Below, one piece after another: positions 1 through 64,000 of a stretch of 64,000 nucleotides of DNA. This DNA is from Fulvivirga maritima (GTDB lineage: Bacteria; Bacteroidota; Bacteroidia; Cytophagales; Cyclobacteriaceae), in NCBI RefSeq assembly GCF_021389955.1, contig NZ_CP089980.1, forward strand, positions 3,281,001-3,345,000. Direction: 5' to 3'. The position numbers were made by a program, and so were the translations under genes. Every line of letters starts with the position of its first letter. Position 1 is the stretch's first letter. The notes under the pieces are model-generated. The model ran no database searches and was not told the DNA's origin. It was given only the letters and a program-made list of their open reading frames with translations.

Positions 1-1182
1 AGGCTGGGGCGTAGGCTTTATGATATGCGTAAAGAACTGTGCGAAAGTCTTAATCTTAGATCTATTGTGGCGGGTGGTCGCATACCTAATTACCATAAGT
101 ACAAAGATCAGTATACCCCAAAAGAATACATTCAGAAAGTAAGGCATAAGGAGATTTATGACCCTGTGCTTTACTTTCAAATGAGTAATGAGTTTCACGT
201 AAGGAAGATTCTTAAGAACTATATACCTTATGATAAGGCCTCAGGATCTTATGCGGTGCTGATTGAGTGGAACAACATTTACTATAATGAAGACGAGACC
301 GTTTTTGGTAATCAAAAGAACTTTGCTCGCATTGGCGTGGTGCAGTGGCAACTAAGAGCCGCCCGCTCTATTGATTCATTTTTTGAAAATGTGGAGTTCT
401 TTGTAGATGCAGTGAGTGGCTATCAGGCGGATTTTCTGGTTTTTCCAGAGCTATTTAATGCTCCGTTAATGGCTGAGTTTAATGAAGATAATGCCGCCAA
501 AGCCATTCGTAAGCTGGCTCAGTACTCTAATGAGATAAGAGACAAAATGGTAGAATATGCCGTTTCTTATAATATTAACATCATAGCGGGTAGTATGCCG
601 GTATATGAAGATGAGAAACTGTATAATGTAGCTTATCTCTGTCGCAGAGATGGTAGTTATGAGGCACAGTACAAAATCCATGTTACGCCTGCTGAGCGTA
701 ATGACTGGGGAATGATCGGCGGAGATAAAGTGCAGGTGTTTGAAACCGATACGGCCAAAATAGGCATTTTAATATGTTATGACTCTGAATTTCCGGAGCT
801 AGGCAGGATATTGGCTGATCAGGGAATGGAAATCCTGTTCGTGCCTTTTGCTACTGACATGCATAATGGTTATAACAGAGTACGCGTATGTTCTATGGCC
901 AGAGCTATAGAAAATGAGTGCTATGTGGTGATCTCCGGTAGTGTGGGTAACCTGCCTAAGGTGGTGAATATGGATATTCAATATGGTCAATCAGCGGTAT
1001 TTTCTCCTTCTGACTTTGCTTTTCCGCATAATGCTATTGTTTCAGAAGGTACACCTAACACAGAAAATACCATTATAGCCGATGTGGATCTTAATGACCT
1101 TAAGCATCTTCATATGCATGGTAGTGTGCGTAATCTGTTAGATCGAAGAGAAGATCTGTATAAAGTGAAGTTTAAAAAATAG
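1..1182 (+). CDS. GNAT acetyltransferase / carbon-nitrogen hydrolase fusion (5' truncated by window edge)
   Basis: The frame is open from the first base, so the gene begins upstream of the window. The first residues (RLGRRLYDMRKELCE) look like the acetyl-CoA-binding loop and following helix of a GNAT acetyltransferase. From about base 320 a complete nitrilase-superfamily amidohydrolase domain follows. Its catalytic triad is visible: Glu in FPELF (near base 445), Lys in QYKIHVTP (near 672) and Cys in LICYDSEFPE (near 777). Bifunctional GNAT-nitrilase proteins of this architecture are known in many bacteria, but their substrate is generally unknown. The protein is probably cytoplasmic and acts on C-N bonds of an amide. 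An internal ATG at base 25 is not the true start because the GNAT fold would be cut. A weak hairpin follows the gene. Confidence 0.85.
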   Translation, partial: RLGRRLYDMRKELCESLNLRSIVAGGRIPNYHKYKDQYTPKEYIQKVRHKEIYDPVLYFQMSNEFHVRKILKNYIPYDKASGSYAVLIEWNNIYYNEDETVFGNQKNFARIGVVQWQLRAARSIDSFFENVEFFVDAVSGYQADFLVFPELFNAPLMAEFNEDNAAKAIRKLAQYSNEIRDKMVEYAVSYNINIIAGSMPVYEDEKLYNVAYLCRRDGSYEAQYKIHVTPAERNDWGMIGGDKVQVFETDTAKIGILICYDSEFPELGRILADQGMEILFVPFATDMHNGYNRVRVCSMARAIENECYVVISGSVGNLPKVVNMDIQYGQSAVFSPSDFAFPHNAIVSEGTPNTENTIIADVDLNDLKHLHMHGSVRNLLDRREDLYKVKFKK

Positions 1183-1288
1183 AACAGAGGATAATTTCTA
1201 TTTTAATATAGCCAAAAAGTACGTTTTAGATGAGCGTAGCTTACCTTTGTGTTTACAGAGGCACGATTTTCTGAAATATTAATAGTGA

Positions 1289-1311
1289 AGGCCCGTGTAG
1301 GGCCTGTCATT
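1289..1311 (+). terminator. Candidate intrinsic terminator after the GNAT-nitrilase gene
   Basis: A 6-bp perfect stem AGGCCC / GGGCCT with a 5-nt loop is followed by GTCATTTTT. The stem is short and the T-run is offset, so this is a modest call. Confidence 0.4.
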
Positions 1312-1326
1312 TTTCAATGATGATCG

Positions 1327-1334
1327 TATCTTTG
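1327..1334 (+). promoter_or_regulatory. Candidate -7 box of the argS promoter
   Basis: TATCTTTG matches the Bacteroidota -7 consensus TAnnTTTG and lies 44 bp before the argS ATG. No clear TTG-type -33 element was found at the usual spacing. A second match, TACCTTTG, is at 1242-1249. Confidence 0.35.
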
Positions 1335-1378
1335 AGCAATATCCCATACAAGTAATAAAGCATAATTTACAATACTCA

Positions 1379-3172
1379 ATGAGTCTGGATTTACAATTAA
1401 AGCAAGAAATTTCTAAGGCCTTCAGCAGCCTTTTTGATGCTGAATTAAAAGTAGAAGACATTAGTTTGCAGCCTACCAGGAAGGAATTTGAAGGTTCACA
1501 TACTTTCGTGTGTTTTCCTTATGCCAGGTTGTCTAAAGCTAAACCTGAAGAAACAGCCAGACTCATAGGCGAATACCTGAAAGAACATGTGGAGGCTGTG
1601 GCCGATTTTAATGTGGTCAAAGGCTTTTTAAATATTGTGCTTTCTGATGCTACGTGGGTACAGGTGTTCACTGACATTTGGGAGGATGAAAACTTTGGTC
1701 AGTACCCTGCTAATGGTAAAGAAGTGATGGTAGAGTATTCATCACCTAATACCAATAAGCCGCTTCACCTGGGCCATTTGAGAAATAATTTCCTTGGCTG
1801 GTCTGTAGCTGAAATTTTCAAGGCCAATGGTTATAATGTGCATAAAGTGCAGATCATTAATGACCGTGGTATCCATATCTGTAAATCTATGGTGGCTTGG
1901 TCTAAATTCGGCAATGGAGAAACTCCTGAGTCTACCGGAAAGAAGGGAGATAAGCTGGTAGGAGATTACTATGTGAAATTTGATCAGGAATATAAAAAAG
2001 AGATTGCTGAGCTGGTAGCAGGTGGAATGGATAAGGAAGCCGCTGAAAAAGAGGCTCCTATTTTTAAAGAAGCTCAGGCTTTATTGAAAAAGTGGGAAGC
2101 TAAAGATCCTGAAACCTATGAGCTGTGGGAAACTATGAACAGCTGGGTGTACGCTGGCTTTGATGTGACCTACAATACCATGGGCGTTGATTTTGATAAG
2201 CTTTATTATGAATCTAACACCTTCCTTTTAGGTAAAGATGAGGTGATGAAAGGCTTGGAAAAAGGCATTTTCTTTAAAAAGGAAGATGGCTCTGTATGGG
2301 TAGATTTAACTGATGAAGGTCTTGATCAGAAGCTTTTACTAAGAGCTGATGGCACTTCAGTATATATGACGCAGGATATTGGTACTGCTATTTTACGTTT
2401 TAGAGATTTCCCTAACATAAGTCAGCAAATATATACCGTGGGTAATGAGCAGGAATACCATTTTAAGGTGCTGTTTATTATTCTTGATAAATTAGGTTAT
2501 GAGTGGGCTAAAGAATGCTACCACCTGTCTTATGGTATGGTAGACCTGCCTTCTGGTAAAATGAAGTCTCGTGAAGGTACTGTAGTAGATGCTGATGACC
2601 TGATGCAGGAAATGACAGACACGGCTCGTCAGCATACAGAAGAGCTGGGTAAAATAGAAGGCTTTAGTGAGGAGCAGGCCAAAGAGCTTTATAATACTCT
2701 GGGTATTGGGGCATTAAAATACTTCCTTTTAAAGGTTGATCCTACCAAGAGAATGCTATTTGATCCTAATGAATCTATTCAGTTTCAGGGTAATACAGGT
2801 CCTTTTATTCAATATACACATGCTCGTATTTCTGCTATTTTAAGAAAGGCGGAGCAAATAGGAGTGGAGCCTACACCTGAAGATTTAAAAAACCTTTCAG
2901 AACTGCAGGCTAGTGAGAAGAATGTAATATTCCTTTTAAATGATTATATGAAAAAACTGGCTGAAGCAGCGGAGAATTATTCGCCGGATGCTATCGCTCA
3001 GTTTGCTTACGACCTGGCTAAGGAGTATAACCGTTTCTACCAGGAAGTATCTATTTTTAATGAAGAGGATCAGGTGGCGCTTAAATTTAGAATCGCTTTC
3101 TCTTCAGTAGTAGCTAAGACTATTGCCCAGGCTATGGGGTTATTAGGCATACAGGTGCCTGAAAGAATGTAA
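1379..3172 (+). CDS. argS: Arginyl-tRNA synthetase
   Basis: This class I aminoacyl-tRNA synthetase charges tRNA-Arg with arginine in the cytoplasm. At 597 residues it has the usual length of the family. An N-terminal additional domain (about residues 1-100) precedes the catalytic domain. The HIGH-like signature HLGH is at residues 130-133, within EYSSPNTNKPLHLGHLRNN. The second signature reads KMKSREG near residue 394, the relaxed KMSKS form common in ArgRS. The C-terminal anticodon-binding domain contains QYTHARISAILRKA. The ATG at 1379 is the first Met before the conserved N-terminus. The gene ends 5 bp before menA, so the two are probably co-transcribed. Confidence 0.97.
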   Translation: MSLDLQLKQEISKAFSSLFDAELKVEDISLQPTRKEFEGSHTFVCFPYARLSKAKPEETARLIGEYLKEHVEAVADFNVVKGFLNIVLSDATWVQVFTDIWEDENFGQYPANGKEVMVEYSSPNTNKPLHLGHLRNNFLGWSVAEIFKANGYNVHKVQIINDRGIHICKSMVAWSKFGNGETPESTGKKGDKLVGDYYVKFDQEYKKEIAELVAGGMDKEAAEKEAPIFKEAQALLKKWEAKDPETYELWETMNSWVYAGFDVTYNTMGVDFDKLYYESNTFLLGKDEVMKGLEKGIFFKKEDGSVWVDLTDEGLDQKLLLRADGTSVYMTQDIGTAILRFRDFPNISQQIYTVGNEQEYHFKVLFIILDKLGYEWAKECYHLSYGMVDLPSGKMKSREGTVVDADDLMQEMTDTARQHTEELGKIEGFSEEQAKELYNTLGIGALKYFLLKVDPTKRMLFDPNESIQFQGNTGPFIQYTHARISAILRKAEQIGVEPTPEDLKNLSELQASEKNVIFLLNDYMKKLAEAAENYSPDAIAQFAYDLAKEYNRFYQEVSIFNEEDQVALKFRIAFSSVVAKTIAQAMGLLGIQVPERM

Positions 3173-3177
3173 GTGAT

Positions 3178-4077
3178 ATGGAAATAAAAGCATGGATAGT
3201 AGCCTTTAGGCTTAGAACACTTCCTTTGGCATTAGCCAGTATATGTATGGGGAGTTTTTTGGCTGCGGCTAATGGTTTTTTTAATGGTTGGGTATGTGCC
3301 TTTTGTATCCTCACTACTATTTTATTACAGGTACTTTCTAACCTGGCTAATGATTATGGTGATACCGTAAATGGTGCAGACAGCGCACATAGAGAAGGAC
3401 CACAGCGCATGGTGCAATCAGGTAAAATAACCTTATCTGATATGCGCAAAGCCATAGCGCTGTTTATAGCCATGACTCTTGCCAGTGGTATTTACTTGCT
3501 TTATTTATCCTTTGGCTTCGATTTACAAGCCTTTATTTTCTTTTTTGTACTGGGGGTAATGTCTATCCTTGCTGCACTGGCTTATACCGCTGGCAGAAAA
3601 CCCTATGGTTATATAGGCTTAGGAGATTTATCTGTTATGCTCTTTTTTGGGCTAACCGGAGTGCTGGGGTCTTATTACCTTTTTGCTCAGCAGATAGATT
3701 GGCTGCTGATATTACCCGCTATTAGCTGTGGGTTATTTTCTGTAGCTGTACTTAATGTAAATAATATACGAGACATAGAGTCTGATAAAAAAGCAGGTAA
3801 GTATTCCATTCCTGTGCGGATTGGCAGGAAAAAAGCAGTGATCTATCATTGGACATTGCTGTCCCTTGGTCTATTATCTGCATTAGCTTTTACTTTTCTA
3901 AGCTTCAACTCCTGGACACAACTGCTTTTTATAGTTACCATTCCTCTGTTTGTGAAGAATGCTCTGGCGGTAAAAAATAAGACAAAACCCGCTGATTTAG
4001 ATCCTTACCTCAAGCATATGGCGCTTAGCACGTTAATGTTTGTGCTGTTGTTCGGACTAGGTTACATGTTGGCCTAA
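3178..4077 (+). CDS. menA: 1,4-dihydroxy-2-naphthoate polyprenyltransferase
   Basis: MenA is an integral inner-membrane UbiA-family prenyltransferase. It joins the isoprenoid tail to 1,4-dihydroxy-2-naphthoate in menaquinone synthesis. The 299-residue protein has about eight hydrophobic segments. Both aspartate-rich substrate loops are visible: NLANDYGDTVNGAD (about residues 57-70) and NVNNIRDIESDKKAGK (about 192-207). The motif GDLSVMLFFG between them is characteristic of bacterial MenA rather than UbiA. The ATG at 3178 lies 5 bp after argS and starts with an amphipathic helix (MEIKAWIVAFRLRTLPLAL) typical of MenA. Menaquinone as respiratory quinone fits Bacteroidota. Confidence 0.93.
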   Translation: MEIKAWIVAFRLRTLPLALASICMGSFLAAANGFFNGWVCAFCILTTILLQVLSNLANDYGDTVNGADSAHREGPQRMVQSGKITLSDMRKAIALFIAMTLASGIYLLYLSFGFDLQAFIFFFVLGVMSILAALAYTAGRKPYGYIGLGDLSVMLFFGLTGVLGSYYLFAQQIDWLLILPAISCGLFSVAVLNVNNIRDIESDKKAGKYSIPVRIGRKKAVIYHWTLLSLGLLSALAFTFLSFNSWTQLLFIVTIPLFVKNALAVKNKTKPADLDPYLKHMALSTLMFVLLFGLGYMLA

Positions 4078-4162
4078 GTGCTTCTATTTCAGAGGAATAA
4101 AATCAATGAGTTTTGATGAAATAATGAACTATTCGGCTTTGTTGAGAGCCTCAGAATATAAT

Positions 4163-4225
4163 AAAAAGGGCTATCTCGAAAGGATTTACTTGGCTTGCAA
4201 GTTGCTTTTGAGATAGCCCTTTTTT
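4163..4225. terminator. Bidirectional terminator between menA and the convergent DUF6263 gene
   Basis: A 15-bp perfect stem (AAAAAGGGCTATCTC at 4163-4177, GAGATAGCCCTTTTT at 4210-4224) closes an unusually long 32-nt loop. The A-run and T-run on the two sides allow termination in both directions. A small inner hairpin ACTTG / CAAGT sits in the loop (4188-4202). Confidence 0.8.
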
Positions 4226-4245
4226 GTAATCAGAAAATATATTCC

Positions 4246-5136
4246 TTAGTCTGTAATTTTAATAGTGCTTTTTGTGTTCATTGGTATTTCCATACCTCCG
4301 GCACTAGCTGTTCCGCTAAGCTCTTGAGTAAGATTAGCCTCAGAGATCCATCCGCTTTTCTTGTTTACTTTTATGTCAGAAAGCATAGTGCCGCTCATGT
4401 TATAAGTCATTTGCATACCATTTACATCAGTAGGCTCATCACCAGATTGAATTTTAGTATTACCCGAGATAACATAATCCTCAGCAGTGGCTTCTTCATA
4501 TTTATAAGTTCCTTCCATGTTGAGGTCCATAGTGGTTTTAATCTCGTTAGAAATATCCCACGTATCACCAGGAGCTACTTTTTTGTTAGGGAAAATGGCA
4601 AATAGAGATTCCATACTGCTGGTAAATGATTCTTTACCAAAGCTTTTCTTTAACTGGTCTTTGATCTGACCTTTCTGACCTGCAGGTATTTGATCGAAAT
4701 CATCAATAGCAGAAAAAACATTGTCTATGTTGCTTATTTCCTTAATATGACCAGTTTTGTCCATTTTAATGTTGAAAGTTTTTCCTTTCATGCTAGCCAA
4801 AATCTGAGACATAATATCAGCTTCTTCACCGGCTTCAGAACTATAGCTCATATTCATCTGGGGCATGGTCATTTCCATAATCATGCTCTCATATTTCACA
4901 TCCATAGTAAATAAGTCTCCTTTAACATCAGTCACTAAAAAGGACATATTGTTATTCAGATTAATGTCCATATTTACTTGCTGGCCACCCATGTTTTGGT
5001 CTATTTTCATGGCATAAGCACTGTGTTGTTTGTATTCTGTGCCTTTCTTTAGATTCAGTTCTATGCTTGCCTTTTGCGCAAAAGAGGAAATGCTTATCAG
5101 GCAAAGGCACAGTAATAAAATTCGATTGATTTTCAT
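4246..5136 (-). CDS. DUF6263 family secreted protein
   Basis: The 296-residue protein begins with a Sec signal peptide (MKINRILLLCLCLISISSFAQ) and should be exported to the periplasm or surface. The body has the features of Bacteroidota DUF6263 proteins. There is a KGTEY motif after the signal, Met-rich strands (MEMTMPQMNM), a GHIKEI turn and a PGDTWDI motif near residue 190. No catalytic motif is seen and the function of the family is unknown. The gene is convergent with menA and shares a bidirectional terminator with it. The ATG at 5136 is supported by the signal peptide. Confidence 0.75.
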   Translation of the reverse strand: MKINRILLLCLCLISISSFAQKASIELNLKKGTEYKQHSAYAMKIDQNMGGQQVNMDINLNNNMSFLVTDVKGDLFTMDVKYESMIMEMTMPQMNMSYSSEAGEEADIMSQILASMKGKTFNIKMDKTGHIKEISNIDNVFSAIDDFDQIPAGQKGQIKDQLKKSFGKESFTSSMESLFAIFPNKKVAPGDTWDISNEIKTTMDLNMEGTYKYEEATAEDYVISGNTKIQSGDEPTDVNGMQMTYNMSGTMLSDIKVNKKSGWISEANLTQELSGTASAGGMEIPMNTKSTIKITD

Positions 5137-5462
5137 ATAGTGTTATTTTATAAAATAGCTCATAGGGTACCTTCCCTATAAGTTGACTTAATATTATAAT
5201 CCGTAACTAGCTTTTTTGTTAGGATTTTCTGCAAATAAGAACTTTTCATTTTGAAAAAGCCTTCTCCGAACTCCTAAAATCCATAGATGGTCATTCTGCA
5301 GGTTGAAAGACATCAGGTAGACCAATAGTGCTGTGTTTGAATGAGTTGGCTTATCGGATTTATGCAGACAGGCTCAAAGCTGATTTAAAATCAACTTTAA
5401 ATAATATTTATAAATATGAAATTATTGATAAAATATGTATGTTGGCGAATATTTTTTAGATA
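5137..5462. other. Intergenic region, 326 bp, no gene recognised
   Basis: This lies between two divergent genes and should contain both promoters. It is AT-rich near both ends. A short open stretch at about 5300-5457 on the plus strand shows no start signal and no recognisable protein. Confidence 0.5.
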
Positions 5463-6149
5463 ATGAGATACCTTCTATTTTTTATATTATTAATGTCCTT
5501 CACTGTGAAAGGGCAGAACCAGGGTGAGTACAATAAATACGAATTCTTAAGAACAGATTATCTGGCCTTTGAGCTGCTAAGTCCTATACATTTTCAGACA
5601 CCTCGGTTTAAGTTGGAGTATAATAGGAGTCTGGCCCGCCGTTGGGATGCTTCTCTTACCTTGGGGTATGGTAATGCTCATCTGGCGCCTAGTTATGTTA
5701 AAGATGAAGACAACTATAGACTTTTTGAGATACGGCATGCCTGGAAGTTTCAACTAATAAGGAAAGGGTCATTTCGCTATTTTCTTTCTTTAGAAGGTTT
5801 TTACATTCTGCATAAAGACACCTACCATGATTCCTATATATATTTTAATGATGAAATTGGGGATTTGTTTTTTAAACAGGCCGATTTTCAAAGAGAAAAG
5901 CTGGGTGTGCTAGCTAAAAGTTCGTTTCACTTCATGTTAGGCAATCGATTAGGCTTAATTCTGTATGGTGGATTAGGAGTGCGAGTGAGAAATAACAAGT
6001 TTTCAAACGTAGTACCCTTAAGTTTATCCATGGAGGAATTTGAAGATGAGTTTGGTTTTAATGTAAAGTATAACCAAGAGGAAGGTAAACAATTCAGTGG
6101 AGACTTTACCGCAGGAGTTAGAGTAAGTTATGTGCTGAAGTTTAGGTGA
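5463..6149 (+). CDS. Conserved hypothetical exported protein, probable outer-membrane barrel
   Basis: The 228-residue product has a short Sec signal (MRYLLFFILLMSFTVKGQ). The rest alternates polar and aromatic residues as in beta strands, for example FKLEYNRSLARRWDASLTLGYG and LGLILYGGLGVRVRNN, and ends in VSYVLKFR with a terminal aromatic-basic strand. This suits a small outer-membrane beta-barrel. No enzyme motif is present and the family was not recognised. It is probably transcribed alone, because the divergent DUF6263 gene lies upstream and a repeat cluster follows. Confidence 0.6.
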   Translation: MRYLLFFILLMSFTVKGQNQGEYNKYEFLRTDYLAFELLSPIHFQTPRFKLEYNRSLARRWDASLTLGYGNAHLAPSYVKDEDNYRLFEIRHAWKFQLIRKGSFRYFLSLEGFYILHKDTYHDSYIYFNDEIGDLFFKQADFQREKLGVLAKSSFHFMLGNRLGLILYGGLGVRVRNNKFSNVVPLSLSMEEFEDEFGFNVKYNQEEGKQFSGDFTAGVRVSYVLKFR

Positions 6150-6182
6150 GAACGTACTATTTGATTATACTTTCACACAATT

Positions 6183-6360
6183 GTCATTTCGACGAAAGGA
6201 GAAATCTATTCCCCTGGAAGAGAAGACTGATGAGGTACTCATGCTTAAACTATTGAGGTTTTCCGTTAAGTATGTCAGCTTGTAGTAGTCAGTTATTATA
6301 TCGATTTACTTTAGGTAGTAGCCCTTAAATACAAAGATTCTCTCCTGGCGTGGAGATGCC
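6183..6360 (+). repeat. Copy A of a 177-bp terminal-inverted-repeat element (diverged)
   Basis: It begins GTCATTTCGACGAAAGGAGA and matches copies B and C through most of its length, including the shared block TTCCGTTAAGTATGTCAGCT. Its right end (AGATTCTCTCCTGGCGTGGA) is a degraded inverted copy of the left end. It ends 12 bp before the stop codon of the GIY-YIG gene. Confidence 0.85.
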
Positions 6361-6372
6361 TTGACTTTTTTA

Positions 6373-6669
6373 TTAAGAGATCACTTCACGGTTTAGAAAG
6401 GTCCAATGTGGATTGAATGATGCAATAAGATTAGCCTTTTTTGCTCTACTCCATTTTTTAATTTCTTTTTCCCTTTCTATAGCTGTCTGAATCGTCGTGT
6501 GTCTCTCATAATAGATCAATTTGTAGCAATAATACCTGCCAGCAAAAGTTTTAGGTTGCCCTCTGTTCTCAAAGTGCTGGAGTAATCTGGTGTGAAGGTC
6601 ATTTGTAACTCCAATATATATTGTTGTTTTCTTTGGGTTAGTGGTGATGTAAACAAAATAATTGCCCAT
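6373..6669 (-). CDS. GIY-YIG nuclease family protein
   Basis: The 98-residue protein consists of a single GIY-YIG catalytic domain. The two signature strands are FVYITT near residue 5 and IYIGVTNDL near residue 17. Arg in the following helix (HTRLLQHF) and the catalytic Glu in AIEREKEIKKW near residue 65 are all present. Stand-alone proteins of this size are common in Bacteroidota, and their role is not established. They are DNA endonucleases by family. Its position is unusual: the gene lies between two directly oriented copies of a 177-bp inverted-repeat element, 12 bp from copy A and 48 bp from copy B. The ATG at 6669 directly precedes the first GIY-YIG strand. It may act on the flanking repeats (inference). 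Confidence 0.88.
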   Translation of the reverse strand: MGNYFVYITTNPKKTTIYIGVTNDLHTRLLQHFENRGQPKTFAGRYYCYKLIYYERHTTIQTAIEREKEIKKWSRAKKANLIASFNPHWTFLNREVIS

Positions 6670-6717
6670 TTATTAATGTAATCATTTCTTAAAGAATATT
6701 CACGTTCTACCACCGTA

Positions 6718-6894
6718 GTCATTTCGACGAAAGGAGAAATCTATTCCCCTCGAAGAGGAGACTGCTTAAGTGTTCATTCTTAACCTATTGAGGTTTTCCG
6801 TTAAGTATGTCAGCTTGTAGAAGTCAGTTATTATATCGAACTACATTAGGTGGCAGTGCTTAAATACATAGATCTCTCCTTACGTCGAGAAGAC
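6718..6894 (+). repeat. Copy B of the 177-bp terminal-inverted-repeat element
   Basis: The terminal 25 bp at each end are inverted copies with 21 of 25 matches. The left end starts GTCATTTCGACGAAAGGAGA; the right end, read on the other strand, starts GTCTTCTCGACGTAAGGAGA. An inner hairpin CCTC-GAA-GAGG lies near the left end. An 18-bp spacer separates it from copy C, giving a 195-bp period. Confidence 0.9.
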
Positions 6895-6912
6895 TAAGGT
6901 CGGTGGTACACA

Positions 6913-7089
6913 GTCATTTCGACGAAAGGAGAAATCTATTCCCCTCGAAGAGGAGACTGATGAGGTATTCATTCTTAAACTATTGAGGTTATCCGTTAAG
7001 TATGTCAGCTTGTAGCAGTCAGTTATTATATCGAATTACATGAGGTGGCAGTGCTTAAATACATAGATCTCTCCTTACGTCGAGAAGAC
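6913..7089 (+). repeat. Copy C of the 177-bp terminal-inverted-repeat element
   Basis: It is nearly identical to copy B, with the same ends and the same 177-bp length. It is followed by the same 18-bp spacer (AAGGTCGGAGGTACACA with small changes). It is directly oriented relative to A and B. Confidence 0.9.
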
Positions 7090-7107
7090 CAAGGTCGGAG
7101 GTACACA

Positions 7108-7154
7108 GTCATTTTACATCAAAGTGAAAACTGTTGAGGTATTCATTTTGATAG
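7108..7154 (+). repeat. Copy D, truncated remnant of the 177-bp element
   Basis: It starts GTCATTTTACATCAAAGTGA exactly one 195-bp period after copy C. About 20 bp are then missing and it resumes with ACTGTTGAGGTATTCATT, matching the internal part of copy C. After that the similarity ends. Confidence 0.65.
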
Positions 7155-7318
7155 TTGGTAAGCAGTAATTCTTCTTGGATTATTCGATCGAGTGATTGTA
7201 TTAATTTTACGTTAATTGCCTATTAAAATTGTAAATAATAATTTATTTATATAAAAATTAGTAGATAAAATTTTAAAGATGTTAAGTTTGGGGAAGTTTT
7301 TACACGATTATCAACCCA

Positions 7319-8638
7319 ATGAATGCAACAGAAAAATTAAAAAAAGGAGGTCTTGGTGTACGCCTATTTGTAGCTTTAATGCTAGTTTCCGCTTTAGGAG
7401 TCTTATTCAAATATCCAGTTCTTCTTGTGCTGGAAATCTTTTTTGGCCGTGCTGCGGAGTATACCAGTACACATTATTCCTATAAACCGGGGCAGTCTGG
7501 TAATTCGATAGAATTTTTCGTTTTGAATGACGATGGATTATATGTGACTATCAATACCATCGCTTCAATTCTAATATCATTTTTATTTTATGTGGGTTTC
7601 TTCTCAGCATTTGCTACTATAATTAATCTACGATCACGTAATTCAAAAGCAGCAAGAAGGGACTTTATTATTACTACGGTAATCTTTGGCCTGTTTATGT
7701 TGCCTCGATTAACGAGCTCTATAGATTCCGTTTTTGCGCTGAATAGGCAGACTCCTTATGTAGTTAAAGATCGTATTTATGATTCTCAAAATAATACTTG
7801 GGAGTTAGGGATGCAGCGATTTATCGGTCATAAAATTACTGACCATGTTGCAAAGGGGGCTGATAGCAGTTTGTTGCTAATAACTAAAATCACGGATAAT
7901 GATAAGGAGCTGATTTTGAGGGATAAGGTGGCTTCAAATGTATTTGGTGGCGAGTATAGATTATTTGGAGATACACTTTGGGTGTTTGATGAAAATTATA
8001 ACTATGCAAAAGTTTTTAATACCACTACTAATGAAATACTGGTAAATCATCCTAATGAGTTGCTGTCTTTTGTTTCTTACCCAGGAAATTCCGAAGTGAA
8101 TTCGCTAAGAACCTCTAGTTGCTGTGGTAGAGAAAACTGTTTGTACCTCACTATGAAGGATGGAAGAGAGCTATATTTAATGATGACTGAAGGTGCCATC
8201 CTTGATAAAGAACCTTATATCCGTGAGGATCGAAAATATTACCTGAAAAACCTGAATTCAAATCAGTTACAGTTTGCCTCTTATGATAGAGATGAGCTAA
8301 CAGCAGCATGGGGTAAAAGGGTATTTTTAGATGCTGAAATTTTATTGTACAATGATGATCTAGTTATTATCCGTCATAAACCTGATATGAATGAAGATTC
8401 ACAATACTTGGTGGGAGCATATAGCATTGATAATGCTCAAGAGCTTTGGTTAATCAATGAGGCAGAAATTGACTTTCTAGGTAAAATTTATGGAAGTTTG
8501 ACTGTAGAGGCCTATTTTGTTGGAGATGAAGTGAAGGTTAACTATAAAGATGCATTTAGTTTTAGAGGTACTATAAACATAGATGCACAGGGAAAAGCAA
8601 GTACTAATGATGAGAATTATGATTTTATGCGATTGTAA
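7319..8638 (+). CDS. Membrane-anchored protein of unknown function
   Basis: The family was not recognised in this 439-residue protein. The N-terminal part has three hydrophobic segments: VRLFVALMLVSALGVLFKY, ITFASILISFLFYVGFF-like around residue 85, and FIITTVIFGLFMLP near residue 120. A long non-membrane region follows (about residues 150-439). It is made of short repeating strand-turn units such as YRLFGDTLWVFDENYNYAKVF and ILLYNDDLVIIRH, which suggest a beta-propeller-like fold. A CCGRENC cluster near residue 265 could bind metal or form disulfides. The ATG at 7319 precedes a Lys-rich start; the weak AAGGAGG match lies inside the coding region. A strong terminator follows, so the gene is probably monocistronic. 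Confidence 0.6.
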   Translation: MNATEKLKKGGLGVRLFVALMLVSALGVLFKYPVLLVLEIFFGRAAEYTSTHYSYKPGQSGNSIEFFVLNDDGLYVTINTIASILISFLFYVGFFSAFATIINLRSRNSKAARRDFIITTVIFGLFMLPRLTSSIDSVFALNRQTPYVVKDRIYDSQNNTWELGMQRFIGHKITDHVAKGADSSLLLITKITDNDKELILRDKVASNVFGGEYRLFGDTLWVFDENYNYAKVFNTTTNEILVNHPNELLSFVSYPGNSEVNSLRTSSCCGRENCLYLTMKDGRELYLMMTEGAILDKEPYIREDRKYYLKNLNSNQLQFASYDRDELTAAWGKRVFLDAEILLYNDDLVIIRHKPDMNEDSQYLVGAYSIDNAQELWLINEAEIDFLGKIYGSLTVEAYFVGDEVKVNYKDAFSFRGTINIDAQGKASTNDENYDFMRL

Positions 8639-8682
8639 TTTCAGTTATCTGTAAGCTATCACTGTTTTCTTTTTTTAAAGAA

Positions 8683-8717
8683 ATAAAAGGGGTATTAGGT
8701 TCTAATGCCCCTTTTAT
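8683..8717 (+). terminator. Intrinsic terminator after the 7319-8638 gene
   Basis: The stem ATAAAAGGGGTATTA / TAATGCCCCTTTTAT has one G-T pair, a 5-nt loop and a T-rich tail. Confidence 0.85.
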
Positions 8718-8913
8718 TGTATTCGGCTGGCTAGGTCGTTTTAAAATATACATTTTCAGAGAGTGCTTTTAAGTATCAGCTGACTGGCTGGGTTATCCTG
8801 CACAATAGCATTAAGGTTTTATGTGGTATAAGATTCTACCGTAACATTAGCTCTGCTATTCTTGTAGTCTAAGTAGTTCTTGTTTTGAATTACATTATAA
8901 ACTAAAGAATCTT

Positions 8914-9264
8914 ATGACTGAGAATAATAAGGAAGTTTTAAAGAAGGCCAATGACCTTATCATGCAGGGGGATAATGACGGTTTTCTCGATTTCTGTACT
9001 GATGATACCAAATGGATATTTGTAGGAGATCAGGTGCTTGAAGGTAAAGAAGTGGTGCGTAAATGGATGGCTACGGAATATAAAATACCTCCTGAATTTG
9101 ATGTGAAACACTTAATTGCTGAAGGGGATTTTGTAACCGCTGTAGGAAATATTACCCTTACTGATCAAGAAGGAAAAAGTACTCTTTACGCTTATTGTGA
9201 TGTTTGGCGTTTTGAAAATGGTAAAATGGCTGAGCTCAATGCTTTTGTGGTAGAGCCTAACTAA
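8914..9264 (+). CDS. SnoaL-like / NTF2-fold protein
   Basis: The 116-residue protein fits the SnoaL-like ketosteroid-isomerase fold. An N-terminal helix pair (VLKKANDLIMQGDNDGFLDFC) is followed by the strand pattern TDDTKWIFVGD and LEGKEVVRKWM. The long C-terminal strands contain YAYCDVWRFENGKMAEL, where the DVWRFENGK motif is typical. The family includes isomerases, cyclases and many small-molecule-binding proteins without known activity, so no substrate can be named. It is probably cytoplasmic since no signal is present. It appears to be a single-gene unit, since possible terminators lie on both sides. Confidence 0.8.
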   Translation: MTENNKEVLKKANDLIMQGDNDGFLDFCTDDTKWIFVGDQVLEGKEVVRKWMATEYKIPPEFDVKHLIAEGDFVTAVGNITLTDQEGKSTLYAYCDVWRFENGKMAELNAFVVEPN

Positions 9265-9633
9265 ATACTATTAGATAGGTTCTATCTCGTTTTAAGGAAG
9301 GCTTATTAAGCGGCTTTGATCGACTTTCTTATAGACCTTCCTTATATTTTCTACGTATCATCTCTTTCTTAAAACTCACCTATAGCGCCTCTGATATACA
9401 CCATATATCTTGAGCTGGTAACTTCAACGCCTTTCCCTCTCTATGCCTTGACTCTTTAAGGTTTATCCTCCTTATCAAGTAATTGCTTATATTCTCTTTT
9501 GAGACATTATTTATTATTTTTTCATAAAACACTTTGCTAAGTGTGATTATTCAGGTCACGCTGCGAATAATAGATTAAACAATTAAACTCTTGCGCTATA
9601 AATTGAGCGAATAGTAGCGTGATCTGAAAGGGA
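9265..9633. other. Intergenic region, 369 bp, with one weak hairpin and the ECF sigma leader
   Basis: No gene is recognised. The stem TAAGGAAGG / CCTTCCTTA (9293-9301, 9336-9344) with a 34-nt loop and a following TATTTTCT could terminate the SnoaL-like gene. The last 90 bp hold the inverted repeat described separately. Confidence 0.45.
9551..9627 (+). promoter_or_regulatory. Long inverted repeat in the ECF sigma leader
   Basis: TCAGGTCACGCT (9551-9562) and AGCGTGATCTGA (9616-9627) are complementary over 11 of 12 bases. The right arm ends directly before the AAAGGGA ribosome binding site of the sigma gene at 9634. The pair could form a leader hairpin or mark a protein-binding site. Confidence 0.45.
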
Positions 9634-10143
9634 ATGGAAAAGTCACAAAAGGATGTATTCATAACAACATTAGATAAGCATAAGAGGATTATCTATAAAA
9701 TAGTGAACTCTTATTGTAAGAATCCTGAAGATAGAAAGGACCTTGAGCAGGAGATAATTATTCAACTATGGAATTCATTTCATAAGTATAATTCTGATTT
9801 TCAGTTTTCTACCTGGATGTATCGCATTGCTCTTAATGTGGCTATTTCATTTTACAGAAGGGAGCGCAAGCGGGCAACGGTTAATGATGATTACGGGCAG
9901 GCTATTATACATAATATAGCTGATGAAAGCGATTACAACGAAGAGCAGGATCAAAATGTAAAATTACTGCAACGGTTTATAAGTGAACTAAATGAGCTGA
10001 ACAAGGCGCTAATGCTTTTGTATCTGGATGGTAAAGCTTACGAAGAAATAGCTGATATACTGGGGATCACCAAAACCAATGTAGCTACTAAAATCAGTAG
10101 ACTAAAAGTTAAATTAAAAGAGGAATTTCAAAAACATCTATAA
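9634..10143 (+). CDS. RNA polymerase sigma factor, ECF (sigma-70 family)
   Basis: The 169-residue protein has the compact two-domain ECF layout. Region 2 (about residues 10-75) includes CKNPEDRKDLEQEIIIQLW and the -10-binding motif FSTWMYRIALNVA. Region 4 (about 105-165) is a helix-turn-helix: LLYLDGKAYEEIADILGIT followed by KTNVATKISRLKVKLK. It directs RNA polymerase to a small regulon. The ATG at 9634 has an AAAGGGA ribosome binding site. A membrane-protein gene begins 2 bp after its stop and is the natural candidate for a controlling partner. The family often autoregulates, but no promoter pair could be confirmed here. Confidence 0.93.
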   Translation: MEKSQKDVFITTLDKHKRIIYKIVNSYCKNPEDRKDLEQEIIIQLWNSFHKYNSDFQFSTWMYRIALNVAISFYRRERKRATVNDDYGQAIIHNIADESDYNEEQDQNVKLLQRFISELNELNKALMLLYLDGKAYEEIADILGITKTNVATKISRLKVKLKEEFQKHL

Positions 10144-10145
10144 TA

Positions 10146-10808
10146 ATGGAAACAGCTGAGCTAATAAAAATGATGGAAGCTTATGATAGTAAGTTAGACA
10201 AAGCGTTAAAAATGGATTCATTGTACGTGGAAAGGCTGACGTTAAAGCGGCCTGCCAATAGAGCTAATAGATTACTGTTTTACAGGATGTCTGAGGTATT
10301 AGTGTTTAGTGTAGCAGTTTTGTTTTTCGGTTGGTTTGTAGCTAAACACTGGGGTAATACTCCTTTAGTGATTAGTGGAATTGTGGTTCACTTATTCGCT
10401 ATTATAGCTTTGGTAGGGAGTATTGGTCAGGTGGCGCTGCTCCAGCAGGTAGATTTTGCCAAGCCGATAGTGGAGATAAAAAAGAAAATAGAGAGAGTAA
10501 ATGCTCATCAATTGTTATTTGTAAAACTGTTACTGCTTTCTGTTCCTGTTTGGTGGGCGTATGCGTTGGTGGCTTTAAAGCTTTTAATAGGTGTAGACCT
10601 TTATACGCATTTAGAATATGATTTTGTGATTCGCTACCTGATATTGAATTTTCTTTTAATAGTGCCTGTGCTTTGGTTTTTGAATAAGTTAAGCCACCAA
10701 AACATGCATATTAACTGGGTGCGTAAAACTATCGCTTTTTTAGTGGGTAGAAAGACAAATGAGGCGCTCTTGGAATTGAAGGAATTGGAGAGATTTGAAA
10801 GAAATTAA
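10146..10808 (+). CDS. Membrane protein co-transcribed with the ECF sigma factor (possible anti-sigma partner)
   Basis: The 220-residue product begins with a soluble helical segment of about 45 residues (METAELIKMMEAYDSKLDKAL). Four hydrophobic helices follow, near residues 53-75, 80-105, 118-145 and 155-178, and a basic tail ends the protein. No zinc-binding anti-sigma motif is visible. The start codon is 2 bp after the sigma factor stop, which implies translational coupling. A cytoplasmic N-terminal helix on a membrane anchor is a common layout for anti-sigma factors, so that role is a reasonable inference but not shown. A strong terminator closes the operon. Confidence 0.65.
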   Translation: METAELIKMMEAYDSKLDKALKMDSLYVERLTLKRPANRANRLLFYRMSEVLVFSVAVLFFGWFVAKHWGNTPLVISGIVVHLFAIIALVGSIGQVALLQQVDFAKPIVEIKKKIERVNAHQLLFVKLLLLSVPVWWAYALVALKLLIGVDLYTHLEYDFVIRYLILNFLLIVPVLWFLNKLSHQNMHINWVRKTIAFLVGRKTNEALLELKELERFERN

Positions 10809-10813
10809 ACCTA

Positions 10814-10848
10814 AAAAAAAGGAGCTTCTAAAATGAAGCTCCTTTTTT
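10814..10848. terminator. Bidirectional terminator between the sigma operon and susD
   Basis: The stem AAAAAAAGGAGCTTC / GAAGCTCCTTTTTT has a 6-nt loop and A/T runs on both sides, which suits the convergent genes around it. Confidence 0.9.
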
Positions 10849-10867
10849 GGGTTAAGATATCGTTAAT

Positions 10868-12337
10868 CTATTGCACTAGCCAGATAGGGGCGTTAATACT
10901 ATTGCCGCCATCCATTCTTTCTATTGCCTCTTGATAGTTTAGTTGATTTAAACTTTGCTCTTCACCAGGGTATAAGAACCTCGTAGGTAGAAGGTTATTG
11001 TTTAAGTTGTTACAGGCAGGGTCCATAAAAGGAATGCCGTCGAAGCTCATGCCGCTTTCGAAATACCATCTGCGTACTTCAAAGTAAGGCTCTAATCCGT
11101 TGAAGAATAAAGCCAACCATTTTTGTTCCCAAATGTCAGTGGCTTCATTGTAAGCTACGCCTGAGTTAGCATAATAATCGGCAAAATCAGTATATCCGAA
11201 GGGAGCGTAGTCTACCTGGTAATATTCCATAGAAGCTTCAATTCCGGCTTCATAGTGAGGCTCTACCGCATCAGCAATCCAACCTTTGGCCGCAGCTTCA
11301 GCTAATAAAAACTCTACTTCTGAGTATGTCATTACTAAACCTTCAGGAATATTTAGTCCCAGCTCATCAGCAGTTACATCACCTTCTACATTGAAGTAGG
11401 GTGCTCCTAAAGCTGATCCTCCTTTAGAGCAGCTACCAGCACCATTAGTAGCTCCACTGAAAGTAGGGTTATTGTAATCGTTGTTATCTGGTCTTGCGTA
11501 CCTTGCCAGGCGTGGATCATTATATGCTGACATCACATTTAGTGAGGTCTGACTCAAGGCTACAGCATCAAAATCACCTTTTTTCAAAGGAATAGTTGGG
11601 AACTGATTTGGGAAGCTGTTTAAAAATGGCATGGCCACAGTTTCTTCATTTGAAGATAAAATGAGTCCGCTTTCTACTATATTAGCAAATCTGCTTTCAG
11701 CATCATCGATCTGATTGTGAGCATACATTAGGAGTCTCAAACGTAGTGAGTTGCCAAACTTTCTCCATAAAGTAGGATCATTATTTAGCATAATGTCGCC
11801 AGAAATAGACCCTGAACCAGTGAGTAGGCCGTCAGCACGCTCTAGTTCATCTAATATATCAGCGTAAATAGCTGACTGATCATCGTACGCAGGTGTGTAA
11901 TCTCCTTCGCTACCATCAATAGCTTCAGTGTAAGGCACATTTCCGTAAGTGTTAGTAAGAGTAGACATGATCCATGACCTTAAAATTACCGCTACACCTT
12001 CTAGTGCTTCGTTCTCTTCTTCCAGAGCTATCTCTTCAAGCGTTCTTACATCAGTAAGGCTCTCATAAAGGCCTTGCCATACTGAAGGGAACGCATTCCA
12101 GTTATAAGAATCTATTTCCGTACGCAGCGTTTTAGCAGTAAGCTGAGCGGCATTGTTACCTAAAAGAAATGACTCTGTAGTTAAGGTGGTTACGCTTTGC
12201 CTTATGGCTGAAGGTAATACCGTGCTGGCATCCACATCTGTGGGTTCGTTAGGGTTTTCATTCATATCCTCAAACTCGTCGCATGAGAAGGATACCCCTA
12301 TGATTAATAATAATGTAATTATATATCTTAATTTCAT
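10868..12337 (-). CDS. SusD/RagB family nutrient-binding outer-membrane lipoprotein
   Basis: This is the surface lipoprotein lid that captures nutrients for the paired SusC transporter. The chosen start at 12337 gives MKLRYIITLLLIIGVSFSC, a lipoprotein signal with lipidated Cys followed by DEFEDMNENPNEP. It has an AAGGAA ribosome binding site 8 nt upstream, whereas the longer open frame from 12367 adds ten residues before this signal. The mature 470-residue protein has the helical TPR-like pattern of the SusD-like group with early NPNEPTDV and TVLPSAIRQSV motifs. The C-terminal part has FEVRRW. It lies 35 bp downstream of susC and is surely in the same operon. The substrate is unknown because no glycan or peptide enzyme is in the operon. 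Confidence 0.92.
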   Translation of the reverse strand: MKLRYIITLLLIIGVSFSCDEFEDMNENPNEPTDVDASTVLPSAIRQSVTTLTTESFLLGNNAAQLTAKTLRTEIDSYNWNAFPSVWQGLYESLTDVRTLEEIALEEENEALEGVAVILRSWIMSTLTNTYGNVPYTEAIDGSEGDYTPAYDDQSAIYADILDELERADGLLTGSGSISGDIMLNNDPTLWRKFGNSLRLRLLMYAHNQIDDAESRFANIVESGLILSSNEETVAMPFLNSFPNQFPTIPLKKGDFDAVALSQTSLNVMSAYNDPRLARYARPDNNDYNNPTFSGATNGAGSCSKGGSALGAPYFNVEGDVTADELGLNIPEGLVMTYSEVEFLLAEAAAKGWIADAVEPHYEAGIEASMEYYQVDYAPFGYTDFADYYANSGVAYNEATDIWEQKWLALFFNGLEPYFEVRRWYFESGMSFDGIPFMDPACNNLNNNLLPTRFLYPGEEQSLNQLNYQEAIERMDGGNSINAPIWLVQ

Positions 12338-12372
12338 ATGTATTCCTTTTTGAATTAACTGACTCATTTAGC

Positions 12373-15300
12373 TTAGAATCCCAGGTTTATGCTGAAACCA
12401 TAACTTCTGGTAGAAGGGAATTGAGTACTTTCATATCCGTTCACGAAAATTCCATTTCTGATAGAATAGGTTTCAGGATCAATAGTAGGCACGTCAGTGA
12501 AAAGTAATAAGTTCTTTCCTATGAAGGCGATGCTTGCTTTTTGCATTCCTATTTTCTCTGCAAGAGAGTGAGGTAAATCAAATTTGATACTTAGCTCTCT
12601 CAGTTTGAAATAGGTAGCATCATAGGTGGCTGCTTCAATATTATCACGGTTAAAGCCGTTTCCATAATAGTTATAGAAGTACCCTGTGTAACCGGCTCCT
12701 CCTGGCTGTACTACTACGTCATTTTCAGAAAGTTCTTCTGTTTGGAATGATCCATCTTCATTTCTAAATACGCCATCACCATTGGCATCTGTCCAGTTCC
12801 ATCCTGGCCCTACTACTCCGCCTTCTTGCTCAAGAGTGTAAACAGGAAGCCCGTCTGCGTTATAATCTACAGAATATACTCTTCTGCCTTCAGTGGTAGA
12901 TAGGTCTAAATGAGGATCATCATCATTAGTGATAGCACCACCTGTAGCATAAAGTGCGTGTGATCTTGAATAAACTTTTCCGCCTATTTGACCATCGAAT
13001 AAAATACCTACCGTAATGTTTTTGTATTTGAATGAGTTGTTTAAACCTATTCTCCAGTCAGGTTGATAAGAGCCTGCAGATACTTTTTCATCGGTTAATA
13101 CCGGTAATCCATCTTGGTGAATAACTCTTCCGTCAGGTCCTCTTTCAAAGCCAAGTCCGTAAAGCTGACCAAGAAGTTCGCCTTCTTCTGCCACATATTC
13201 CAGGTCGGCACTAGATCCATCTCCGGGGAACATGTCAGCTACTATTGAATATCTTCCGCTTTCTATTACGTCTGGCAAGCTCTCTACTACCGCTCTGTTA
13301 CGCCCAGCATTAAAAGTGATATCCCAGCTGAAGTTTTCTGTTTCTACGGCTCTACCACCAAGCATTAGCTCTATACCTCTGTTTCTTATTTCACCTCCAT
13401 TAGTAAGTGCATAATCATAACCACTGGTAGTAGCTACCGGTAGGTTGATAACCTGATCATAACTTAACATATCATAGTAAGTGAAATCAAGTCTTATTCT
13501 TCCTTCAAAGAGTCTCACATCTAAGCCAGTTTCATAAGCCTTGGTTCTTTCGTTAGTAAGGTCTTCGTCAGCAATAGTTCTGTTAGTGCTAAAGATAGCT
13601 TGTGATCCGTAAGCAGCCTGAGGCGTAAAAGTATTGCCAAAGGCATAAGCCGGAGCTCCGTTACCTACTTCAGCATAAGATCCTTTTACTTTTAAGAAAC
13701 TGAAGGCTGAAGGTAGCTGTACCAAATCAGAAATTACACCACTTACTGCTACTGAAGGGTAGCCAAAGCTATATGATGAGTTGTCTCGCCCTATGTATGG
13801 GTTAACCAACGTACTGTTCCAGTCATTTCTATATGAAGCATCAATGAAAATACTGTTTAGCATAGAAAAAGTGGCAGTAGCAAATAAGCTATTAATACCC
13901 ATTTGAGTTTTTTGAGACTCTACCAACACTCCTGAGCGGGCATTAGTAAGGGTGTAAATGCTGGGATCTGTACCAAAGTTTTCTAGCTCAGGGTTATTCG
14001 CTATCAGGTAATTAGCATCCTGACGCATAATGTTACCACCTACTTTTACGTCTAAGTCAAAGAAAGACATGTCATCCATATCTGTATGGTAGCCTACCAA
14101 TAATTCAGCATTGGTTTCTGAGAAACTGATTTCATCTTCTCTGTAGCTACCTCTTAGTACACCTTTAGTGGAAGGAGCTCTTCTGTATTGTCTGCCTTCG
14201 TTAAGTACATCAGCTCCAAAGCGGAATCTGGCTGTGAAGTTTTTAGCAAAGTCATAATTCACTTTGAAGTTACCAATGAATCTCTTGCTCTGGAATGAGT
14301 TGGTATTTTCTTTGGCAATTAACCAAGGGTTGTTCACCCATGAGTCTTCTACATATCGCTGCTGTTCTCCTGGTACTTCCCAGTAATCTTTTAGGTCGTT
14401 AATGTTTACCTGTCTGGGGTACCAAAGCCAGCCATACATTACTGATGAGGATTCATCATATCCGGCATTTGGCACGTTATCAGAGGCAGAAGCTACATAC
14501 ATGATGTTAGCTCTTGTTCTTAGCTTATCATCATCGAAAAAGCGCTTGCCGAAGCTGGCTTGCACAGTATTTCTTTTTAGGTTAGTGTTAGGTACTATAC
14601 CTCTGTTAGCCAGGTTAGTGTAAGAAAGACGATAATCGCCATCTTCGTTACTAGAGTTAATAGATATGTTGTTAATGCTGGTAACGCCGGTTCTGAAGAA
14701 GTTCCTTACGTTATCTTCCGCAGGGGTGAAAGGCACAGCCTCACCGTTAGAGTTAGACTGTTTGATTAACTGACCGTTCATACGAGGGCCCCAGTTTTCA
14801 CCATAAGCCTCATAAAAGAGCTCGCCGCCACCAGGTTCTAAGGTGCCGTTACCGTTGAAATCTACACCGTCAAATACAGTTCCATCATAATAGCTGTACA
14901 TACCGTTACCCCCAAAACCATACTCGTTTTGGTAATCCGGCAGTTTCAAAATGCTTTCAAACATGGTGCTCGAGTTAATCTCTACACCAATTCCCTGGGC
15001 GTTTTCACCTGTTTTTGTTTCAATAAGGATTACACCATCAGCCGCTCTGGATCCGTATAGTGCAGATGCTGCTGGCCCTTTTAATATGTTGATAGACTGG
15101 ATGTCATCAGGGTTAACTATTTGTGATGCATTACCAAAGTCAATAGTGGTTGAGCCATTGAGTCCGTCATCAAGGCTGTAAAGGTCGTTAGTTATAGGCA
15201 TACCATTGACCACAAACAGAGGTTGGTTGTTGCCTAATAATGAAGCGGCACCTCTAATATTGATATTGGCTGATGCTGTAGGTCCGTTAGAACTTCCTGT

Positions 15301-15765
15301 AATGTAAACTCCGGAAACTTTACCAGCCAGGGAGTTAATAGGGTTGGTAGATTTTACCGTGGCTATTTCATCAGCTCCTATGCTTTGAACGGAATAGCCA
15401 ATGGCTTTTTCTTCACGCTCTACGCCCAGGGCGGTAACTACTACTTCGCTAAGTTTTTCTACATCTTCACTGAGCGTTACATTCAGAATATTACGTCCGT
15501 TTAAAGGTATTCTTTGCTTTTTATAACCGATGTAGCTGAATACTAACGTGGCGTTAGGGTCCTTTACTGAAATTTCGTATTCCCCATCCAGCGTAGTGGT
15601 GGTGCCTCGGGTGGTCCCTTTTACTTGAATCATTACACTGGGAAGACTTGCTCCTGTCTCATCTATTATTTTACCTGTAACATTATGTTGCGAAGAAGCA
15701 AATATTGGTATGGTTAAAAGAAGTGCTACCCAGGTAGCTTTAATTATCCTGTAGTTTTCTCTCAT
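12373..15765 (-). CDS. SusC/RagA family TonB-linked outer-membrane transporter
   Basis: The 1130-residue protein begins with a signal peptide (MRENYRIIKATWVALLLTIP, ending near ASSQ). A carboxypeptidase-regulatory-like domain follows (about residues 27-105: GKIIDETGASLPSVMIQVKG to LNVTLSEDVEKLSEVVV). Next comes a TonB-dependent plug, with PINSLAGKVSGVYITG and ILKGPAASALYGSRAADGVI. The rest is a large 22-strand-type barrel ending in RSYGFSINLGF. It imports oligomeric nutrients across the outer membrane with energy from TonB-ExbBD. The susD gene follows directly. The region before it contains a 20-bp perfect palindrome. A MarR gene upstream on the same strand is a candidate regulator. Confidence 0.96.
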   Translation of the reverse strand: MRENYRIIKATWVALLLTIPIFASSQHNVTGKIIDETGASLPSVMIQVKGTTRGTTTTLDGEYEISVKDPNATLVFSYIGYKKQRIPLNGRNILNVTLSEDVEKLSEVVVTALGVEREEKAIGYSVQSIGADEIATVKSTNPINSLAGKVSGVYITGSSNGPTASANINIRGAASLLGNNQPLFVVNGMPITNDLYSLDDGLNGSTTIDFGNASQIVNPDDIQSINILKGPAASALYGSRAADGVILIETKTGENAQGIGVEINSSTMFESILKLPDYQNEYGFGGNGMYSYYDGTVFDGVDFNGNGTLEPGGGELFYEAYGENWGPRMNGQLIKQSNSNGEAVPFTPAEDNVRNFFRTGVTSINNISINSSNEDGDYRLSYTNLANRGIVPNTNLKRNTVQASFGKRFFDDDKLRTRANIMYVASASDNVPNAGYDESSSVMYGWLWYPRQVNINDLKDYWEVPGEQQRYVEDSWVNNPWLIAKENTNSFQSKRFIGNFKVNYDFAKNFTARFRFGADVLNEGRQYRRAPSTKGVLRGSYREDEISFSETNAELLVGYHTDMDDMSFFDLDVKVGGNIMRQDANYLIANNPELENFGTDPSIYTLTNARSGVLVESQKTQMGINSLFATATFSMLNSIFIDASYRNDWNSTLVNPYIGRDNSSYSFGYPSVAVSGVISDLVQLPSAFSFLKVKGSYAEVGNGAPAYAFGNTFTPQAAYGSQAIFSTNRTIADEDLTNERTKAYETGLDVRLFEGRIRLDFTYYDMLSYDQVINLPVATTSGYDYALTNGGEIRNRGIELMLGGRAVETENFSWDITFNAGRNRAVVESLPDVIESGRYSIVADMFPGDGSSADLEYVAEEGELLGQLYGLGFERGPDGRVIHQDGLPVLTDEKVSAGSYQPDWRIGLNNSFKYKNITVGILFDGQIGGKVYSRSHALYATGGAITNDDDPHLDLSTTEGRRVYSVDYNADGLPVYTLEQEGGVVGPGWNWTDANGDGVFRNEDGSFQTEELSENDVVVQPGGAGYTGYFYNYYGNGFNRDNIEAATYDATYFKLRELSIKFDLPHSLAEKIGMQKASIAFIGKNLLLFTDVPTIDPETYSIRNGIFVNGYESTQFPSTRSYGFSINLGF

Positions 15766-16270
15766 ACTTTGTTTTTATGGTTTCAAATAATTAATAAATG
15801 GAATGTGAATTTTTGAACATGACTATGTTCAATGGAATGCGAAATTAAAAAAATTAATGAAAGGTTCTGTGCGAACTATTTAAAGATGTGAATATAATTG
15901 TACTTTACCTTTATTTAAAGGTGAAGTAGGTGTTAAAATTCTGGCTATATTTTAGTCTTTAGACCTACAATAATTGTCGGATGGAAATGATAGATAGCAC
16001 TATTAAGAAAAGCTCAAATGCGGTTAACATTTATTTAGATTATGGATCGGTGCCGATCGTTTGCCTAGCCCGGTAATTAGGATTAGGGCTTGATGAATGA
16101 ATCTTAAAATATGGAAAGCCGAAGCCAGTTCGTGATATTTACATTACACTAATTTTCGGCCGGGATCTCATTGCTCAGGCACAACTTAAGTGAACAGTAA
16201 GATTCCTGATCCCATCACGCCATGCGCAAGAATCATGAAATGACGACTTTCAATGGCAAGTTCAGGCCAA
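15766..16270. other. Intergenic region between marR and susC, 505 bp
   Basis: No coding region was recognised. It holds the palindrome at 15813-15832 and a near-palindrome ACTTTACCTTTA / TTAAAGGTGAAGT around 15902-15927. A short perfect inverted repeat GATCGG-TG-CCGATC lies at 16045-16058. The part from about 16040 to 16260 is richer in GC than its surroundings and could be an untranslated leader or remnant. Confidence 0.4.
15813..15832. promoter_or_regulatory. Palindromic candidate operator before susC
   Basis: TTGAACATGACTATGTTCAA is a perfect 8-bp inverted repeat with a 4-bp centre, 48 bp before the susC start codon, with GGAATG flanking it on both sides. Its size and symmetry fit a dimeric helix-turn-helix regulator. 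Confidence 0.5.
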
Positions 16271-16750
16271 TTAAAGCTCAGGATGATCTTCTTCAGAAAT
16301 GAAAGGGTGTATGTTTTCCATCTCTTTTATCTGCATGGCATTAGTAATGATTTCCAATGATTTGTTCACCATCTCTATTTCTTCAGTTGAGAGGGTTTCT
16401 AGCTTTTTAGAAAGCTTGTCATGCAATACGTTAGGGGCGTTTTCCAGTAGTTTTATGCCCAGGGCTGTCAAGGTAATATGAGTGATACGCTTATCGCCAG
16501 ACTTAGGCATACGAGCTACATAACCCCGCTTTTCTAATCGATTAATAATGCCGGTTACGGTGCTGGAGTTGAGGTTTAGCTGTTCTTTAAGTTCTTTTTG
16601 AGATCGGTGATACCCCGGACTTTTTTCCAAATAGCTTAAGCACAAAAATTGAGGAATACTTAGGCCGTATTCTTTCTCCATAATCTTAGACTCAATACTC
16701 AGAGCCCTTACGATTTTTCTAATGTTTATTAAAATCTCTAACGAATCCAT
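16271..16750 (-). CDS. MarR family transcriptional regulator
   Basis: The 159-residue protein has the winged-helix fold of MarR dimers. An N-terminal dimerisation helix comes first (MDSLEILINIRKIVRALSIESK). The recognition region, about residues 45-95, reads SQKELKEQLNLNSSTVTGIINRLEKRG. The wing is YVARMPKSGDKRITHITLT, with the DKR motif highly characteristic of MarR. A C-terminal helix completes the dimer interface. It should repress target promoters until a small ligand binds. The gene lies upstream of susCD on the same strand, 505 bp away. An inverted repeat just before its own start suggests autoregulation. Control of susCD is an inference from position. Confidence 0.93.
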   Translation of the reverse strand: MDSLEILINIRKIVRALSIESKIMEKEYGLSIPQFLCLSYLEKSPGYHRSQKELKEQLNLNSSTVTGIINRLEKRGYVARMPKSGDKRITHITLTALGIKLLENAPNVLHDKLSKKLETLSTEEIEMVNKSLEIITNAMQIKEMENIHPFISEEDHPEL

Positions 16751-16766
16751 AACAGCAGGTTTACAT

Positions 16767-16787
16767 CAATTTTACGCAATAAAATTG
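16767..16787. promoter_or_regulatory. Inverted repeat before marR, candidate autoregulatory operator
   Basis: CAATTTTA and TAAAATTG form a perfect 8-bp inverted repeat around CGCAA, 16 bp before the marR start. A further CAATTTTA half-site is near 16822. It differs in sequence from the palindrome before susC. Confidence 0.5.
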
Positions 16788-17032
16788 CTTGAGGATACAG
16801 CTAGTTGAAAAAATTAGCAATCAATTTTATCAATATTAACTAATCTGATATCGAAACAGTTATGCGTATTTTTACTGATGTTAGAGTGTATTTTTAATTT
16901 AATAATGTTTTAAAATAATTTAAAAGAGATTAGGCTTAAGCTATAGAAAAATACTTTTATTTGATCATTTGTTTTGGCCGCTAATCTATACTTTTTTATT
17001 AAAAAATAAACACATAATTTTTTTCAACTCCC

Positions 17033-17575
17033 GTGAAATTAGAATGGAATGAAGAAACGAAAAAGATCATTGAGCTTGCCGTAATTATTTATTTGGCCTG
17101 TGGTATAATGCTCTATTATTATAAAAGGCCTGAATATGTTTCTGCTGATATGCTGGAAGAAGTAGAGGGTATACTACTGAATGCTCCCAAACTACATGAT
17201 GATGATAATAGATTGACATTTAAGTTAATTGGCGACACCAGGCGTTTTTCTATCGCTTTTTGTAATTCAGAATCATTAGATCTTAATGTTTTAAAGGCTT
17301 TGAAAGCACGAGATTTTGTGAGGTTCAAGGTGCTGTCATCAGAGCATAGGAGTGTCATGAGTTTTTGGTTGGAAAAATACCGAGCCTTTAGTTTAAAAAA
17401 TCAGGAGGGGCAAGAATTGATGACATTAGATGCGTATAACTCATGCAAAAAGAATGATTGGAAAAGAATAGCCTTTGTAGTAGTGCTTTTAATGGTGATT
17501 CTGCTATATCAAGTTTTCGATTATAAGTTTAGTAAGCCAATAGTTGATAGAAATAAAGGAGATGAATCCTCTTAA
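17033..17575 (+). CDS. Hypothetical protein with two membrane helices
   Basis: The 180-residue frame starts with GTG. One hydrophobic helix lies near residues 10-27 (KIIELAVIIYLACGIMLYYY) and a second near residues 142-162 (RIAFVVVLLMVILLYQVF). Between them is a soluble domain of about 110 residues with alternating strands, for example EGILLNAPKL, RLTFKLIGD and RFSIAFCN. It may be an OB-like fold. No family was recognised. An AT-rich promoter region of 280 bp precedes it, and no obvious partner gene lies alongside. Confidence 0.6.
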   Translation: MKLEWNEETKKIIELAVIIYLACGIMLYYYKRPEYVSADMLEEVEGILLNAPKLHDDDNRLTFKLIGDTRRFSIAFCNSESLDLNVLKALKARDFVRFKVLSSEHRSVMSFWLEKYRAFSLKNQEGQELMTLDAYNSCKKNDWKRIAFVVVLLMVILLYQVFDYKFSKPIVDRNKGDESS

Positions 17576-17698
17576 GTTCTTGCTGTAGTGTAATATAAAA
17601 ACCTGACAAAATACAGTTTATTTTGTGTAGATATACTGTTCGTGCTCTCATTATTGTATGGTAACTTTAAAGCAGAAAACCTGAAATATTAAATAATT

Positions 17699-18547
17699 AT
17701 GAAACGAATATTAGTTCCTACAGATTTTTCAGATCAGGCAAAATATGCCCTTGATGCTGCACATAAGATAGCCTTAAAAACAGGAGCCGCTCTTGTTTTA
17801 ATACATGTTATTGAAGATGCTAATGTTACTTCTGTTCATTATACCGGAGAGGTGGAGCTGCCAGAAATGACAGACCGACTGTTTATGATGCGTATGATTG
17901 AAAAGGGTAAGAAGAACCTTGAAAAATTGGCTACTAGTGAGGCTTTTGCTGACATAGTGGTGGAGCAAGAATTACGTATTGGTAGTCCTTATCATAATAT
18001 CAGAGATATTGTAAGTGAGCAGGAGGTAGATTTAGTAGTAATGGGTACCAAAGGAAGCTCTGGTGTAGAAGAATTTTTAATTGGCTCTAATGCCGAGAAA
18101 GTAGTTAGACATGCTAAATGCCCTGTTTTAACCATTCATGAAAAGCTACAAAGTGACTCTTTAGATACTATAGTGTATGCCACCGCTTTAGATGAAGATG
18201 AAATTGCTTCTTTTGAAGTAGTAAAAGCATTCCAGGCTATGTATGGAGCTAAAATTAATATCGTAAGAATTAATACACCTAATAACTTCCAGCCTGATAG
18301 AGTGGCGCTAAAAGAGTTAGAAGAATTTGCCGAAAAGCTAGGGGTAGATAATTATGAAGTGAGAATTTTTAACGATAACTCTGAAGAGGAGGGTATCATC
18401 TACTTTGCGGAGCAAGTAAAAGCAGAGCTGATAGCCATGGCCACTCATGGTAGAACAGGGCTATCACACCTGCTGGGAGGAAGTATAGCCGAAGATGTGG
18501 TGAACCACACCAGAAGGCCAGTACTTACCTACTCTTTGAAAAAATAA
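17699..18547 (+). CDS. Tandem-domain universal stress protein
   Basis: The 282-residue protein has two UspA domains in tandem, residues about 1-145 and 155-282. The first starts [20 protein letters not shown] and carries the ATP-binding loop [20 protein letters not shown]. The second carries [20 protein letters not shown]. Both loops keep the G-x2-G-x(9)-G-S pattern typical of the nucleotide-binding subgroup. Such proteins are cytoplasmic and accumulate under stress or growth arrest; their precise targets are unknown. The gene is convergent with the lipoprotein gene, with only one base between the stop codons. Confidence 0.93.
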
Positions 18548-18548
18548 G

Positions 18549-19052
18549 TTATTCGGCCGTGCCGCTAAGTCTTAAGAAGAGTTCAAAATCTGAAGGCGCC
18601 GCGTCTACCGAGCCGGAAACTACTATTTGAACTTCATTGTCATCAGCCAATGCCTGGTTGATGACATTGAAGAAAGTATTGTCCTGAAATCTGATGTTCT
18701 GACCTGACGGATCATTGTTAATAGTACTAATCTCCACCGGAGAAAGTGTTACCGAAGCACTAGTCTGCACTATGCTTAGTGTAATGGTAATCGTTTCCGC
18801 TTCTCCAGAGAAATTATTCACTCCGAAAAACATTTGAGTAATAGCGTAATCAGGATCAGACATGCCATTAACATCATTGCTAAAGTCAAAAGAAAATGTA
18901 GGAGCAAATGCCGTTGAATTGGTTAGCGGTAAAGTTATACTTTGCCTTTGGTCTAGTTCTGCGCGGGCCGGAGCTTCATCGCCATCATCATCACTACAAG
19001 CTATCAATAATAAGCCTACTATTAGAGCTGCAAAAAATTGGGTTAGTTTCAT
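18549..19052 (-). CDS. Hypothetical lipoprotein
   Basis: The 167-residue product starts with a lipoprotein signal (MKLTQFFAALIVGLLLIAC), with lipidated Cys followed by SDDDGDEAP. That acidic stretch after the Cys suggests surface export in Bacteroidota. The mature part is rich in Ser, Thr and beta-type residues (ETITITLSIVQTSASVTLS), as in small beta-sandwich domains. No family was recognised. The gene points towards the universal stress protein gene and has no terminator between them. Confidence 0.7.
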   Translation of the reverse strand: MKLTQFFAALIVGLLLIACSDDDGDEAPARAELDQRQSITLPLTNSTAFAPTFSFDFSNDVNGMSDPDYAITQMFFGVNNFSGEAETITITLSIVQTSASVTLSPVEISTINNDPSGQNIRFQDNTFFNVINQALADDNEVQIVVSGSVDAAPSDFELFLRLSGTAE

Positions 19053-19217
19053 ACTAAAAGTTGGTTTTATGAAAAACAGTAAATTATCAGCTTTTTCATG
19101 AATATAAAAGATATTTAAAACATTATAAGAAGGTATGTAGGTTTTGAATAGAAAGTTAGCGTAATACTCAGGTCAAAAGTTTATTCAGCGCTTTCGTTTT
19201 TATAATTTTACATTCAC

Positions 19218-22200
19218 ATGTCTGCAGAAAGTTTCATAATTTATAGATCCTCAGCGGGTTCTGGTAAAACCTACACGCTTACTAAGGAGTACCTTAAGCT
19301 CGCATTAAAGAGTACACGTTACTACAAATACATCCTGGCCGTGACCTTTACCAATAAGGCCATGCAGGAGATGAAAAACAGGATTATACAGAAACTACAT
19401 GAGTTTTCTGAAGGTAAAATGGATGGCATGGCTGAGGAGCTAATGGCTCATGCTAACTTAGATGAGACTACTTTTCAGCTCAAATGCAGGCAAATACTCA
19501 CGGAAATACTACATGGTTATTCTCACTTTTCTATTAGCACAATAGATGCCTTTTTTCAAAAGGTAATCAGAAGTTTTGCTAAGGAATTAGGCCTCGCCGG
19601 TAGTTATAGGCTGGAAATGGATATTGATCTTATTCTTATTCAGATTGTTGATGACCTGCTTTTTGAGGTAACAGACAATAAGGACATTAGAGAGTGGATC
19701 ATTCGCTTTGCGCGAGAAAACCTGCAGGAAGGTAATAATTGGGATGTAAGAAGGAATATCAAAGACCTGGCGCGTGAGCTTTTTAATGAGAGCTTCAAAA
19801 ATATTGAAGATGAAATAGCGGGGCATGATCACACGCTGGTAAAGAAGTTAAAAGCTGCTGTAGATGAAATAATAGCTGTTTTTGAGAATAAAATGCATTC
19901 GTTGGGAACTGAAGGATTAAGCCAGCTCAAAGCCAATGGTTTAGAAATAGCCGATTTTTCATATGGCCGAAGTGGTGCTATGGGCCATCTCTATAAAATC
20001 TGTAAAGACAATAAATCTTACGAGCCGGGCAAACGCTTACTCTCCGCTATGGAAGGAGGCAGCTGGTATAAGAAAACCTCAAAAAAGGCCGATGTTATAG
20101 ATATGGCTTTGGCCTCTGGTCTGGAAGATATATTGCGGCAATCAATAGATTATTATGAGCAGCAGTTTGAGGTGTATAGCACGGCACTTCAAATCAAAAA
20201 ATTTTTGTATGGTTATGGTCTGCTGGCTGATCTGGCACGCAAGCTACAGGAATATAAAAAGGAAAATGATGTCATGCTTATTTCTGATGCTACTCGCTTT
20301 TTGAAAGAGCTGGTGCAAGATGCAGACACCCCTTTTGTATATGAAAAAGTGGGTTCTTTTTACAGGCATTACCTTATTGATGAGTTTCAGGATACCTCCG
20401 GCTTTCAGTGGGACAGTTTTAGGCCGTTAATAGATGATAGCTTGGCGCAAGGTTATAAAAACCTGGTGGTAGGAGACATTAAACAGTCCATTTATAGGTG
20501 GCGAGGAGGCGACTGGGAACTGCTTTTAAATAAAATAGAAAACGATATTGGGTCAAACCGTACCTCCAACAAGGTACTGGATACCAACTTTAGAAGTGAG
20601 GCTAATATCATTCAGTTTAATAATAGCATTTTTAAACTTCTGCCTCATGTGCTAATGAATGCGGGTGGCAGTGATCAGGATCCTGAATGGCAGGTGCTGG
20701 ATCAGGTGTATGAAGATACTTACCAGAAAATACCACCTCATAAACTTGAAAACCCTCAAGGCTATGTCAATATCACTTTTCATAAAGATGAAGAGGAAGA
20801 TAAGTGGAAAGATAAAGTAAGTAGACAGCTGCCACTGGTGGTAGAGGAGCTGCAAGAGAAAGGCGTTCCTTTGAAGGAAGTCGCCATTTTGGTGAGGACA
20901 AACAGGGAAGGTAAAAGCATAGCAGATTATCTTTCTGACTACGAACAATCCGGACAAGCTAAAGAGGGCTACAGATATGATGTAGTGTCTAATGAATCCT
21001 TGTTTTTGGCAGCCTCACCGGCCGTACGAGTGGTGGTGTCAGCACTACGTTATCTGGGAGATGCAAAAGATAAGGTGGTACAGGCTCAGCTGGTATATGA
21101 TTATCAAAAAGCCATTAAAAAGTCAGATGAATCAGTAAGCAAGCTCATGCAGTCTATCAGCCAAGGGAGGTTTGAAGAATGGCTGCCAGCAGAATTTTTT
21201 GCAAGAAAAGCCTATTTACTCCATTTGCCTTTTTATGAATTGGCGGAAGACTTGATCAATATTTTTCAGGTAAACCAGCTACATGGGCAGTTTGCATACC
21301 TACAAACCTTCCAGGATCTGATATTGAAGTTCACTCAAAATGAAAAGGGTGATGTGTTCTCGTTTTTAGAATGGTGGGATGAGAAAGGTTCCAAAGCCAG
21401 TATTAAGGTGGCTGATGACCTTGATGCTATTAGAATAATGACTATCCATAAGTCAAAAGGCTTAGAATATACTTCTGTTATCGTTCCTTTTTGTGATTGG
21501 GAAATAGACCATCAGCGTTCTCCTATTATCTGGACGGCCTCTGATCAGCCGCCTTTTAACATAGGGCACTTGCCGTTGAAATATAAAAAGGATCTGGCTG
21601 CCACCGTTTATAAGAAGGACTATGAAGAGGAGAAGATCAAGGCGCATTTAGATAATCTCAATGTGCTCTATGTGGCCTTTACCCGGGCAGCGCATAACTT
21701 ATGGGTAATGGCTCCTGATAAGAATAGACAGATATCTAAAGTAATAAGAGATACTCTTGAAAATAGTAATTTCGAGTTGCACGAAGCTTGGGATGCGGAA
21801 AAAAGTGTGTTTGAGTATGGAAATAGAGATTATAAGTTTGAAATAGAAGAGGAGCCAGCCAAACCCGCACTCACTTTAAAGAGCTATCAGCATTTTGATT
21901 GGCGACAGAAAATAGCTGTAAAAAATGCAAGTAAGGATTTTACCGAAGAAGATAATCGTCGGGTGAAGATCAATTACGGAATCCTGATTCATAAAATGCT
22001 GGCCAGTGTGCAGGTTCTGGCTGATCAGAAGCAGGCTTTAGAGGGCTTGCGCTATGATGAAGGACTTAATAAAGATCAGATTAAAGAAATATCGGCCCTT
22101 TTAAAAGATCTTTTGGCTAATCCTTCAGCTAAAGGATGGTTCACGTCAGACTGGAAGGTGTATAATGAAATGCCCATAATAGTGCCCGGTGCAGAGTACC

Positions 22201-22385
22201 GATTAGACAGGGTGATGATAAAACAAAATAAGGCCATTATTATTGATTATAAAACGGGTATTCCTAAAAGAGCAGATCAAAAACAGATGGCCAATTACAA
22301 ATCATTACTCGCTGACATGGGCTATAATGAAGTGCAAGGCTACCTCTGGTATCTTGGCGAAAACCGAGTAGAAGAAGTGCTTTAG
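19218..22385 (+). CDS. addA: UvrD-type helicase-nuclease, AddA/RecB-like
   Basis: The 1055-residue protein is the helicase-nuclease subunit of an AddAB-type double-strand-break repair complex. All superfamily 1A helicase motifs are visible: I SAGSGKTYTL (near residue 11), Ia VTFTNKAMQEMKNR, II LIDEFQDTS, III VVGDIKQSIYRWRG, IV LDTNFRSEANII, V TIHKSKGLEYTSVIVP and VI NVLYVAFTRAAHNLW. A C-terminal PD-(D/E)xK nuclease domain has EYRLDRVM and IIIDYKTG near residues 990-1015. AddA resects broken DNA ends to produce ssDNA for RecA. A matching AddB-like gene lies 2.9 kb downstream in the same direction, separated by two sugar-metabolism genes. The ATG at 19218 begins just before the Walker A motif. 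Confidence 0.92.
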   Translation: MSAESFIIYRSSAGSGKTYTLTKEYLKLALKSTRYYKYILAVTFTNKAMQEMKNRIIQKLHEFSEGKMDGMAEELMAHANLDETTFQLKCRQILTEILHGYSHFSISTIDAFFQKVIRSFAKELGLAGSYRLEMDIDLILIQIVDDLLFEVTDNKDIREWIIRFARENLQEGNNWDVRRNIKDLARELFNESFKNIEDEIAGHDHTLVKKLKAAVDEIIAVFENKMHSLGTEGLSQLKANGLEIADFSYGRSGAMGHLYKICKDNKSYEPGKRLLSAMEGGSWYKKTSKKADVIDMALASGLEDILRQSIDYYEQQFEVYSTALQIKKFLYGYGLLADLARKLQEYKKENDVMLISDATRFLKELVQDADTPFVYEKVGSFYRHYLIDEFQDTSGFQWDSFRPLIDDSLAQGYKNLVVGDIKQSIYRWRGGDWELLLNKIENDIGSNRTSNKVLDTNFRSEANIIQFNNSIFKLLPHVLMNAGGSDQDPEWQVLDQVYEDTYQKIPPHKLENPQGYVNITFHKDEEEDKWKDKVSRQLPLVVEELQEKGVPLKEVAILVRTNREGKSIADYLSDYEQSGQAKEGYRYDVVSNESLFLAASPAVRVVVSALRYLGDAKDKVVQAQLVYDYQKAIKKSDESVSKLMQSISQGRFEEWLPAEFFARKAYLLHLPFYELAEDLINIFQVNQLHGQFAYLQTFQDLILKFTQNEKGDVFSFLEWWDEKGSKASIKVADDLDAIRIMTIHKSKGLEYTSVIVPFCDWEIDHQRSPIIWTASDQPPFNIGHLPLKYKKDLAATVYKKDYEEEKIKAHLDNLNVLYVAFTRAAHNLWVMAPDKNRQISKVIRDTLENSNFELHEAWDAEKSVFEYGNRDYKFEIEEEPAKPALTLKSYQHFDWRQKIAVKNASKDFTEEDNRRVKINYGILIHKMLASVQVLADQKQALEGLRYDEGLNKDQIKEISALLKDLLANPSAKGWFTSDWKVYNEMPIIVPGAEYRLDRVMIKQNKAIIIDYKTGIPKRADQKQMANYKSLLADMGYNEVQGYLWYLGENRVEEVL

Positions 22386-22472
22386 AAAGGTATTATTCCT
22401 TAAAAGATGCCTTTTAGGCTAACAATTTTTCATGGTAGGCATTATTATAATGTTGTTTTTAATTAATTGACC

Positions 22473-23273
22473 ATGAAAAAACTAGCTAATCAAACCGCCA
22501 TAATTACAGGATCAAGTTCAGGAATAGGACAGGCCATAGCCATAGCCATGGCTAATGCAGGAGCCAAAATATGTATAAACTACCATAGTAGTGAAGAAGG
22601 TGCGGAAGAGACTCAGGAAGAAATAGAGAAAGCCGGAGCCAAATCTATCATAGTTCAGGCTGACACCAGCAAGCCGGAAGATGTCAAAAAAATGTTTGAC
22701 AAAACCATTGAGGCTTTTGGTACGGTAGATATTGTGGTAAGCAATGCCGGCGTACAAAAAGATGCTCCTTTTCTGGAAATGGAATATGAAGACTGGAAAA
22801 AGCTGATAGATATCAACTTAAACGGTCAGTTTCTCTGCGCAAAAGAGGCCGCCAAAGAATTTATTAAAAGAGGAATAGTCAAAGACAGATCTGCCGCTGC
22901 TGGTAAGATTATCTGCATGAGTTCTGTGCATGATGTTATTCCCTGGGGTGGGCATATTAACTATGCTACCGCTAAAGCAGGCATACTTATGTTCGTGAAA
23001 ACGCTCGCTCAGGAGCTTGGGCCACACAAGATTAGAGTGAATGCCTTAAGCCCGGGAGCTATTAAAACGGATATAAATAAAGATGTATGGTCTGATGAGG
23101 AGGCTAATAAAAAGCTTAAAGAGTTAATTCCTTATGGCAGAATAGGAGAGCCTGAAGATATAGGAAAAGCTGCAGTGTGGCTCGCTTCTGATGATTCTGA
23201 TTATATGCATGGCCAAACACTTTATATAGATGGAGGGATGACCCTATACCCGGGTTTTAGTGATAACGGATAA
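22473..23273 (+). CDS. Short-chain dehydrogenase, glucose 1-dehydrogenase-like
   Basis: The 266-residue NAD(P)-dependent enzyme has the classical SDR signatures. The cofactor loop GSSSGIGQAIA is near residue 13, NAGVQ near residue 92, and the catalytic Ser of MSSVHDVIP is followed by YATAKAG (Tyr-x3-Lys). The C-terminus SDYMHGQTLYIDGGMTLYPG is typical of glucose 1-dehydrogenases. The ATG at 22473 was chosen; a TTG two codons earlier has no support. It lies 7 bp before a GH15 glucosidase gene, so the two probably form an operon. In that arrangement glucose released by the glucosidase could be oxidised here (inference). Confidence 0.88.
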   Translation: MKKLANQTAIITGSSSGIGQAIAIAMANAGAKICINYHSSEEGAEETQEEIEKAGAKSIIVQADTSKPEDVKKMFDKTIEAFGTVDIVVSNAGVQKDAPFLEMEYEDWKKLIDINLNGQFLCAKEAAKEFIKRGIVKDRSAAAGKIICMSSVHDVIPWGGHINYATAKAGILMFVKTLAQELGPHKIRVNALSPGAIKTDINKDVWSDEEANKKLKELIPYGRIGEPEDIGKAAVWLASDDSDYMHGQTLYIDGGMTLYPGFSDNG

Positions 23274-23280
23274 GAGATTT

Positions 23281-25113
23281 ATGAATAAAGAAGAAAGTAA
23301 CTATAACCCCATAGCCAACTATGGGGTTATTGGTAATCAAAATACTATTGCCCTGGTAGGAATGGATGGAGCCATTGATTTTATGTGCTTCCCCAGGTTT
23401 GACTCACCATCCATTTTTGCTTCTATTTTGGATAAACAAAAAGGAGGCAGTTTTCAGATTATTCCTGATCTGAAAGACGTTGACTATAAGCAGCAATATT
23501 TGCCAGAGACTAATGTTTTGGTCACTCGCTTTTTGGCTTATGAAGGCATGGTAGAGATTACTGATTTTATGCCAGTAAAACCGTTAGAAGGTAGCTGTGA
23601 GCTGATTAGAAAAGTGACTGTAATCCGGGGAAAAGTGGCCTTTAAAATGAAATGTGAGCCCCGCTTTGAATATGCTCGCGAAAAAGGTAAAGCTATAGCT
23701 AAAGATTCAGGACAGGTGTTTTTTGAAGATGGTGAACAGGCAGAGTTTATTCGCCTGGTTTCAGATGTTCAACTTACTGCCGGTGAGCATGATGCCACGG
23801 CTGAGTTTGAGCTGGAAGAAAAGGAATCGGCTTGTTTTGTGCTGGAAGCGGTTAATTCAGAAGATGAAACTGATGAATTCGGAACAGACTTAAACGGAAA
23901 AGTACACCAGCTTTTTACAGAAACTGTAAACTACTGGAAAAGTTGGGTAGGTAAATCAAAATATAAAGGCAAGTGGCTGGATATGGTGCATAGATCTGCG
24001 CTTACTTTAAAGTTGCTTACTTCTCATAAATATGGAGCTCCCGTAGCAGCAGCTACTTTTGGTTTGCCAGAGCACATAGGTGGCACCCGTAACTGGGATT
24101 ACCGGTTTACCTGGATCAGAGACGCTGCCTTTACCATGTATGCTTTTATTCGCCTCGGTTATACTGCAGAGGCCGGTCATTTTATGGATTGGATTCGCCA
24201 CCAGTTTGATGAAAATATGCAGGATGGTAGTGAGCTACAGCTTATGTACGGTGTAGATGGCCGTGCTGAACTCAAGGAAATAGAGCTCGATCACTTGGAA
24301 GGATATATGCATTCCACTCCGGTAAGAATAGGAAATGAAGCCTATGATCAGCTGCAGATGGATATCTATGGAGAGCTGATGGATAGCATTTACCTGTATG
24401 ATAAATATGGAGAACCTGTCACCTATAATTTCTGGGAATCATTAAAAAGGCATATTGAATATGTGTGTGATAACTGGCGAGCAAAAGATCATGGCATTTG
24501 GGAGATTAGGTCGGAGAAAAGGGAGTTTCTGTACTCACGTGTTATGTGCTGGGTGGCAGTAGATAGAGCCATTAGACTGGCTGAGAAGCGGTCTTTCCCA
24601 TATCCTTTTGAGCGATGGAGAAATGTGCGTGATGAGATTTATAAAAATGTGTATGAAGACTTTTGGAATGATGATTTAAAGGCCTTTGTGCAATATAAAG
24701 GGGCTGATGTGCTGGATGCCTCCGCACTGCTAATGCCGCTGGTACGTTTTATCAGTCCTTATGATCCGCGCTGGCAAACCACTATGGAAGCTATAGAAGA
24801 AAAGCTGGCTACAGATTCATTGGTTTACCGATATAATACAGAGCATGATATAGATGGACTGAGCTCGGAGGAGGGTACTTTTTCAGTATGTTCATTCTGG
24901 TATGTGGAGTGCTTGTGCCGTGGAGGTCAGTTAGAAAAGGCCAGACTGTTTTTTGAGAAAATGCTTTCTTATGGAAATCACTTAGGTCTTTTTGCGGAGC
25001 AAATAGGGTTGCGTGGGGAACAGTTAGGTAATTTTCCACAGGCTTTCACTCACTTGGGGCTAATAAGTGCCGCTTATGCTATAAATAGAGCCATTGATGT
25101 GGATGAAAGTTGA
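23281..25113 (+). CDS. Glycoside hydrolase family 15 protein (glucoamylase/trehalase-like)
   Basis: The 610-residue protein matches the bacterial GH15 layout. An N-terminal beta-sandwich (about residues 1-220, starting NYNPIANYGVIGNQNT) is followed by an (alpha/alpha)6 barrel. Conserved barrel motifs are TRNWDYRFTWIRDAAFTMYA, then HGIWEIRSEKREFLYSRVMC with the proposed general-acid Glu, and GLRGEQLGNFPQAFTHLGLI with the proposed base Glu. No signal peptide is present, so it acts in the cytoplasm on a glucoside, maltodextrin or trehalose. The ATG at 23281 was preferred to a GTG at 23260 that overlaps the dehydrogenase gene. Substrate choice within GH15 cannot be decided from motifs alone. Confidence 0.9.
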   Translation: MNKEESNYNPIANYGVIGNQNTIALVGMDGAIDFMCFPRFDSPSIFASILDKQKGGSFQIIPDLKDVDYKQQYLPETNVLVTRFLAYEGMVEITDFMPVKPLEGSCELIRKVTVIRGKVAFKMKCEPRFEYAREKGKAIAKDSGQVFFEDGEQAEFIRLVSDVQLTAGEHDATAEFELEEKESACFVLEAVNSEDETDEFGTDLNGKVHQLFTETVNYWKSWVGKSKYKGKWLDMVHRSALTLKLLTSHKYGAPVAAATFGLPEHIGGTRNWDYRFTWIRDAAFTMYAFIRLGYTAEAGHFMDWIRHQFDENMQDGSELQLMYGVDGRAELKEIELDHLEGYMHSTPVRIGNEAYDQLQMDIYGELMDSIYLYDKYGEPVTYNFWESLKRHIEYVCDNWRAKDHGIWEIRSEKREFLYSRVMCWVAVDRAIRLAEKRSFPYPFERWRNVRDEIYKNVYEDFWNDDLKAFVQYKGADVLDASALLMPLVRFISPYDPRWQTTMEAIEEKLATDSLVYRYNTEHDIDGLSSEEGTFSVCSFWYVECLCRGGQLEKARLFFEKMLSYGNHLGLFAEQIGLRGEQLGNFPQAFTHLGLISAAYAINRAIDVDES

Positions 25114-25283
25114 GTGCGCACTCTAGAATAAAAAGATCTAGGGATTAAGCCAATACTCTGGTAATATCAGCAGGCTCAGGGAGATAGCTCTATAAAATTT
25201 ATTAGCTTCGCTCTTACTTTTAATGGTAAAAGAAAAATACTCCTTTTCTCTCGCTAAAAGAGAGGCTCAGAGTAAGACTATCT

Positions 25284-28130
25284 ATGAAAAGATTCATCCA
25301 GGAAATAGCTGAAGATATTTTACAAAAGCATGGTGAGCATTTGGCAGATGTAACCGTCATTTTTCCTAACAGAAGAGCGGGTCTTTTTTTAAGAGAAAGT
25401 CTGCGAGATCTGGTTAACAAGCCTACCTGGTCTCCTAATATTCTCTCTTTTCAGGATTTTATAGCTCAGCAAGTGCCTACTCAAGTAGCTGATAAGCTGT
25501 TTTTAACACATCAGCTATTTGATGTTTACAATAAAATAATGAAAGCTAAAGAAGGTTTTGATCGCTTTTATTATTGGGGACAAATGCTGCTAAAAGATTT
25601 TGATGATGTAGATAAATATCTGGTCAATACAGAAAATTTATACACTAACCTAAGCAGGCAGAAGCAGTTGGATCTCACTTTTGATTTTCTTATGCCTGAA
25701 CAGAAGGAAATTATTCAGCGCTTTTGGCAAGGCTTTGATCAAACTAAATCAGAGCAGAAAGAACGGTTTGAGTTTGTTTGGGATCGGCTTTTTAAGGTTT
25801 ACACAGAATTTCAGAGATTACTCAAGAGCCAAAACCTGGCCTATGAAGGCATGCAGTACCGCTATGTAGCGGAAAATCTGGATAGGTTGACCTTTAAAAA
25901 AAGTAGCGGCCCGGTTATTTTTGCTGGGTTTAATGCATTGAATCTGGCAGAAGAGAAGATAATAAGCTTCTTTTTAGAAAAGAAAAATGCCGAAATGATC
26001 TGGGATCTGGATGGTTATTATCTGGAAGATAAAAATCAGGAGGCAGGCGTTTTTCTTCGTGAGTATAGAAATAAAAACATTTTTGCTCCTACTTTCCCAC
26101 AAGATGTACCTCATTTCTTAAAGAATACCCCTAAGCGGATTGAAGTGGCCGGCGTGCCTCAGTATGTGGGACAAGCTAAGATTGTTGGGCAGCGGCTGGG
26201 AGAGTTGCTGGCTGAGAATCCTGATTTAGACCTACGCAAAGTAGCAGTAGTGCTGGCAGATGAGGCTTTGCTTTTTCCGCTACTCCATTCTTTGCCGGAA
26301 GGCATAGAAGCTATAAATGTGACAATGGGTTTTCCGCTGGCCTATGCGCCTATAAACAGCCTTATAGAGCATATTCTGGATTTACAGCGCACCATTCGTC
26401 ATGATCCTGATGGAAATGTCATGTATAGCTTTAAGCCAACACTGGCTATATTGAGGCACCCACTAGTGCTACCTTTTGATACCGAGGCGATAGAAAAACT
26501 AGCTGAAACCATAGAGGCGGATAATAAGGTCTTTTTGATTCAAAGTGACCTGATAGAGCATCCTTTGATTTCTGCGATATTTCAGGAAGCCAGAGATAAA
26601 TTGGTTACTTACCTGTCTCACATTTTGCTGGTGCTACATGGTGGAAAGGAGAATGCAGAGATAGAGGTGGAATACATCCATCATTTTTATCAGATACTTA
26701 ACCGATATGAGGAGCTGCTGTCTGATGTAGATAAAAAAACTGATCTGGCATCTTTCAGCAGATTGTTTAAACAGCTGATAAGCACCGAAAGGCTACCTTT
26801 TTCTGGTGAGCCGCTTAACGGTTTACAAATCATGGGTGTGCTGGAAACTCGTAACCTGGATTTCGAACAGGTATTTGTACTTTCTATGAATGAAGACCTT
26901 TTTCCATCACAAGGAGGGAAGCATTCATTCATTCCTTATAATCTTAGAAAAGCCTACGGACTACCTAATTTTGATCAGCAAGATGCTATCTATGCGTACC
27001 TTTTCTACAGACTTTTGCAGAGGGCTTCTTCCGTAGAATTTTATTATAATACTGAAGGTAACGATATGGGCGGTGAGGAGATGAGCCGCTTTTTGCAGCA
27101 GCTTATCCATGAGTCTGGCTTTGACATAGAGCAGCGCGTTTTGGCTAATTACGCTGAACTGGAAGAGCGCCGGGAAATAGTGATAGCAAAAGATGAGGAG
27201 GTGCTAGCTCGCTTAAGGCGCTATTTGTTAAATAATGGCCGCGCATACCGCAGGCTGTCTCCTTCAGCACTTAGCACTTATCTGGATTGTCGTTTGCGCT
27301 TTTACTATCGCTACGTAGCTGATTTATATGAAAAAGATGGCATTGATGAAGATGTAGATGCCCGTTCATTGGGTAATGTGCTACACTATGCTATGGAGGT
27401 GCTTTATGATGATTATATTAAAGAGAGAAACAGCGGCATTGCCATAAGAAAAAGTGATTTCAAAAGCTTAAGACTTAGGTTAGAAAGGGCTGCTGTGCGG
27501 GCATTCAGGGAGCAATTCTCTGTAAGTGAAGATAGGGTGTTCTATTTTGAAGGGAAGAATATCATCGCCAAAGAAATCATTAAAGACTTTATGAGTAGCA
27601 TCCTCAGTTTGGATGAAAAATATGCTCCTTTTGATTTGATAGGAGTAGAAAAGAAATACGAGCTAGACCTGCCAGTACAACTCAATAATCAAGAGACAGT
27701 TGTGGGGTTACGTGGTACTATTGACAGGTTGGATAAAAAAGATAATCATGTCCGCTTGATTGATTATAAAACCGGGCAAGACAAGCATAATTTTGATGAA
27801 ATAGCACTACTTTTTGATAGAAAGAAAAAGAATAAGGTGGCCTTTCAGACCATGTATTATGCTTTGCTTTACCAAAAGGAAAAAGCTCCTGAAGAGGTAA
27901 TGGTGCCAGCTGTTTTTAATAAAGATGCACTATTTCTTGGAGAGGATGTATTGCTGGCTCATAAGAAGTTTGGAGAGGTAAATAATGCTGAGCTTTTTCT
28001 TGCCGAATATACCGAGCATCTCAAGGAGCTGCTGGCAGAGCTTTTCGATCCTGAAGTGCCTTTTGATCAGACTGATGACGAACAGAAATGTAAGTTCTGT
28101 GCTTATAGTAATATTTGTGCCCGAGGATGA
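25284..28130 (+). CDS. addB: PD-(D/E)xK nuclease, AddB-like recombination subunit
   Basis: The 948-residue protein resembles AddB. An N-terminal inactivated helicase part starts VTVIFPNRRAGLFLRESL, where the Walker A lysine is lacking as expected. The C-terminal nuclease domain has LRGTIDRL and VRLIDYKTG with the Asp and Asp-x-Lys catalytic residues. An AddB-type iron-sulfur cage is visible: one Cys in SALSTYLDCRLRFYYRY and a C-x2-C-x5-C motif at the extreme C-terminus (CKFCAYSNIC). It should work with the AddA-like protein encoded at 19218. A short 5' region after the GH15 gene contains a weak hairpin but no clear terminator, so co-transcription with the upstream genes is possible. Confidence 0.88.
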   Translation: MKRFIQEIAEDILQKHGEHLADVTVIFPNRRAGLFLRESLRDLVNKPTWSPNILSFQDFIAQQVPTQVADKLFLTHQLFDVYNKIMKAKEGFDRFYYWGQMLLKDFDDVDKYLVNTENLYTNLSRQKQLDLTFDFLMPEQKEIIQRFWQGFDQTKSEQKERFEFVWDRLFKVYTEFQRLLKSQNLAYEGMQYRYVAENLDRLTFKKSSGPVIFAGFNALNLAEEKIISFFLEKKNAEMIWDLDGYYLEDKNQEAGVFLREYRNKNIFAPTFPQDVPHFLKNTPKRIEVAGVPQYVGQAKIVGQRLGELLAENPDLDLRKVAVVLADEALLFPLLHSLPEGIEAINVTMGFPLAYAPINSLIEHILDLQRTIRHDPDGNVMYSFKPTLAILRHPLVLPFDTEAIEKLAETIEADNKVFLIQSDLIEHPLISAIFQEARDKLVTYLSHILLVLHGGKENAEIEVEYIHHFYQILNRYEELLSDVDKKTDLASFSRLFKQLISTERLPFSGEPLNGLQIMGVLETRNLDFEQVFVLSMNEDLFPSQGGKHSFIPYNLRKAYGLPNFDQQDAIYAYLFYRLLQRASSVEFYYNTEGNDMGGEEMSRFLQQLIHESGFDIEQRVLANYAELEERREIVIAKDEEVLARLRRYLLNNGRAYRRLSPSALSTYLDCRLRFYYRYVADLYEKDGIDEDVDARSLGNVLHYAMEVLYDDYIKERNSGIAIRKSDFKSLRLRLERAAVRAFREQFSVSEDRVFYFEGKNIIAKEIIKDFMSSILSLDEKYAPFDLIGVEKKYELDLPVQLNNQETVVGLRGTIDRLDKKDNHVRLIDYKTGQDKHNFDEIALLFDRKKKNKVAFQTMYYALLYQKEKAPEEVMVPAVFNKDALFLGEDVLLAHKKFGEVNNAELFLAEYTEHLKELLAELFDPEVPFDQTDDEQKCKFCAYSNICARG

Positions 28131-28178
28131 TGTGCCTGAACTAATTTAACTCAATTTTTCACTTAAACCTTTGTTGAA

Positions 28179-28928
28179 ATGAGATCTCTACTGCTATTAA
28201 CTTTTGTGTTATTCAATACCTGGGTAAATGCTACGCCTACTAAATTGGTGGTAAGAGCTAAGGCTAAAGATGCGAAGTTCATAGGATCCTCTATTGGAGG
28301 CGCGTTAGTAGTAGTTCGTAAAAGTGCTACGGGCGAGCTGTTAGCGGAGGGCATGACCGAAGGGAGCACGGGCAATACCTCTCTGATCATGAAGGACCCA
28401 CAGGAAAGGTATAAATCCATAGTGGACGATAATACCGCTAAATTTGAAGTGGTATTGGATATTACAGAGCCGGTGTTTGTAAATATTGAAGTCACCGCTC
28501 CTTTTAATCAGCCACAATCCTCTATTGTGGCCTCTACTCAGCTATGGCTTATTCCGGGTAAAGATATAGATGGAGAAGGCGTAGTGCTGGAAATTCCTGG
28601 TTTTATAGTGAACGTGCTTACCCCACAGACGCATGAATCTCTTTCAGGCAAAAAGACTACAATTTCTGCTAATATAGTGATGATGTGCGGCTGCCCGCTA
28701 ACTAACGGTGGCCTGTGGGATGCTGAGAAAATAGAAGTCAGAGCAATGATTAAAGAGGAAGGAAAAGTATTAACAGAATTGCCTCTCCATGTTAAAGAAA
28801 AGGCCAATACTTTTGAAGAAGAATTCTCCTTTTCTGATTCTGGAAATTATGAAATTGTGATCTACGCTTATGATCAAAGAACAGGGAATACCGGCGTAGG
28901 TAAAGTGAATTTCAAGGTTAATAATTAG
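28179..28928 (+). CDS. Exported protein with conserved-looking MMCGCP motif, function unknown
   Basis: The 249-residue product starts with a Sec signal (MRSLLLLTFVLFNTWVNA) and should be periplasmic or surface-exposed. It reads as two or three beta-sandwich domains: VVRAKAKDAKFIGSSIGGAL early, VVLDITEPVFVNIEV in the middle, and the Ig-like ending YEIVIYAYDQRTGNTGVGKV. The motif NIVMMCGCPLTNGGLWDAEK near residue 165, with two Cys and two Met, could bind copper, haem or another ligand. No family was recognised. It begins 48 bp after addB, and its last 11 bases overlap the end of the convergent gene. Confidence 0.6.
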   Translation: MRSLLLLTFVLFNTWVNATPTKLVVRAKAKDAKFIGSSIGGALVVVRKSATGELLAEGMTEGSTGNTSLIMKDPQERYKSIVDDNTAKFEVVLDITEPVFVNIEVTAPFNQPQSSIVASTQLWLIPGKDIDGEGVVLEIPGFIVNVLTPQTHESLSGKKTTISANIVMMCGCPLTNGGLWDAEKIEVRAMIKEEGKVLTELPLHVKEKANTFEEEFSFSDSGNYEIVIYAYDQRTGNTGVGKVNFKVNN

Positions 28929-30252
28929 CGTTTAAAAACATTTGAAAGATATTGTCTTCCTTGTGCATCTCTTCATAAGATGTGTAATCATCAGGAAGTG
29001 GAATTACGCGGCGGCCATTGTTAAACATAAATTGCTTTTTTAGAGGATTATCCTCTTCACTCAGGTCTTCTTCCACTTTTTCAGTGATAGGGCGCTGCTG
29101 CTCTTGCCAGAAGGTGGGCTCATAGCTTATCAGCGGATTAATCATTTCATTATACAGTATCTCTCGCTGATCATAATTTAAATCATTGGCCTTATTATCT
29201 CTAAATTCTCCACCTTGTAGTTGTATAGATTCTTTTAAAGTATCCGTATTTACATAGTAGGACGTGTTTAAATCGGCTTGCTTTAGATAATATTTATCAT
29301 CTATTTTTATGAAATCAAGGCTGAAATTGGCCATTACTCTCGGTATTTTACAAGATTCATATAAAATATCAGAAGCATCTTTATCTTCAATTTCTATTCT
29401 TAGCAGAGCAAAATCATCCGCTTTGATATAGGCTTGGCCACTGTAAGTATGTTTCTGAGAAGATAATGAGCTAAAGCCAATGACTAACACTTCGGAGTCA
29501 TCATATACCGTGAGGCTGTCAATAGTATAGCGAAATTTGCTCTTGTTTTTTTTATTGAGTGGGCCATCATATAAATACTCACTTTTAGCTCTTGAAAGCT
29601 TGTCTATTTCTAATGTTCTCTGTCTTTGAGAGTTGCATTCTGAAGGTAAGCTGTATTGTGATCTGCGCATGTTTTTCCATTGTGCTATGTCGTAAGAAAA
29701 TAAGCTGTTTTTTCGGTTGTATGACGGGTTATAACCAGATATGTAAAATACTCCGTAAGCTTCAGTATACCCTTCATAATCACCATTAACCTGAATGGCT
29801 TCTTTATAAAAACCGTAGAGGTAATAAGAGTCTTTTCTTAAAAAATCATCAAGACCTTTTTCTACATTTTTTACTATGTCTTTAGGATCTTCCTTTTCGG
29901 CCAAAACCACAATCTCACTAAGCATAGTAGTTTTTGGTGATAAGAAAATGGTGTCTATTTTCTGCTTAATGATATTCTCTACCTTGTCTTCAAAGCTTTC
30001 AAAACCAATATTAGAGACAGAAAGTGTTTGGTGCAGATAGGAGGTTTCTTGCGGTAATAAAAACTGGCCGTTGCCATTGGTGCTAAAGCCGTATTGCATT
30101 TTAGGAAAAGCTACCGTAGCAAAAGGTATGGGTTCATGGTTTTCTTCATTAGCTACCGTTATTTTTATTTGCTCCTGAGCCAACAACATTTGAAATGATG
30201 ACGTTATAAGGAAGAACAGGAAGATGATAATATGATAACTATAATGTTTCAT
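28918..30252 (-). CDS. Carboxypeptidase-regulatory-like domain surface protein
   Basis: The protein has 444 residues from the ATG at 30252, which opens a clear signal peptide (MKHYSYHIIIFLFFLITSSF). A longer frame would start with TTG. After the signal, a carboxypeptidase-regulatory-like domain (about residues 28-105) has ANEENHEPIPFATVAFPKMQ and SVSNIGFESFEDKV. The remaining 300 residues form a beta-rich outer-membrane domain with repeated strand pairs and YSGQAYIKADDFALLRIEIE. Proteins of this type are common surface components in Bacteroidota, and no enzymatic motif is visible. Its stop codon lies inside the convergent upstream gene. Confidence 0.75.
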   Translation of the reverse strand: MKHYSYHIIIFLFFLITSSFQMLLAQEQIKITVANEENHEPIPFATVAFPKMQYGFSTNGNGQFLLPQETSYLHQTLSVSNIGFESFEDKVENIIKQKIDTIFLSPKTTMLSEIVVLAEKEDPKDIVKNVEKGLDDFLRKDSYYLYGFYKEAIQVNGDYEGYTEAYGVFYISGYNPSYNRKNSLFSYDIAQWKNMRRSQYSLPSECNSQRQRTLEIDKLSRAKSEYLYDGPLNKKNKSKFRYTIDSLTVYDDSEVLVIGFSSLSSQKHTYSGQAYIKADDFALLRIEIEDKDASDILYESCKIPRVMANFSLDFIKIDDKYYLKQADLNTSYYVNTDTLKESIQLQGGEFRDNKANDLNYDQREILYNEMINPLISYEPTFWQEQQRPITEKVEEDLSEEDNPLKKQFMFNNGRRVIPLPDDYTSYEEMHKEDNIFQMFLNANY

Positions 30253-30352
30253 GAACCAGATATTTCTCTTCAAATTTAACGGTAATGCTGCTAACTTGTT
30301 TTGGATAGGGGAAATAAGAAAGTCTTTCTTATAAATTGATTACAGATCTTCC

Positions 30353-30360
30353 TAATTTTG
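30353..30360 (+). promoter_or_regulatory. Candidate -7 box before the cystathionine beta-synthase-like gene
   Basis: TAATTTTG matches TAnnTTTG and lies 19 bp before the start codon. A TTG is present upstream but at shorter than usual spacing (14 bp). Confidence 0.4.
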
Positions 30361-30379
30361 ATGAAAATTTAAAAAGAAT

Positions 30380-31750
30380 ATGTATTATAATTCTATTATT
30401 GAAGCCATAGGTGATACGCCTTTGGTAAAACTAAATAGCGTTAGTAAAGGTATTAAAGGAACTATACTGGCCAAGGTAGAGTACTTCAATCCGGGCAATT
30501 CTATGAAGGATAGAATGGCTCTTAAAATGATTGAAGATGCAGAGAAAAATGGTAGTCTGAAACCAGGAGGTACTATTATAGAAGGAACCTCTGGTAATAC
30601 CGGAATGGGACTGGCTTTAGTGGCTATAGCAAAGGGTTATAAATGTATTTTTACGCTTTCAGATAAGCAATCACAAGAAAAAATAGATATACTTAGGGCC
30701 ATGGGGGCTGAGGTAATAGTATGCCCTACTAACGTGGAGCCTGAAGATCCGCGTTCTTACTACTCAGTAGCTAAGAAGCTACATAAAGATATCCCTAACT
30801 CCATTTACCCTAACCAGTACGATAACCTTTCTAATACCGCTGCGCATTATGAAACTACTGGTCCGGAGATCTGGCAACAGACTGAGGGGAAAATAACACA
30901 CTATGCCGCAGGCGTTGGTACTGGTGGCTCTATGTGTGGAACTTCTAAATATTTGAAAGAGCAAAACCCTGATGTGATCTCAGTAGGTATTGATAGCTAC
31001 GGTTCCGTATTTAAGAAATATAAAGAAACAGGCATCTTCGATAAAAATGAAATCTATCCTTATATGACAGAGGGGATTGGTGAGGACATTTTACCCAAAA
31101 ATGTGGATTTTAGTCTCATTGATCACTTTGTTAAGGTAACTGATAAGGACGCAGCCATTATGACCAGAAGATTAGCCAGAGAAGAAGGTCTTTTCGTGGG
31201 GTGGTCTTGTGGATCTGCTGTATATGGCGCTTTAGAATATGCTAAAGAAAACCTGCAAGAAGGTGATACTATGGTGATTATCCTTCCTGATCACGGAACT
31301 AGGTACTTGGCTAAGGTCTATAATGATAGCTGGATGAAGAACCACGGTTTTGATGAAACCAGAGAATACGCTACGGCTAAGGATATTATTACCAAAAAAA
31401 ATGGGGCGGCTCAACTTTACTCTGTAGAGAAAGGAATGAAAGTAGGTGAGGTAATGAGAGTGCTTAATCAAGAAGGTATTGATCAGGTTCCGGTTGTAGA
31501 AAATAATGAATTTGTAGGTAGCGTTTCCACTACTAAATTGCTCGAAAAGCTCATTGAAGACCCTAATTTGAGGGATAAGCCGGTATCAGAGATAATGGAT
31601 GACCCTATGCCTTTCGTGGCAATGGACAATACGCTTGACGTATTATCTTCTATGATTAACAAAAATAACAAGGCAGTTTTAGTGCGTGATGTTACCGATC
31701 AGGTACATATTATAACACAGCATGATTTATTAGCAGCTATCAGTAATTAA
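30380..31750 (+). CDS. Cystathionine beta-synthase-like PLP enzyme with CBS domains
   Basis: The 456-residue enzyme has a fold-type II PLP domain (about residues 1-320) followed by two CBS domains (about 345-455). The PLP lysine is K43 in NSMKDRM. The substrate loop EGTSGNTGMG and the phosphate-binding loop GVGTGGSMCG are present. The CBS pair starts VGEVMRVLNQEGIDQVPVV and VSEIMDDPMPFVAMDNTLDV. This layout matches bacterial cystathionine beta-synthase, which makes cystathionine from homocysteine and serine. It lacks an N-terminal haem domain. O-acetylserine-dependent cysteine synthase activity cannot be excluded. An AAAAAGAAT upstream of the ATG is a weak ribosome binding site. Confidence 0.88.
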   Translation: MYYNSIIEAIGDTPLVKLNSVSKGIKGTILAKVEYFNPGNSMKDRMALKMIEDAEKNGSLKPGGTIIEGTSGNTGMGLALVAIAKGYKCIFTLSDKQSQEKIDILRAMGAEVIVCPTNVEPEDPRSYYSVAKKLHKDIPNSIYPNQYDNLSNTAAHYETTGPEIWQQTEGKITHYAAGVGTGGSMCGTSKYLKEQNPDVISVGIDSYGSVFKKYKETGIFDKNEIYPYMTEGIGEDILPKNVDFSLIDHFVKVTDKDAAIMTRRLAREEGLFVGWSCGSAVYGALEYAKENLQEGDTMVIILPDHGTRYLAKVYNDSWMKNHGFDETREYATAKDIITKKNGAAQLYSVEKGMKVGEVMRVLNQEGIDQVPVVENNEFVGSVSTTKLLEKLIEDPNLRDKPVSEIMDDPMPFVAMDNTLDVLSSMINKNNKAVLVRDVTDQVHIITQHDLLAAISN

Positions 31751-31817
31751 GTTTTGGCATAGTACTTGTAATACTTTGTGCAAGGTTGATAACATGTTAA
31801 TGTAAGTAAGTTTTGGG

Positions 31818-31855
31818 AAAGGGCCTCACTTTAAAGAAAGTGAGGCCTTTCTTAT
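31818..31855 (+). terminator. Intrinsic terminator of the cystathionine beta-synthase-like gene
   Basis: AAAGGGCCTCACTTT / AAAGTGAGGCCTTT forms a strong stem with a 4-nt loop, followed by CTTATTTTA. Confidence 0.85.
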
Positions 31856-31891
31856 TTTATAGACTTTTGTATAAACAATGAGGCAATAAAA

Positions 31892-31918
31892 AAAGCTCTG
31901 ACTTTACATCAGAGCTTT
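31892..31918 (-). terminator. Intrinsic terminator of the DUF1328 gene
   Basis: AAAGCTCTGA / TCAGAGCTTT is a perfect 10-bp stem with a 7-nt loop. The A-run on its left becomes the U-run in minus-strand RNA. Confidence 0.8.
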
Positions 31919-31952
31919 CAGGTATAATACGAGTTATATAGTCGGTTTATCT

Positions 31953-32114
31953 TCAGCGCCTTACTGCACCAGAGATCAATGAGATTACAAATAATACTAA
32001 GAATACAAAGAATAAGATCTTAGCAATTCCTGCTGCACCGGCAGCTATTCCTCCAAATCCGAATAGGGCTGCTACTAATGCTACTATCAAAAATATTACT
32101 GTCCATTTAAGCAT
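31953..32114 (-). CDS. DUF1328 (YtjA-like) small membrane protein
   Basis: This 53-residue protein was read directly from the minus strand. It starts [20 protein letters not shown] and continues with [20 protein letters not shown], ending VRR. Two hydrophobic helices are separated by a Gly/Ala-rich turn ([12 protein letters not shown]), the hallmark of the DUF1328 family. These are small inner-membrane proteins of unknown function, often linked to stress or stationary phase in other bacteria. It is a single-gene unit with its own terminator, in an AT-rich region. Confidence 0.9.
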
Positions 32115-32325
32115 AATTGAAAATTTTGTTGGTTTCTGATTACCTATAATGAAATTATTTGGCCAAAATCTACTAATTTTATAATTAGTTGATAATCAGA
32201 TAATTGTGAAATAATTAAAATTTTTAATTTTCTATTAATTGTAGAATTTTTGATAAATTGAGTAATATTTTACTCAAATAAGCGAAGTGCCTGAACCGAA
32301 AGAAATAACCATACAGACTTGTGCT

Positions 32326-33840
32326 ATGTGGAAAAGTCTCTTATATATTCTCTTAATCATATCAATGCCAGGAAGTCTCCTTGCCCAGGGGAGTTATCTT
32401 GACAGCCTTTCTAGTGCGTTTAAGAAGTCTGATTCAAAACAGGAGCGGATAGACCTGCTCAATGAAATGGCTTATGAATATACCTATAGTAGCCTAATAG
32501 CTGCCAGAGATGATGTGGAGATTAGCTACGAAGCGGCTAAGGAAACCGAATATAAATTTGGGCAGGCTAAAGCATTAAATGTAAAAGGAGTTATAGAATG
32601 GAATCAGAGTAATTATGGTGATGCCCTCAAATATTATCTTGAGGCACTTGATCTATTTAAGGCTGTTGGTGATAACCTGGGGGCACTGATTTGCTATAAT
32701 AATATTGCTGAGAGTTATAAAAAAATCGGAGAAATGAGAAAGGGACTTAGCTACCTGTTTAAAGCTCAGGCTCTTCAGCAAAAGGCATACGGTATTAAGC
32801 AACCGCTTATTTCTGTAAATATAGGGGAGGTGTATGTACATGAAAAGGACTATGATTCGGCTACTTTCTATTTTATGGAAGCATTACATAATGATGATAT
32901 CTATGACCGAGCCAAATCCTATGCTTACAACGGCCTGGCTGATGTGGCTCGTGAAACCCGAGATTATGATGCAGCCACTTATTTTAATAAGCGAGCTTTA
33001 GATATTAGAAAGGCTATTAAAGAGCAGCGCGCGGTGAGTATATCATTTACCAAGCTGGCCGAGGTAGCCGGTTTGCAACAAAATTATGCTTTAGCCTTAT
33101 TGTATTTTGATAGTGCTTTGGTGGAAGCGCATAATGCCGAATCAATGGATCTGAGAATGGATGTGTATGAAAGAAAAGCGCAAATGTTTAAAATGAGTGG
33201 CAGGTACGAGCGAGCACTTAAAAATTATATGTTATACTCTCAGTTGAAGGATAGTATTTTTAATGAGCAAAAGGCTAATCAAATAGCGCTATTACAAACT
33301 AAACATCAGACGGAGCTATTAAAGCAGGAAAACCAAACCACCAAGATGGAGGTAAAGCATAGAAATGAGATCATATTTATAATAGTGATACTGTTGCTGG
33401 CTACACTGGCCATAAGCTATCTACTCTATAAGCAGCGTAAGGTACAGAAATTTGTTATTCAAGAATTGGCAGAGAAGAACAGCCATATCCAATTGCAAAC
33501 CGAAGAGTTACAGGCACAGTCAGAGAAAATGAGGTTGCTCAATTATAATCTTGAAAACCTAAACGGAACCCTGGAAGATAGAATAAAGGAGCGTACACGA
33601 ATTTTAAAAGAGCAAAATAAGGTATTGGCTGAATATGCTTACATCAATGCGCATGAACTCAGAGCCCCGGTAGCCACAGTAATGGGGCTGGTTAATTTAT
33701 TAATGCACTCTAAAACCGAAGGAGAAGAACGAGAAATCATAGAATATCTCCATAAGGCCTCTTCGCAACTGGACTCAGTAATCAGAAATTTAAAATATAG
33801 ACTGGAAACTCATGATATCCATCTCATAGAAGATGAATAG
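32326..33840 (+). CDS. TPR sensor protein with phosphoacceptor-like HisKA domain but no ATPase domain
   Basis: The ATG at 32326 gives 504 residues with a signal peptide (MWKSLLYILLIISMPGSLLA). Periplasmic TPR repeats cover about residues 60-330. A coiled-coil stretch and a membrane helix (IIFIIVILLLATLAISYLLY, near 350-370) follow, then a second coiled coil. The last 65 residues match a histidine-kinase dimerisation domain with H-box INAHELRAPVATVMGLVNLL, in which His443 is the candidate phosphoacceptor. The protein ends at LETHDIHLIEDE without any N, G1 or G2 ATP-binding box, and the next gene is on the other strand. It may receive phosphate from another kinase or act as a dimeric sensor. 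A longer GTG start at 32287 lacks support. Confidence 0.75.
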   Translation: MWKSLLYILLIISMPGSLLAQGSYLDSLSSAFKKSDSKQERIDLLNEMAYEYTYSSLIAARDDVEISYEAAKETEYKFGQAKALNVKGVIEWNQSNYGDALKYYLEALDLFKAVGDNLGALICYNNIAESYKKIGEMRKGLSYLFKAQALQQKAYGIKQPLISVNIGEVYVHEKDYDSATFYFMEALHNDDIYDRAKSYAYNGLADVARETRDYDAATYFNKRALDIRKAIKEQRAVSISFTKLAEVAGLQQNYALALLYFDSALVEAHNAESMDLRMDVYERKAQMFKMSGRYERALKNYMLYSQLKDSIFNEQKANQIALLQTKHQTELLKQENQTTKMEVKHRNEIIFIIVILLLATLAISYLLYKQRKVQKFVIQELAEKNSHIQLQTEELQAQSEKMRLLNYNLENLNGTLEDRIKERTRILKEQNKVLAEYAYINAHELRAPVATVMGLVNLLMHSKTEGEEREIIEYLHKASSQLDSVIRNLKYRLETHDIHLIEDE

Positions 33841-33845
33841 CTGTT

Positions 33846-34433
33846 CTAAACAAGAACCAATCTTCGCTTTGAAGGTAGCAATTCCTTGAGTTCTGGTGGA
33901 GGTCCAAAATGATTTTTCAAAAAGTTATCTAGCTCATCAAGTGTTTGCTCTGATAATAACTCGGCTATTTCATCTAGAGCAGCCCCGCAAATCATATAAG
34001 GCATATGAGCTAGTTCCATGTGATTGCCTTTGCAGTGGGCATAAATCTGATATTCTTCAGAGTCCTTTTGAGATTCGCCTTTAAGCATGCATTTTTCCAT
34101 CCATGCCTCAGGATTACCAGGGTTGTTTTGCATCACTTGCATTCTGGCAGGTAGATCCATGTTATCGGCAAAGTAATTTTCAATGCTCTGCATAGACTCC
34201 TTAGAAATTTGCTTTCTTAACTTTTCTGCGCAGTCCAGGCATATGGCATATTCAAAAATAACATCCTGAGCCTTGAAGCCTTGGTAATTTTTAATGGCCT
34301 TCTCGATAAAATACTCACTGTCATCTCCTAATAAATACTTGTCACATTCAATACAGTGATCAAAGGGCATTTCTGAACTAAATGAATGAAACACTTTAGG
34401 GATTTCTACCAGATTTGTATTATTATCTTCCAT
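33846..34433 (-). CDS. Hypothetical Cys-rich protein, possible metal-binding
   Basis: The family was not recognised in this 195-residue cytoplasmic protein. It has Cys pairs HCIECDKY near residue 28 and AICLDCAEK near residue 63, which could form a zinc site. The rest is mostly helical and acidic (EEYQIYAHCKGNHMELAHMP), with a Pro-rich tail FGPPPELKELLPS. It is convergent with the TPR gene, 5 bp apart, and no terminator was found between them. Confidence 0.6.
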   Translation of the reverse strand: MEDNNTNLVEIPKVFHSFSSEMPFDHCIECDKYLLGDDSEYFIEKAIKNYQGFKAQDVIFEYAICLDCAEKLRKQISKESMQSIENYFADNMDLPARMQVMQNNPGNPEAWMEKCMLKGESQKDSEEYQIYAHCKGNHMELAHMPYMICGAALDEIAELLSEQTLDELDNFLKNHFGPPPELKELLPSKRRLVLV

Positions 34434-34624
34434 GGTATAAATCTAAGAGATATTATCTGAGTTGTAAAATCAGGCTTATAATTTAACTGATGTTATGACT
34501 TCTATTCTTCATTATGAGCCTAATAGACAGTGTGTTAACTCATTAAAATCTGATGATTGAATTTTTTCTGTACTATTTTGTAACAAAAAATGTCAAATCA
34601 CTGTATTAATGTTTAAACATTGAT

Positions 34625-34632
34625 TAAATTTG
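34625..34632 (+). promoter_or_regulatory. Candidate -7 box adjacent to the pirin start codon
   Basis: TAAATTTG lies only 4 bp before the ATG, so transcription would begin at or near the start codon. No clear -33 box is visible. Confidence 0.35.
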
Positions 34633-34636
34633 AGTC

Positions 34637-35356
34637 ATGAAAAAGATTATTCACAGAGCTAATACCAGAGGCCATGCTAATCATGGTTGGTTAGATACCC
34701 ATCATACCTTCAGTTTTGCCGGATACTATGATCCTTCTCGAATGAATTTCGGGATGCTTCGTGTCTTGAATGATGATGTAGTGGCTGGTGGAGCAGGTTT
34801 TGGCAAACACCCACATGATAATATGGAGATAGTTTCTATTCCTCTTACAGGCAGCCTAAAGCATGAAGACAGCATGGGTAACTCAGGAGTAATTAAAACT
34901 AATGAGGTACAGATCATGTCTGCCGGAACCGGAATTTTACATTCTGAGTTTAACCCTAATGAAAATGAGCAGGTGAACTTTCTGCAGATCTGGGTTTTCC
35001 CTAAGCAGCATAACATTGAGCCCAGATATGACCAGAAGGCCTTTAAACCAGAAGACAGGTTGAATAAAATTCAAACAGTGGTGAGCCCTGAAAAAGAAGG
35101 AGAGGCCCTTTGGATAAATCAGGATGCTTATTTTTCATTAGCGAATATGGAAGAAGGCTTAGAGCTTACTTACGATTTAAAATCACCTCAACATGGGGTG
35201 TATATATTTAATCTCTCAGGCGAAGTAGCGGTAGCAGATGAGGTGTTGGCCAAGAGAGACGGAATGGGCATATATGAAGTGGATAAACTCACGCTTCAGG
35301 CAAAAGAAAAGTCAGATGTCCTTCTGATGGAAGTACCTATGACGAGTAGAGGATAG
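34637..35356 (+). CDS. Pirin family protein
   Basis: The 239-residue bicupin protein has the pirin N-terminal signature HANHGWLDTHHTFSFAGYYD. The metal-site region GFGKHPHDNMEIVSIPLTG follows, with two His and a Glu, then EFNPNENEQVNFLQIWVFP. The second cupin has lost most metal ligands, as in YhhW-type pirins. Some pirins act as quercetin dioxygenases or redox sensors, and the role here is open. The gene stands alone, with a terminator that overlaps the end of the convergent acyltransferase gene. Confidence 0.92.
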   Translation: MKKIIHRANTRGHANHGWLDTHHTFSFAGYYDPSRMNFGMLRVLNDDVVAGGAGFGKHPHDNMEIVSIPLTGSLKHEDSMGNSGVIKTNEVQIMSAGTGILHSEFNPNENEQVNFLQIWVFPKQHNIEPRYDQKAFKPEDRLNKIQTVVSPEKEGEALWINQDAYFSLANMEEGLELTYDLKSPQHGVYIFNLSGEVAVADEVLAKRDGMGIYEVDKLTLQAKEKSDVLLMEVPMTSRG

Positions 35357-35387
35357 AGGCGAAAGAGGTACTACTTATTTAAGTTTG

Positions 35388-35421
35388 AATGAGGTCTTTG
35401 AAAGAAGGCCTCATTTTTTTT
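35388..35421 (+). terminator. Intrinsic terminator of the pirin gene
   Basis: AATGAGGTCTT / AAGGCCTCATT pairs with one G-T pair over a 6-nt loop and is followed by eight T. It overlaps the 3' end of the convergent acyltransferase gene. Confidence 0.75.
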
Positions 35422-36157
35422 CTTCATGCTTTTCTATAATGGCCATCATGGCATTAAAAACTCTTTCTTTTAAAAAGGGTAATTCTTTCAGCTCATATTC
35501 GGAGGCATCAATCTCATCTCCAAAAATTACTTTTACACGGCCGGGTTTTAAGTTAAGGGAGCTTGGCGGCATTAATTTGCCTGCATTTAAGATCACGGTA
35601 GGCATTATACAAGCTCCTGTTTCAATAGCTATTCTAAAAGCTCCATCATAAAAAGGCTGAAGTGGTAGCGTGGTTCTGTTTTGGGTTCCCTCAGGGAAAA
35701 TAAGGATAGAGATACCGTCTTTAAGCGTCTGTTTAAGTTCCATGATACTGGCCTTGCGGCTTTCTACGCTAGATCGGTCTACTATTACGGTAACCAGCTT
35801 TACTATTATACCAAAAATAGGAATCTTAAGAAGTTCCTTTTTAGCCAATGGTCTAAACTGTCTGGTAATACCCTGCACCAAACCTGGTAAATCAAGAAAT
35901 GAGGTATGATTACAAGTGTAGATATATGATTTTTTCTTATTGATCTTATGCTTATCAATAATGGAGTATCTGATGAATGTGAAAAAACTAAAGATTAAAG
36001 ACCATAAGCGGAGGCCAAAAAAAGTAGCGTTTCCATATTTTGCTCCCAGCATGATAGGGAATATGATCAGTGGTAACAGTATTATCATGAATACGGTGAA
36101 GATAAGTAGCACCCATATTCTGAAGAGGAATAGAAATATTGTCTTAGCCATTTTCAT
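35411..36157 (-). CDS. plsC: 1-acyl-sn-glycerol-3-phosphate acyltransferase
   Basis: The 248-residue membrane enzyme adds the second acyl chain to lysophosphatidic acid in phospholipid synthesis. Two N-terminal hydrophobic helices (FLFLFRIWVLLIFTVFMIIL and the next) anchor it. The acyltransferase motif NHTSFLD (His-x4-Asp) is near residue 83, the glycerol-phosphate-binding FPEGTQN near residue 155, and a later Pro-x-x-L pattern follows. Either the ATG at 36157 or the Met two codons later could be the start. It is an isolated gene convergent with pirin. Confidence 0.9.
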   Translation of the reverse strand: MKMAKTIFLFLFRIWVLLIFTVFMIILLPLIIFPIMLGAKYGNATFFGLRLWSLIFSFFTFIRYSIIDKHKINKKKSYIYTCNHTSFLDLPGLVQGITRQFRPLAKKELLKIPIFGIIVKLVTVIVDRSSVESRKASIMELKQTLKDGISILIFPEGTQNRTTLPLQPFYDGAFRIAIETGACIMPTVILNAGKLMPPSSLNLKPGRVKVIFGDEIDASEYELKELPFLKERVFNAMMAIIEKHEEKK

Positions 36158-36368
36158 AAAAGCCGTGAAAATACGAAAAGCAATTTTATTATAGGTCTAA
36201 TTAATGGCTTTTCATCCTAAAATGTATATTTAGCTCATCACGGCGGTTTTATTATAGGAAAGGAGTTAACTTTTTATGATGAAAATAGTGTCTCAGAAAT
36301 GTGCATTTTTATAAAAAACAACCTATCTTTAAACTGTAACTAAAAAAATGTTTAACCTCTTTGCTTGC

Positions 36369-36399
36369 AAAAACAGCTATCACCCGATAGCTGTTTTTT
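36369..36399 (-). terminator. Terminator downstream of the 36450-37235 gene
   Basis: AAAAACAGCTATC / GATAGCTGTTTTTT is a perfect 13-bp stem with a 4-nt loop. It stands after the stop of the minus-strand gene, and the A-run supplies its U-tail. Confidence 0.85.
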
Positions 36400-36449
36400 C
36401 ATTTTATAGCTTATTATTTTAATTCAGAGGGTAGTAGCGGGAGGAGTGA

Positions 36450-37235
36450 TTAGTCTTCTTTAGGAAGCTCTTTTTTCTCCAGTTCCACAAATTTGGTGAG
36501 GCATTGGTTTACAGCTACTGCTATTTCGTATTCACTGGAGTTAACAATGAAGTTTTCTTTGAGCTCGCAGTATACCATAAAATCTTCCACTTTATCTTCA
36601 GGTAGGCCGGTAAGCTCTATTACCACTCTTTTATTATATTTTTCTTTAGCTAAAAGCTGATTGTCATATGCTTTTTGGTATTGCTGTAGTTTTTTCTTTT
36701 CCTTGGCTTCTCTACTCACCTTATTATAAATGGCTGAAATAGGTCCGCCTAATGAAATACCGCCGTCAGGTTTAGTCCATTTAGGTCTGGTAGTAGTATT
36801 TAGCATTACTGAAGTTTCATTATCTTTCGCAATAGGCGTTTGCATATTTAAAATAGCTTGTTTCAGCGCCTTTTCATCTCTATAGGCAAATACTTTTACA
36901 GGCTGTAGTTCCATGGTAGAAGTGTTCAGCTCTATAGTAAGCTCTATTTTATTGGTCTGTATATTTTCTCTGAGCGCATATGCGTAAGGCTCAAATCCTA
37001 TGGATGAAAATACTAATGTGTCAGTCTTATCCATGGTAATCCAGAAGCGGCCTTCTGTATTACTGATCACACCCTTATTCGAAGCTTTGTTTACCACATG
37101 CACATAAGGCACAGCGTCATGCGACTCCGCTTCAATGATCTTTCCTGTAATTTCTATATTATTGTCCTGACTATATGCGAAAAGACCAGTAGTCAATAAT
37201 ATTATTATCAATAAAAGGTGTTTGAGCATTTTCAT
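36450..37235 (-). CDS. Carboxypeptidase-regulatory-like domain protein
   Basis: The ATG at 37235 gives 261 residues with a signal peptide (MKMLKHLLLIIILLTTGLFA). A carboxypeptidase-regulatory-like domain (about residues 29-110) has GKIIEAESHDAVPYVHVVNK and SSIGFEPYAYALRE. A C-terminal helical and charged region (about 130-255) carries KEKKKLQQYQKAYDNQLLAK. This layout is widespread among Bacteroidota exported proteins of unknown function. The longer frame from 37298 adds 21 residues that do not resemble a signal. The gene is divergent from the OmpA-family gene. Confidence 0.75.
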   Translation of the reverse strand: MKMLKHLLLIIILLTTGLFAYSQDNNIEITGKIIEAESHDAVPYVHVVNKASNKGVISNTEGRFWITMDKTDTLVFSSIGFEPYAYALRENIQTNKIELTIELNTSTMELQPVKVFAYRDEKALKQAILNMQTPIAKDNETSVMLNTTTRPKWTKPDGGISLGGPISAIYNKVSREAKEKKKLQQYQKAYDNQLLAKEKYNKRVVIELTGLPEDKVEDFMVYCELKENFIVNSSEYEIAVAVNQCLTKFVELEKKELPKED

Positions 37236-37352
37236 ATAACGTGAAGATAAAGAAAAATCATCATTTTTTATTACATTATGTCTGTTCGGAGTATACATGT
37301 TCTTAACGAACAGCTTTTATTTTTTATATATTTATCAAAAAAGACTTTTTTA

Positions 37353-39125
37353 ATGAAGAACATCTGCGCATTAACCTTATTTTTCGTCTATAGCTTAGTT
37401 GGTTTTGCACAAGAATATAATGAGAGGTATGAATTAAAAAACCTGGGCAGAAAAGTAAATACAGCCTATCATGAAGGTGCACCGGTAATCTCCCTTGATG
37501 GTAAAACGCTTTACTTTTTCGTTCATAACTCCCCCGATAATACCTACGGAAAAGATGGCAGTCAGGATATCTGGTATACCGAGCTAGATGCCAATGGTGA
37601 GTGGGGTGAAGCCAAACATATGGAAAAGCCTCTCAATCAGCACCACTCTAATCAGGTGTTTACCGTATTGCCAGATGGAACGCTTTTTATAAGAGGAGGT
37701 AATTCTAAAAATTCAAAAGGCTTTTCTTTTACCCGGAAAGAGGGTAGCGAATGGTCTAAGCCTGATGAAATAGATGTAGATGATTTCAAAAACATGAATC
37801 AGGGCAAATTCTACGGTGCTACCATGTCTTCCGATGCTAATTTTATGATTCTTTACTTTAGTGAAAAGTCTAACAGCACTTTTAGTGATTTGTATTTGAG
37901 CAGGAAGGTAGAAGAGGGTAAGTGGTCAAGACCGGTGAAGTTGGCTAAGAACTTAAATACAGAAAGAGATGAGTTTGCTCCCTACCTGGCTCCTGATAAT
38001 AAGACATTATACTACTCTAGTAATAGAAAGGATATGGGTATTGGTAGCGCTGATATTTACAAAACTGTACGCCTGGATGATAGCTGGACTAAATGGTCTA
38101 ACCCTGTAAATGTAGGCAGGCCTTTAAATACCAGTGCTTTTGATTCTTATATGTCTATTGATGCTTCAGGCCATGTTTTTACAGCACAGTCAGGAAGAAC
38201 AATAGATGGAGGAAACCTGGATATTTTTCAGCTGATAGAAAAGGATATCAATATTTCTTTGAGAGGAATGGCTTTAGATGCTAAAACACAATCGCCAATT
38301 ATAGCTCAGCTCATTATAGATCATGATGGAGAGATCGATAGTCTGGAAATTGATAACCTCAATGGATATAAAGTGAAACTCAAAGGAGAAGGGCAAATCA
38401 AATTTTCAGTATCAGCAGAAGGATATCACCCTTTAAAGGCTGATTTACTGGTGAAGGATGTAATGCGTGATACCACCATTATTAAAGATTTTGCCCTTAA
38501 GGCACAAAAGCAAAACCCTATGCTTACGGTAAATGTATATAATGCAAAAACCAAGGAGCCGCTTAAATCTGAACTCAACATAAAATTCAAGAAAAATAAT
38601 AAGGATTTTGTAAACGAGGAGCTACCTAATGGCTACTTCGAAAAGGAGCTGACAGAAAAAGGCTGGTACATGCTTACGGCTTCAGCCGAAGGGTTCTTAA
38701 ATGCCAGCGATAGTATTCAAAATCTGGATAAGTCTGGTAGCTTGCTTACTAAAGATTTATACCTTCTGCCAATAGAAGTAGGTGCTACTGTGAGGTTGAA
38801 GAATATTTTCTTTGATTTTGACAAGACTACTTTGAAGCCGGCCTCATACGTGGAACTTAATAAAGTGGTAGAGTTTTTAAAGGATAATCCATCTGTAGAA
38901 ATAGAGATAGCAGGTCATACAGATAGCAAAGGATCAGATGATTATAACCTTAACCTGTCTCAAGGTAGAGCCGAGGCAGTGGTGAGCTACCTTACAGAAC
39001 AAGGAATAGATGACTTCAGGTTGGTAGCCAAAGGTTATGGAGAAACCGTACCGCTGGAAACTAATGACACAGAGGAAGGTAGAGCTGTAAATAGAAGGGT
39101 AGAGTTTACCGTACTGAAGAAGTAA
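37353..39125 (+). CDS. OmpA family protein with PD40 (TolB-like) repeats
   Basis: The ATG at 37353 gives 590 residues with signal MKNICALTLFFVYSLVGFAQ. A beta-propeller of PD40 repeats covers about residues 45-290, with units such as GAPVISLDGKTLYFF and FAPYLAPDNKTLYYSSNRKD. Two carboxypeptidase-regulatory-like segments follow (about 295-470). The C-terminal OmpA peptidoglycan-binding domain (about 480-588) has FFDFDKTTLKP, IEIAGHTDSKGSDDYNLNLS and GRAVNRRVEFTV. It probably tethers the outer membrane to peptidoglycan and may be part of a surface or secretion complex, as similar proteins accompany type IX secretion components. No partner is adjacent here. Confidence 0.9.
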   Translation: MKNICALTLFFVYSLVGFAQEYNERYELKNLGRKVNTAYHEGAPVISLDGKTLYFFVHNSPDNTYGKDGSQDIWYTELDANGEWGEAKHMEKPLNQHHSNQVFTVLPDGTLFIRGGNSKNSKGFSFTRKEGSEWSKPDEIDVDDFKNMNQGKFYGATMSSDANFMILYFSEKSNSTFSDLYLSRKVEEGKWSRPVKLAKNLNTERDEFAPYLAPDNKTLYYSSNRKDMGIGSADIYKTVRLDDSWTKWSNPVNVGRPLNTSAFDSYMSIDASGHVFTAQSGRTIDGGNLDIFQLIEKDINISLRGMALDAKTQSPIIAQLIIDHDGEIDSLEIDNLNGYKVKLKGEGQIKFSVSAEGYHPLKADLLVKDVMRDTTIIKDFALKAQKQNPMLTVNVYNAKTKEPLKSELNIKFKKNNKDFVNEELPNGYFEKELTEKGWYMLTASAEGFLNASDSIQNLDKSGSLLTKDLYLLPIEVGATVRLKNIFFDFDKTTLKPASYVELNKVVEFLKDNPSVEIEIAGHTDSKGSDDYNLNLSQGRAEAVVSYLTEQGIDDFRLVAKGYGETVPLETNDTEEGRAVNRRVEFTVLKK

Positions 39126-39142
39126 AGAGAAATAAATTTCAT

Positions 39143-39175
39143 AAAAAGCCACTTCGAAAACCGGAGTGGCTTTTT
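39143..39175. terminator. Bidirectional terminator between the OmpA-family and zinc-ribbon genes
   Basis: AAAAAGCCACT / AGTGGCTTTTT is an 11-bp stem with an inner loop and A/T runs on both sides, between convergent genes. Confidence 0.8.
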
Positions 39176-39530
39176 AGTTAGTATCTCTTTTTACTAAAGC
39201 AAAGAAGTTGTTATCAAGAGGTAGGTAGCCATATTCATAGCAGAAGTAATACACGGCACCAGCCTTAGTGGTATAGGTGTTAGTATAAAAATTAAAATCA
39301 AATCCTTTTTCAACTAGTCGGTCACGGTGGGTTTTTGCTTTTCCATCTGGGGTGAGCCCCATGAGAATCCTCCGATTTTTCCTCAGTGTAGTATTTACGG
39401 TTCTGATGTAGTTATTACTATCACTATTGAGCTTGTTGTTGTATGCATTTCTGCATAAATCTGAACAGAACTTCTTATCCGCTCTTCCGAAAATCGTAGC
39501 TCCACATTCTAAACACACTTTTTCTTCCAT
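39174..39530 (-). CDS. Small zinc-ribbon protein, function unknown
   Basis: The 118-residue protein starts with a four-Cys zinc ribbon, VCLECGATIFGRADKKFCSD followed by LCRNAY, in the DUF2116-like pattern. The remaining 80 residues are basic and aromatic (LRKNRRILMGL, YFCYEYGYLPL). Such proteins are frequent in Bacteroidota and may bind nucleic acid; no function is established. It is divergent from ssb, and the shared upstream region has three phased 10-bp repeats. Confidence 0.65.
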   Translation of the reverse strand: MEEKVCLECGATIFGRADKKFCSDLCRNAYNNKLNSDSNNYIRTVNTTLRKNRRILMGLTPDGKAKTHRDRLVEKGFDFNFYTNTYTTKAGAVYYFCYEYGYLPLDNNFFALVKRDTN

Positions 39531-39560
39531 CGCATAAGTGGTTGATGATTAGAATTATAT

Positions 39561-39590
39561 CCGTTTGTAAGCGTTTACAAACGTTTATAA
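39561..39590. repeat. Three phased 10-bp CGTTTnnAA repeats between divergent genes
   Basis: CCGTTTGTAA, GCGTTTACAA and ACGTTTATAA follow one another without gap. The first two also form a 9-bp perfect inverted repeat, CGTTTGTAA (39562-39570) and TTACAAACG (39575-39583). They lie 31 bp before the zinc-ribbon gene and 126 bp before ssb, which suits a regulatory site with helical phasing. Confidence 0.55.
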
Positions 39591-39715
39591 GTGTAATTTA
39601 AATGAATGCAAACATTTATCATACGATTAATGCAATTATCTCCTGTTTACTTTGCTCTCATCATCGGCTACTTAAGTCGGCTTTTTTAAAAATCATTACT
39701 TATAAAATTAGTATT

Positions 39716-40054
39716 ATGAAAAATTTAAGAAACAGCGTTCAGTTAATTGGTAGGTTAGGAAAAGATCCTGAAGTGAAAAGTTTAACCAGCGGTTCTACAT
39801 TAGCCACTTTTACATTGGCTACTACAGAAAGTTATAAAAATACTGCTGGTGAAAAGGTAGAGGAGACCCAGTGGCACAATCTGGTAGCTTGGGGTAAAAC
39901 AGCTGACATTGCTTCTCAATACCTAAAGAAGGGACAGGAGATTGCTGTAGAAGGAAAGCTCATACACAGGTCTTATGAAAATGCGAAAGGAGATAAAAGG
40001 TATGTTACTGAAATCAATGTAAATGAAATTTTAATGTTGAATAAAAAGCGATGA
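39716..40054 (+). CDS. ssb: Short single-stranded DNA-binding protein
   Basis: The ATG at 39716 gives 112 residues covering one OB fold: NSVQLIGRLGKDPEVKSLTS, then THW-like ETQWHNLVAWGKTADIASQY, KKGQEIAVEGKLIHRSYE and VTEINVNEIL. It ends MLNKKR, without the glycine-rich linker and acidic partner-binding tip of the main bacterial SSB. It is therefore probably a second, accessory SSB, with the full-length one elsewhere. A longer frame from 39602 adds 38 residues unlike any SSB. The gene is convergent with exbD and shares a terminator. Confidence 0.88.
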   Translation: MKNLRNSVQLIGRLGKDPEVKSLTSGSTLATFTLATTESYKNTAGEKVEETQWHNLVAWGKTADIASQYLKKGQEIAVEGKLIHRSYENAKGDKRYVTEINVNEILMLNKKR

Positions 40055-40065
40055 ATATAATGAAG

Positions 40066-40099
40066 GCTGTCCTAAAGTAAATATTGCTTTTAGGACAGC
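40066..40099. terminator. Terminator between convergent ssb and exbD genes
   Basis: GCTGTCCTAAA / TTTAGGACAGC is a perfect 11-bp stem with a 12-nt loop, followed by TATTTATT. Confidence 0.7.
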
Positions 40100-40105
40100 T
40101 ATTTA

Positions 40106-40648
40106 TTAATCCGGTTCAGCTATGGAAATATTCATTGGTATGCCGTCAGCAGCTTTTCGCATCACCATCATTTCTTCATTAGTATTGCTGAGTTTACGAT
40201 ATTCCTCTGCAGTAATACCGGCACGCTGTGCATAAATCTCATAATAGGCCGCTTTTGCAGCATCCAGTATGGTTATAAACATTTGCTGAGAGGTGGCGCG
40301 GTTGGTTTTAATAGAAACCACTGCAGCCTTCGGATTATCACTCAAATCCTTATGTTGACCATTATTCATTATAAACTCTTTAAGCTCTTCTTTCAATCCT
40401 GTTGCATCATTTCTTCTTTCCCCTTCTATCATCAACTGGTCTTGTGAGTTAATAAGGATTTTGAAAATGTTTCTTTCATGCATTTTTTGCACTGGCTGAT
40501 CATCAATATCAGGAGGCAATTGTATAGTGAGGCCCTTGTCACTAGCTATAGTAGTGGTGATCATAAAAAAGATTAAGAGCAAAAAGGCAATGTCGGCCAT
40601 AGAGCCAGCGTTAGCCTGAGTAGGTGTTTTTTCAATAATAGATTTCAT
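40106..40648 (-). CDS. exbD: ExbD/TolR family biopolymer transport protein
   Basis: The 180-residue protein has one N-terminal membrane helix (SMADIAFLLLIFFMITTTIA, about residues 16-35) with the essential Asp in MADIAFLLL. A periplasmic domain follows with GLTIQLPPD after the helix, as in Bacteroidota ExbD. It works with ExbB and TonB to energise outer-membrane transport from the proton gradient. ExbB and TonB are not encoded in this window. The gene is divergent from the BatA-like gene. The C-terminal extension (about residues 95-180) is longer than the usual 140-residue family length. Confidence 0.88.
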   Translation of the reverse strand: MKSIIEKTPTQANAGSMADIAFLLLIFFMITTTIASDKGLTIQLPPDIDDQPVQKMHERNIFKILINSQDQLMIEGERRNDATGLKEELKEFIMNNGQHKDLSDNPKAAVVSIKTNRATSQQMFITILDAAKAAYYEIYAQRAGITAEEYRKLSNTNEEMMVMRKAADGIPMNISIAEPD

Positions 40649-40729
40649 TTTTTATCACTTTTTATTGATATAATCGTGATAAGATTGAAAGTCACACCCT
40701 CAAAAGCTCTGATCATTCCGTATTTTTTC

Positions 40730-40737
40730 TACTTTTG
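40730..40737 (+). promoter_or_regulatory. Candidate -7 box next to the BatA-like start codon
   Basis: TACTTTTG matches TAnnTTTG. It ends 6 bp before the ATG at 40744. A TCTG lies 18 bp upstream as a possible -33 element. Confidence 0.45.
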
Positions 40738-40743
40738 CAACTG

Positions 40744-42747
40744 ATGAATTTTATATACCCACAATTCCTCTACGGTCTTTTTGCGCTAGCTATACCTGTA
40801 ATAATTCATTTATTCAATTTTAGAAAGACTAAAAGGGTATATTTCTCTAATACCAGATTTTTAAAGAAGGTAAAGGATGCTAGCAGTGCCAAGCGAAAGC
40901 TTAAACATTACCTGATATTGCTCAGCAGATTGGCTTTTATCTTCTTTTTGGTAATCGCTTTTGCTCAGCCGTTTATCCCTTCAGAAGAAGATACTGATGC
41001 TTCTACCCAAACTCTGATTTATTTAGATAACTCTTTGAGTATGAGTAATGAAGTGGCTGAAAGCATTTCGGCTTTTGATGAAGCGGTAAGCTATGTGAAT
41101 ACGCTGGCTGATATATACCCGGCATCACATGAATATAAGATTCTAACTAATGATTTTAATAGTTACTCTAACAGCTTTAAGAGTAAAGGAGACATCAATG
41201 ATCTCACTACCGAGATTAGACTCAATGGTATAACCCGAAACTGGGAAGAAGTAAAAGACCGGCTTTTGCTGGATTTGGATGAAGATCAATCTTATGAAAT
41301 ATTCTGGATCTCTGATTTTCAAAATTCTACCTCCGGCAAACCTGAGACAATGGCTTATGACAGTAACTTTCATGTCAACCTCATTCCTTTAAATTTCACA
41401 TCTCATAATAATGTCTATGTAGACTCTGTATATCTTGACAATCCTTTTTTAATAGGTGATGAGAAACTGAAGCTTAATGTGGTGCTGAGAAATATAGGCA
41501 CTGAAGAAGTGAGCGATCTGATAGTAAAAGTATATGTAGATGAGGTGCAATCGGCTACTTCGAGTGTAGACCTTTCGCCAAACGGTAAAAGCACTACTAC
41601 TTTTGACCTGGCCATAGACCTGGAAGGTGATAACAAATGCCGAATAAGCTTTGAAGATTTTCCTGTTACTTTTGATAACGACTTCTACTTCACCATAAAT
41701 GGTAGCCAGAAGGTAGATGTGTTGGAGATCAAAAACGATCAGGCGGTCTCTAATATAGAAAATGTGTATGGTAATGAGCAGCTCTTTAATTTTAAAAGCT
41801 TTAGCTACTCTAACCTGGACTACAACCTTATTCCTGAAGCGGATTTGGTGGTAGTAAATGAAATAGATCAGCTAGACCCTTCACTGGTCGGGGCTCTGAA
41901 TCAATATATCAGCAATTATGGTCATGTAGTTTTTATTCCTTCTTCTACCCCTGATATTAACAGCTATCACCAGCTGCAACAGTTGGGCAGGGTAAGCAAA
42001 GCAGACTCAATCAGCAAAATGGCTATGGCCTCACCTGATTTTGAAGATCCCTTCTATGAAAATGTTTTTGAAGAGGAAAATGCTAATCTAGTAATGCCAG
42101 AGGCTTCTCCTATTATTCAATGGGGTAATGATCGTACTGCACTTATGCGCTTTAGAAGTGGGACGCCGTTTTTATCCAGACTGGGAACCAGAGGAGGCGT
42201 GTACATTTTCGCTTCTCCTTTTACTGAGGAATACACTAATTTTCAAACACATGCCCTTTTTGTGCCAGTAATGTACCGAGCCGCCGTGGAGAGTGCTTCT
42301 ACAGAAAACAGGTTATATAATTTCATTGATAATCCAGTACTTACTTTCAAAACAGATACTTTGAGTAGCACTGATGATGTTTTTAAACTGGTTCGCGACG
42401 GTGAAGAAATGATTCCTATCCAGCGTATCAGTGGTAATGTAGCGTATCTGGAAGCTCCTAAGTTCTCTTTATCATCAGGGTTTTATGATCTTACCTTTCA
42501 AGGAAGAAAAATCACTTCATTAGCATTTAATAATTCTCCGGCTGAGTCTGATTTAAGGCAAATGGAACAGGATGAATTACAAAAAGTGTTTGATGGCGAT
42601 GTTTCTATGCTCAGCGTAGATAATAACGACCAGTTTAGAGGAGAATTAGAAAAAAAATATATAGGCCAGTCTTTATGGAAATATGCCGTAATATTGGCCC
42701 TGCTGTGCCTCTTAGTGGAGGTTTTATTAATTAGATTTCTACCATAA
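40744..42747 (+). CDS. BatA-domain membrane protein
   Basis: The 667-residue protein starts with the BatA double-membrane domain: FIYPQFLYGLFALAIPVIIH, LFNFRKTKRVYFSNTRFLKK, then a second helix LILLSRLAFIFFLVIAFAQP. A von Willebrand factor A-like region follows (TLIYLDNSLSMSN near residue 97, with the DxSxS metal motif). A long beta-rich region comes next, and a final helix (YAVILALLCLLVEVLLIRFL) closes the protein. BatA-like proteins are inner-membrane proteins linked to aerotolerance and, in Bacteroidota, to MoxR ATPase systems; no MoxR gene is adjacent. The ATG at 40744 was chosen over a TTG at 40735. The dihydroorotase-like gene follows by 24 bp. Confidence 0.85.
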   Translation: MNFIYPQFLYGLFALAIPVIIHLFNFRKTKRVYFSNTRFLKKVKDASSAKRKLKHYLILLSRLAFIFFLVIAFAQPFIPSEEDTDASTQTLIYLDNSLSMSNEVAESISAFDEAVSYVNTLADIYPASHEYKILTNDFNSYSNSFKSKGDINDLTTEIRLNGITRNWEEVKDRLLLDLDEDQSYEIFWISDFQNSTSGKPETMAYDSNFHVNLIPLNFTSHNNVYVDSVYLDNPFLIGDEKLKLNVVLRNIGTEEVSDLIVKVYVDEVQSATSSVDLSPNGKSTTTFDLAIDLEGDNKCRISFEDFPVTFDNDFYFTINGSQKVDVLEIKNDQAVSNIENVYGNEQLFNFKSFSYSNLDYNLIPEADLVVVNEIDQLDPSLVGALNQYISNYGHVVFIPSSTPDINSYHQLQQLGRVSKADSISKMAMASPDFEDPFYENVFEEENANLVMPEASPIIQWGNDRTALMRFRSGTPFLSRLGTRGGVYIFASPFTEEYTNFQTHALFVPVMYRAAVESASTENRLYNFIDNPVLTFKTDTLSSTDDVFKLVRDGEEMIPIQRISGNVAYLEAPKFSLSSGFYDLTFQGRKITSLAFNNSPAESDLRQMEQDELQKVFDGDVSMLSVDNNDQFRGELEKKYIGQSLWKYAVILALLCLLVEVLLIRFLP

Positions 42748-42771
42748 AAATTTCATTTTTAATAAAAAAGA

Positions 42772-44040
42772 ATGAAGAGTATACTTATTAAATCTGCCCG
42801 AATAGTAAATAACGAATCATCTCATCATGGCAAAGAGGTGAACGTACAAGTAATTGATGGGAAGATAGCGTATATAGGTGATGATACACCTAACTCTGAC
42901 GAGACAATAGAAGCCCAGGGAATGATCTTGAGTGCTGGTTGGTTTGATCTCCAGGCGGTATTTGCTGATCCTGGACATGAGCATAAAGAAGACTTGCTTT
43001 CCGGTGCAGCTACTGCAGCAGCCGGCGGTTTTACCGGGGTGGCTTTGTTGCCTAACAACAAGCCGGTAACTCAGGGGAAAAACGATGTTAAATACCTGAA
43101 GTCTAACAATCAGGAGACACTCACTCAGCTATACCCGATAGCTGCGGTAACGCTAGATTGTAAAGGTGAGGAGCTTACGGAGATGATAGACCTGCAGGCT
43201 GCCGGAGCCATCGCTTTTTCTGATGGTCTGCGCCCTATATGGCATACTGATATTTTGCTGAAATCATTACAGTATTTGCAGAAGTTTGACGGAGTGCTCA
43301 TCAATAGACCTGAAGATGTTCATTTGAATATGTTTGGGGTGATGAATGAAGGGGTAAGCAGTACCCAGTTAGGTATGAAAGGCATGCCTACCTTGTCAGA
43401 AGAGTTGATTGTACAGCGTGATTTGGAGCTGCTGGCATATGCGGGTGGTAAGTTACACTTCTCTAATATTTCTTCAGCCAAATCTGTAAGCCTGATCAAA
43501 GAGGCTAAGAAAAAGGGCTTACAGGTAACTTGTGATATGTCAGCCTACCAGCTTGATTTTGATGATGAAGATTTAATGGCCTTTGATACTAACCTTAAGG
43601 TAAACCCTCCTTTCAGAACAGCAAAGGAAAATAAGGCCTTATTAAAGGCACTTAAAGAAGGTGTAATTGATGTCATAGTTTCTGCTCACAACCCACAAGA
43701 TGAAGACAGTAAAAAACTGGAATTCGATCTGTCTGATTTCGGTATTAACAGTTTGCAAACGGTCGCGCATAACATAGCTACTTTAGCTAAAGATGTGGAA
43801 ATAGAAGCCTTAATAGAAAAAGTCACTGCCGCTCCCAGAAGAATTTTAGGGCTTGAAAATCCTGTAATTGAAGAAGGTAAAGCAGCTAACCTAACCTTGT
43901 TTTCTCCTGATTATGAATGGAAACTAGAGTATAAGTCTAACTTTTCTAAGTCTGAAAACTCACCTTATTGGAATAAAACCATAAAAGGGAAGGCTATGGC
44001 TACTTTTAATAATGGGAAGAGCCATATCCATAAGCAGTAA
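42772..44040 (+). CDS. Dihydroorotase-family protein with degenerate metal site
   Basis: The 422-residue protein aligns over its length with dihydroorotase (pyrimidine synthesis, third step). It has GKIAYIGDD, GWFDLQAVFADPGHEHKEDL, AFSDG, KLHFSNISSAKSV and GLENPVIEEGKAANLTLFSP. However, the metal-binding D-x-H-x-H motif reads Asp59-Leu-Gln61-Ala-Val63, so both zinc-binding His are missing. The usual DHAPH near residue 305 reads SAHNPQ. It is therefore unlikely to be a normal zinc-dependent enzyme. In Pseudomonas, an inactive dihydroorotase homologue is a structural partner of aspartate transcarbamoylase; a similar role is possible here. The gene follows the BatA-like gene and precedes two DUF4199 genes. 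Confidence 0.85.
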   Translation: MKSILIKSARIVNNESSHHGKEVNVQVIDGKIAYIGDDTPNSDETIEAQGMILSAGWFDLQAVFADPGHEHKEDLLSGAATAAAGGFTGVALLPNNKPVTQGKNDVKYLKSNNQETLTQLYPIAAVTLDCKGEELTEMIDLQAAGAIAFSDGLRPIWHTDILLKSLQYLQKFDGVLINRPEDVHLNMFGVMNEGVSSTQLGMKGMPTLSEELIVQRDLELLAYAGGKLHFSNISSAKSVSLIKEAKKKGLQVTCDMSAYQLDFDDEDLMAFDTNLKVNPPFRTAKENKALLKALKEGVIDVIVSAHNPQDEDSKKLEFDLSDFGINSLQTVAHNIATLAKDVEIEALIEKVTAAPRRILGLENPVIEEGKAANLTLFSPDYEWKLEYKSNFSKSENSPYWNKTIKGKAMATFNNGKSHIHKQ

Positions 44041-44088
44041 TCTCGAGATCAAGTAATTAATAAGAAGATAGTAATCGTAATTTAAGGA

Positions 44089-44631
44089 ATGAAACCTATA
44101 GTTAAAGTGCCATTGAAGTTTGGCCTGTTTGGAGCATTGTTGGGAATGGTAGTTATTTTGGTGCTTTATTTTATTAATCGCCATCCCTTATTAATTCCGC
44201 CACATCTGGATTTTAGGATATTGCTTTTTGCGGTATTCATATTCTTTGCCTTAAAGGAGTTTAAAGACTATTATAATAACCAGATGCTCAACTTTTGGCA
44301 GGGCATGATAATAGGTTTTATTGTATACCTGGTCATCGGCTTACTGGTGGGGTTAGGGTTAGTTATACTTTGCCAGGTTGTGCCTCATTTTCTCACTACA
44401 TATATTGAGGGAACCATTAATGGCATGATGCTTAATAAGGAGCAACTTATTCATGGTGAGGAAATTACCATCACAGAAGCACAGTTTAATGAGCAGATAG
44501 AAGAAATGCGTAATGCCACTTCTGCTGTGGTATTTTTTGATTACCTGGGGAAAAGTCTTTTCATAGGCTTTCCTATAACTATCATTATTTCCATCATTAT
44601 GCGTAGAACGGAAAATAGGTTTTCTAAGTAG
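44089..44631 (+). CDS. DUF4199 family membrane protein
   Basis: The 180-residue protein has four hydrophobic helices, near residues 12-30 (GLFGALLGMVVILVLYF), 42-55, 68-95 (GMIIGFIVYLVIGLLVGLGL) and 150-170. A loop between helices 3 and 4 carries charged residues (EAQFNEQIEEMRNATSAVVF). This is the layout of the Bacteroidota DUF4199 family, whose function is unknown. The gene starts 48 bp after the dihydroorotase-like gene and is probably in the same operon. A second family member follows. Confidence 0.75.
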   Translation: MKPIVKVPLKFGLFGALLGMVVILVLYFINRHPLLIPPHLDFRILLFAVFIFFALKEFKDYYNNQMLNFWQGMIIGFIVYLVIGLLVGLGLVILCQVVPHFLTTYIEGTINGMMLNKEQLIHGEEITITEAQFNEQIEEMRNATSAVVFFDYLGKSLFIGFPITIIISIIMRRTENRFSK

Positions 44632-44733
44632 CCTAAAATACCATTTACCATTAATTAGTGCCTTGCAGTTTAATATGTTTTGAATTTAGCCGTATCCGTT
44701 ATATTTTGGTTAAAATAATCAAAGCTAATTTAT

Positions 44734-45291
44734 ATGGAATTACAAGAACAAAAGGTAGAATCACCTGTTTCTGCAGGGCTTAAATCCGGGGTTGTTTTAG
44801 GTGCAATCAATATTGTTGCAATTGTGCTTATATATCTAGTGGACTCTGCCTTTTTGGCCAATATTTGGTTGAGTTTAGGTATAATGGTAGTCAACTTGAT
44901 ATTAGTTGTTATCATAGGTATAAGGTATCGCAAGTCTGTGGGGGGCTTTTTAAGTTTTAAGGCTGCTTATGTTAATACCCTTATAATGATGCTAGTGTCA
45001 GCATTCATGGGGACGATATTTAATGTTTTACTTTACTTTGTTATTGATCCTGATTTGAAAGAGGTTGTTATTGATGCTTCTGTAAAGATGAGTGCAGAAT
45101 ATATGGAGAAATTTGGAGCATCAAGTGAACAGATTGATAAAACTATAGATGAAACTAGAACTAATATGGAAGGCCAGTTTACTTTATTTGGCTTTGTGAA
45201 ACAATTTGGGATGTCTTCTATTTTTTCGGTAATTTTTGCCTTACTTACGGGCTTAATAGTAAAGAAGAACGAGCCGATTGAAGATATTTAA
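44734..45291 (+). CDS. DUF4199 family membrane protein (second copy)
   Basis: The 185-residue protein has the same four-helix arrangement as its neighbour: SGVVLGAINIVAIVLIYLVD, IWLSLGIMVVNLILVVIIG, YVNTLIMMLVSAFMGTIFNV and IFSVIFALLTGLIV. It keeps the typical KSVGGFLSFKAAY loop of DUF4199. The two copies differ strongly, so the duplication is old. Adjacent glycosyltransferase genes suggest a cell-envelope role (inference from context only). Confidence 0.8.
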   Translation: MELQEQKVESPVSAGLKSGVVLGAINIVAIVLIYLVDSAFLANIWLSLGIMVVNLILVVIIGIRYRKSVGGFLSFKAAYVNTLIMMLVSAFMGTIFNVLLYFVIDPDLKEVVIDASVKMSAEYMEKFGASSEQIDKTIDETRTNMEGQFTLFGFVKQFGMSSIFSVIFALLTGLIVKKNEPIEDI

Positions 45292-45310
45292 GTAATACGT
45301 CTTATCTTTG
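45278..45310 (+). promoter_or_regulatory. Candidate promoter before the glycosyltransferase pair
   Basis: TTG at 45278-45280 and TATCTTTG at 45303-45310 are 22 bp apart and match the Bacteroidota -33 and -7 elements. The gene starts 50 bp downstream. Confidence 0.5.
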
Positions 45311-45360
45311 GTCATTAGTGCTATTACTAAGAAGAATAATCCAGAGCTTGAGGTATAATT

Positions 45361-46329
45361 ATGCCATATGATTTGAATATTTCAGTAGTGGTCCCCCTTT
45401 ATAATGAAGAAGAATCACTGCCCGAATTATGTAATTGGATAAGCCGTGTAATGCAAACGCACGGCTTTACTTATGAAATTATTTTAGTGGATGACGGAAG
45501 TTCTGACACTTCCTGGGAGGTACTCAGTGAGCTATCTCAAAACAACCCGAATATAAAGGGTATCCGTTTTAATCGTAATTTTGGTAAATCAGCGGCCCTG
45601 AATACAGGCTTTAAAAAGGCCAAAGGTGAAGTGGTGATTTCCATGGACGCAGACCTGCAAGATAGCCCTGATGAAATTCCTGCCTTATATGAGATGATTA
45701 CAGCAGAGAAATACCATATGGTGTCTGGCTGGAAGAAAAAGCGTCATGATCCGCTAGGTAAAACTATTCCTTCAAAATTTTTCAATAGAATAACCCGGAT
45801 AATCTCGGGTATTAAGCTCCATGATTTTAACTGTGGACTAAAAGCTTACCATAACAGGGTAGTAAAAAATATTCAGATTTATGGTGAAATGCACCGCTAC
45901 ATTCCAGTAATAGCCAAGTGGAATGGATTTTATAAAATAGGAGAAAAGGTAGTAGAGCACAGAGCCAGAAAGTATGGTTATACCAAATTTGGATTTACCC
46001 GTATGGTAGGACTGTTAGATTTATTATCGATTACTTTTGTCTCTAAATTTAAGCGCAAGCCTATGCACTTTTTCGGGACCTTGGGCACGCTTTCTTTTTT
46101 CGCAGGGCTTATCATTACCATGTTCATTATTGGTGATAAACTGTATCGCCTGCATTATCATTTGCCTGTAAGAGATGTAACTGCCCAGCCACTTTTCTTT
46201 TTAGCATTAGTGGCACTGGTTATAGGTGTTCAGCTGTTTTTGACCGGCTTCCTGGCTGAGATGATGGCTATGAAATCACAGTCATCTAATGAGTATCTGG
46301 TAGTAGAGGAGATAGGAATCGATAAATAG
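45361..46329 (+). CDS. Family 2 glycosyltransferase, polyprenyl-phosphate type
   Basis: The 322-residue protein has a GT-A catalytic domain (about residues 1-230): SVVVPLYNEEESLPELCNW, the nucleotide-binding ILVDDGSSDTSW, and the metal motif SMDADLQDSPDEIP. Two C-terminal helices follow (HFFGTLGTLSFFAGLIITMF and LFFLALVALVIGVQLFLTGF). This is the layout of enzymes that load a sugar onto undecaprenyl phosphate (DPM1/GtrB-like) at the inner membrane. The next glycosyltransferase gene begins directly after its stop codon, which implies coupled translation. Confidence 0.9.
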   Translation: MPYDLNISVVVPLYNEEESLPELCNWISRVMQTHGFTYEIILVDDGSSDTSWEVLSELSQNNPNIKGIRFNRNFGKSAALNTGFKKAKGEVVISMDADLQDSPDEIPALYEMITAEKYHMVSGWKKKRHDPLGKTIPSKFFNRITRIISGIKLHDFNCGLKAYHNRVVKNIQIYGEMHRYIPVIAKWNGFYKIGEKVVEHRARKYGYTKFGFTRMVGLLDLLSITFVSKFKRKPMHFFGTLGTLSFFAGLIITMFIIGDKLYRLHYHLPVRDVTAQPLFFLALVALVIGVQLFLTGFLAEMMAMKSQSSNEYLVVEEIGIDK

Positions 46330-47292
46330 ATGTTTTTTTCTGTAATAATCCCCGTTTATAACCGTCCGGATGAAGTAGATGAACTGTTAGAGAGCCTAAC
46401 CAGACAGACCTACAGCCATTTTGAAGTGTTGATCATAGAAGATGGCTCCACTAATAATTGTGAAGCTGAAGTATGTAAATATGCTTCAGAATTAGACATC
46501 ACTTATTTATCTAAGCCAAATTCAGGCCAGGGATTCAGTAGAAATTATGGCTTTGAACGGGCTAAAGGCGAGTATTTCGTGGTTTTTGATTCGGACTGTA
46601 TTATTCCTGATCATTACTTTGAAACCGTTAATAATTACTTGCAAGAGCATAAGTTAGACGCCTACGGAGGGCCTGATCGTGCACTTAAGAGCTTTACGGC
46701 TACCCAAAGGGCAATCAGTTACTCTATGACGTCCATCTTTACTACTGGGGGAATAAGAGGTGGTAAAAAGCGAATGGGGGCTTTTCATCCCAGAAGTTTT
46801 AATATGGGTATTTCTAAAGAAGTATTCGAAAAAACCAATGGTTATATCATCACCCGAATGGGAGAAGATATTGAATTTAGCATTCGTATTATTGATAATG
46901 GTTTTAAAACCGGCCTGATTGAAGAGGCTTATGTCTATCATAAACGCAGAACCAGCCTAAAGCAATTCTATAAACAGCTTCACTTTTTTGGTAGAGCGCG
47001 AGTAAACATCAGTAGGTTTTATCCTGGAGAGATCAAAGTTGTACACCTGTTCCCGGTTTTGTTTACTTTGGGATTTATGTTATTGTGGTTGACTCCAATA
47101 ATAAGTACTCACTTGTTTCTGTTGGGCGTATTCTTAGTTACTTTTTATTTTGGACTCATCTTTTTAGATAGCCTTTTTAAAGAGAAGAATTTAAGCGTCG
47201 CTGTTCTTAGTGTAGGAGCGGCTTTTACGCAATTGTTTGCCTACGGTATTGGCTTTTTGCAGGAAGGATGGCGCAAATTAAGTCAAAAATAG
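46330..47292 (+). CDS. Family 2 glycosyltransferase with C-terminal membrane helices
   Basis: The 320-residue enzyme starts FFSVIIPVYNRPDEVDELLE and has VLIIEDGSTNN and the metal motif VVFDSDCIIPDHYF. GEDIEFSIRIIDNG near residue 178 supplies the acceptor-side acid residues. A tail with two to three hydrophobic helices (about residues 235-300) anchors it in the membrane. It begins at the base after the upstream stop codon and acts presumably in the same envelope glycan pathway. The acceptor is unknown. Confidence 0.88.
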   Translation: MFFSVIIPVYNRPDEVDELLESLTRQTYSHFEVLIIEDGSTNNCEAEVCKYASELDITYLSKPNSGQGFSRNYGFERAKGEYFVVFDSDCIIPDHYFETVNNYLQEHKLDAYGGPDRALKSFTATQRAISYSMTSIFTTGGIRGGKKRMGAFHPRSFNMGISKEVFEKTNGYIITRMGEDIEFSIRIIDNGFKTGLIEEAYVYHKRRTSLKQFYKQLHFFGRARVNISRFYPGEIKVVHLFPVLFTLGFMLLWLTPIISTHLFLLGVFLVTFYFGLIFLDSLFKEKNLSVAVLSVGAAFTQLFAYGIGFLQEGWRKLSQK

Positions 47293-47388
47293 AGGCCAGC
47301 CTCAATAGGAGTAGTTAGACTTTTCAAATACCAGCCAACTTGGATTATCTAGTTTGTATGTTCCATAGCTGAGTTTCCTTACTTATGC

Positions 47389-47467
47389 TTTCATACAACT
47401 GTCATTGAGGCGCCCAAAATACCGCCCAATCCAAAACAATAAAGATTTCGAGAGACCTCAATTTGAC
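47389..47467 (+). repeat. Short degenerate relative of the 177-bp inverted-repeat family
   Basis: The arms GTCATTGAGG (47401) and CCTCAATTTGAC (ending 47467) form an imperfect inverted repeat. The preceding CTTTCATACAACTGTCATT matches CTTTCACACAATTGTCATT at 6170-6188 in 17 of 19 positions. Confidence 0.4.
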
Positions 47468-47474
47468 TTAAAAG

Positions 47475-48257
47475 TTACTTATTAAGCAATGGCTTCTTGC
47501 AGAAATATATGATTTCATTTGCGGGTAAAGCGTATCTTTTTACTTGCTCGGCAGGTAATTCATAAACAAATTTGTTTTCATCTACCTCAAAGCCTGCTTT
47601 TCTCAGTCTGTCAGCATAGTCTTTGCCATAAAGCCTTACATGGTCATCTTGCCCATACGCTTTTTCACGATCCCTGGGATTAGTAATTGATTTATCTTCA
47701 AAAGTTTCATCGGGTACTGGTGAGAAAAAAGGCACTTGTAAAATGGCCCATCCACCTGGTTTTAGGACTCGGCATATTTCGCTCATCGATTGAATATCAT
47801 CTTCTACATGCTCCATTACGTGGTTGCACATGGCGGCATCAAAGGTGTTATCATCAAAAGGAATATTATGAACATCCATTTTTACTTTGGCTAATGGCGA
47901 GACTAAGTCCGCTGTAATGTATTGCTCACCGTGTTGTGCTTCAAAGGGTTTTAGAAAGCACTGCTCAGGGGCAATGTGTAAGAAATGGATTTTCTTATTA
48001 AAAAAGTCTGTTTTCTCTTTAAGAAAAAGCCAAATAAGGCGGTGTCTTTCTAATGATAAGGAATCAGGACACAAGGCATTAGGCCTCGGCTTTATGCGGC
48101 CGTAGGGTAAAAACTTCTTGTAGCTTTTATTGACAATGGGGCATGTTACATTATTACCACGAAGGAAAAGTCCAACTATTTTTAGGCCGGGTACACTAAC
48201 TCTCTGTAACACGGTGCGAGGCACAAAACGGATGATGAAACTGATAAGTTTTTTCAT
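47475..48257 (-). CDS. Class I SAM-dependent methyltransferase
   Basis: The ATG at 48257 gives 260 residues; the frame from 48269 starts with TTG and is not preferred. The core has FLHIAPEQCFLKPFEAQHGE (motif I region, altered), YITADLVSPLAKVKMDVHNI, FDDNTFDAAMCNHVMEHVED (motif of class I methyltransferases) and RVLKPGGWAILQVPFFSPV. A basic N-terminal segment with FVPRTVLQRVSVPGLKIVGL may associate with the membrane. The substrate is unknown; the neighbouring glycosyltransferases make a sugar or lipid-linked acceptor plausible. Confidence 0.85.
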   Translation of the reverse strand: MKKLISFIIRFVPRTVLQRVSVPGLKIVGLFLRGNNVTCPIVNKSYKKFLPYGRIKPRPNALCPDSLSLERHRLIWLFLKEKTDFFNKKIHFLHIAPEQCFLKPFEAQHGEQYITADLVSPLAKVKMDVHNIPFDDNTFDAAMCNHVMEHVEDDIQSMSEICRVLKPGGWAILQVPFFSPVPDETFEDKSITNPRDREKAYGQDDHVRLYGKDYADRLRKAGFEVDENKFVYELPAEQVKRYALPANEIIYFCKKPLLNK

Positions 48258-48311
48258 AATGGCTGGCAAATATAACTAAAACAGCAGCTTTTTTAATTCT
48301 AATGAGGCCAT

Positions 48312-48355
48312 CAATGTAGTATAATTTTTTTATGTAAGGTAACTACACTACATTG
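48312..48355. promoter_or_regulatory. Inverted repeat upstream of the export operon
   Basis: CAATGTAGT and ACTACATTG are perfectly complementary 9-mers, 26 bp apart. They lie in the divergent region between the methyltransferase and the export operon and could be an operator or leader hairpin. Confidence 0.4.
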
Positions 48356-48515
48356 CCGGATTATAATGCTTGGAGTTATATTATATATTTGTTACGCAAT
48401 AATATTGAACGGATACGTTTGACTAAGTGATAATTTATGTCTACTGATTTTAAAGTAATATAACTATCCTTTTATGTTAATCTAAATTAATTTAATACCT
48501 ATACCATTCTTTCAT

Positions 48516-49844
48516 ATGAAAAAGATCTTAATCATTGGAGGTGCCATCGTGGCACTTTTAATTGTTTATTTTTTAGTGTTTGGAGAGGGAAGCGCTACAG
48601 ATTCACAGCTTATGGCTACTGTAGAAAGAGGAGATTTTGAAGTTAAAATTATTACTACTGGCGAGTTAGAGGCCAAAAATTCGGTTGAGATTCTAGGGCC
48701 ATCTGGTTTACGGAATTTCGGCATTTTTCAGGTAAATATTCAAAGTATAGCGGAGGAAGGCACAGAGGTGAAAAAAGGAGCCTGGATTGCTACTTTGGAC
48801 CCTTCTGAGCTTAGAGGTAGAATTACCGATGTACAGGCTGACCTGGATACCCGGGAGTCTGAATACACGCAGATGAAGTTAGATACGACCCTGGAGATGA
48901 GGCAAGCCAGAGATGAGCTAATTAACCTTAAATACGATGTAGAGGAGAAAAAAATAGTGTTGGAACAATCTCAGTACGAGCCACCAGCCACCATAAAACA
49001 GGCGCAAATTTCCGTTGATAAATCAAAAAGAGCTTATGATCAGGCTAAAGAGAACTATAAAATTAAGCTGAAGCAGAATGCCACTAAAATGAGGATATCT
49101 GCTGGTAAACTTAATAAGGCCAAGCGAGAGCTAGATGATCTTTTAGAGCTAAGCAATGCTTTTCAAATTAAAGCTCCAGAAGATGGTATGCTGATCTATC
49201 GGAAAGGGTGGGATGGTAAGCCTATTAAAGAAGGTTCTCAGATTAGTGCCTGGGATCCTGTGGTGGCCACATTGCCAGATTTATCAGTGATGCTATCAAA
49301 AACCTATGTGAATGAGGTAGATGTACGAAAGGTGAAAGTAGGTCAGAAGGTGCAGATTGGTTTAGATGCTTTTCCTGAAAAGGAATTAACTGGTAAGGTG
49401 ATAAGCATTGCAAATGTGGGCGAGCAAAAGCCTAATTCTGATGCAAAAGTATTTCAGGTTAATGTAGAGATTGATGGTTATGATCCGTTGCTGTTGCCAT
49501 CTATGACTACCAGCAATACCATCATTACTAAACATGTGCCAGAGGTGCTTCATTTTCCTCTCGAGAGTCTGCATAATCAGGATGACTCCATCACTTACGT
49601 TTATAAAAAAGAAGGCCTCAATATAGTAAAGCAAGAGGTGCAAGTGGGTGAGACTAATACTACAGATGCTATGATTTTGGCAGGCTTGGAAGAGGGCGAT
49701 CGCATATACATTTCTGTGCCTGGTAGCGAAGAAGGTGAAGTACAGCTACTGCCTGAGTTGAATGGCAAAAGAAATAAACCTGAAGCAGAAGATATTACGG
49801 AGGGAAAAGCTCAGCACAACGGAAGTAACCCCAGAGGTAAATAG
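48516..49844 (+). CDS. HlyD/RND-type periplasmic adaptor protein
   Basis: The 442-residue adaptor has one N-terminal membrane helix (ILIIGGAIVALLIVYFLVFG). A first lipoyl half-motif comes near residue 45 (RGDFEVKIITTGELEAKNSV), then a long coiled-coil hairpin (about residues 105-205, EMRQARDELINLKYDVEEKK). The second lipoyl half is IKAPEDGMLIYRKG, and the beta-barrel domain has GQKVQIGLDAFPEKELTGKV. It bridges an inner-membrane permease and an outer-membrane channel. The permease and TolC genes follow in order. A hydrophilic C-tail ends NGSNPRGK. Confidence 0.92.
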   Translation: MKKILIIGGAIVALLIVYFLVFGEGSATDSQLMATVERGDFEVKIITTGELEAKNSVEILGPSGLRNFGIFQVNIQSIAEEGTEVKKGAWIATLDPSELRGRITDVQADLDTRESEYTQMKLDTTLEMRQARDELINLKYDVEEKKIVLEQSQYEPPATIKQAQISVDKSKRAYDQAKENYKIKLKQNATKMRISAGKLNKAKRELDDLLELSNAFQIKAPEDGMLIYRKGWDGKPIKEGSQISAWDPVVATLPDLSVMLSKTYVNEVDVRKVKVGQKVQIGLDAFPEKELTGKVISIANVGEQKPNSDAKVFQVNVEIDGYDPLLLPSMTTSNTIITKHVPEVLHFPLESLHNQDDSITYVYKKEGLNIVKQEVQVGETNTTDAMILAGLEEGDRIYISVPGSEEGEVQLLPELNGKRNKPEAEDITEGKAQHNGSNPRGK

Positions 49845-49854
49845 CTAAAGGTTT

Positions 49855-51213
49855 ATGAATATAGATAAACGAATTTTAGCCAATTTCCATATTGCGCTTG
49901 AGGCGGTAATTGCTAATAAGGTGCGCTCAATACTAACGGCTCTGGGGATAATTTTTGGTGTAGCAGCCGTAATTGCTATGCTGGCTATAGGTAATGGCGC
50001 ACAGGAAGAAATTCTGGAACAGATTAAGCTGGTAGGGGTGAATAATATTGTAATCTCACCAGTGGTGAAGCAGAAGGAGGAGAAACTTAGCGAAGGGGAA
50101 GGTGACGGACAAAAATCTAAATTCTCCCCAGGACTAACCATGAGAGATGTGGCCGCCATAAAGGAAGCTATTCCTTCGGTGCAGACAATTAGTCCTGAGA
50201 TTATTTTGGAGACTTATATCATAAAAAATGGAATCAGAAGGTCTACCAAGCTTGTAGGAGTAGAGCCAAGTTATTTTAAAATCACCAATTTCGAGTTACA
50301 GGCAGGGAAAATGTTCAATGAAGATCATTTGCTGCGGGGTGCTCCGGTTTGTGTGATAGGTAAATCTATTAAGTCCAGGTTTTTTCCTACTCAGGATCCT
50401 ATCGGTAAAACCATTAAATGTGGTAATAACTGGCTTACTATCATAGGGGTGCTTAAGGAAAGGATCATCAGCGAACATAGTATGAGCAATCTGGGCATTA
50501 GAGATTATAATATGGATGTGTATACTCCTTTGCAGACAGTGCTTATCCGCTACAGAAATCGTGATCTGATCACTCAGTCTATGATTCAGCAGGCTAATCA
50601 GTCAAGTTTTGGTATTGGAAATAGTGAGAGCGAAGAGGGAACATCATCTGAAACGGTTAATTATCATCAGCTAGATAGGCTTACTGTGCAGGTAGATGAA
50701 ACCGAGCTTTTAAATGCAACTGCAGATGTGCTTTCCCGGATGCTGCAACGTAGGCATTTTGATGTGGTGGATTTTGAAGTAGAGATTCCTGAACTGCTAC
50801 TAAAGCAGCAGCAGCGGACTAATGATATTTTTAATTATGTGCTAGGTGCTATTGCAGGTATTTCACTTTTAGTGGGAGGCATAGGTATTATGAATATTAT
50901 GCTGGCCTCTGTCTTAGAAAGAATCAAAGAGATAGGCTTAAGGCTGGCACTGGGAGCCAAAAAAACTGATATCGTTAATCAGTTTTTATTTGAATCAATC
51001 ATGATTAGTATTTCAGGTGGCATCATAGGGGTGATCTTAGGGGTAAGTCTGGCTTATACTGTTTCTCAAGTGGCTGAGATTCCTACTATTGTTTCTTTTG
51101 CCTCTATTATTTTATCCTTTGGCGTAGCAGCAACCGTAGGACTAATATTCGGAATAGCCCCGGCCCGCAGAGCTGCCAAACAAGATCCTATTTCATCATT
51201 AAGATATGAGTAA
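49855..51213 (+). CDS. MacB/FtsX-type ABC transporter permease
   Basis: The 452-residue protein has the MacB permease layout: the first helix around residue 25 (VRSILTALGIIFGVAAVIAM), a large periplasmic domain (about residues 50-320) and three C-terminal helices. Characteristic motifs are GNGAQEEILEQIKLVGVNNI, LLVGGIGIMNIMLASVLERI and KEIGLRLALGAKKTDI, the latter the ATPase-contact loop. The protein itself carries no ATP-binding cassette, and no ATPase gene is present in the operon. The ATG at 49855 is 10 bp after the adaptor gene. Its last 8 bases overlap the start of the TolC gene. Confidence 0.92.
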   Translation: MNIDKRILANFHIALEAVIANKVRSILTALGIIFGVAAVIAMLAIGNGAQEEILEQIKLVGVNNIVISPVVKQKEEKLSEGEGDGQKSKFSPGLTMRDVAAIKEAIPSVQTISPEIILETYIIKNGIRRSTKLVGVEPSYFKITNFELQAGKMFNEDHLLRGAPVCVIGKSIKSRFFPTQDPIGKTIKCGNNWLTIIGVLKERIISEHSMSNLGIRDYNMDVYTPLQTVLIRYRNRDLITQSMIQQANQSSFGIGNSESEEGTSSETVNYHQLDRLTVQVDETELLNATADVLSRMLQRRHFDVVDFEVEIPELLLKQQQRTNDIFNYVLGAIAGISLLVGGIGIMNIMLASVLERIKEIGLRLALGAKKTDIVNQFLFESIMISISGGIIGVILGVSLAYTVSQVAEIPTIVSFASIILSFGVAATVGLIFGIAPARRAAKQDPISSLRYE

Positions 51214-52669
51214 TTTCATGAGATATATTTTAATTATTGTTTTTTTAGTAGTGTTGCAGCCTTTACACGCTCAGGTAGAGACTTTCACTCTTGAAGAAAT
51301 TATAGCACGAGCCAAGTCTCAATCACCTGCTTCTAAACAAGCAGAAACACGTAAGGAAAATAGATATTGGCAGTATAGGTATTATCGATCTAACTATAAC
51401 CCTCAACTAAGGTTAAGCGGTTCAGCACCTGATTATAATCTGGATTATTTTAGTAACCGGCAAGATGATGGTACTATTGTTTTTCAGAGTAGAGAGCAGA
51501 TTAATTCCTATGTAAATCTGGGTATAGAACAACCCATAAGCCTTACTGGTGGTACGGTTTCGGTAAACTCTAACCTCAATCATTTTAGAGATTATAACCA
51601 GGATCTAACTCAGTATAATTCCACATTATTTAATGTAATGCTGGAGCAGCCTCTATTTGGGTTCAATCAGTTGAAATGGGATAAAAAAACAGAGCCGTTA
51701 AGGTTTGAAGAGTCTAAGCGAGAATATGTAGAGGAGATGGAGTCTATTTCTTCTGATGCCGTAGATTATTTCTTTGCTTTTCTTAGTGCTCAGATTAACC
51801 TGCAAATAGCCCAATTTAATCAGGCTAATAATGATACTATTTATAAAATAGAGCAAGGCAGGTATAACATTGGCACCACTTCAAAAGATAAGTTGTTGCA
51901 GGTGGAGCTACAGCTTCTTCGATCAAAGCAGGATGTAGCACAAGCTAGGCTGGACATGGAAACTTCCAGATTGCAACTTCGCGCTTTTATTGGTTTGCAG
52001 GGCGGAGAGAATTTTTCCTTACTCTTGCCGGAAACTGTACCTGCCTTTGAAATCAGCTACGGAGAGGCGCTGGATTACGCCCGACAAAACAGGGCGGATT
52101 TCGTAGCTTTTGAAAGACGAAAAATGGAGGCGCAAAGAGATGTTGCTCAGGCAAGATCAGAGCGTTTTCAGACTGACCTTACAGCTTCTTATGGTACTAA
52201 TAATGCTAGTCCTTATGTAGATCAGTTGTATACTGATCCTAATAATCAGGTACGTGCTAATATTAGTTTTAACATCCCGCTGATAGATTGGGGCAGAAAT
52301 AAAGCGCGGATGCAAACAGCTTTAGCTAACCAAAGGCTGGTAGATTATACTATAGTGCAAGATGAACAAAATTTTGAGCAAGAGATATTAACACAGGTAA
52401 GGCAGTTTGAAGTGCTGCGAACCCAACTGGAAATTACTAAAAAATCTGATGAAGTGGCTCAGGAGCGTTATGTGGTCGCTCAAAACCGATATCTTATTGG
52501 TAAAATCGATATAACTAACCTCAATATAGCACTTACAGAAAAGGATGATGCCAAAAGAGCATATATCGGCGCGCTCAGATCTTTCTGGTCTGCCTATTAT
52601 AATCTAAGAAGATTAACCCTTTATGATTTCCAAAACAGCCAACTGCTGTATGTTCCTGAAAATGAATAA
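51206..52669 (+). CDS. TolC family outer-membrane efflux protein
   Basis: The 487-residue protein starts within the upstream permease gene (ATGAGTAA overlap) and has a signal peptide (MRYILIIVFLVVLQPLHAQ from the second Met). Repeating helical segments match TolC: FTLEEIIARAKSQSPASKQA, LLQVELQLLRSKQDVAQARL, FVAFERRKMEAQRDVAQARS and FNIPLIDWGRNKARMQTALA. It forms a trimeric outer-membrane channel for the adaptor and permease encoded before it. The exported compound is unknown. Confidence 0.92.
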   Translation: MSNFMRYILIIVFLVVLQPLHAQVETFTLEEIIARAKSQSPASKQAETRKENRYWQYRYYRSNYNPQLRLSGSAPDYNLDYFSNRQDDGTIVFQSREQINSYVNLGIEQPISLTGGTVSVNSNLNHFRDYNQDLTQYNSTLFNVMLEQPLFGFNQLKWDKKTEPLRFEESKREYVEEMESISSDAVDYFFAFLSAQINLQIAQFNQANNDTIYKIEQGRYNIGTTSKDKLLQVELQLLRSKQDVAQARLDMETSRLQLRAFIGLQGGENFSLLLPETVPAFEISYGEALDYARQNRADFVAFERRKMEAQRDVAQARSERFQTDLTASYGTNNASPYVDQLYTDPNNQVRANISFNIPLIDWGRNKARMQTALANQRLVDYTIVQDEQNFEQEILTQVRQFEVLRTQLEITKKSDEVAQERYVVAQNRYLIGKIDITNLNIALTEKDDAKRAYIGALRSFWSAYYNLRRLTLYDFQNSQLLYVPENE

Positions 52670-52691
52670 TGATATGAGAGATTAATTCGGT

Positions 52692-52699
52692 TATATTTG
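52692..52699 (+). promoter_or_regulatory. Candidate -7 box next to the start of the 52704 gene
   Basis: TATATTTG ends 4 bp before the ATG at 52704, so the transcript might be leaderless. No TTG-type element was found at the usual upstream distance. Confidence 0.35.
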
Positions 52700-52703
52700 T
52701 GGC

Positions 52704-53111
52704 ATGAAAAAGTATCTGCTTTTCATTTGTGTTATGCTATGGTTGGTAGGTGGCAGGGGTCATGCCCAGGAAAAATTGAATTTTGGAGATACAGGCACTA
52801 CTAATACTGATCCTACTTATAGCCCAAGAGATAAAGATTATAAGAAGAAAAGGTTGGTAAGTATAGTAAAGACTGATACTAAAGGTCTGCTGCTAGGCAA
52901 TAAATGTATGAAAGATGTTACTACGGCTATGGGGTTTGAGTATATAGCGCAGCCCAAAGGTCAGCCGGGGCATTTGAATGAGTTCGCTCGTTTTTGGCAT
53001 AACTTCGGAGCTAAAATCACTATTTTTTTTAAAAATGGACCATTATGGAAGTTTAAGCTCAAGAAAAAGCGCAAAGAATGCAGGCAACAAACCGGTGATT
53101 TTACAGGTTGA
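52704..53111 (+). CDS. Small exported hypothetical protein
   Basis: The 135-residue product starts with a signal peptide (MKKYLLFICVMLWLVGGRGH). The mature part has KGLLLGNKCMKDVTTAMGFE in the middle, a Phe/His-rich stretch (LNEFARFWHNFGAKITIFFK) and a basic tail (KFKLKKKRKECRQQ). The family was not recognised. It lies after the TolC gene but seems to have its own promoter, and it ends at a strong shared terminator. Confidence 0.6.
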   Translation: MKKYLLFICVMLWLVGGRGHAQEKLNFGDTGTTNTDPTYSPRDKDYKKKRLVSIVKTDTKGLLLGNKCMKDVTTAMGFEYIAQPKGQPGHLNEFARFWHNFGAKITIFFKNGPLWKFKLKKKRKECRQQTGDFTG

Positions 53112-53135
53112 TAAGCTTAAAACTGCATTAAAATA

Positions 53136-53170
53136 ACAAAAGCCACAGCAGGTAATGCTGTGGCTTTTGT
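53136..53170. terminator. Bidirectional terminator between the 52704 gene and purB
   Basis: ACAAAAGCCACAGCA / TGCTGTGGCTTTTGT is a perfect 15-bp stem with a 5-nt loop, between convergent genes. Confidence 0.92.
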
Positions 53171-53187
53171 TTACTGTTAGTTAGAAT

Positions 53188-54531
53188 TTACATTCCTGTA
53201 TAGTTGTAAGGAGTAATTACTCTTAATTCAGCTTTTACTTCATCACTTACATTGAGGGTTTCTATAAAGTCTTTAATAGATTTTTCTGTAATGGCCTCAT
53301 TGGTTCTGGTGAGGTCTTTTAAGGCTTCATAGGGCTTAGGATAGCCTTCTCTTCTCAAAATAGTTTGAATAGCCTCTGCTACCACAGCCCAGTTGTCGTT
53401 AAGATCCGCTTTAAGCGCAGCTTCGTTTAATTCTAGCTTACCAATGCCTTTTTCTAATGATTTTAAAGCAATAAGCGTATGTGCTAAAGGCACACTGATG
53501 TTTCTTAGTACGGTAGAGTCAGTAAGATCTCTTTGTAATCTGGAGATAGGCAGTTTTGCTGATAAGTGCTCAAAAACAGCATTAGCAATACCAAGGTTGC
53601 CTTCAGCGTTTTCAAAATCAATAGGGTTTACCTTGTGTGGCATAGCAGAAGATCCTACCTCTCCGGCTTTAATCTTTTGTTTGAAATAGTTAGAAGAAAC
53701 ATATTGCCAAATGTCTCTGCTGAAATCAATGAGAATAGTATTGATTCTTTTCAGGTTATCAAACAACGCAGCCAGATGATCATAATGCTCTATTTGCGTA
53801 GTTGGGTGACTGCGCTCTAAGCCTAAATGTTCTTTTACAAAATGATTTCCAAAACTGATCCAGTCATTTTCAGGATAAGCTACATGGTGAGCATTGAAAT
53901 TACCTGTAGCCCCTCCAAATTTAGCAGCAGAAGGAATAGTTTTTAATAAGTCTAGTTGCTTACCAATACGCTCAGAAAAAACCCTGAATTCTTTGCCCAG
54001 TCTGGTAGGAGATGCCGGCTGTCCATGGGTTTTTGCAAGCATAGGAATGTCCTTCCACTGATCAGCACAGCTACTTATTTTGTCATGTATAGAAGATATT
54101 AACGGAAGTACCACTGCTTCTAAAGAATGCTTCAAAGACATAGGTATTGCCGTATTATTAATGTCTTGAGAAGTAAGGCCAAAGTGAATAAACTCTTTGT
54201 AAGCGCTGATATTCAGGCTGTCAAATTTTTCTTTGATAAAATATTCTACAGCTTTCACATCATGGTTAGTGATTTTTTCAGTTTCCTTGATGGTCAGTGC
54301 ATCCTCTTCAGAAAAGCGTTTGTAAATATTTCTCAGATCACTGTAAAGAGACTGATCAAAATCTTTTAATTGAGGTAATCCTGCATTGCACAAGGCGATA
54401 AAATACTCAATTTCTACCCATACCCTATATTTGATAAGGCCATACTCAGATAAGTAAGGCGATAAGGTTGAAGTATGTCTTCTGTATCTTCCATCAACAG
54501 GCGAAAGAGCTGTAAGTGTATTTAATTCCAT
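53188..54531 (-). CDS. purB: Adenylosuccinate lyase
   Basis: The 447-residue enzyme catalyses two fumarate-releasing steps of purine synthesis. The fumarase/aspartase-superfamily signature GSSAMPHKVNPIDFENAEGN (near residue 270) contains the flexible-loop catalytic Ser and the Lys-Asn pair. Other family motifs are TSQDINNTA (near 120), KTHGQPASPTRLGKEF (near 168) and HPTTQIEHYDHLA. Length and motif order match the E. coli-type PurB group. The ATG at 54531 starts MELNTLTALSPVDGRYRRHT, as is typical for this group. Confidence 0.96.
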   Translation of the reverse strand: MELNTLTALSPVDGRYRRHTSTLSPYLSEYGLIKYRVWVEIEYFIALCNAGLPQLKDFDQSLYSDLRNIYKRFSEEDALTIKETEKITNHDVKAVEYFIKEKFDSLNISAYKEFIHFGLTSQDINNTAIPMSLKHSLEAVVLPLISSIHDKISSCADQWKDIPMLAKTHGQPASPTRLGKEFRVFSERIGKQLDLLKTIPSAAKFGGATGNFNAHHVAYPENDWISFGNHFVKEHLGLERSHPTTQIEHYDHLAALFDNLKRINTILIDFSRDIWQYVSSNYFKQKIKAGEVGSSAMPHKVNPIDFENAEGNLGIANAVFEHLSAKLPISRLQRDLTDSTVLRNISVPLAHTLIALKSLEKGIGKLELNEAALKADLNDNWAVVAEAIQTILRREGYPKPYEALKDLTRTNEAITEKSIKDFIETLNVSDEVKAELRVITPYNYTGM

Positions 54532-54556
54532 GGCTGGTATTTTGTTAAAGAAGGCG

Positions 54557-54564
54557 CAAAATTA
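54557..54564 (-). promoter_or_regulatory. Candidate -7 box of purB
   Basis: On the minus strand this reads TAATTTTG, matching TAnnTTTG, 25 bp before the purB start codon. No clear -33 element is seen. Confidence 0.4.
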
Positions 54565-54610
54565 ACAAAATACCCTTTAGTAGATGGTAAGAAATGAAGA
54601 TTTAATCATC

Positions 54611-54638
54611 TTGCTTTTTTGCAATTTGTGTAGCTTTG
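54611..54638 (+). promoter_or_regulatory. Promoter candidate for the ferredoxin-type reductase gene
   Basis: TTG at 54611-54613 and TAGCTTTG at 54631-54638 are 17 bp apart, the best full match to the Bacteroidota promoter pattern in this window. The gene starts 82 bp further on. Confidence 0.6.
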
Positions 54639-54720
54639 CTAAGACTATTCAAAAACATAACAGTCTGCTGCTCTGTGGGTGAAATAGAGCATTCTTAATA
54701 TTTGATTTAAAATTGTTACA

Positions 54721-55848
54721 ATGGCATTTAGTTTTTTTAAAAGAAACAAAAAAAAGGATAAATCATCAGGTAAGCCTGCAACTAGCAGTAGTAGATATTT
54801 AGATCTTACCGTAAATAATATTATTCAGGAAACTAAGGATGCAATAACTATTGTTTTCGATGCTCCTGAAGGGAATTTTAATTATAAATCAGGCCAGTTT
54901 TTAACACTGATTTTACCTATTGATGGTAAAGAAGTACGAAGATCATATTCTTTGTGCTCATCACCTTTTGTAGATGATAAACCGGCAGTTACCGTAAAAA
55001 GGGTAGACAATGGCTTGGTGTCTAACTGGCTTCCTGATAACCTGAAAGCAGGAGATACGATCAAAATCATGGAGCCTATGGGTACCTTCACCACCGAGTA
55101 TGTGTCTACCAACAAGAGACATGTGGTCATGTTTGCCGGTGGGAGTGGCATTACACCTATCATTTCTATCGCCAAATCATTGCTTAATCAGGAGCCTGAT
55201 AGCATTATTTCTTTGATCTATTGCAATCGTAACTTGGATAGCGTGATTTTTAAAGAAACGCTGGAACAGATGGAGGCTGAGCATGAAGGACGTTTAAACG
55301 TGATTCATGTGTTAGATGATGCTCCTATGAACTGGCAAGGCCACTCAGGACTATTAACTCACGATATGCTTTTGAAAATATTCGAAAGAATACCTCAGTG
55401 GGGTGAAGAAAAGACCACTTACCTCATGTGTGGTCCTGAAGGTATGATGCAGAATGTGCTTGATATTCTGGCTGAACAGAAAATAGATAAATCGAAAATA
55501 TTTAAAGAAAGCTTTGTTTCCGGTACTTTGGATAAAGCAGAAAAATCTACTGAAACGGCTAATGGTGAGATTGTAACCAGAGAAGTGACAGTAATGTACT
55601 CAGGAGAGGAGCATAAGTTTGAAGTGGAACCGACCACAACTATTTTGGAGAAGGCACTTGATTTGGGAATAGACCTTCCGTTTAGCTGCCAAAGTGGACT
55701 TTGTACGGCCTGTAGGTGTAAATGCCTGTCAGGAAAAATTAAAATGGATGAAGAGGAGGGACTTTCTGAAGCTGAGGTAGAAGAAGGTTATGTGCTGATC
55801 TGTGTGGGCCATCCGCTTACTGATGATGTAGTGATTGAAGTAGGATAA
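54721..55848 (+). CDS. Ferredoxin-NADP reductase-like protein with C-terminal 2Fe-2S domain
   Basis: The 375-residue protein has three parts. An FAD domain (about residues 20-125) has the flavin motif RRSYSLCSSP. An NAD(P) domain (about 130-270) has MFAGGSGITPIISIAKSLL and TYLMCGPEGMMQNVL. A plant-type ferredoxin domain (about 285-375) carries the cluster ligands in CQSGLCTACRCKC and LICVGHP. The same layout is found in phenylacetyl-CoA epoxidase reductase (PaaE) and related electron donors. No oxygenase partner gene is close, so the acceptor is unknown. It is cytoplasmic, with a Lys-rich N-terminus. Confidence 0.9.
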   Translation: MAFSFFKRNKKKDKSSGKPATSSSRYLDLTVNNIIQETKDAITIVFDAPEGNFNYKSGQFLTLILPIDGKEVRRSYSLCSSPFVDDKPAVTVKRVDNGLVSNWLPDNLKAGDTIKIMEPMGTFTTEYVSTNKRHVVMFAGGSGITPIISIAKSLLNQEPDSIISLIYCNRNLDSVIFKETLEQMEAEHEGRLNVIHVLDDAPMNWQGHSGLLTHDMLLKIFERIPQWGEEKTTYLMCGPEGMMQNVLDILAEQKIDKSKIFKESFVSGTLDKAEKSTETANGEIVTREVTVMYSGEEHKFEVEPTTTILEKALDLGIDLPFSCQSGLCTACRCKCLSGKIKMDEEEGLSEAEVEEGYVLICVGHPLTDDVVIEVG

Positions 55849-55886
55849 TCACTGCTTAAATAATTTTAATTGATAAAGGAAAAGTA

Positions 55887-57614
55887 ATGAGTAGAGATAT
55901 AATTATACCAGAAAGAAAACCAAGAACTTTTTTGCCTGAAGACTTTAAAGTAGAAAATTGGGAAGGTTTAGAGCCTTATTTTAAAGATCTGCTGGAAAGA
56001 GATCTCAATAGTAAGGAAGATTTGAAAAACTGGTTTAAAGATAGAAGCGAATTAGAAGCTATCATTTCTGAAGACATGGCCTGGAGATATATTAATATGA
56101 CCAGGTATACTGATAATGACGATTATACTCAGGCTTTTCATCATTTTGTACAGCAGATAGAGCCTAAAATAGCTCCTGTCTCTGATAAATTAAACCAGAA
56201 AGCAGTAAACAGCCCGTTCCTTAAAGAGCTGGAAACAGAAGAAGGTTATGATATTATGATCCGCAGTCTGCGTAAAGATATTGAGATATTCAGAGAAGAG
56301 AATATCGAAGTATTTACTCAGATACAGACTGAAACCCAGAAGTTTGGACAGATCAATGGGGCTATGACTGTGGAAGTAGAGGGTAACGAGCTTACTTTGC
56401 AGCAAGCCGGTGTTATTCTCCAATCTCCTGACAGAGCCAAACGCGAGGAGGTTTATCATAAAATTGCCGAAAGAAGACTGCAGGATAAGGAAAAACTCAA
56501 TGATTTATTTACCACTTTAATACAGCTTAGAGATAAAGTGGCTCATAATGCAGGCTTTTCTAACTTCAGAGATTATATGTTTAAGGCTATGGGGCGCTTC
56601 GACTATACGCCACAAGATTGCTTCGATTTTCATAGCTCAGTGAAAGCCGAAGTGGTGCCTTTGCTTAATGACTTGGCAGAAGAAAGAAAACAGCAGTTAG
56701 GAGTAGATCAGCTTCGTCCTTGGGATAAAGCCGTTGATCCTCAAAATAAAGAGGCCTTAAAGCCTTTTGAGGGAAGTAAAGACCTCACCAATAAAACTAT
56801 TGAATGCTTCAAAAGATTGGATCCTTATTTGGGAGAATGCCTTGAGATAATGGACGAAATGGGGCATTTAGACCTTGAAAGCAGAAAAGGAAAATCTCCT
56901 GGAGGTTATAATTACCCTCTATCAGAAATAGGCGTTCCTTTTATATTTATGAATGCCACCTCTACGCTTAGAGACATGGTTACTATATTGCATGAAGGTG
57001 GACATGCCGTGCATTCATTCCTTACCAGAGATCTGGAATTGGCAGATTTTAAACATGCCCCAAGTGAAGTAGCGGAATTAGCTTCTATGAGTATGGAACT
57101 CATTTCTATGGATCATTGGGATTTGTTTTTTAATAATGAAGAAGATCTAAAACGAGCTAAAAAGGAACATCTGGAGCAAATAATAGAGACCTTACCCTGG
57201 GTAGCTACTATAGATAAGTTCCAACATTGGATCTATGAAAACCCAACTCACACCGAGGAGCAAAGAACCACTGCCTGGAATGAAATATTTGCAGACTTCT
57301 CTGATAGCATTACCGATTGGGAAGGACTTGAGGGAAATAGAAATTTCTTATGGCAGAAGCAATTACACCTATATGAGGTTCCTTTTTACTATATTGAATA
57401 CGGAATGGCTCAATTAGGAGCTATAGCCGTATGGAAAAATTTCAAAGAAGATAACCAAAAAGGGCTTGAAGGATATATAAATGCCTTAAAATTAGGCTAT
57501 ACCAGATCAATACCAGAAGTATATGAAGCTGCTAATATTAAATTTGATTTTAGTAAATCTTATATTAAAGAATTGATATCTTTTGTAAAAGATGAAATCG
57601 CTTTAATTGGATGA
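55887..57614 (+). CDS. M3 family oligoendopeptidase
   Basis: The 575-residue zinc metallopeptidase has the HExxH motif in TILHEGGHAVHSFL (near residue 370). The downstream third ligand lies in EVAELASMSMELISMD, as in the PepF/thimet group. The N-terminal half is helical, as usual for the family. It degrades short peptides in the cytoplasm and shows no signal peptide. The ATG at 55887 lies 38 bp after the reductase gene; shared transcription is possible. Confidence 0.93.
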   Translation: MSRDIIIPERKPRTFLPEDFKVENWEGLEPYFKDLLERDLNSKEDLKNWFKDRSELEAIISEDMAWRYINMTRYTDNDDYTQAFHHFVQQIEPKIAPVSDKLNQKAVNSPFLKELETEEGYDIMIRSLRKDIEIFREENIEVFTQIQTETQKFGQINGAMTVEVEGNELTLQQAGVILQSPDRAKREEVYHKIAERRLQDKEKLNDLFTTLIQLRDKVAHNAGFSNFRDYMFKAMGRFDYTPQDCFDFHSSVKAEVVPLLNDLAEERKQQLGVDQLRPWDKAVDPQNKEALKPFEGSKDLTNKTIECFKRLDPYLGECLEIMDEMGHLDLESRKGKSPGGYNYPLSEIGVPFIFMNATSTLRDMVTILHEGGHAVHSFLTRDLELADFKHAPSEVAELASMSMELISMDHWDLFFNNEEDLKRAKKEHLEQIIETLPWVATIDKFQHWIYENPTHTEEQRTTAWNEIFADFSDSITDWEGLEGNRNFLWQKQLHLYEVPFYYIEYGMAQLGAIAVWKNFKEDNQKGLEGYINALKLGYTRSIPEVYEAANIKFDFSKSYIKELISFVKDEIALIG

Positions 57615-57759
57615 TATTGAAGAAATATACGCTTATACGTATATAATGGTTAAATAATAAAGATCTATGTTTTTTTATAAGCATTATAATTTGAAGTGTG
57701 GGGCTTTTTGCTTAAAATTAACCCTAGAAACTTAATTTTTAACCTTAACTGTTTATAGC

Positions 57760-58197
57760 ATGGCTAATACGGATGCGGATGTACACATTCTAGTTATAGT
57801 AGATACAGCAGCTACTATACAAAATTACGAATCAGGGAATTTTGAACCTGTTATTTATATGGTAGATGATGACCCCACACCTGATAGTAATCAGGGTACA
57901 GTGAACCTGATTACTAATGTTGCACCAGAGGGCTTAGTTACCTGGAAGCCATCATCAATTAATAATGATGATGAAGTGGAGCTCGCAAGTTTTGATGATA
58001 GTAAAGGCTGTCAGGATTTCTTTAAAGATTTACCAACTCAAGATAGAGGAAGTAAATCTTGGACTGGTGAAGTGGCTGAATTAGATGCTGGTACTTCTGC
58101 TAGTTATGGCTTCTATTTTAAAATTAATGGTAACTCTAAGTGTAATGGGGAAAAATTTTATTTTGATCCAGAGTTAAGAATGAGACTTCCTGATTAA
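57760..58197 (+). CDS. AidA/PixA-like protein (putative inclusion-body family)
   Basis: The 145-residue protein starts ADVHILVIVDTAATIQNYES, which recalls the opening DVLVxVDTxxIxxxY of the AidA/PixA family. That family is known from quorum-controlled AidA and from intracellular inclusions of Xenorhabdus (PixA). A middle VTWKPSSINNDDEVELASF and a C-terminal GYGFYFKINGNSK-type beta region also resemble it. Two Cys (KGCQDFF and SKCNGE) are present. It is cytoplasmic by lack of a signal. It lies 6 bp before the first of three TPR sensor kinases, so shared transcription is likely. The assignment is tentative. Confidence 0.5.
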   Translation: MANTDADVHILVIVDTAATIQNYESGNFEPVIYMVDDDPTPDSNQGTVNLITNVAPEGLVTWKPSSINNDDEVELASFDDSKGCQDFFKDLPTQDRGSKSWTGEVAELDAGTSASYGFYFKINGNSKCNGEKFYFDPELRMRLPD

Positions 58198-58203
58198 ATA
58201 TGT

Positions 58204-60111
58204 ATGTGTAAACTGAAGATTATATTGGCCTATTTATTTATAGGCCTTTTTTTTAATGGAATTGTAAATGCTCAGAACTTAACTGTAGCAGATAGTCTTA
58301 TATCCTTATATAGGCAGCAGATATTTGAGGAGAATGATTCTATACAGTTCAAAATATTAAAAGGAATTTTCACTCAGAGTCCAAATCCAGATGTTCAATT
58401 GGAGTATGCTATACTTGCTCTGGATTTGGCGGAGAAGAACAACCAGTATAAATGGTTTTATACAACCTACATATCTATGGGGTATTCTTATAAATTGAAG
58501 GGGGATCTTAATGAAGCGTTGCGAGTTTTACTCCTTGCATTAGAGTATTCAGATAAAATAGAGGGCGGTGAACGTAAAGCATTTGTTTTAGATGCTATAG
58601 CAGCTGTATATAGGATGCAGAATAATTACCCGATTGCTATTAAATATTATAAAGCGTCTACTAATATCTTAAGAGAAGGTGGGGATAGTGTGAACTTGGC
58701 TACTACGTTGTTAAATACTGGTGAACTATACCGTTTAAATAATATGCCTGATTCTGCTCTTATTTATTTAAATGAATCGAAGATTATTTTTAGTGAAATG
58801 CAATATCAAATAGGTATTGCTTATAATATGGGGAATATCGGATTGGTTTATGCTCAACAAGAAAAATATGATTCAGCTGAATTATATCTACAAGACGCCA
58901 TAACTACTTTAAATCAGCTGGGAGACAAATACCCAGTAGCAGTCTATAACATCTCCATGGCAGATATCTACAAAGATCGAGGAGAGTACAAAAAAGCCTT
59001 AGAATACGCTCAAAGTAGTTTTGATGTAGCTATACAAGAAGGCTTTAAGGAGCAAGTGAGGGATGCTAGTCAAAAACTATCTGAAATTTATGCTGAATTA
59101 GGAGATTACCAGCGAGCGTTTGATTACCAAGGTAAATATTTTGCTTACAAGGATAGTGTGGTAGATCAGGAAACTATCCGTAAAATGGCGGATATGCGGA
59201 CGGAGTATGAAGTGAATCAGAAGCAGGCAGAAGTAGATCTGTTGGAGTCCGAGAAAAGAAGGCAAAGTATAGTGGCGGTGGCACTTGGCGTAGTGGCGGC
59301 TTTGGTAGGCATTGTGGCCTTTCTTTTATACAAAAACAACAAACATAGAAGACAAGCCAATAACTTACTTAAAGAACAAAAAGAAGAAATTGAAACACAG
59401 CGCGATCAGCTGGATGAATTAAATAGAACCAAAGACCGGTTCTTTTCCATTATTTCCCATGACCTCAGAGGACCCGTACATGCTTTTAAGGGCATGAGTC
59501 GCCTTATAAAAATACTGGTTGAAGAGGAAAATATTGATGATTTAAAAGAGCTGAATACTCATTTTGATAATTCCGTAAATCAACTTTCTAGCTTACTGGA
59601 TGACTTGCTAGACTGGGCTGTAGCTCAGCAGGGCAACATACCTGTAAAACCAGAAAAGGTTGAGCTTCATAAATTAACAGACGATTTATTTAAACTATTT
59701 CATAACATGGCTCGCGCTAAAGAAATAGAATTAACCGCTGACTTCCATGAAGATTTGGCGCTGAATGTAGATATGAATTGCCTGAACACTATACTGAGAA
59801 ATATCCTTAATAACGCACTTAAATTCACTCCGGATGGAGGTAAGATTAAGCTTACCGCAGAGCGAACTAATGGAATGGTAGCTATATCTGTGGAAGATAC
59901 TGGAATAGGTATTTCAAAAGATAAGCTAGATAAACTTTTTAAACTTGATGGCAATAAACGCTCTTGGGGAACACAAGGAGAGAAAGGGTTAGGTCTTGGT
60001 TTACAATTAGTTTATCAATTTACAGAACTTAATGGAGGGAAAGTTACTGTAAAAAGTGAAGAGCATAAAGGAAGTATTTTTACTGTCTATCTACCCGCCT
60101 ATAACAATTAA
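58204..60111 (+). CDS. TPR sensor histidine kinase (first of three tandem paralogues)
   Basis: The 635-residue protein has a signal peptide (MCKLKIILAYLFIGLFFNGI, then VNAQ) and about six TPR repeats across residues 75-310. A membrane helix (SIVAVALGVVAALVGIVAFL, about residues 357-376) and a coiled coil follow. The kinase core is complete. His419 sits in FFSIISHDLRGPVHAF, the N box in LRNILNNALKFTPDGG, G1 in VEDTGIGISKDKL and G2 in GLGLGLQLVYQFTELN. It should sense an envelope or periplasmic signal through the TPRs and phosphorylate an unlinked response regulator, since none is encoded here. It begins 6 bp after the AidA/PixA-like gene. Confidence 0.93.
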   Translation: MCKLKIILAYLFIGLFFNGIVNAQNLTVADSLISLYRQQIFEENDSIQFKILKGIFTQSPNPDVQLEYAILALDLAEKNNQYKWFYTTYISMGYSYKLKGDLNEALRVLLLALEYSDKIEGGERKAFVLDAIAAVYRMQNNYPIAIKYYKASTNILREGGDSVNLATTLLNTGELYRLNNMPDSALIYLNESKIIFSEMQYQIGIAYNMGNIGLVYAQQEKYDSAELYLQDAITTLNQLGDKYPVAVYNISMADIYKDRGEYKKALEYAQSSFDVAIQEGFKEQVRDASQKLSEIYAELGDYQRAFDYQGKYFAYKDSVVDQETIRKMADMRTEYEVNQKQAEVDLLESEKRRQSIVAVALGVVAALVGIVAFLLYKNNKHRRQANNLLKEQKEEIETQRDQLDELNRTKDRFFSIISHDLRGPVHAFKGMSRLIKILVEEENIDDLKELNTHFDNSVNQLSSLLDDLLDWAVAQQGNIPVKPEKVELHKLTDDLFKLFHNMARAKEIELTADFHEDLALNVDMNCLNTILRNILNNALKFTPDGGKIKLTAERTNGMVAISVEDTGIGISKDKLDKLFKLDGNKRSWGTQGEKGLGLGLQLVYQFTELNGGKVTVKSEEHKGSIFTVYLPAYNN

Positions 60112-61516
60112 CCCGCCTATTCAATATTGAATTAGATCCTTAAATGAATACATACCATGATTAAAGTAATAGCCCGGGCCATATTTATTTGTGGTCTTTT
60201 TTTTTATAATTATGGCTATAGCCAAGATCTCGCTAAAGCAGATAGTGCTATACAAATATTAAATACCCATCAAGGTTTATCAGAGAATACCAAATTAAAG
60301 TTGTTTAGGTGTATTTATGCTAATCACCCTACCGCTGATGAGACTATTAAGTATGCATTGATGTCTATTGATTTGGTGTCAGAATCGACACCTTCTAGGG
60401 ATTACTGGCTTCATAATGCATATTTACATTTAGGGTACGCTTACAAATTAAAAGGAAATTTAAATGAAGCATTAGAGGTACTTTTAAAAAGTCTTGATTA
60501 TGCTCATAAATTAGGGAAGTCGTCTTATGTAGCTGTATCATCTAATGCCATAGCTATGGTATACCGGGTTCAGGGTGATTACCCAAGAGCTATTGAATAT
60601 TACAATAAATCAATGCGACTAATAGAGGATGAAGAGGAAGTAGATCAGATTAAGCTTGCCGCTGTCATGTTAAATATTGGGGAGTGTTATAGAATCAATA
60701 ACCAATTGGATTCTGCATTGTCCTATTTTAATCAGTCTTCAAGGATCTCTAAGGCTCAAACATATCAATTAGGAATAGCATACAATATGGGGAATATAGG
60801 TCTTATATATGAGCAACAAGGTGAGGATAACCTTGCTAAAACGTATTTGGAGGATGCTATTAATTTGCTGGAAGCATTTGGTGATAATTATCCTATAGCG
60901 GTATATGATATAGCCTTGGCTAATATATATGAAAAAGGAAGTAATTATGATAAGGCATTAGAGTACGCGAAGCATAGTTATACTATTGCTAAGGAAGAAG
61001 GGCTTAGAGAGCAGAGAAGAGATGCCAGTCGAAAATTGGCTGAATTATATTCCAATTTACAAGATCATAAAAAGGCCTATGCTTATCAGCAAGAGTATTA
61101 TGCATTGAAAGATACTTTGGTAAATGAAACCGTAATTAACGCTATGGCTGATCTTCTCACTGAGTATGAGGTAGATCAAAAGGAAAATGAAGTAGAGTTA
61201 TTGAGATCTGAGGGAAAAAGTAACACTCTTTTATTGTCTGTTTTGAGTTTGGTGATAGTTGGTAGTGTAGGGGGTGCTTTTATGTTATACCGAAAAAATC
61301 GAAGAGCTAGGACTATTCAAAATGTACTTGCAAAAGAAAAAGAGGATATAACTGTTGAGAGAGATCAGTTAGATGCACTTAATGAAACAAAAGATCAGTT
61401 TTTTGCTATTGTTTCTAATGAGTTAAAAGAACCTGTACAATCTTTCAGAGAAATCGAAACTACTATAAGAAGTAAAAGAATTCATTTTGGAGAAGAAATA
61501 AATAAGGAATTAGATA

Positions 61517-61524
61517 ATTCTATT
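61517..61524 (+). repeat. Left 8-bp target-site duplication (ATTCTATT)
   Basis: ATTCTATT directly precedes the left end of the IS1595-family element and is repeated exactly at the right end. Confidence 0.92.
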
Positions 61525-62501
61525 TATGATTATCCGTAATTAGTCATATGCTGTAATGTTAGCTATAACGAGCCTATCAAAGAGCTTATCACCAAAGTAT
61601 CGTCTATTGAGTTTGTAAACAAACTCATCGAGATACAATTGAAGGTACTTTCCTTTAATCTTATGGTAGTTCCCTAGAAATGTTCTTTTGGCATTGCTAA
61701 TGGTGATATGCACCCATTTAAGTGTCTCGTTAGTGGTTTGCTTATTAGATTTCTCAGTAATGTGAAGCTCTATATAATCAGCAATGTTAACATAGGAAGT
61801 GCTTTGGTCTGAAAAAACAATACTTTGTTCATCAATGGATGATTGTAATACATGATCTACTTCCTGTGAACTGTGGCCTTTAAGTACTTTAGCTTTGAAA
61901 TAACGACATTGGCGTTCTTTTTTTCCTGTTTCCAAGTCTTCTAAAGGAGTAGATTCAGCCATTACTGCTACATTTTGTTTTCCTGCCGCTCCTCTACCTC
62001 TTTTCCCTTTATTCTTCTCGATCTCAGTTGATTCCACTGTAAAATAGCCCTCATCCATCTCAATCATTCCCTCTAAAGTGTATCTGGAATCTCGATTTCC
62101 CATGGCTTTTCTCAGTTTATGAACCATTGCCCATACGGGCTCATATCGTTTCAATCCCAATTGCTTCTGAATCTCCTTGCTGGAAAAACCTTTTTTGGTA
62201 ACACTCATTAAAAACATTGTTTTGTACCAAACCAGAAAAGAAAGGTTAGAGTCTTGCATGATCGTGCCGCTACGTAAAGAAGTTCTACTTCGGCAAGCTT
62301 TACACTCATAGCTCCATCGGCTTTTTATCCAATAATGCTGATCATGACCGCAACGGTGACATATAACTCCTAACTTGTCTCGTTCTCCTTTAAAATGCTC
62401 TCTGCATGATTGTTCATCACTGAAGTGGGTAGTGAAACTGAATATATCCATACACTAATTTAATACTTTTTTTACATTATGGGTAATTACGGATAATCAT
62501 A
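61525..62501 (-). mobile_element. IS1595-family (ISXO2-like) insertion sequence, complete
   Basis: The 977-bp element carries 18-bp perfect terminal inverted repeats. TATGATTATCCGTAATTA is at 61525-61542 and its complement at 62484-62501. An 8-bp target duplication flanks it. One transposase gene fills nearly the whole element on the minus strand, and its stop codon lies inside the left repeat. The intact ends, exact duplication and uninterrupted transposase frame indicate a recent insertion. Confidence 0.94.
61540..62451 (-). CDS. IS1595-family transposase
   Basis: The 303-residue transposase begins with an N-terminal zinc ribbon (CHRCGHDQHY and YECKACRSR, four Cys, about residues 32-58). 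A helical DNA-binding part follows (EIQKQLGLKRYEPVWAMVHK). The DDE-type ISXO2-like catalytic domain has GMIEMDEGYFTVE near residue 130, IVFSDQSTSYVNI near residue 208 and YLDEFVYKLNRRYF near residue 275, which supply the acidic residues. The reading frame is intact, so the element may still be active. It lies wholly within the insertion in the second TPR kinase gene. Confidence 0.94.
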   Translation of the reverse strand: MDIFSFTTHFSDEQSCREHFKGERDKLGVICHRCGHDQHYWIKSRWSYECKACRSRTSLRSGTIMQDSNLSFLVWYKTMFLMSVTKKGFSSKEIQKQLGLKRYEPVWAMVHKLRKAMGNRDSRYTLEGMIEMDEGYFTVESTEIEKNKGKRGRGAAGKQNVAVMAESTPLEDLETGKKERQCRYFKAKVLKGHSSQEVDHVLQSSIDEQSIVFSDQSTSYVNIADYIELHITEKSNKQTTNETLKWVHITISNAKRTFLGNYHKIKGKYLQLYLDEFVYKLNRRYFGDKLFDRLVIANITAYD

Positions 62502-62509
62502 ATTCTATT
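62502..62509 (+). repeat. Right 8-bp target-site duplication (ATTCTATT)
   Basis: It is an exact copy of the 8 bp at 61517-61524, directly after the right terminal repeat. The disrupted kinase frame continues immediately after it. Confidence 0.92.
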
Positions 62510-63174
62510 AATCGCTTATCTATATTGATGGAGAATCTGAGTAAGTGGCCACTAACTAAAAAAGGAAAAGCAATAATGACTCCTGAGCAAGTTGAATTGA
62601 GAGCATTGATAGATGAGCTGTTTGTTGAGTTCGGGGAAGTGGCAAAAAAAAGAGGTATAGTTCTCAAGGCTAATTTAAAAACCAAAATAGTGTTGCATGT
62701 GGATAGGGTTTATTTATATGCTATCATGAAAAACATTTTGAGTAATGCCATTCAGTTTACTCCAAGGGGAGGCAAGGTTACACTCTATGTACATAAGAAG
62801 AGTGAGGTTGTTGCCCTTTCTGTTGCTAATACTTCAGAGCAACTTATATCCGAAGAGCAGGACCAGGATGCCTATATGGATAATGATGAAATCTATGGTA
62901 AGGGATCTCAACTAATTTATCAATTTACAGAACTTAGTGGTGGAGAAGTAGTAGTTAGACATGAAGAACAAGGAGGTAGTATTTTTACCATTTACTTACC
63001 CGCCTATAGAGGAACACTTGCTTGATTCATTGTGTTATTCTCATAATATATATCGTTTATTAGTAATAAAATCCAAAATCCATCTAATTTCTTAGCTAGG
63101 AATTGAGAAAGTTTTAACAAATTACTGATTCCATTGGTGGGAATCGTGTTAATGTTAATATTGAGAGAGTAGAT

Positions 63175-64000
63175 ATGATTAAATGGATTATTGGGCTAAC
63201 ATTCCTTTTGGGAGTCTCTTTTCAGGGTGAGTTGTGCAGTCAGGATATTGCAAAAGCTGATAGCGCTCTTAACGTGTTAAATAATGAAAAGAATCTTTCC
63301 TTTTTAGATTCATTGAAGTTATTAAGAAAGATATATTATCATCATGCTAATTCAGATTCAGTAATTAAGTATAGTGAGTTGTCAATGGGGTTACTACGGG
63401 GTAATGAAGAGGAATATTTATTTTGGATGCATAATGCATATTTAAATAAAGGATATGCTTTAAAGTTAAAGGGAAATGTAGAAGAGGCGCTTGAAGCTCA
63501 TATAAAGTCCTTAGAATATGCAAATAAATTAAAGATTTCTAGATATTTAGGGGCAGCATATAATGCAATAGCAGCTGATTATCGTGTACAGGGTAACTAT
63601 GCAAGCTCTGTTAAGTATTATTATGATGGCTTAAGAGCCTTCCAGGAAGATGAGAACAGTAGCCTTGTTCAGATGGCAAGTATGTATGTTAATATAGGCG
63701 AATGTTACCGTCTAAGCAATCACCTTGACTCAGCTCTGATTCTCTTTAATAAATCAAAAGTATTTTTCGATAGTACTAATTACGAACTCGGCATAGCCTA
63801 CAGTGAAGGTAATATTGGTCTGGTTTACGAAGAGCAAGGCAAGTATGAAGTGGCAGAGGAATATTTAAAAAGTGCTAACCGTACCTTGGAGAAGCTTGGC
63901 GATATTTATCCAGTGGCTGTTTATACTGTTTCCTTGGGTAAAATCTATAAAGCTCGGGGCGATACAGACAAAGCTTTAGAGTACATGCTTGATAGTTATA
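63175..64000 (+). CDS. Third tandem TPR sensor kinase paralogue (3' end beyond window)
   Basis: The frame is open from the ATG at 63175 to the window edge, with 275 codons visible. It starts with a signal peptide (MIKWIIGLTFLLGVSFQGEL). The mature part begins SQDIAKADSALNVLNNEKNL, closely like the second paralogue (SQDLAKADSAIQILNTHQGL). TPR repeats follow with the shared landmark AYSEGNIGLVYEEQGKYEVA, matching AYNMGNIGLVYAQQEKYDSA in the first. The kinase part is beyond the window, so its catalytic state cannot be judged. The gene starts 149 bp after the second gene. Confidence 0.88.
   Translation, partial: MIKWIIGLTFLLGVSFQGELCSQDIAKADSALNVLNNEKNLSFLDSLKLLRKIYYHHANSDSVIKYSELSMGLLRGNEEEYLFWMHNAYLNKGYALKLKGNVEEALEAHIKSLEYANKLKISRYLGAAYNAIAADYRVQGNYASSVKYYYDGLRAFQEDENSSLVQMASMYVNIGECYRLSNHLDSALILFNKSKVFFDSTNYELGIAYSEGNIGLVYEEQGKYEVAEEYLKSANRTLEKLGDIYPVAVYTVSLGKIYKARGDTDKALEYMLDSY

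Follow-up and report, generated by a model that had tools for sequence, protein, structure and literature searches.

The systems closest to the locus described here are a nuclease and repeat pair of Neisseria and a widespread class of bacterial hairpin repeats. Reportedly, Ssn proteins, GIY-YIG nucleases that cut single-stranded DNA site-specifically, were first described in Neisseria; their repeat, NTS, is said to be present in hundreds of copies and to modulate transformation, and thousands of homologues are said to exist, several of them tested in vitro. The hairpin repeats are the CGTC-tagged REPs, which the excerpted text of a survey describes as having an unpaired GTC, CGTC, TGTC or CCTC tag at one end and a stem that starts with AT and shows compensatory changes (Di Nocera et al., 2013; PMC3733652). 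According to the same excerpts, the stems of the four published CGTC families are 8-9 bp long with loops of 4-5 nt, Bacteroidetes are among the five phyla represented, dimers with the tags outside predominate, the Neisseria dRS3 repeat is a CGTC-1 REP, and CGTC-tagged REPs ‘apparently lack a dedicated transposase’ (PMC3733652). Our analysis of a locus in Fulvivirga maritima suggests that a small GIY-YIG nuclease is the dedicated partner of a widespread bacterial REP class to which none had been assigned.

We analyzed a 64,000-nt stretch of the F. maritima genome, positions 3,281,001-3,345,000, here called the window. Its initial annotation had described three directly oriented 177-bp elements and a truncated fourth with 25-bp terminal inverted repeats and 18-bp spacers, and a single-domain GIY-YIG gene lying between the first two, 12 bp from one and 48 bp from the other. 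All of this is borne out by the coordinates and by Pfam (Table 1). The three elements are 177 or 178 bp long and share one orientation, and the period from B to C is 195 bp at 94%. Element A matches at 75% ungapped, or at 90% over 174 bp when gaps are allowed; its right end has one extra base and matches at 16 of 25 positions at best, compared with 21 of 25 in B and C. The fourth copy consists of a 29-bp match at 83%. The 12-bp distance between the gene and A counts A's extra base, and becomes 13 bp when measured from 6359.

Table 1. Positions, in window coordinates, of the repeat array and the nuclease gene.
Feature	Position	Strand	Remarks
Element A, REP pair with outward tags	6183..6360	+	left REP 6183-6207 intact, right REP ~6336-6360 degraded
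GIY-YIG nuclease gene, 98 aa, single-domain	6373..6669	-	PF01541, 59.8 bits; dN/dS 0.052
Element B	6718..6894	+	left REP 6718-6742, right REP 6870-6894, 21/25 matching as inverted repeats
Spacer B-C, 18 bp	6895..6912	+	part of joint hairpin with adjoining REPs
Element C, recent tandem copy of B (94%)	6913..7089	+	
Spacer C-D, 18 bp	7090..7107	+	
Fourth copy, truncated and diverged	7108..7150	+	right boundary approximate

As a general unit, the 177-bp element did not survive a search of the genome. Full-length copies are confined to the window array, and other arrays have other bodies and periods (195 to ~580 bp), so that the recurring unit is the 25-bp end. The same confinement weighs against a MITE reading of the element, as does the observation that the strict REP matches at the loci of 30 relatives have the REP form in common and not the body (bodies were compared with the genus-mate G006 alone). 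Inverted ends are present, as in a MITE, and a plain, unsystematic reading of the window sequence turned up no target-site duplication. The initial annotation had also proposed searching the full genome for the left end, and copies do occur elsewhere: at up to three mismatches, the 25-nt left end has 43 sites in this 6.39-Mb single-contig genome and the reversed pattern has none, indicating that the pattern is there more often than by chance. Exact copies of the 25-mer are found in three places only, all inside the window. The left-end sites fall largely in arrays of differing body and period, with periods of 195, 224, ~345, 425, 477 and ~575 bp.

Several of these arrays can be described individually. 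One (L038, G000:C1:1801852-1803570) has eight tandem REP pairs with outward tags at a period of ~224 bp, with ~150 bp from left to right REP and 126 in the last pair. The longest array by span that we noticed in the genome, at 7.5-12.1 kb of L044 (G000:C1:4906000-4925000), has nine REP sites 569-581 bp apart. Another, at ~8.7-10.2 kb of L037 (G000:C1:40000-59000), is interrupted by ~1.5 kb with an apparent transposase gene, which by eye we take to be IS110-like. In the window itself, an ORF of 439 aa (7319-8638) matches nothing in Pfam at E 0.001, nor anything in 14 further genomes of the genus.

The 25-nt end takes the form GTC-ATNNN-loop-N'N'N'AT-CT, with a 5-bp stem and a 10-nt loop in the window REP. 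Every window copy has the GTC tag, and the base before it varies. The stem shows covariation: among 35 distinct variants from this genome, picked by similarity rather than pairing, the bases are complementary in 86% of pair cells, double changes occur in 17, and covariation scores 0.264 compared with 0.119. On each of these measures 0 of 500 shuffles are as high, and structures slid along the sequence score worse than the proposed stem. The covariation is carried by two of the five stem pairs, a count equalled or exceeded in 261 of 500 shuffles, and the further pair types seen in the stem are reached by 40 of 500. A set of 32 variants, made up of 31 of the 35 and one from G006, gave an agreeing result. 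By folding energy, one 25-nt REP on its own forms a weak hairpin, no better than shuffles (z 0.19). The 177-bp element folds better than shuffles (z -3.2), and the junction of B's right REP, the 18-bp spacer and C's left REP folds as one hairpin (z -4.2). No RNA family matched window positions 5500-8000 at gathering score.

Further analysis of the gene between A and B showed that PF01541 is its sole Pfam match, well above the cut-off of 22.6 bits, and that it has all of the residues invariant in a 22-sequence alignment. Its orthologue in G006 is 92% identical and occupies the equivalent place between the two equivalent elements (A-gene-B). Between the two genes dS is 0.75 and dN is 0.039, and the resulting dN/dS of 0.052 indicates that the protein is maintained by purifying selection. 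The left REP is conserved as well, its left 29 bp being identical in all five element copies across the two species. The orthologous bodies match at 95 of 126 positions for A and 85 of 126 for B (67-75% identity, 25-33% differing), and if the left end changed as fast as the better-conserved body, the chance of all 29 positions staying the same would be ~3e-4 for one pair. Within a genome, bodies match at 119 of 126 positions in G006 and at 106 of 124 between A and B here; that copies within a genome are more alike than orthologous copies points to within-genome homogenization. Directly after element B in G006 there is also a 48-bp stretch with palindromic ends, GTCATTTCAA...TTGAAATGAC (L166, 10149-10197), possibly a fused REP pair.

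Stand-alone GIY-YIG genes above the Pfam cut-off number two in this genome, alongside two long proteins. Both stand-alone genes match the window protein, and the second, at 3,871,508, likewise lies in a REP array; the flanks of the two long genes contain no REP match. In each case, as also in G006, the gene occupies the stretch between two direct copies of a REP pair; these copies measure 174 bp for the window gene, 125 bp (within a 466-bp repeat) for the second gene and 214 bp for the gene in G006. We set aside a defence reading, for which PADLOC matches were weak (best E 0.0007), and a phage origin, for which 50,697 phage records were searched with the relative in L081 and yielded nothing at E 1e-10.

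We scored strict REPs, defined as GTCAT plus an exactly complementary 5-nt stem, around 80 named loci. A single query gave at least 579 matches, of which these are the top 80; they come from 17 phylum labels, and with 45 from Bacteroidota they are not a random sample. Nuclease and REP are physically associated at these loci: a strict REP lies within 600 bp in 72 of 80, and on both sides in 51. Five permuted tags matched 4-10 of the 80 loci, or 4-11 when counted slightly differently, so some of the 72 are chance matches. REP density is 6.1/kb at 0-150 bp and 0.16-0.28/kb beyond 600 bp, compared with 0-0.29/kb for the permuted tags. Requiring a C after the stem leaves 68 loci in 16 phylum labels, against 0-2 loci for permuted tags. 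By eye, the eight strict misses have longer-loop or altered-tag versions, some on one side only. The contrast persists in non-coding DNA alone (5.2 against 0.96/kb; permuted tags 0.13 and 0.10).

Loci of 30 relatives, one per genome and the best-scoring 30 of the 51 genomes with a nuclease match, show the same pattern. A strict REP lies within 600 bp in 25 of them and on both sides in 15, with a density of 4.55/kb at 0-300 bp that has dropped to 0.25/kb at 1.2-1.5 kb; three permuted tags gave 0-0.24/kb and matched 1, 1 and 2 of the 30 loci. A further 40 loci had a strict REP in 30, so that it is absent at 5 of 30 and 10 of 40. No REP-like flanks were seen at three stand-alone GIY-YIG genes taken from genomes without a nuclease match, and in 300 kb of the F. 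maritima genome away from arrays (fifteen 20-kb stretches) there were 29 strict matches, or 0.097/kb, none REP-like on reading. Plasmid-borne homologues in Sinorhizobium meliloti, Spirosoma and Planktothrix have REPs alongside. The homologue on Planktothrix agardhii plasmid p1 (L212), with REPs on both sides, sits between an MmeI-type restriction enzyme gene and the DISARM gene drmA.

The REPs around the gene are also oriented. When the gene is set to the plus strand, the REP closest to it upstream is likewise on the plus strand in 51 of 61 cases, and the closest one downstream is on the minus strand in 47 of 58. Outward tags are found in 34 of the 48 loci with REPs on both sides, meaning that the gene lies inside one REP pair and replaces the non-coding body. 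The arrangement in the window, in which the tags face a gene located between two REP pairs, is rarer (4 of 48).

The initial annotation had proposed testing whether repeat number goes with this nuclease across genomes. Using one pattern that covers three stem classes, we compared 51 genomes with the nuclease and 47 without, and found that the two correlate: median REP matches are 5.7/Mb with the nuclease and 2.4/Mb without (p 1.8e-8; the genomes are not phylogenetically independent), and within the same family 6.4/Mb (39 genomes) and 3.3/Mb (21 genomes; p 1.7e-5). The reversed pattern gives 0.95 with and 1.11 without (p 0.38), and REP matches follow nuclease gene number with a Spearman coefficient of 0.62. 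An excess over 4/Mb is found in 28 of the 51 genomes with the nuclease and in 2 of the 47 without, leaving 23 gene-bearing genomes that have no such excess by the one pattern used. There are exceptions in both directions, making the link strong and not strict. The two genomes without the nuclease that show an excess, G057 and G093 (4.4 and 8.4/Mb over control), encode GIY-YIG proteins of the long kind only. REPs can thus be abundant where a stand-alone nuclease is absent; another mobilizer or loss of the nuclease is possible there. G027 has three nuclease matches, 28 Y1-transposase matches and 3 REP matches against 11 for the control, and G087, at exactly 4.0/Mb, has a stand-alone GIY-YIG gene whose flanks are not REP-like.

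REP sequence and nuclease sequence co-diverge. A Mantel test drew on 102 loci, a set from which 8 of the relatives' 30 had already been removed (six of the 8 lacked a strict REP), and used those 93 that have a REP no more than 400 bp away. Nuclease and REP distances are weakly correlated (rho 0.17, p 0.001), and between nearest nuclease neighbors the REP distance is 0.168, compared with a mean of 0.310. In a comparison of 71 loci, we scored the 40 that have a REP and a same-genome paralogue also having one. Their REPs lie at a distance of 0.264 from those beside the closest nuclease in a different genome, against 0.343 from those of same-genome paralogues (p 0.007), and paralogues' REPs are no nearer than unrelated REPs (0.366; p 0.31). 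With the 6 loci removed whose counterpart is >85% identical, the values are 0.296 and 0.354 (p 0.038, n=34), indicating that REPs follow the nuclease more than the genome. As regards horizontal spread, the tree, in which 59 of 100 inner branches are open, has 24 label changes against a minimum of 16, only a moderate excess.

Flank enrichment, genome correlation and the tracking of the nuclease by REP type strongly support the parallel that the initial annotation drew with REP elements and their RAYT transposases, here with a different nuclease; the 177-bp element fell away as the unit, and movement by the nuclease is hypothetical. Recognition of the REP by the nuclease is well supported. As judged from sequence, we give a probability of roughly 0.7 to the reading that the nuclease recognizes and nicks its cognate REP; that it cleaves, which strand or structure it cuts and what role it plays in copying or moving the repeats we infer. 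In the mechanism that we propose, the gene would encode a small REP-specific GIY-YIG nuclease and the array of REP pairs would be its cognate sites. The protein would recognize the 25-nt hairpin end, with its GTC tag and 5-bp ATNNN stem, in single-stranded or extruded form and would nick it. Repair and recombination at the cut sites could then multiply REP pairs in tandem and homogenize them, and could keep the nuclease gene, or copy it, between REP pairs. The 177-bp elements would be non-coding, REPIN-like REP pairs, and the gene the coding partner between two of them. Homogenized tandem copies and a gene between direct REP pairs fit break-induced recombination at REP sites. Several observations count against the proposal: gene-bearing genomes that show no REP excess, REP-rich genomes with long GIY-YIG proteins only, loci at which a strict REP is absent, the weakness of the Mantel correlation, the minority arrangement seen in the window, covariation in two stem pairs of five, the weak fold of a lone REP, and the outcome of the empty-site search given below. 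That the activity of the nuclease multiplies REPs is a tentative proposal, and it is rather unlikely that nucleases of this clade are dedicated mobilizing enzymes of GTC-tagged REPs throughout Bacteria.

The likeliest alternative is an Ssn-like regulator. By cutting single-stranded DNA at REPs, when such DNA is incoming or exposed, it would tune natural transformation and recombination, the repeats themselves spreading by ordinary duplication and slippage. We consider this a serious contender, at somewhat less than even odds. The Neisseria Ssn literature points that way, and a Neisseria gonorrhoeae homologue, which we presume to be Ssn, has 39 of 92 residues identical (42%) to the window nuclease and sits among 16 dRS3-type REPs in 6.3 kb, in a record with 191 copies and none of the reversed pattern. 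(This record, NZ_CP119140.1, is listed as a plasmid in PLSDB; it is chromosome-sized at 2.17 Mb and has 12 annotated features.) Near-identical tandem units also resemble the products of slippage or unequal exchange. Pure regulation, however, would not demand that REPs cluster at the gene and track it across genomes.

A selfish homing gene is a more doubtful account. Here the REPs would be docking sites in repeats of other origin, and the gene a guest that enters arrays by break repair. Such a gene could explain why both stand-alone genes of this genome and the one in G006 lie between direct REP-pair repeats, and it is consistent with purifying selection on the nuclease, with its similarity, a weak one, to homing endonucleases, and with the existence of REP-rich genomes lacking the nuclease. 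The prevalence of genes within a single outward-tagged REP pair (34 of 48 loci) and the co-variation of REP sequence with nuclease identity argue against it. A search for empty sites in the genus, which bears on the mechanism that we propose, yielded neither movement nor a clean empty site among the genomes compared: the gene downstream of the array had no match in 14 other genus genomes, and the upstream gene is present in G006, with the A-gene-B arrangement, and has a homologue at 45% in G004. That homologue has a single chance-like match in its 1.5-kb flanks and is too distant to count as an empty site.

That Y1 (RAYT-like) transposases move the REPs while the nuclease is a bystander is very improbable. 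The genome does have four intact copies of one Y1 family, which we take to be IS200-like, and several other Y1 genes, presumably of RAYT-like length. At 30 relatives' Y1 loci, strict matches lie within 600 bp in only 3, none REP-like, at the chance level of 0.12/kb (58 of 98 relatives were searched, and four shorter loci have an assumed gene position that may be off). The 11 Y1 loci of this genome are likewise at chance level and none is REP-like (two overlap, and one has sub-cut-off matches only), so that Y1 transposases as mobilizer are largely refuted. Finally, a small gene that merely happened to fall in a repeat-rich intergenic region, as gene and repeats are both intergenic, is refuted to a negligible probability by the non-coding control, the genome-level correlation and the 300 kb away from arrays.

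If the nuclease does mobilize REPs, it would represent a second REP-mobilizing system, independent of RAYT/HUH transposases, in which REP(+)-body-REP(-) would be the non-autonomous form and REP(+)-nuclease-REP(-) the autonomous one. Because the target can be read from the flanks of the gene, repeat-targeting nucleases of readable specificity would follow. The spread of CGTC-type REPs, a question left open in the excerpts of the 2013 survey, can now be put to a direct test using a protein of 98 residues and oligonucleotides of 25 nt, as the nuclease is found among such REPs in 16 phylum labels, tracks their number and sequence, and is strongly selected.

Compared with the CGTC-tagged REPs as excerpted from that survey, the window REP is alike in its GTC tag at one end, its AT-first stem with compensatory changes, its short unpaired tail and its tags-outside dimers. 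It differs in its 5-bp stem and 10-nt loop (8-9 bp and 4-5 nt in the published families), in the variable base before GTC, in its tandem arrays and in its associated nuclease, of which the excerpts name none (PMC3733652). Given the stem and loop lengths, the window REP resembles the CGTC superfamily and is assigned to none of its four families. Titles and abstract openings revealed no paper about a GIY-YIG partnership with REP, RAYT, REPIN or dRS3, and in the partial text of PMC12306157 (2025) neither ‘nuclease’ nor ‘RAYT’ occurs at the start of a word.

In REP-RAYT systems (REPtron/REPIN), as here, a dedicated nuclease gene is bordered by short hairpin repeats, and the type of repeat corresponds to the sequence of the gene. 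There the enzyme is an HUH/Y1 transposase and the tag GTAG; here they are a GIY-YIG nuclease, which by Pfam lacks a Y1_Tnp domain and so is not a RAYT, and GTC. UPF0213 proteins are single-domain GIY-YIG proteins as well and provide the only solved-structure matches, 1zg2 and 1ywl (E 0.004 and 0.31), and their similarity to the window nuclease is weak. Ssn and NTS share with our locus a single-domain GIY-YIG protein and a cognate repeat around the gene and through the genome. The window locus differs in having 177-bp tandem REP pairs and another REP sequence, with a putative cleavage specificity. If Ssn and NTS are as reported, the window locus would be a Bacteroidota relative of the Ssn/NTS pair, and the novelty would lie in its connection with GTC-type REPs in general, in the arrangement as REP pairs and in the question of mobilization.
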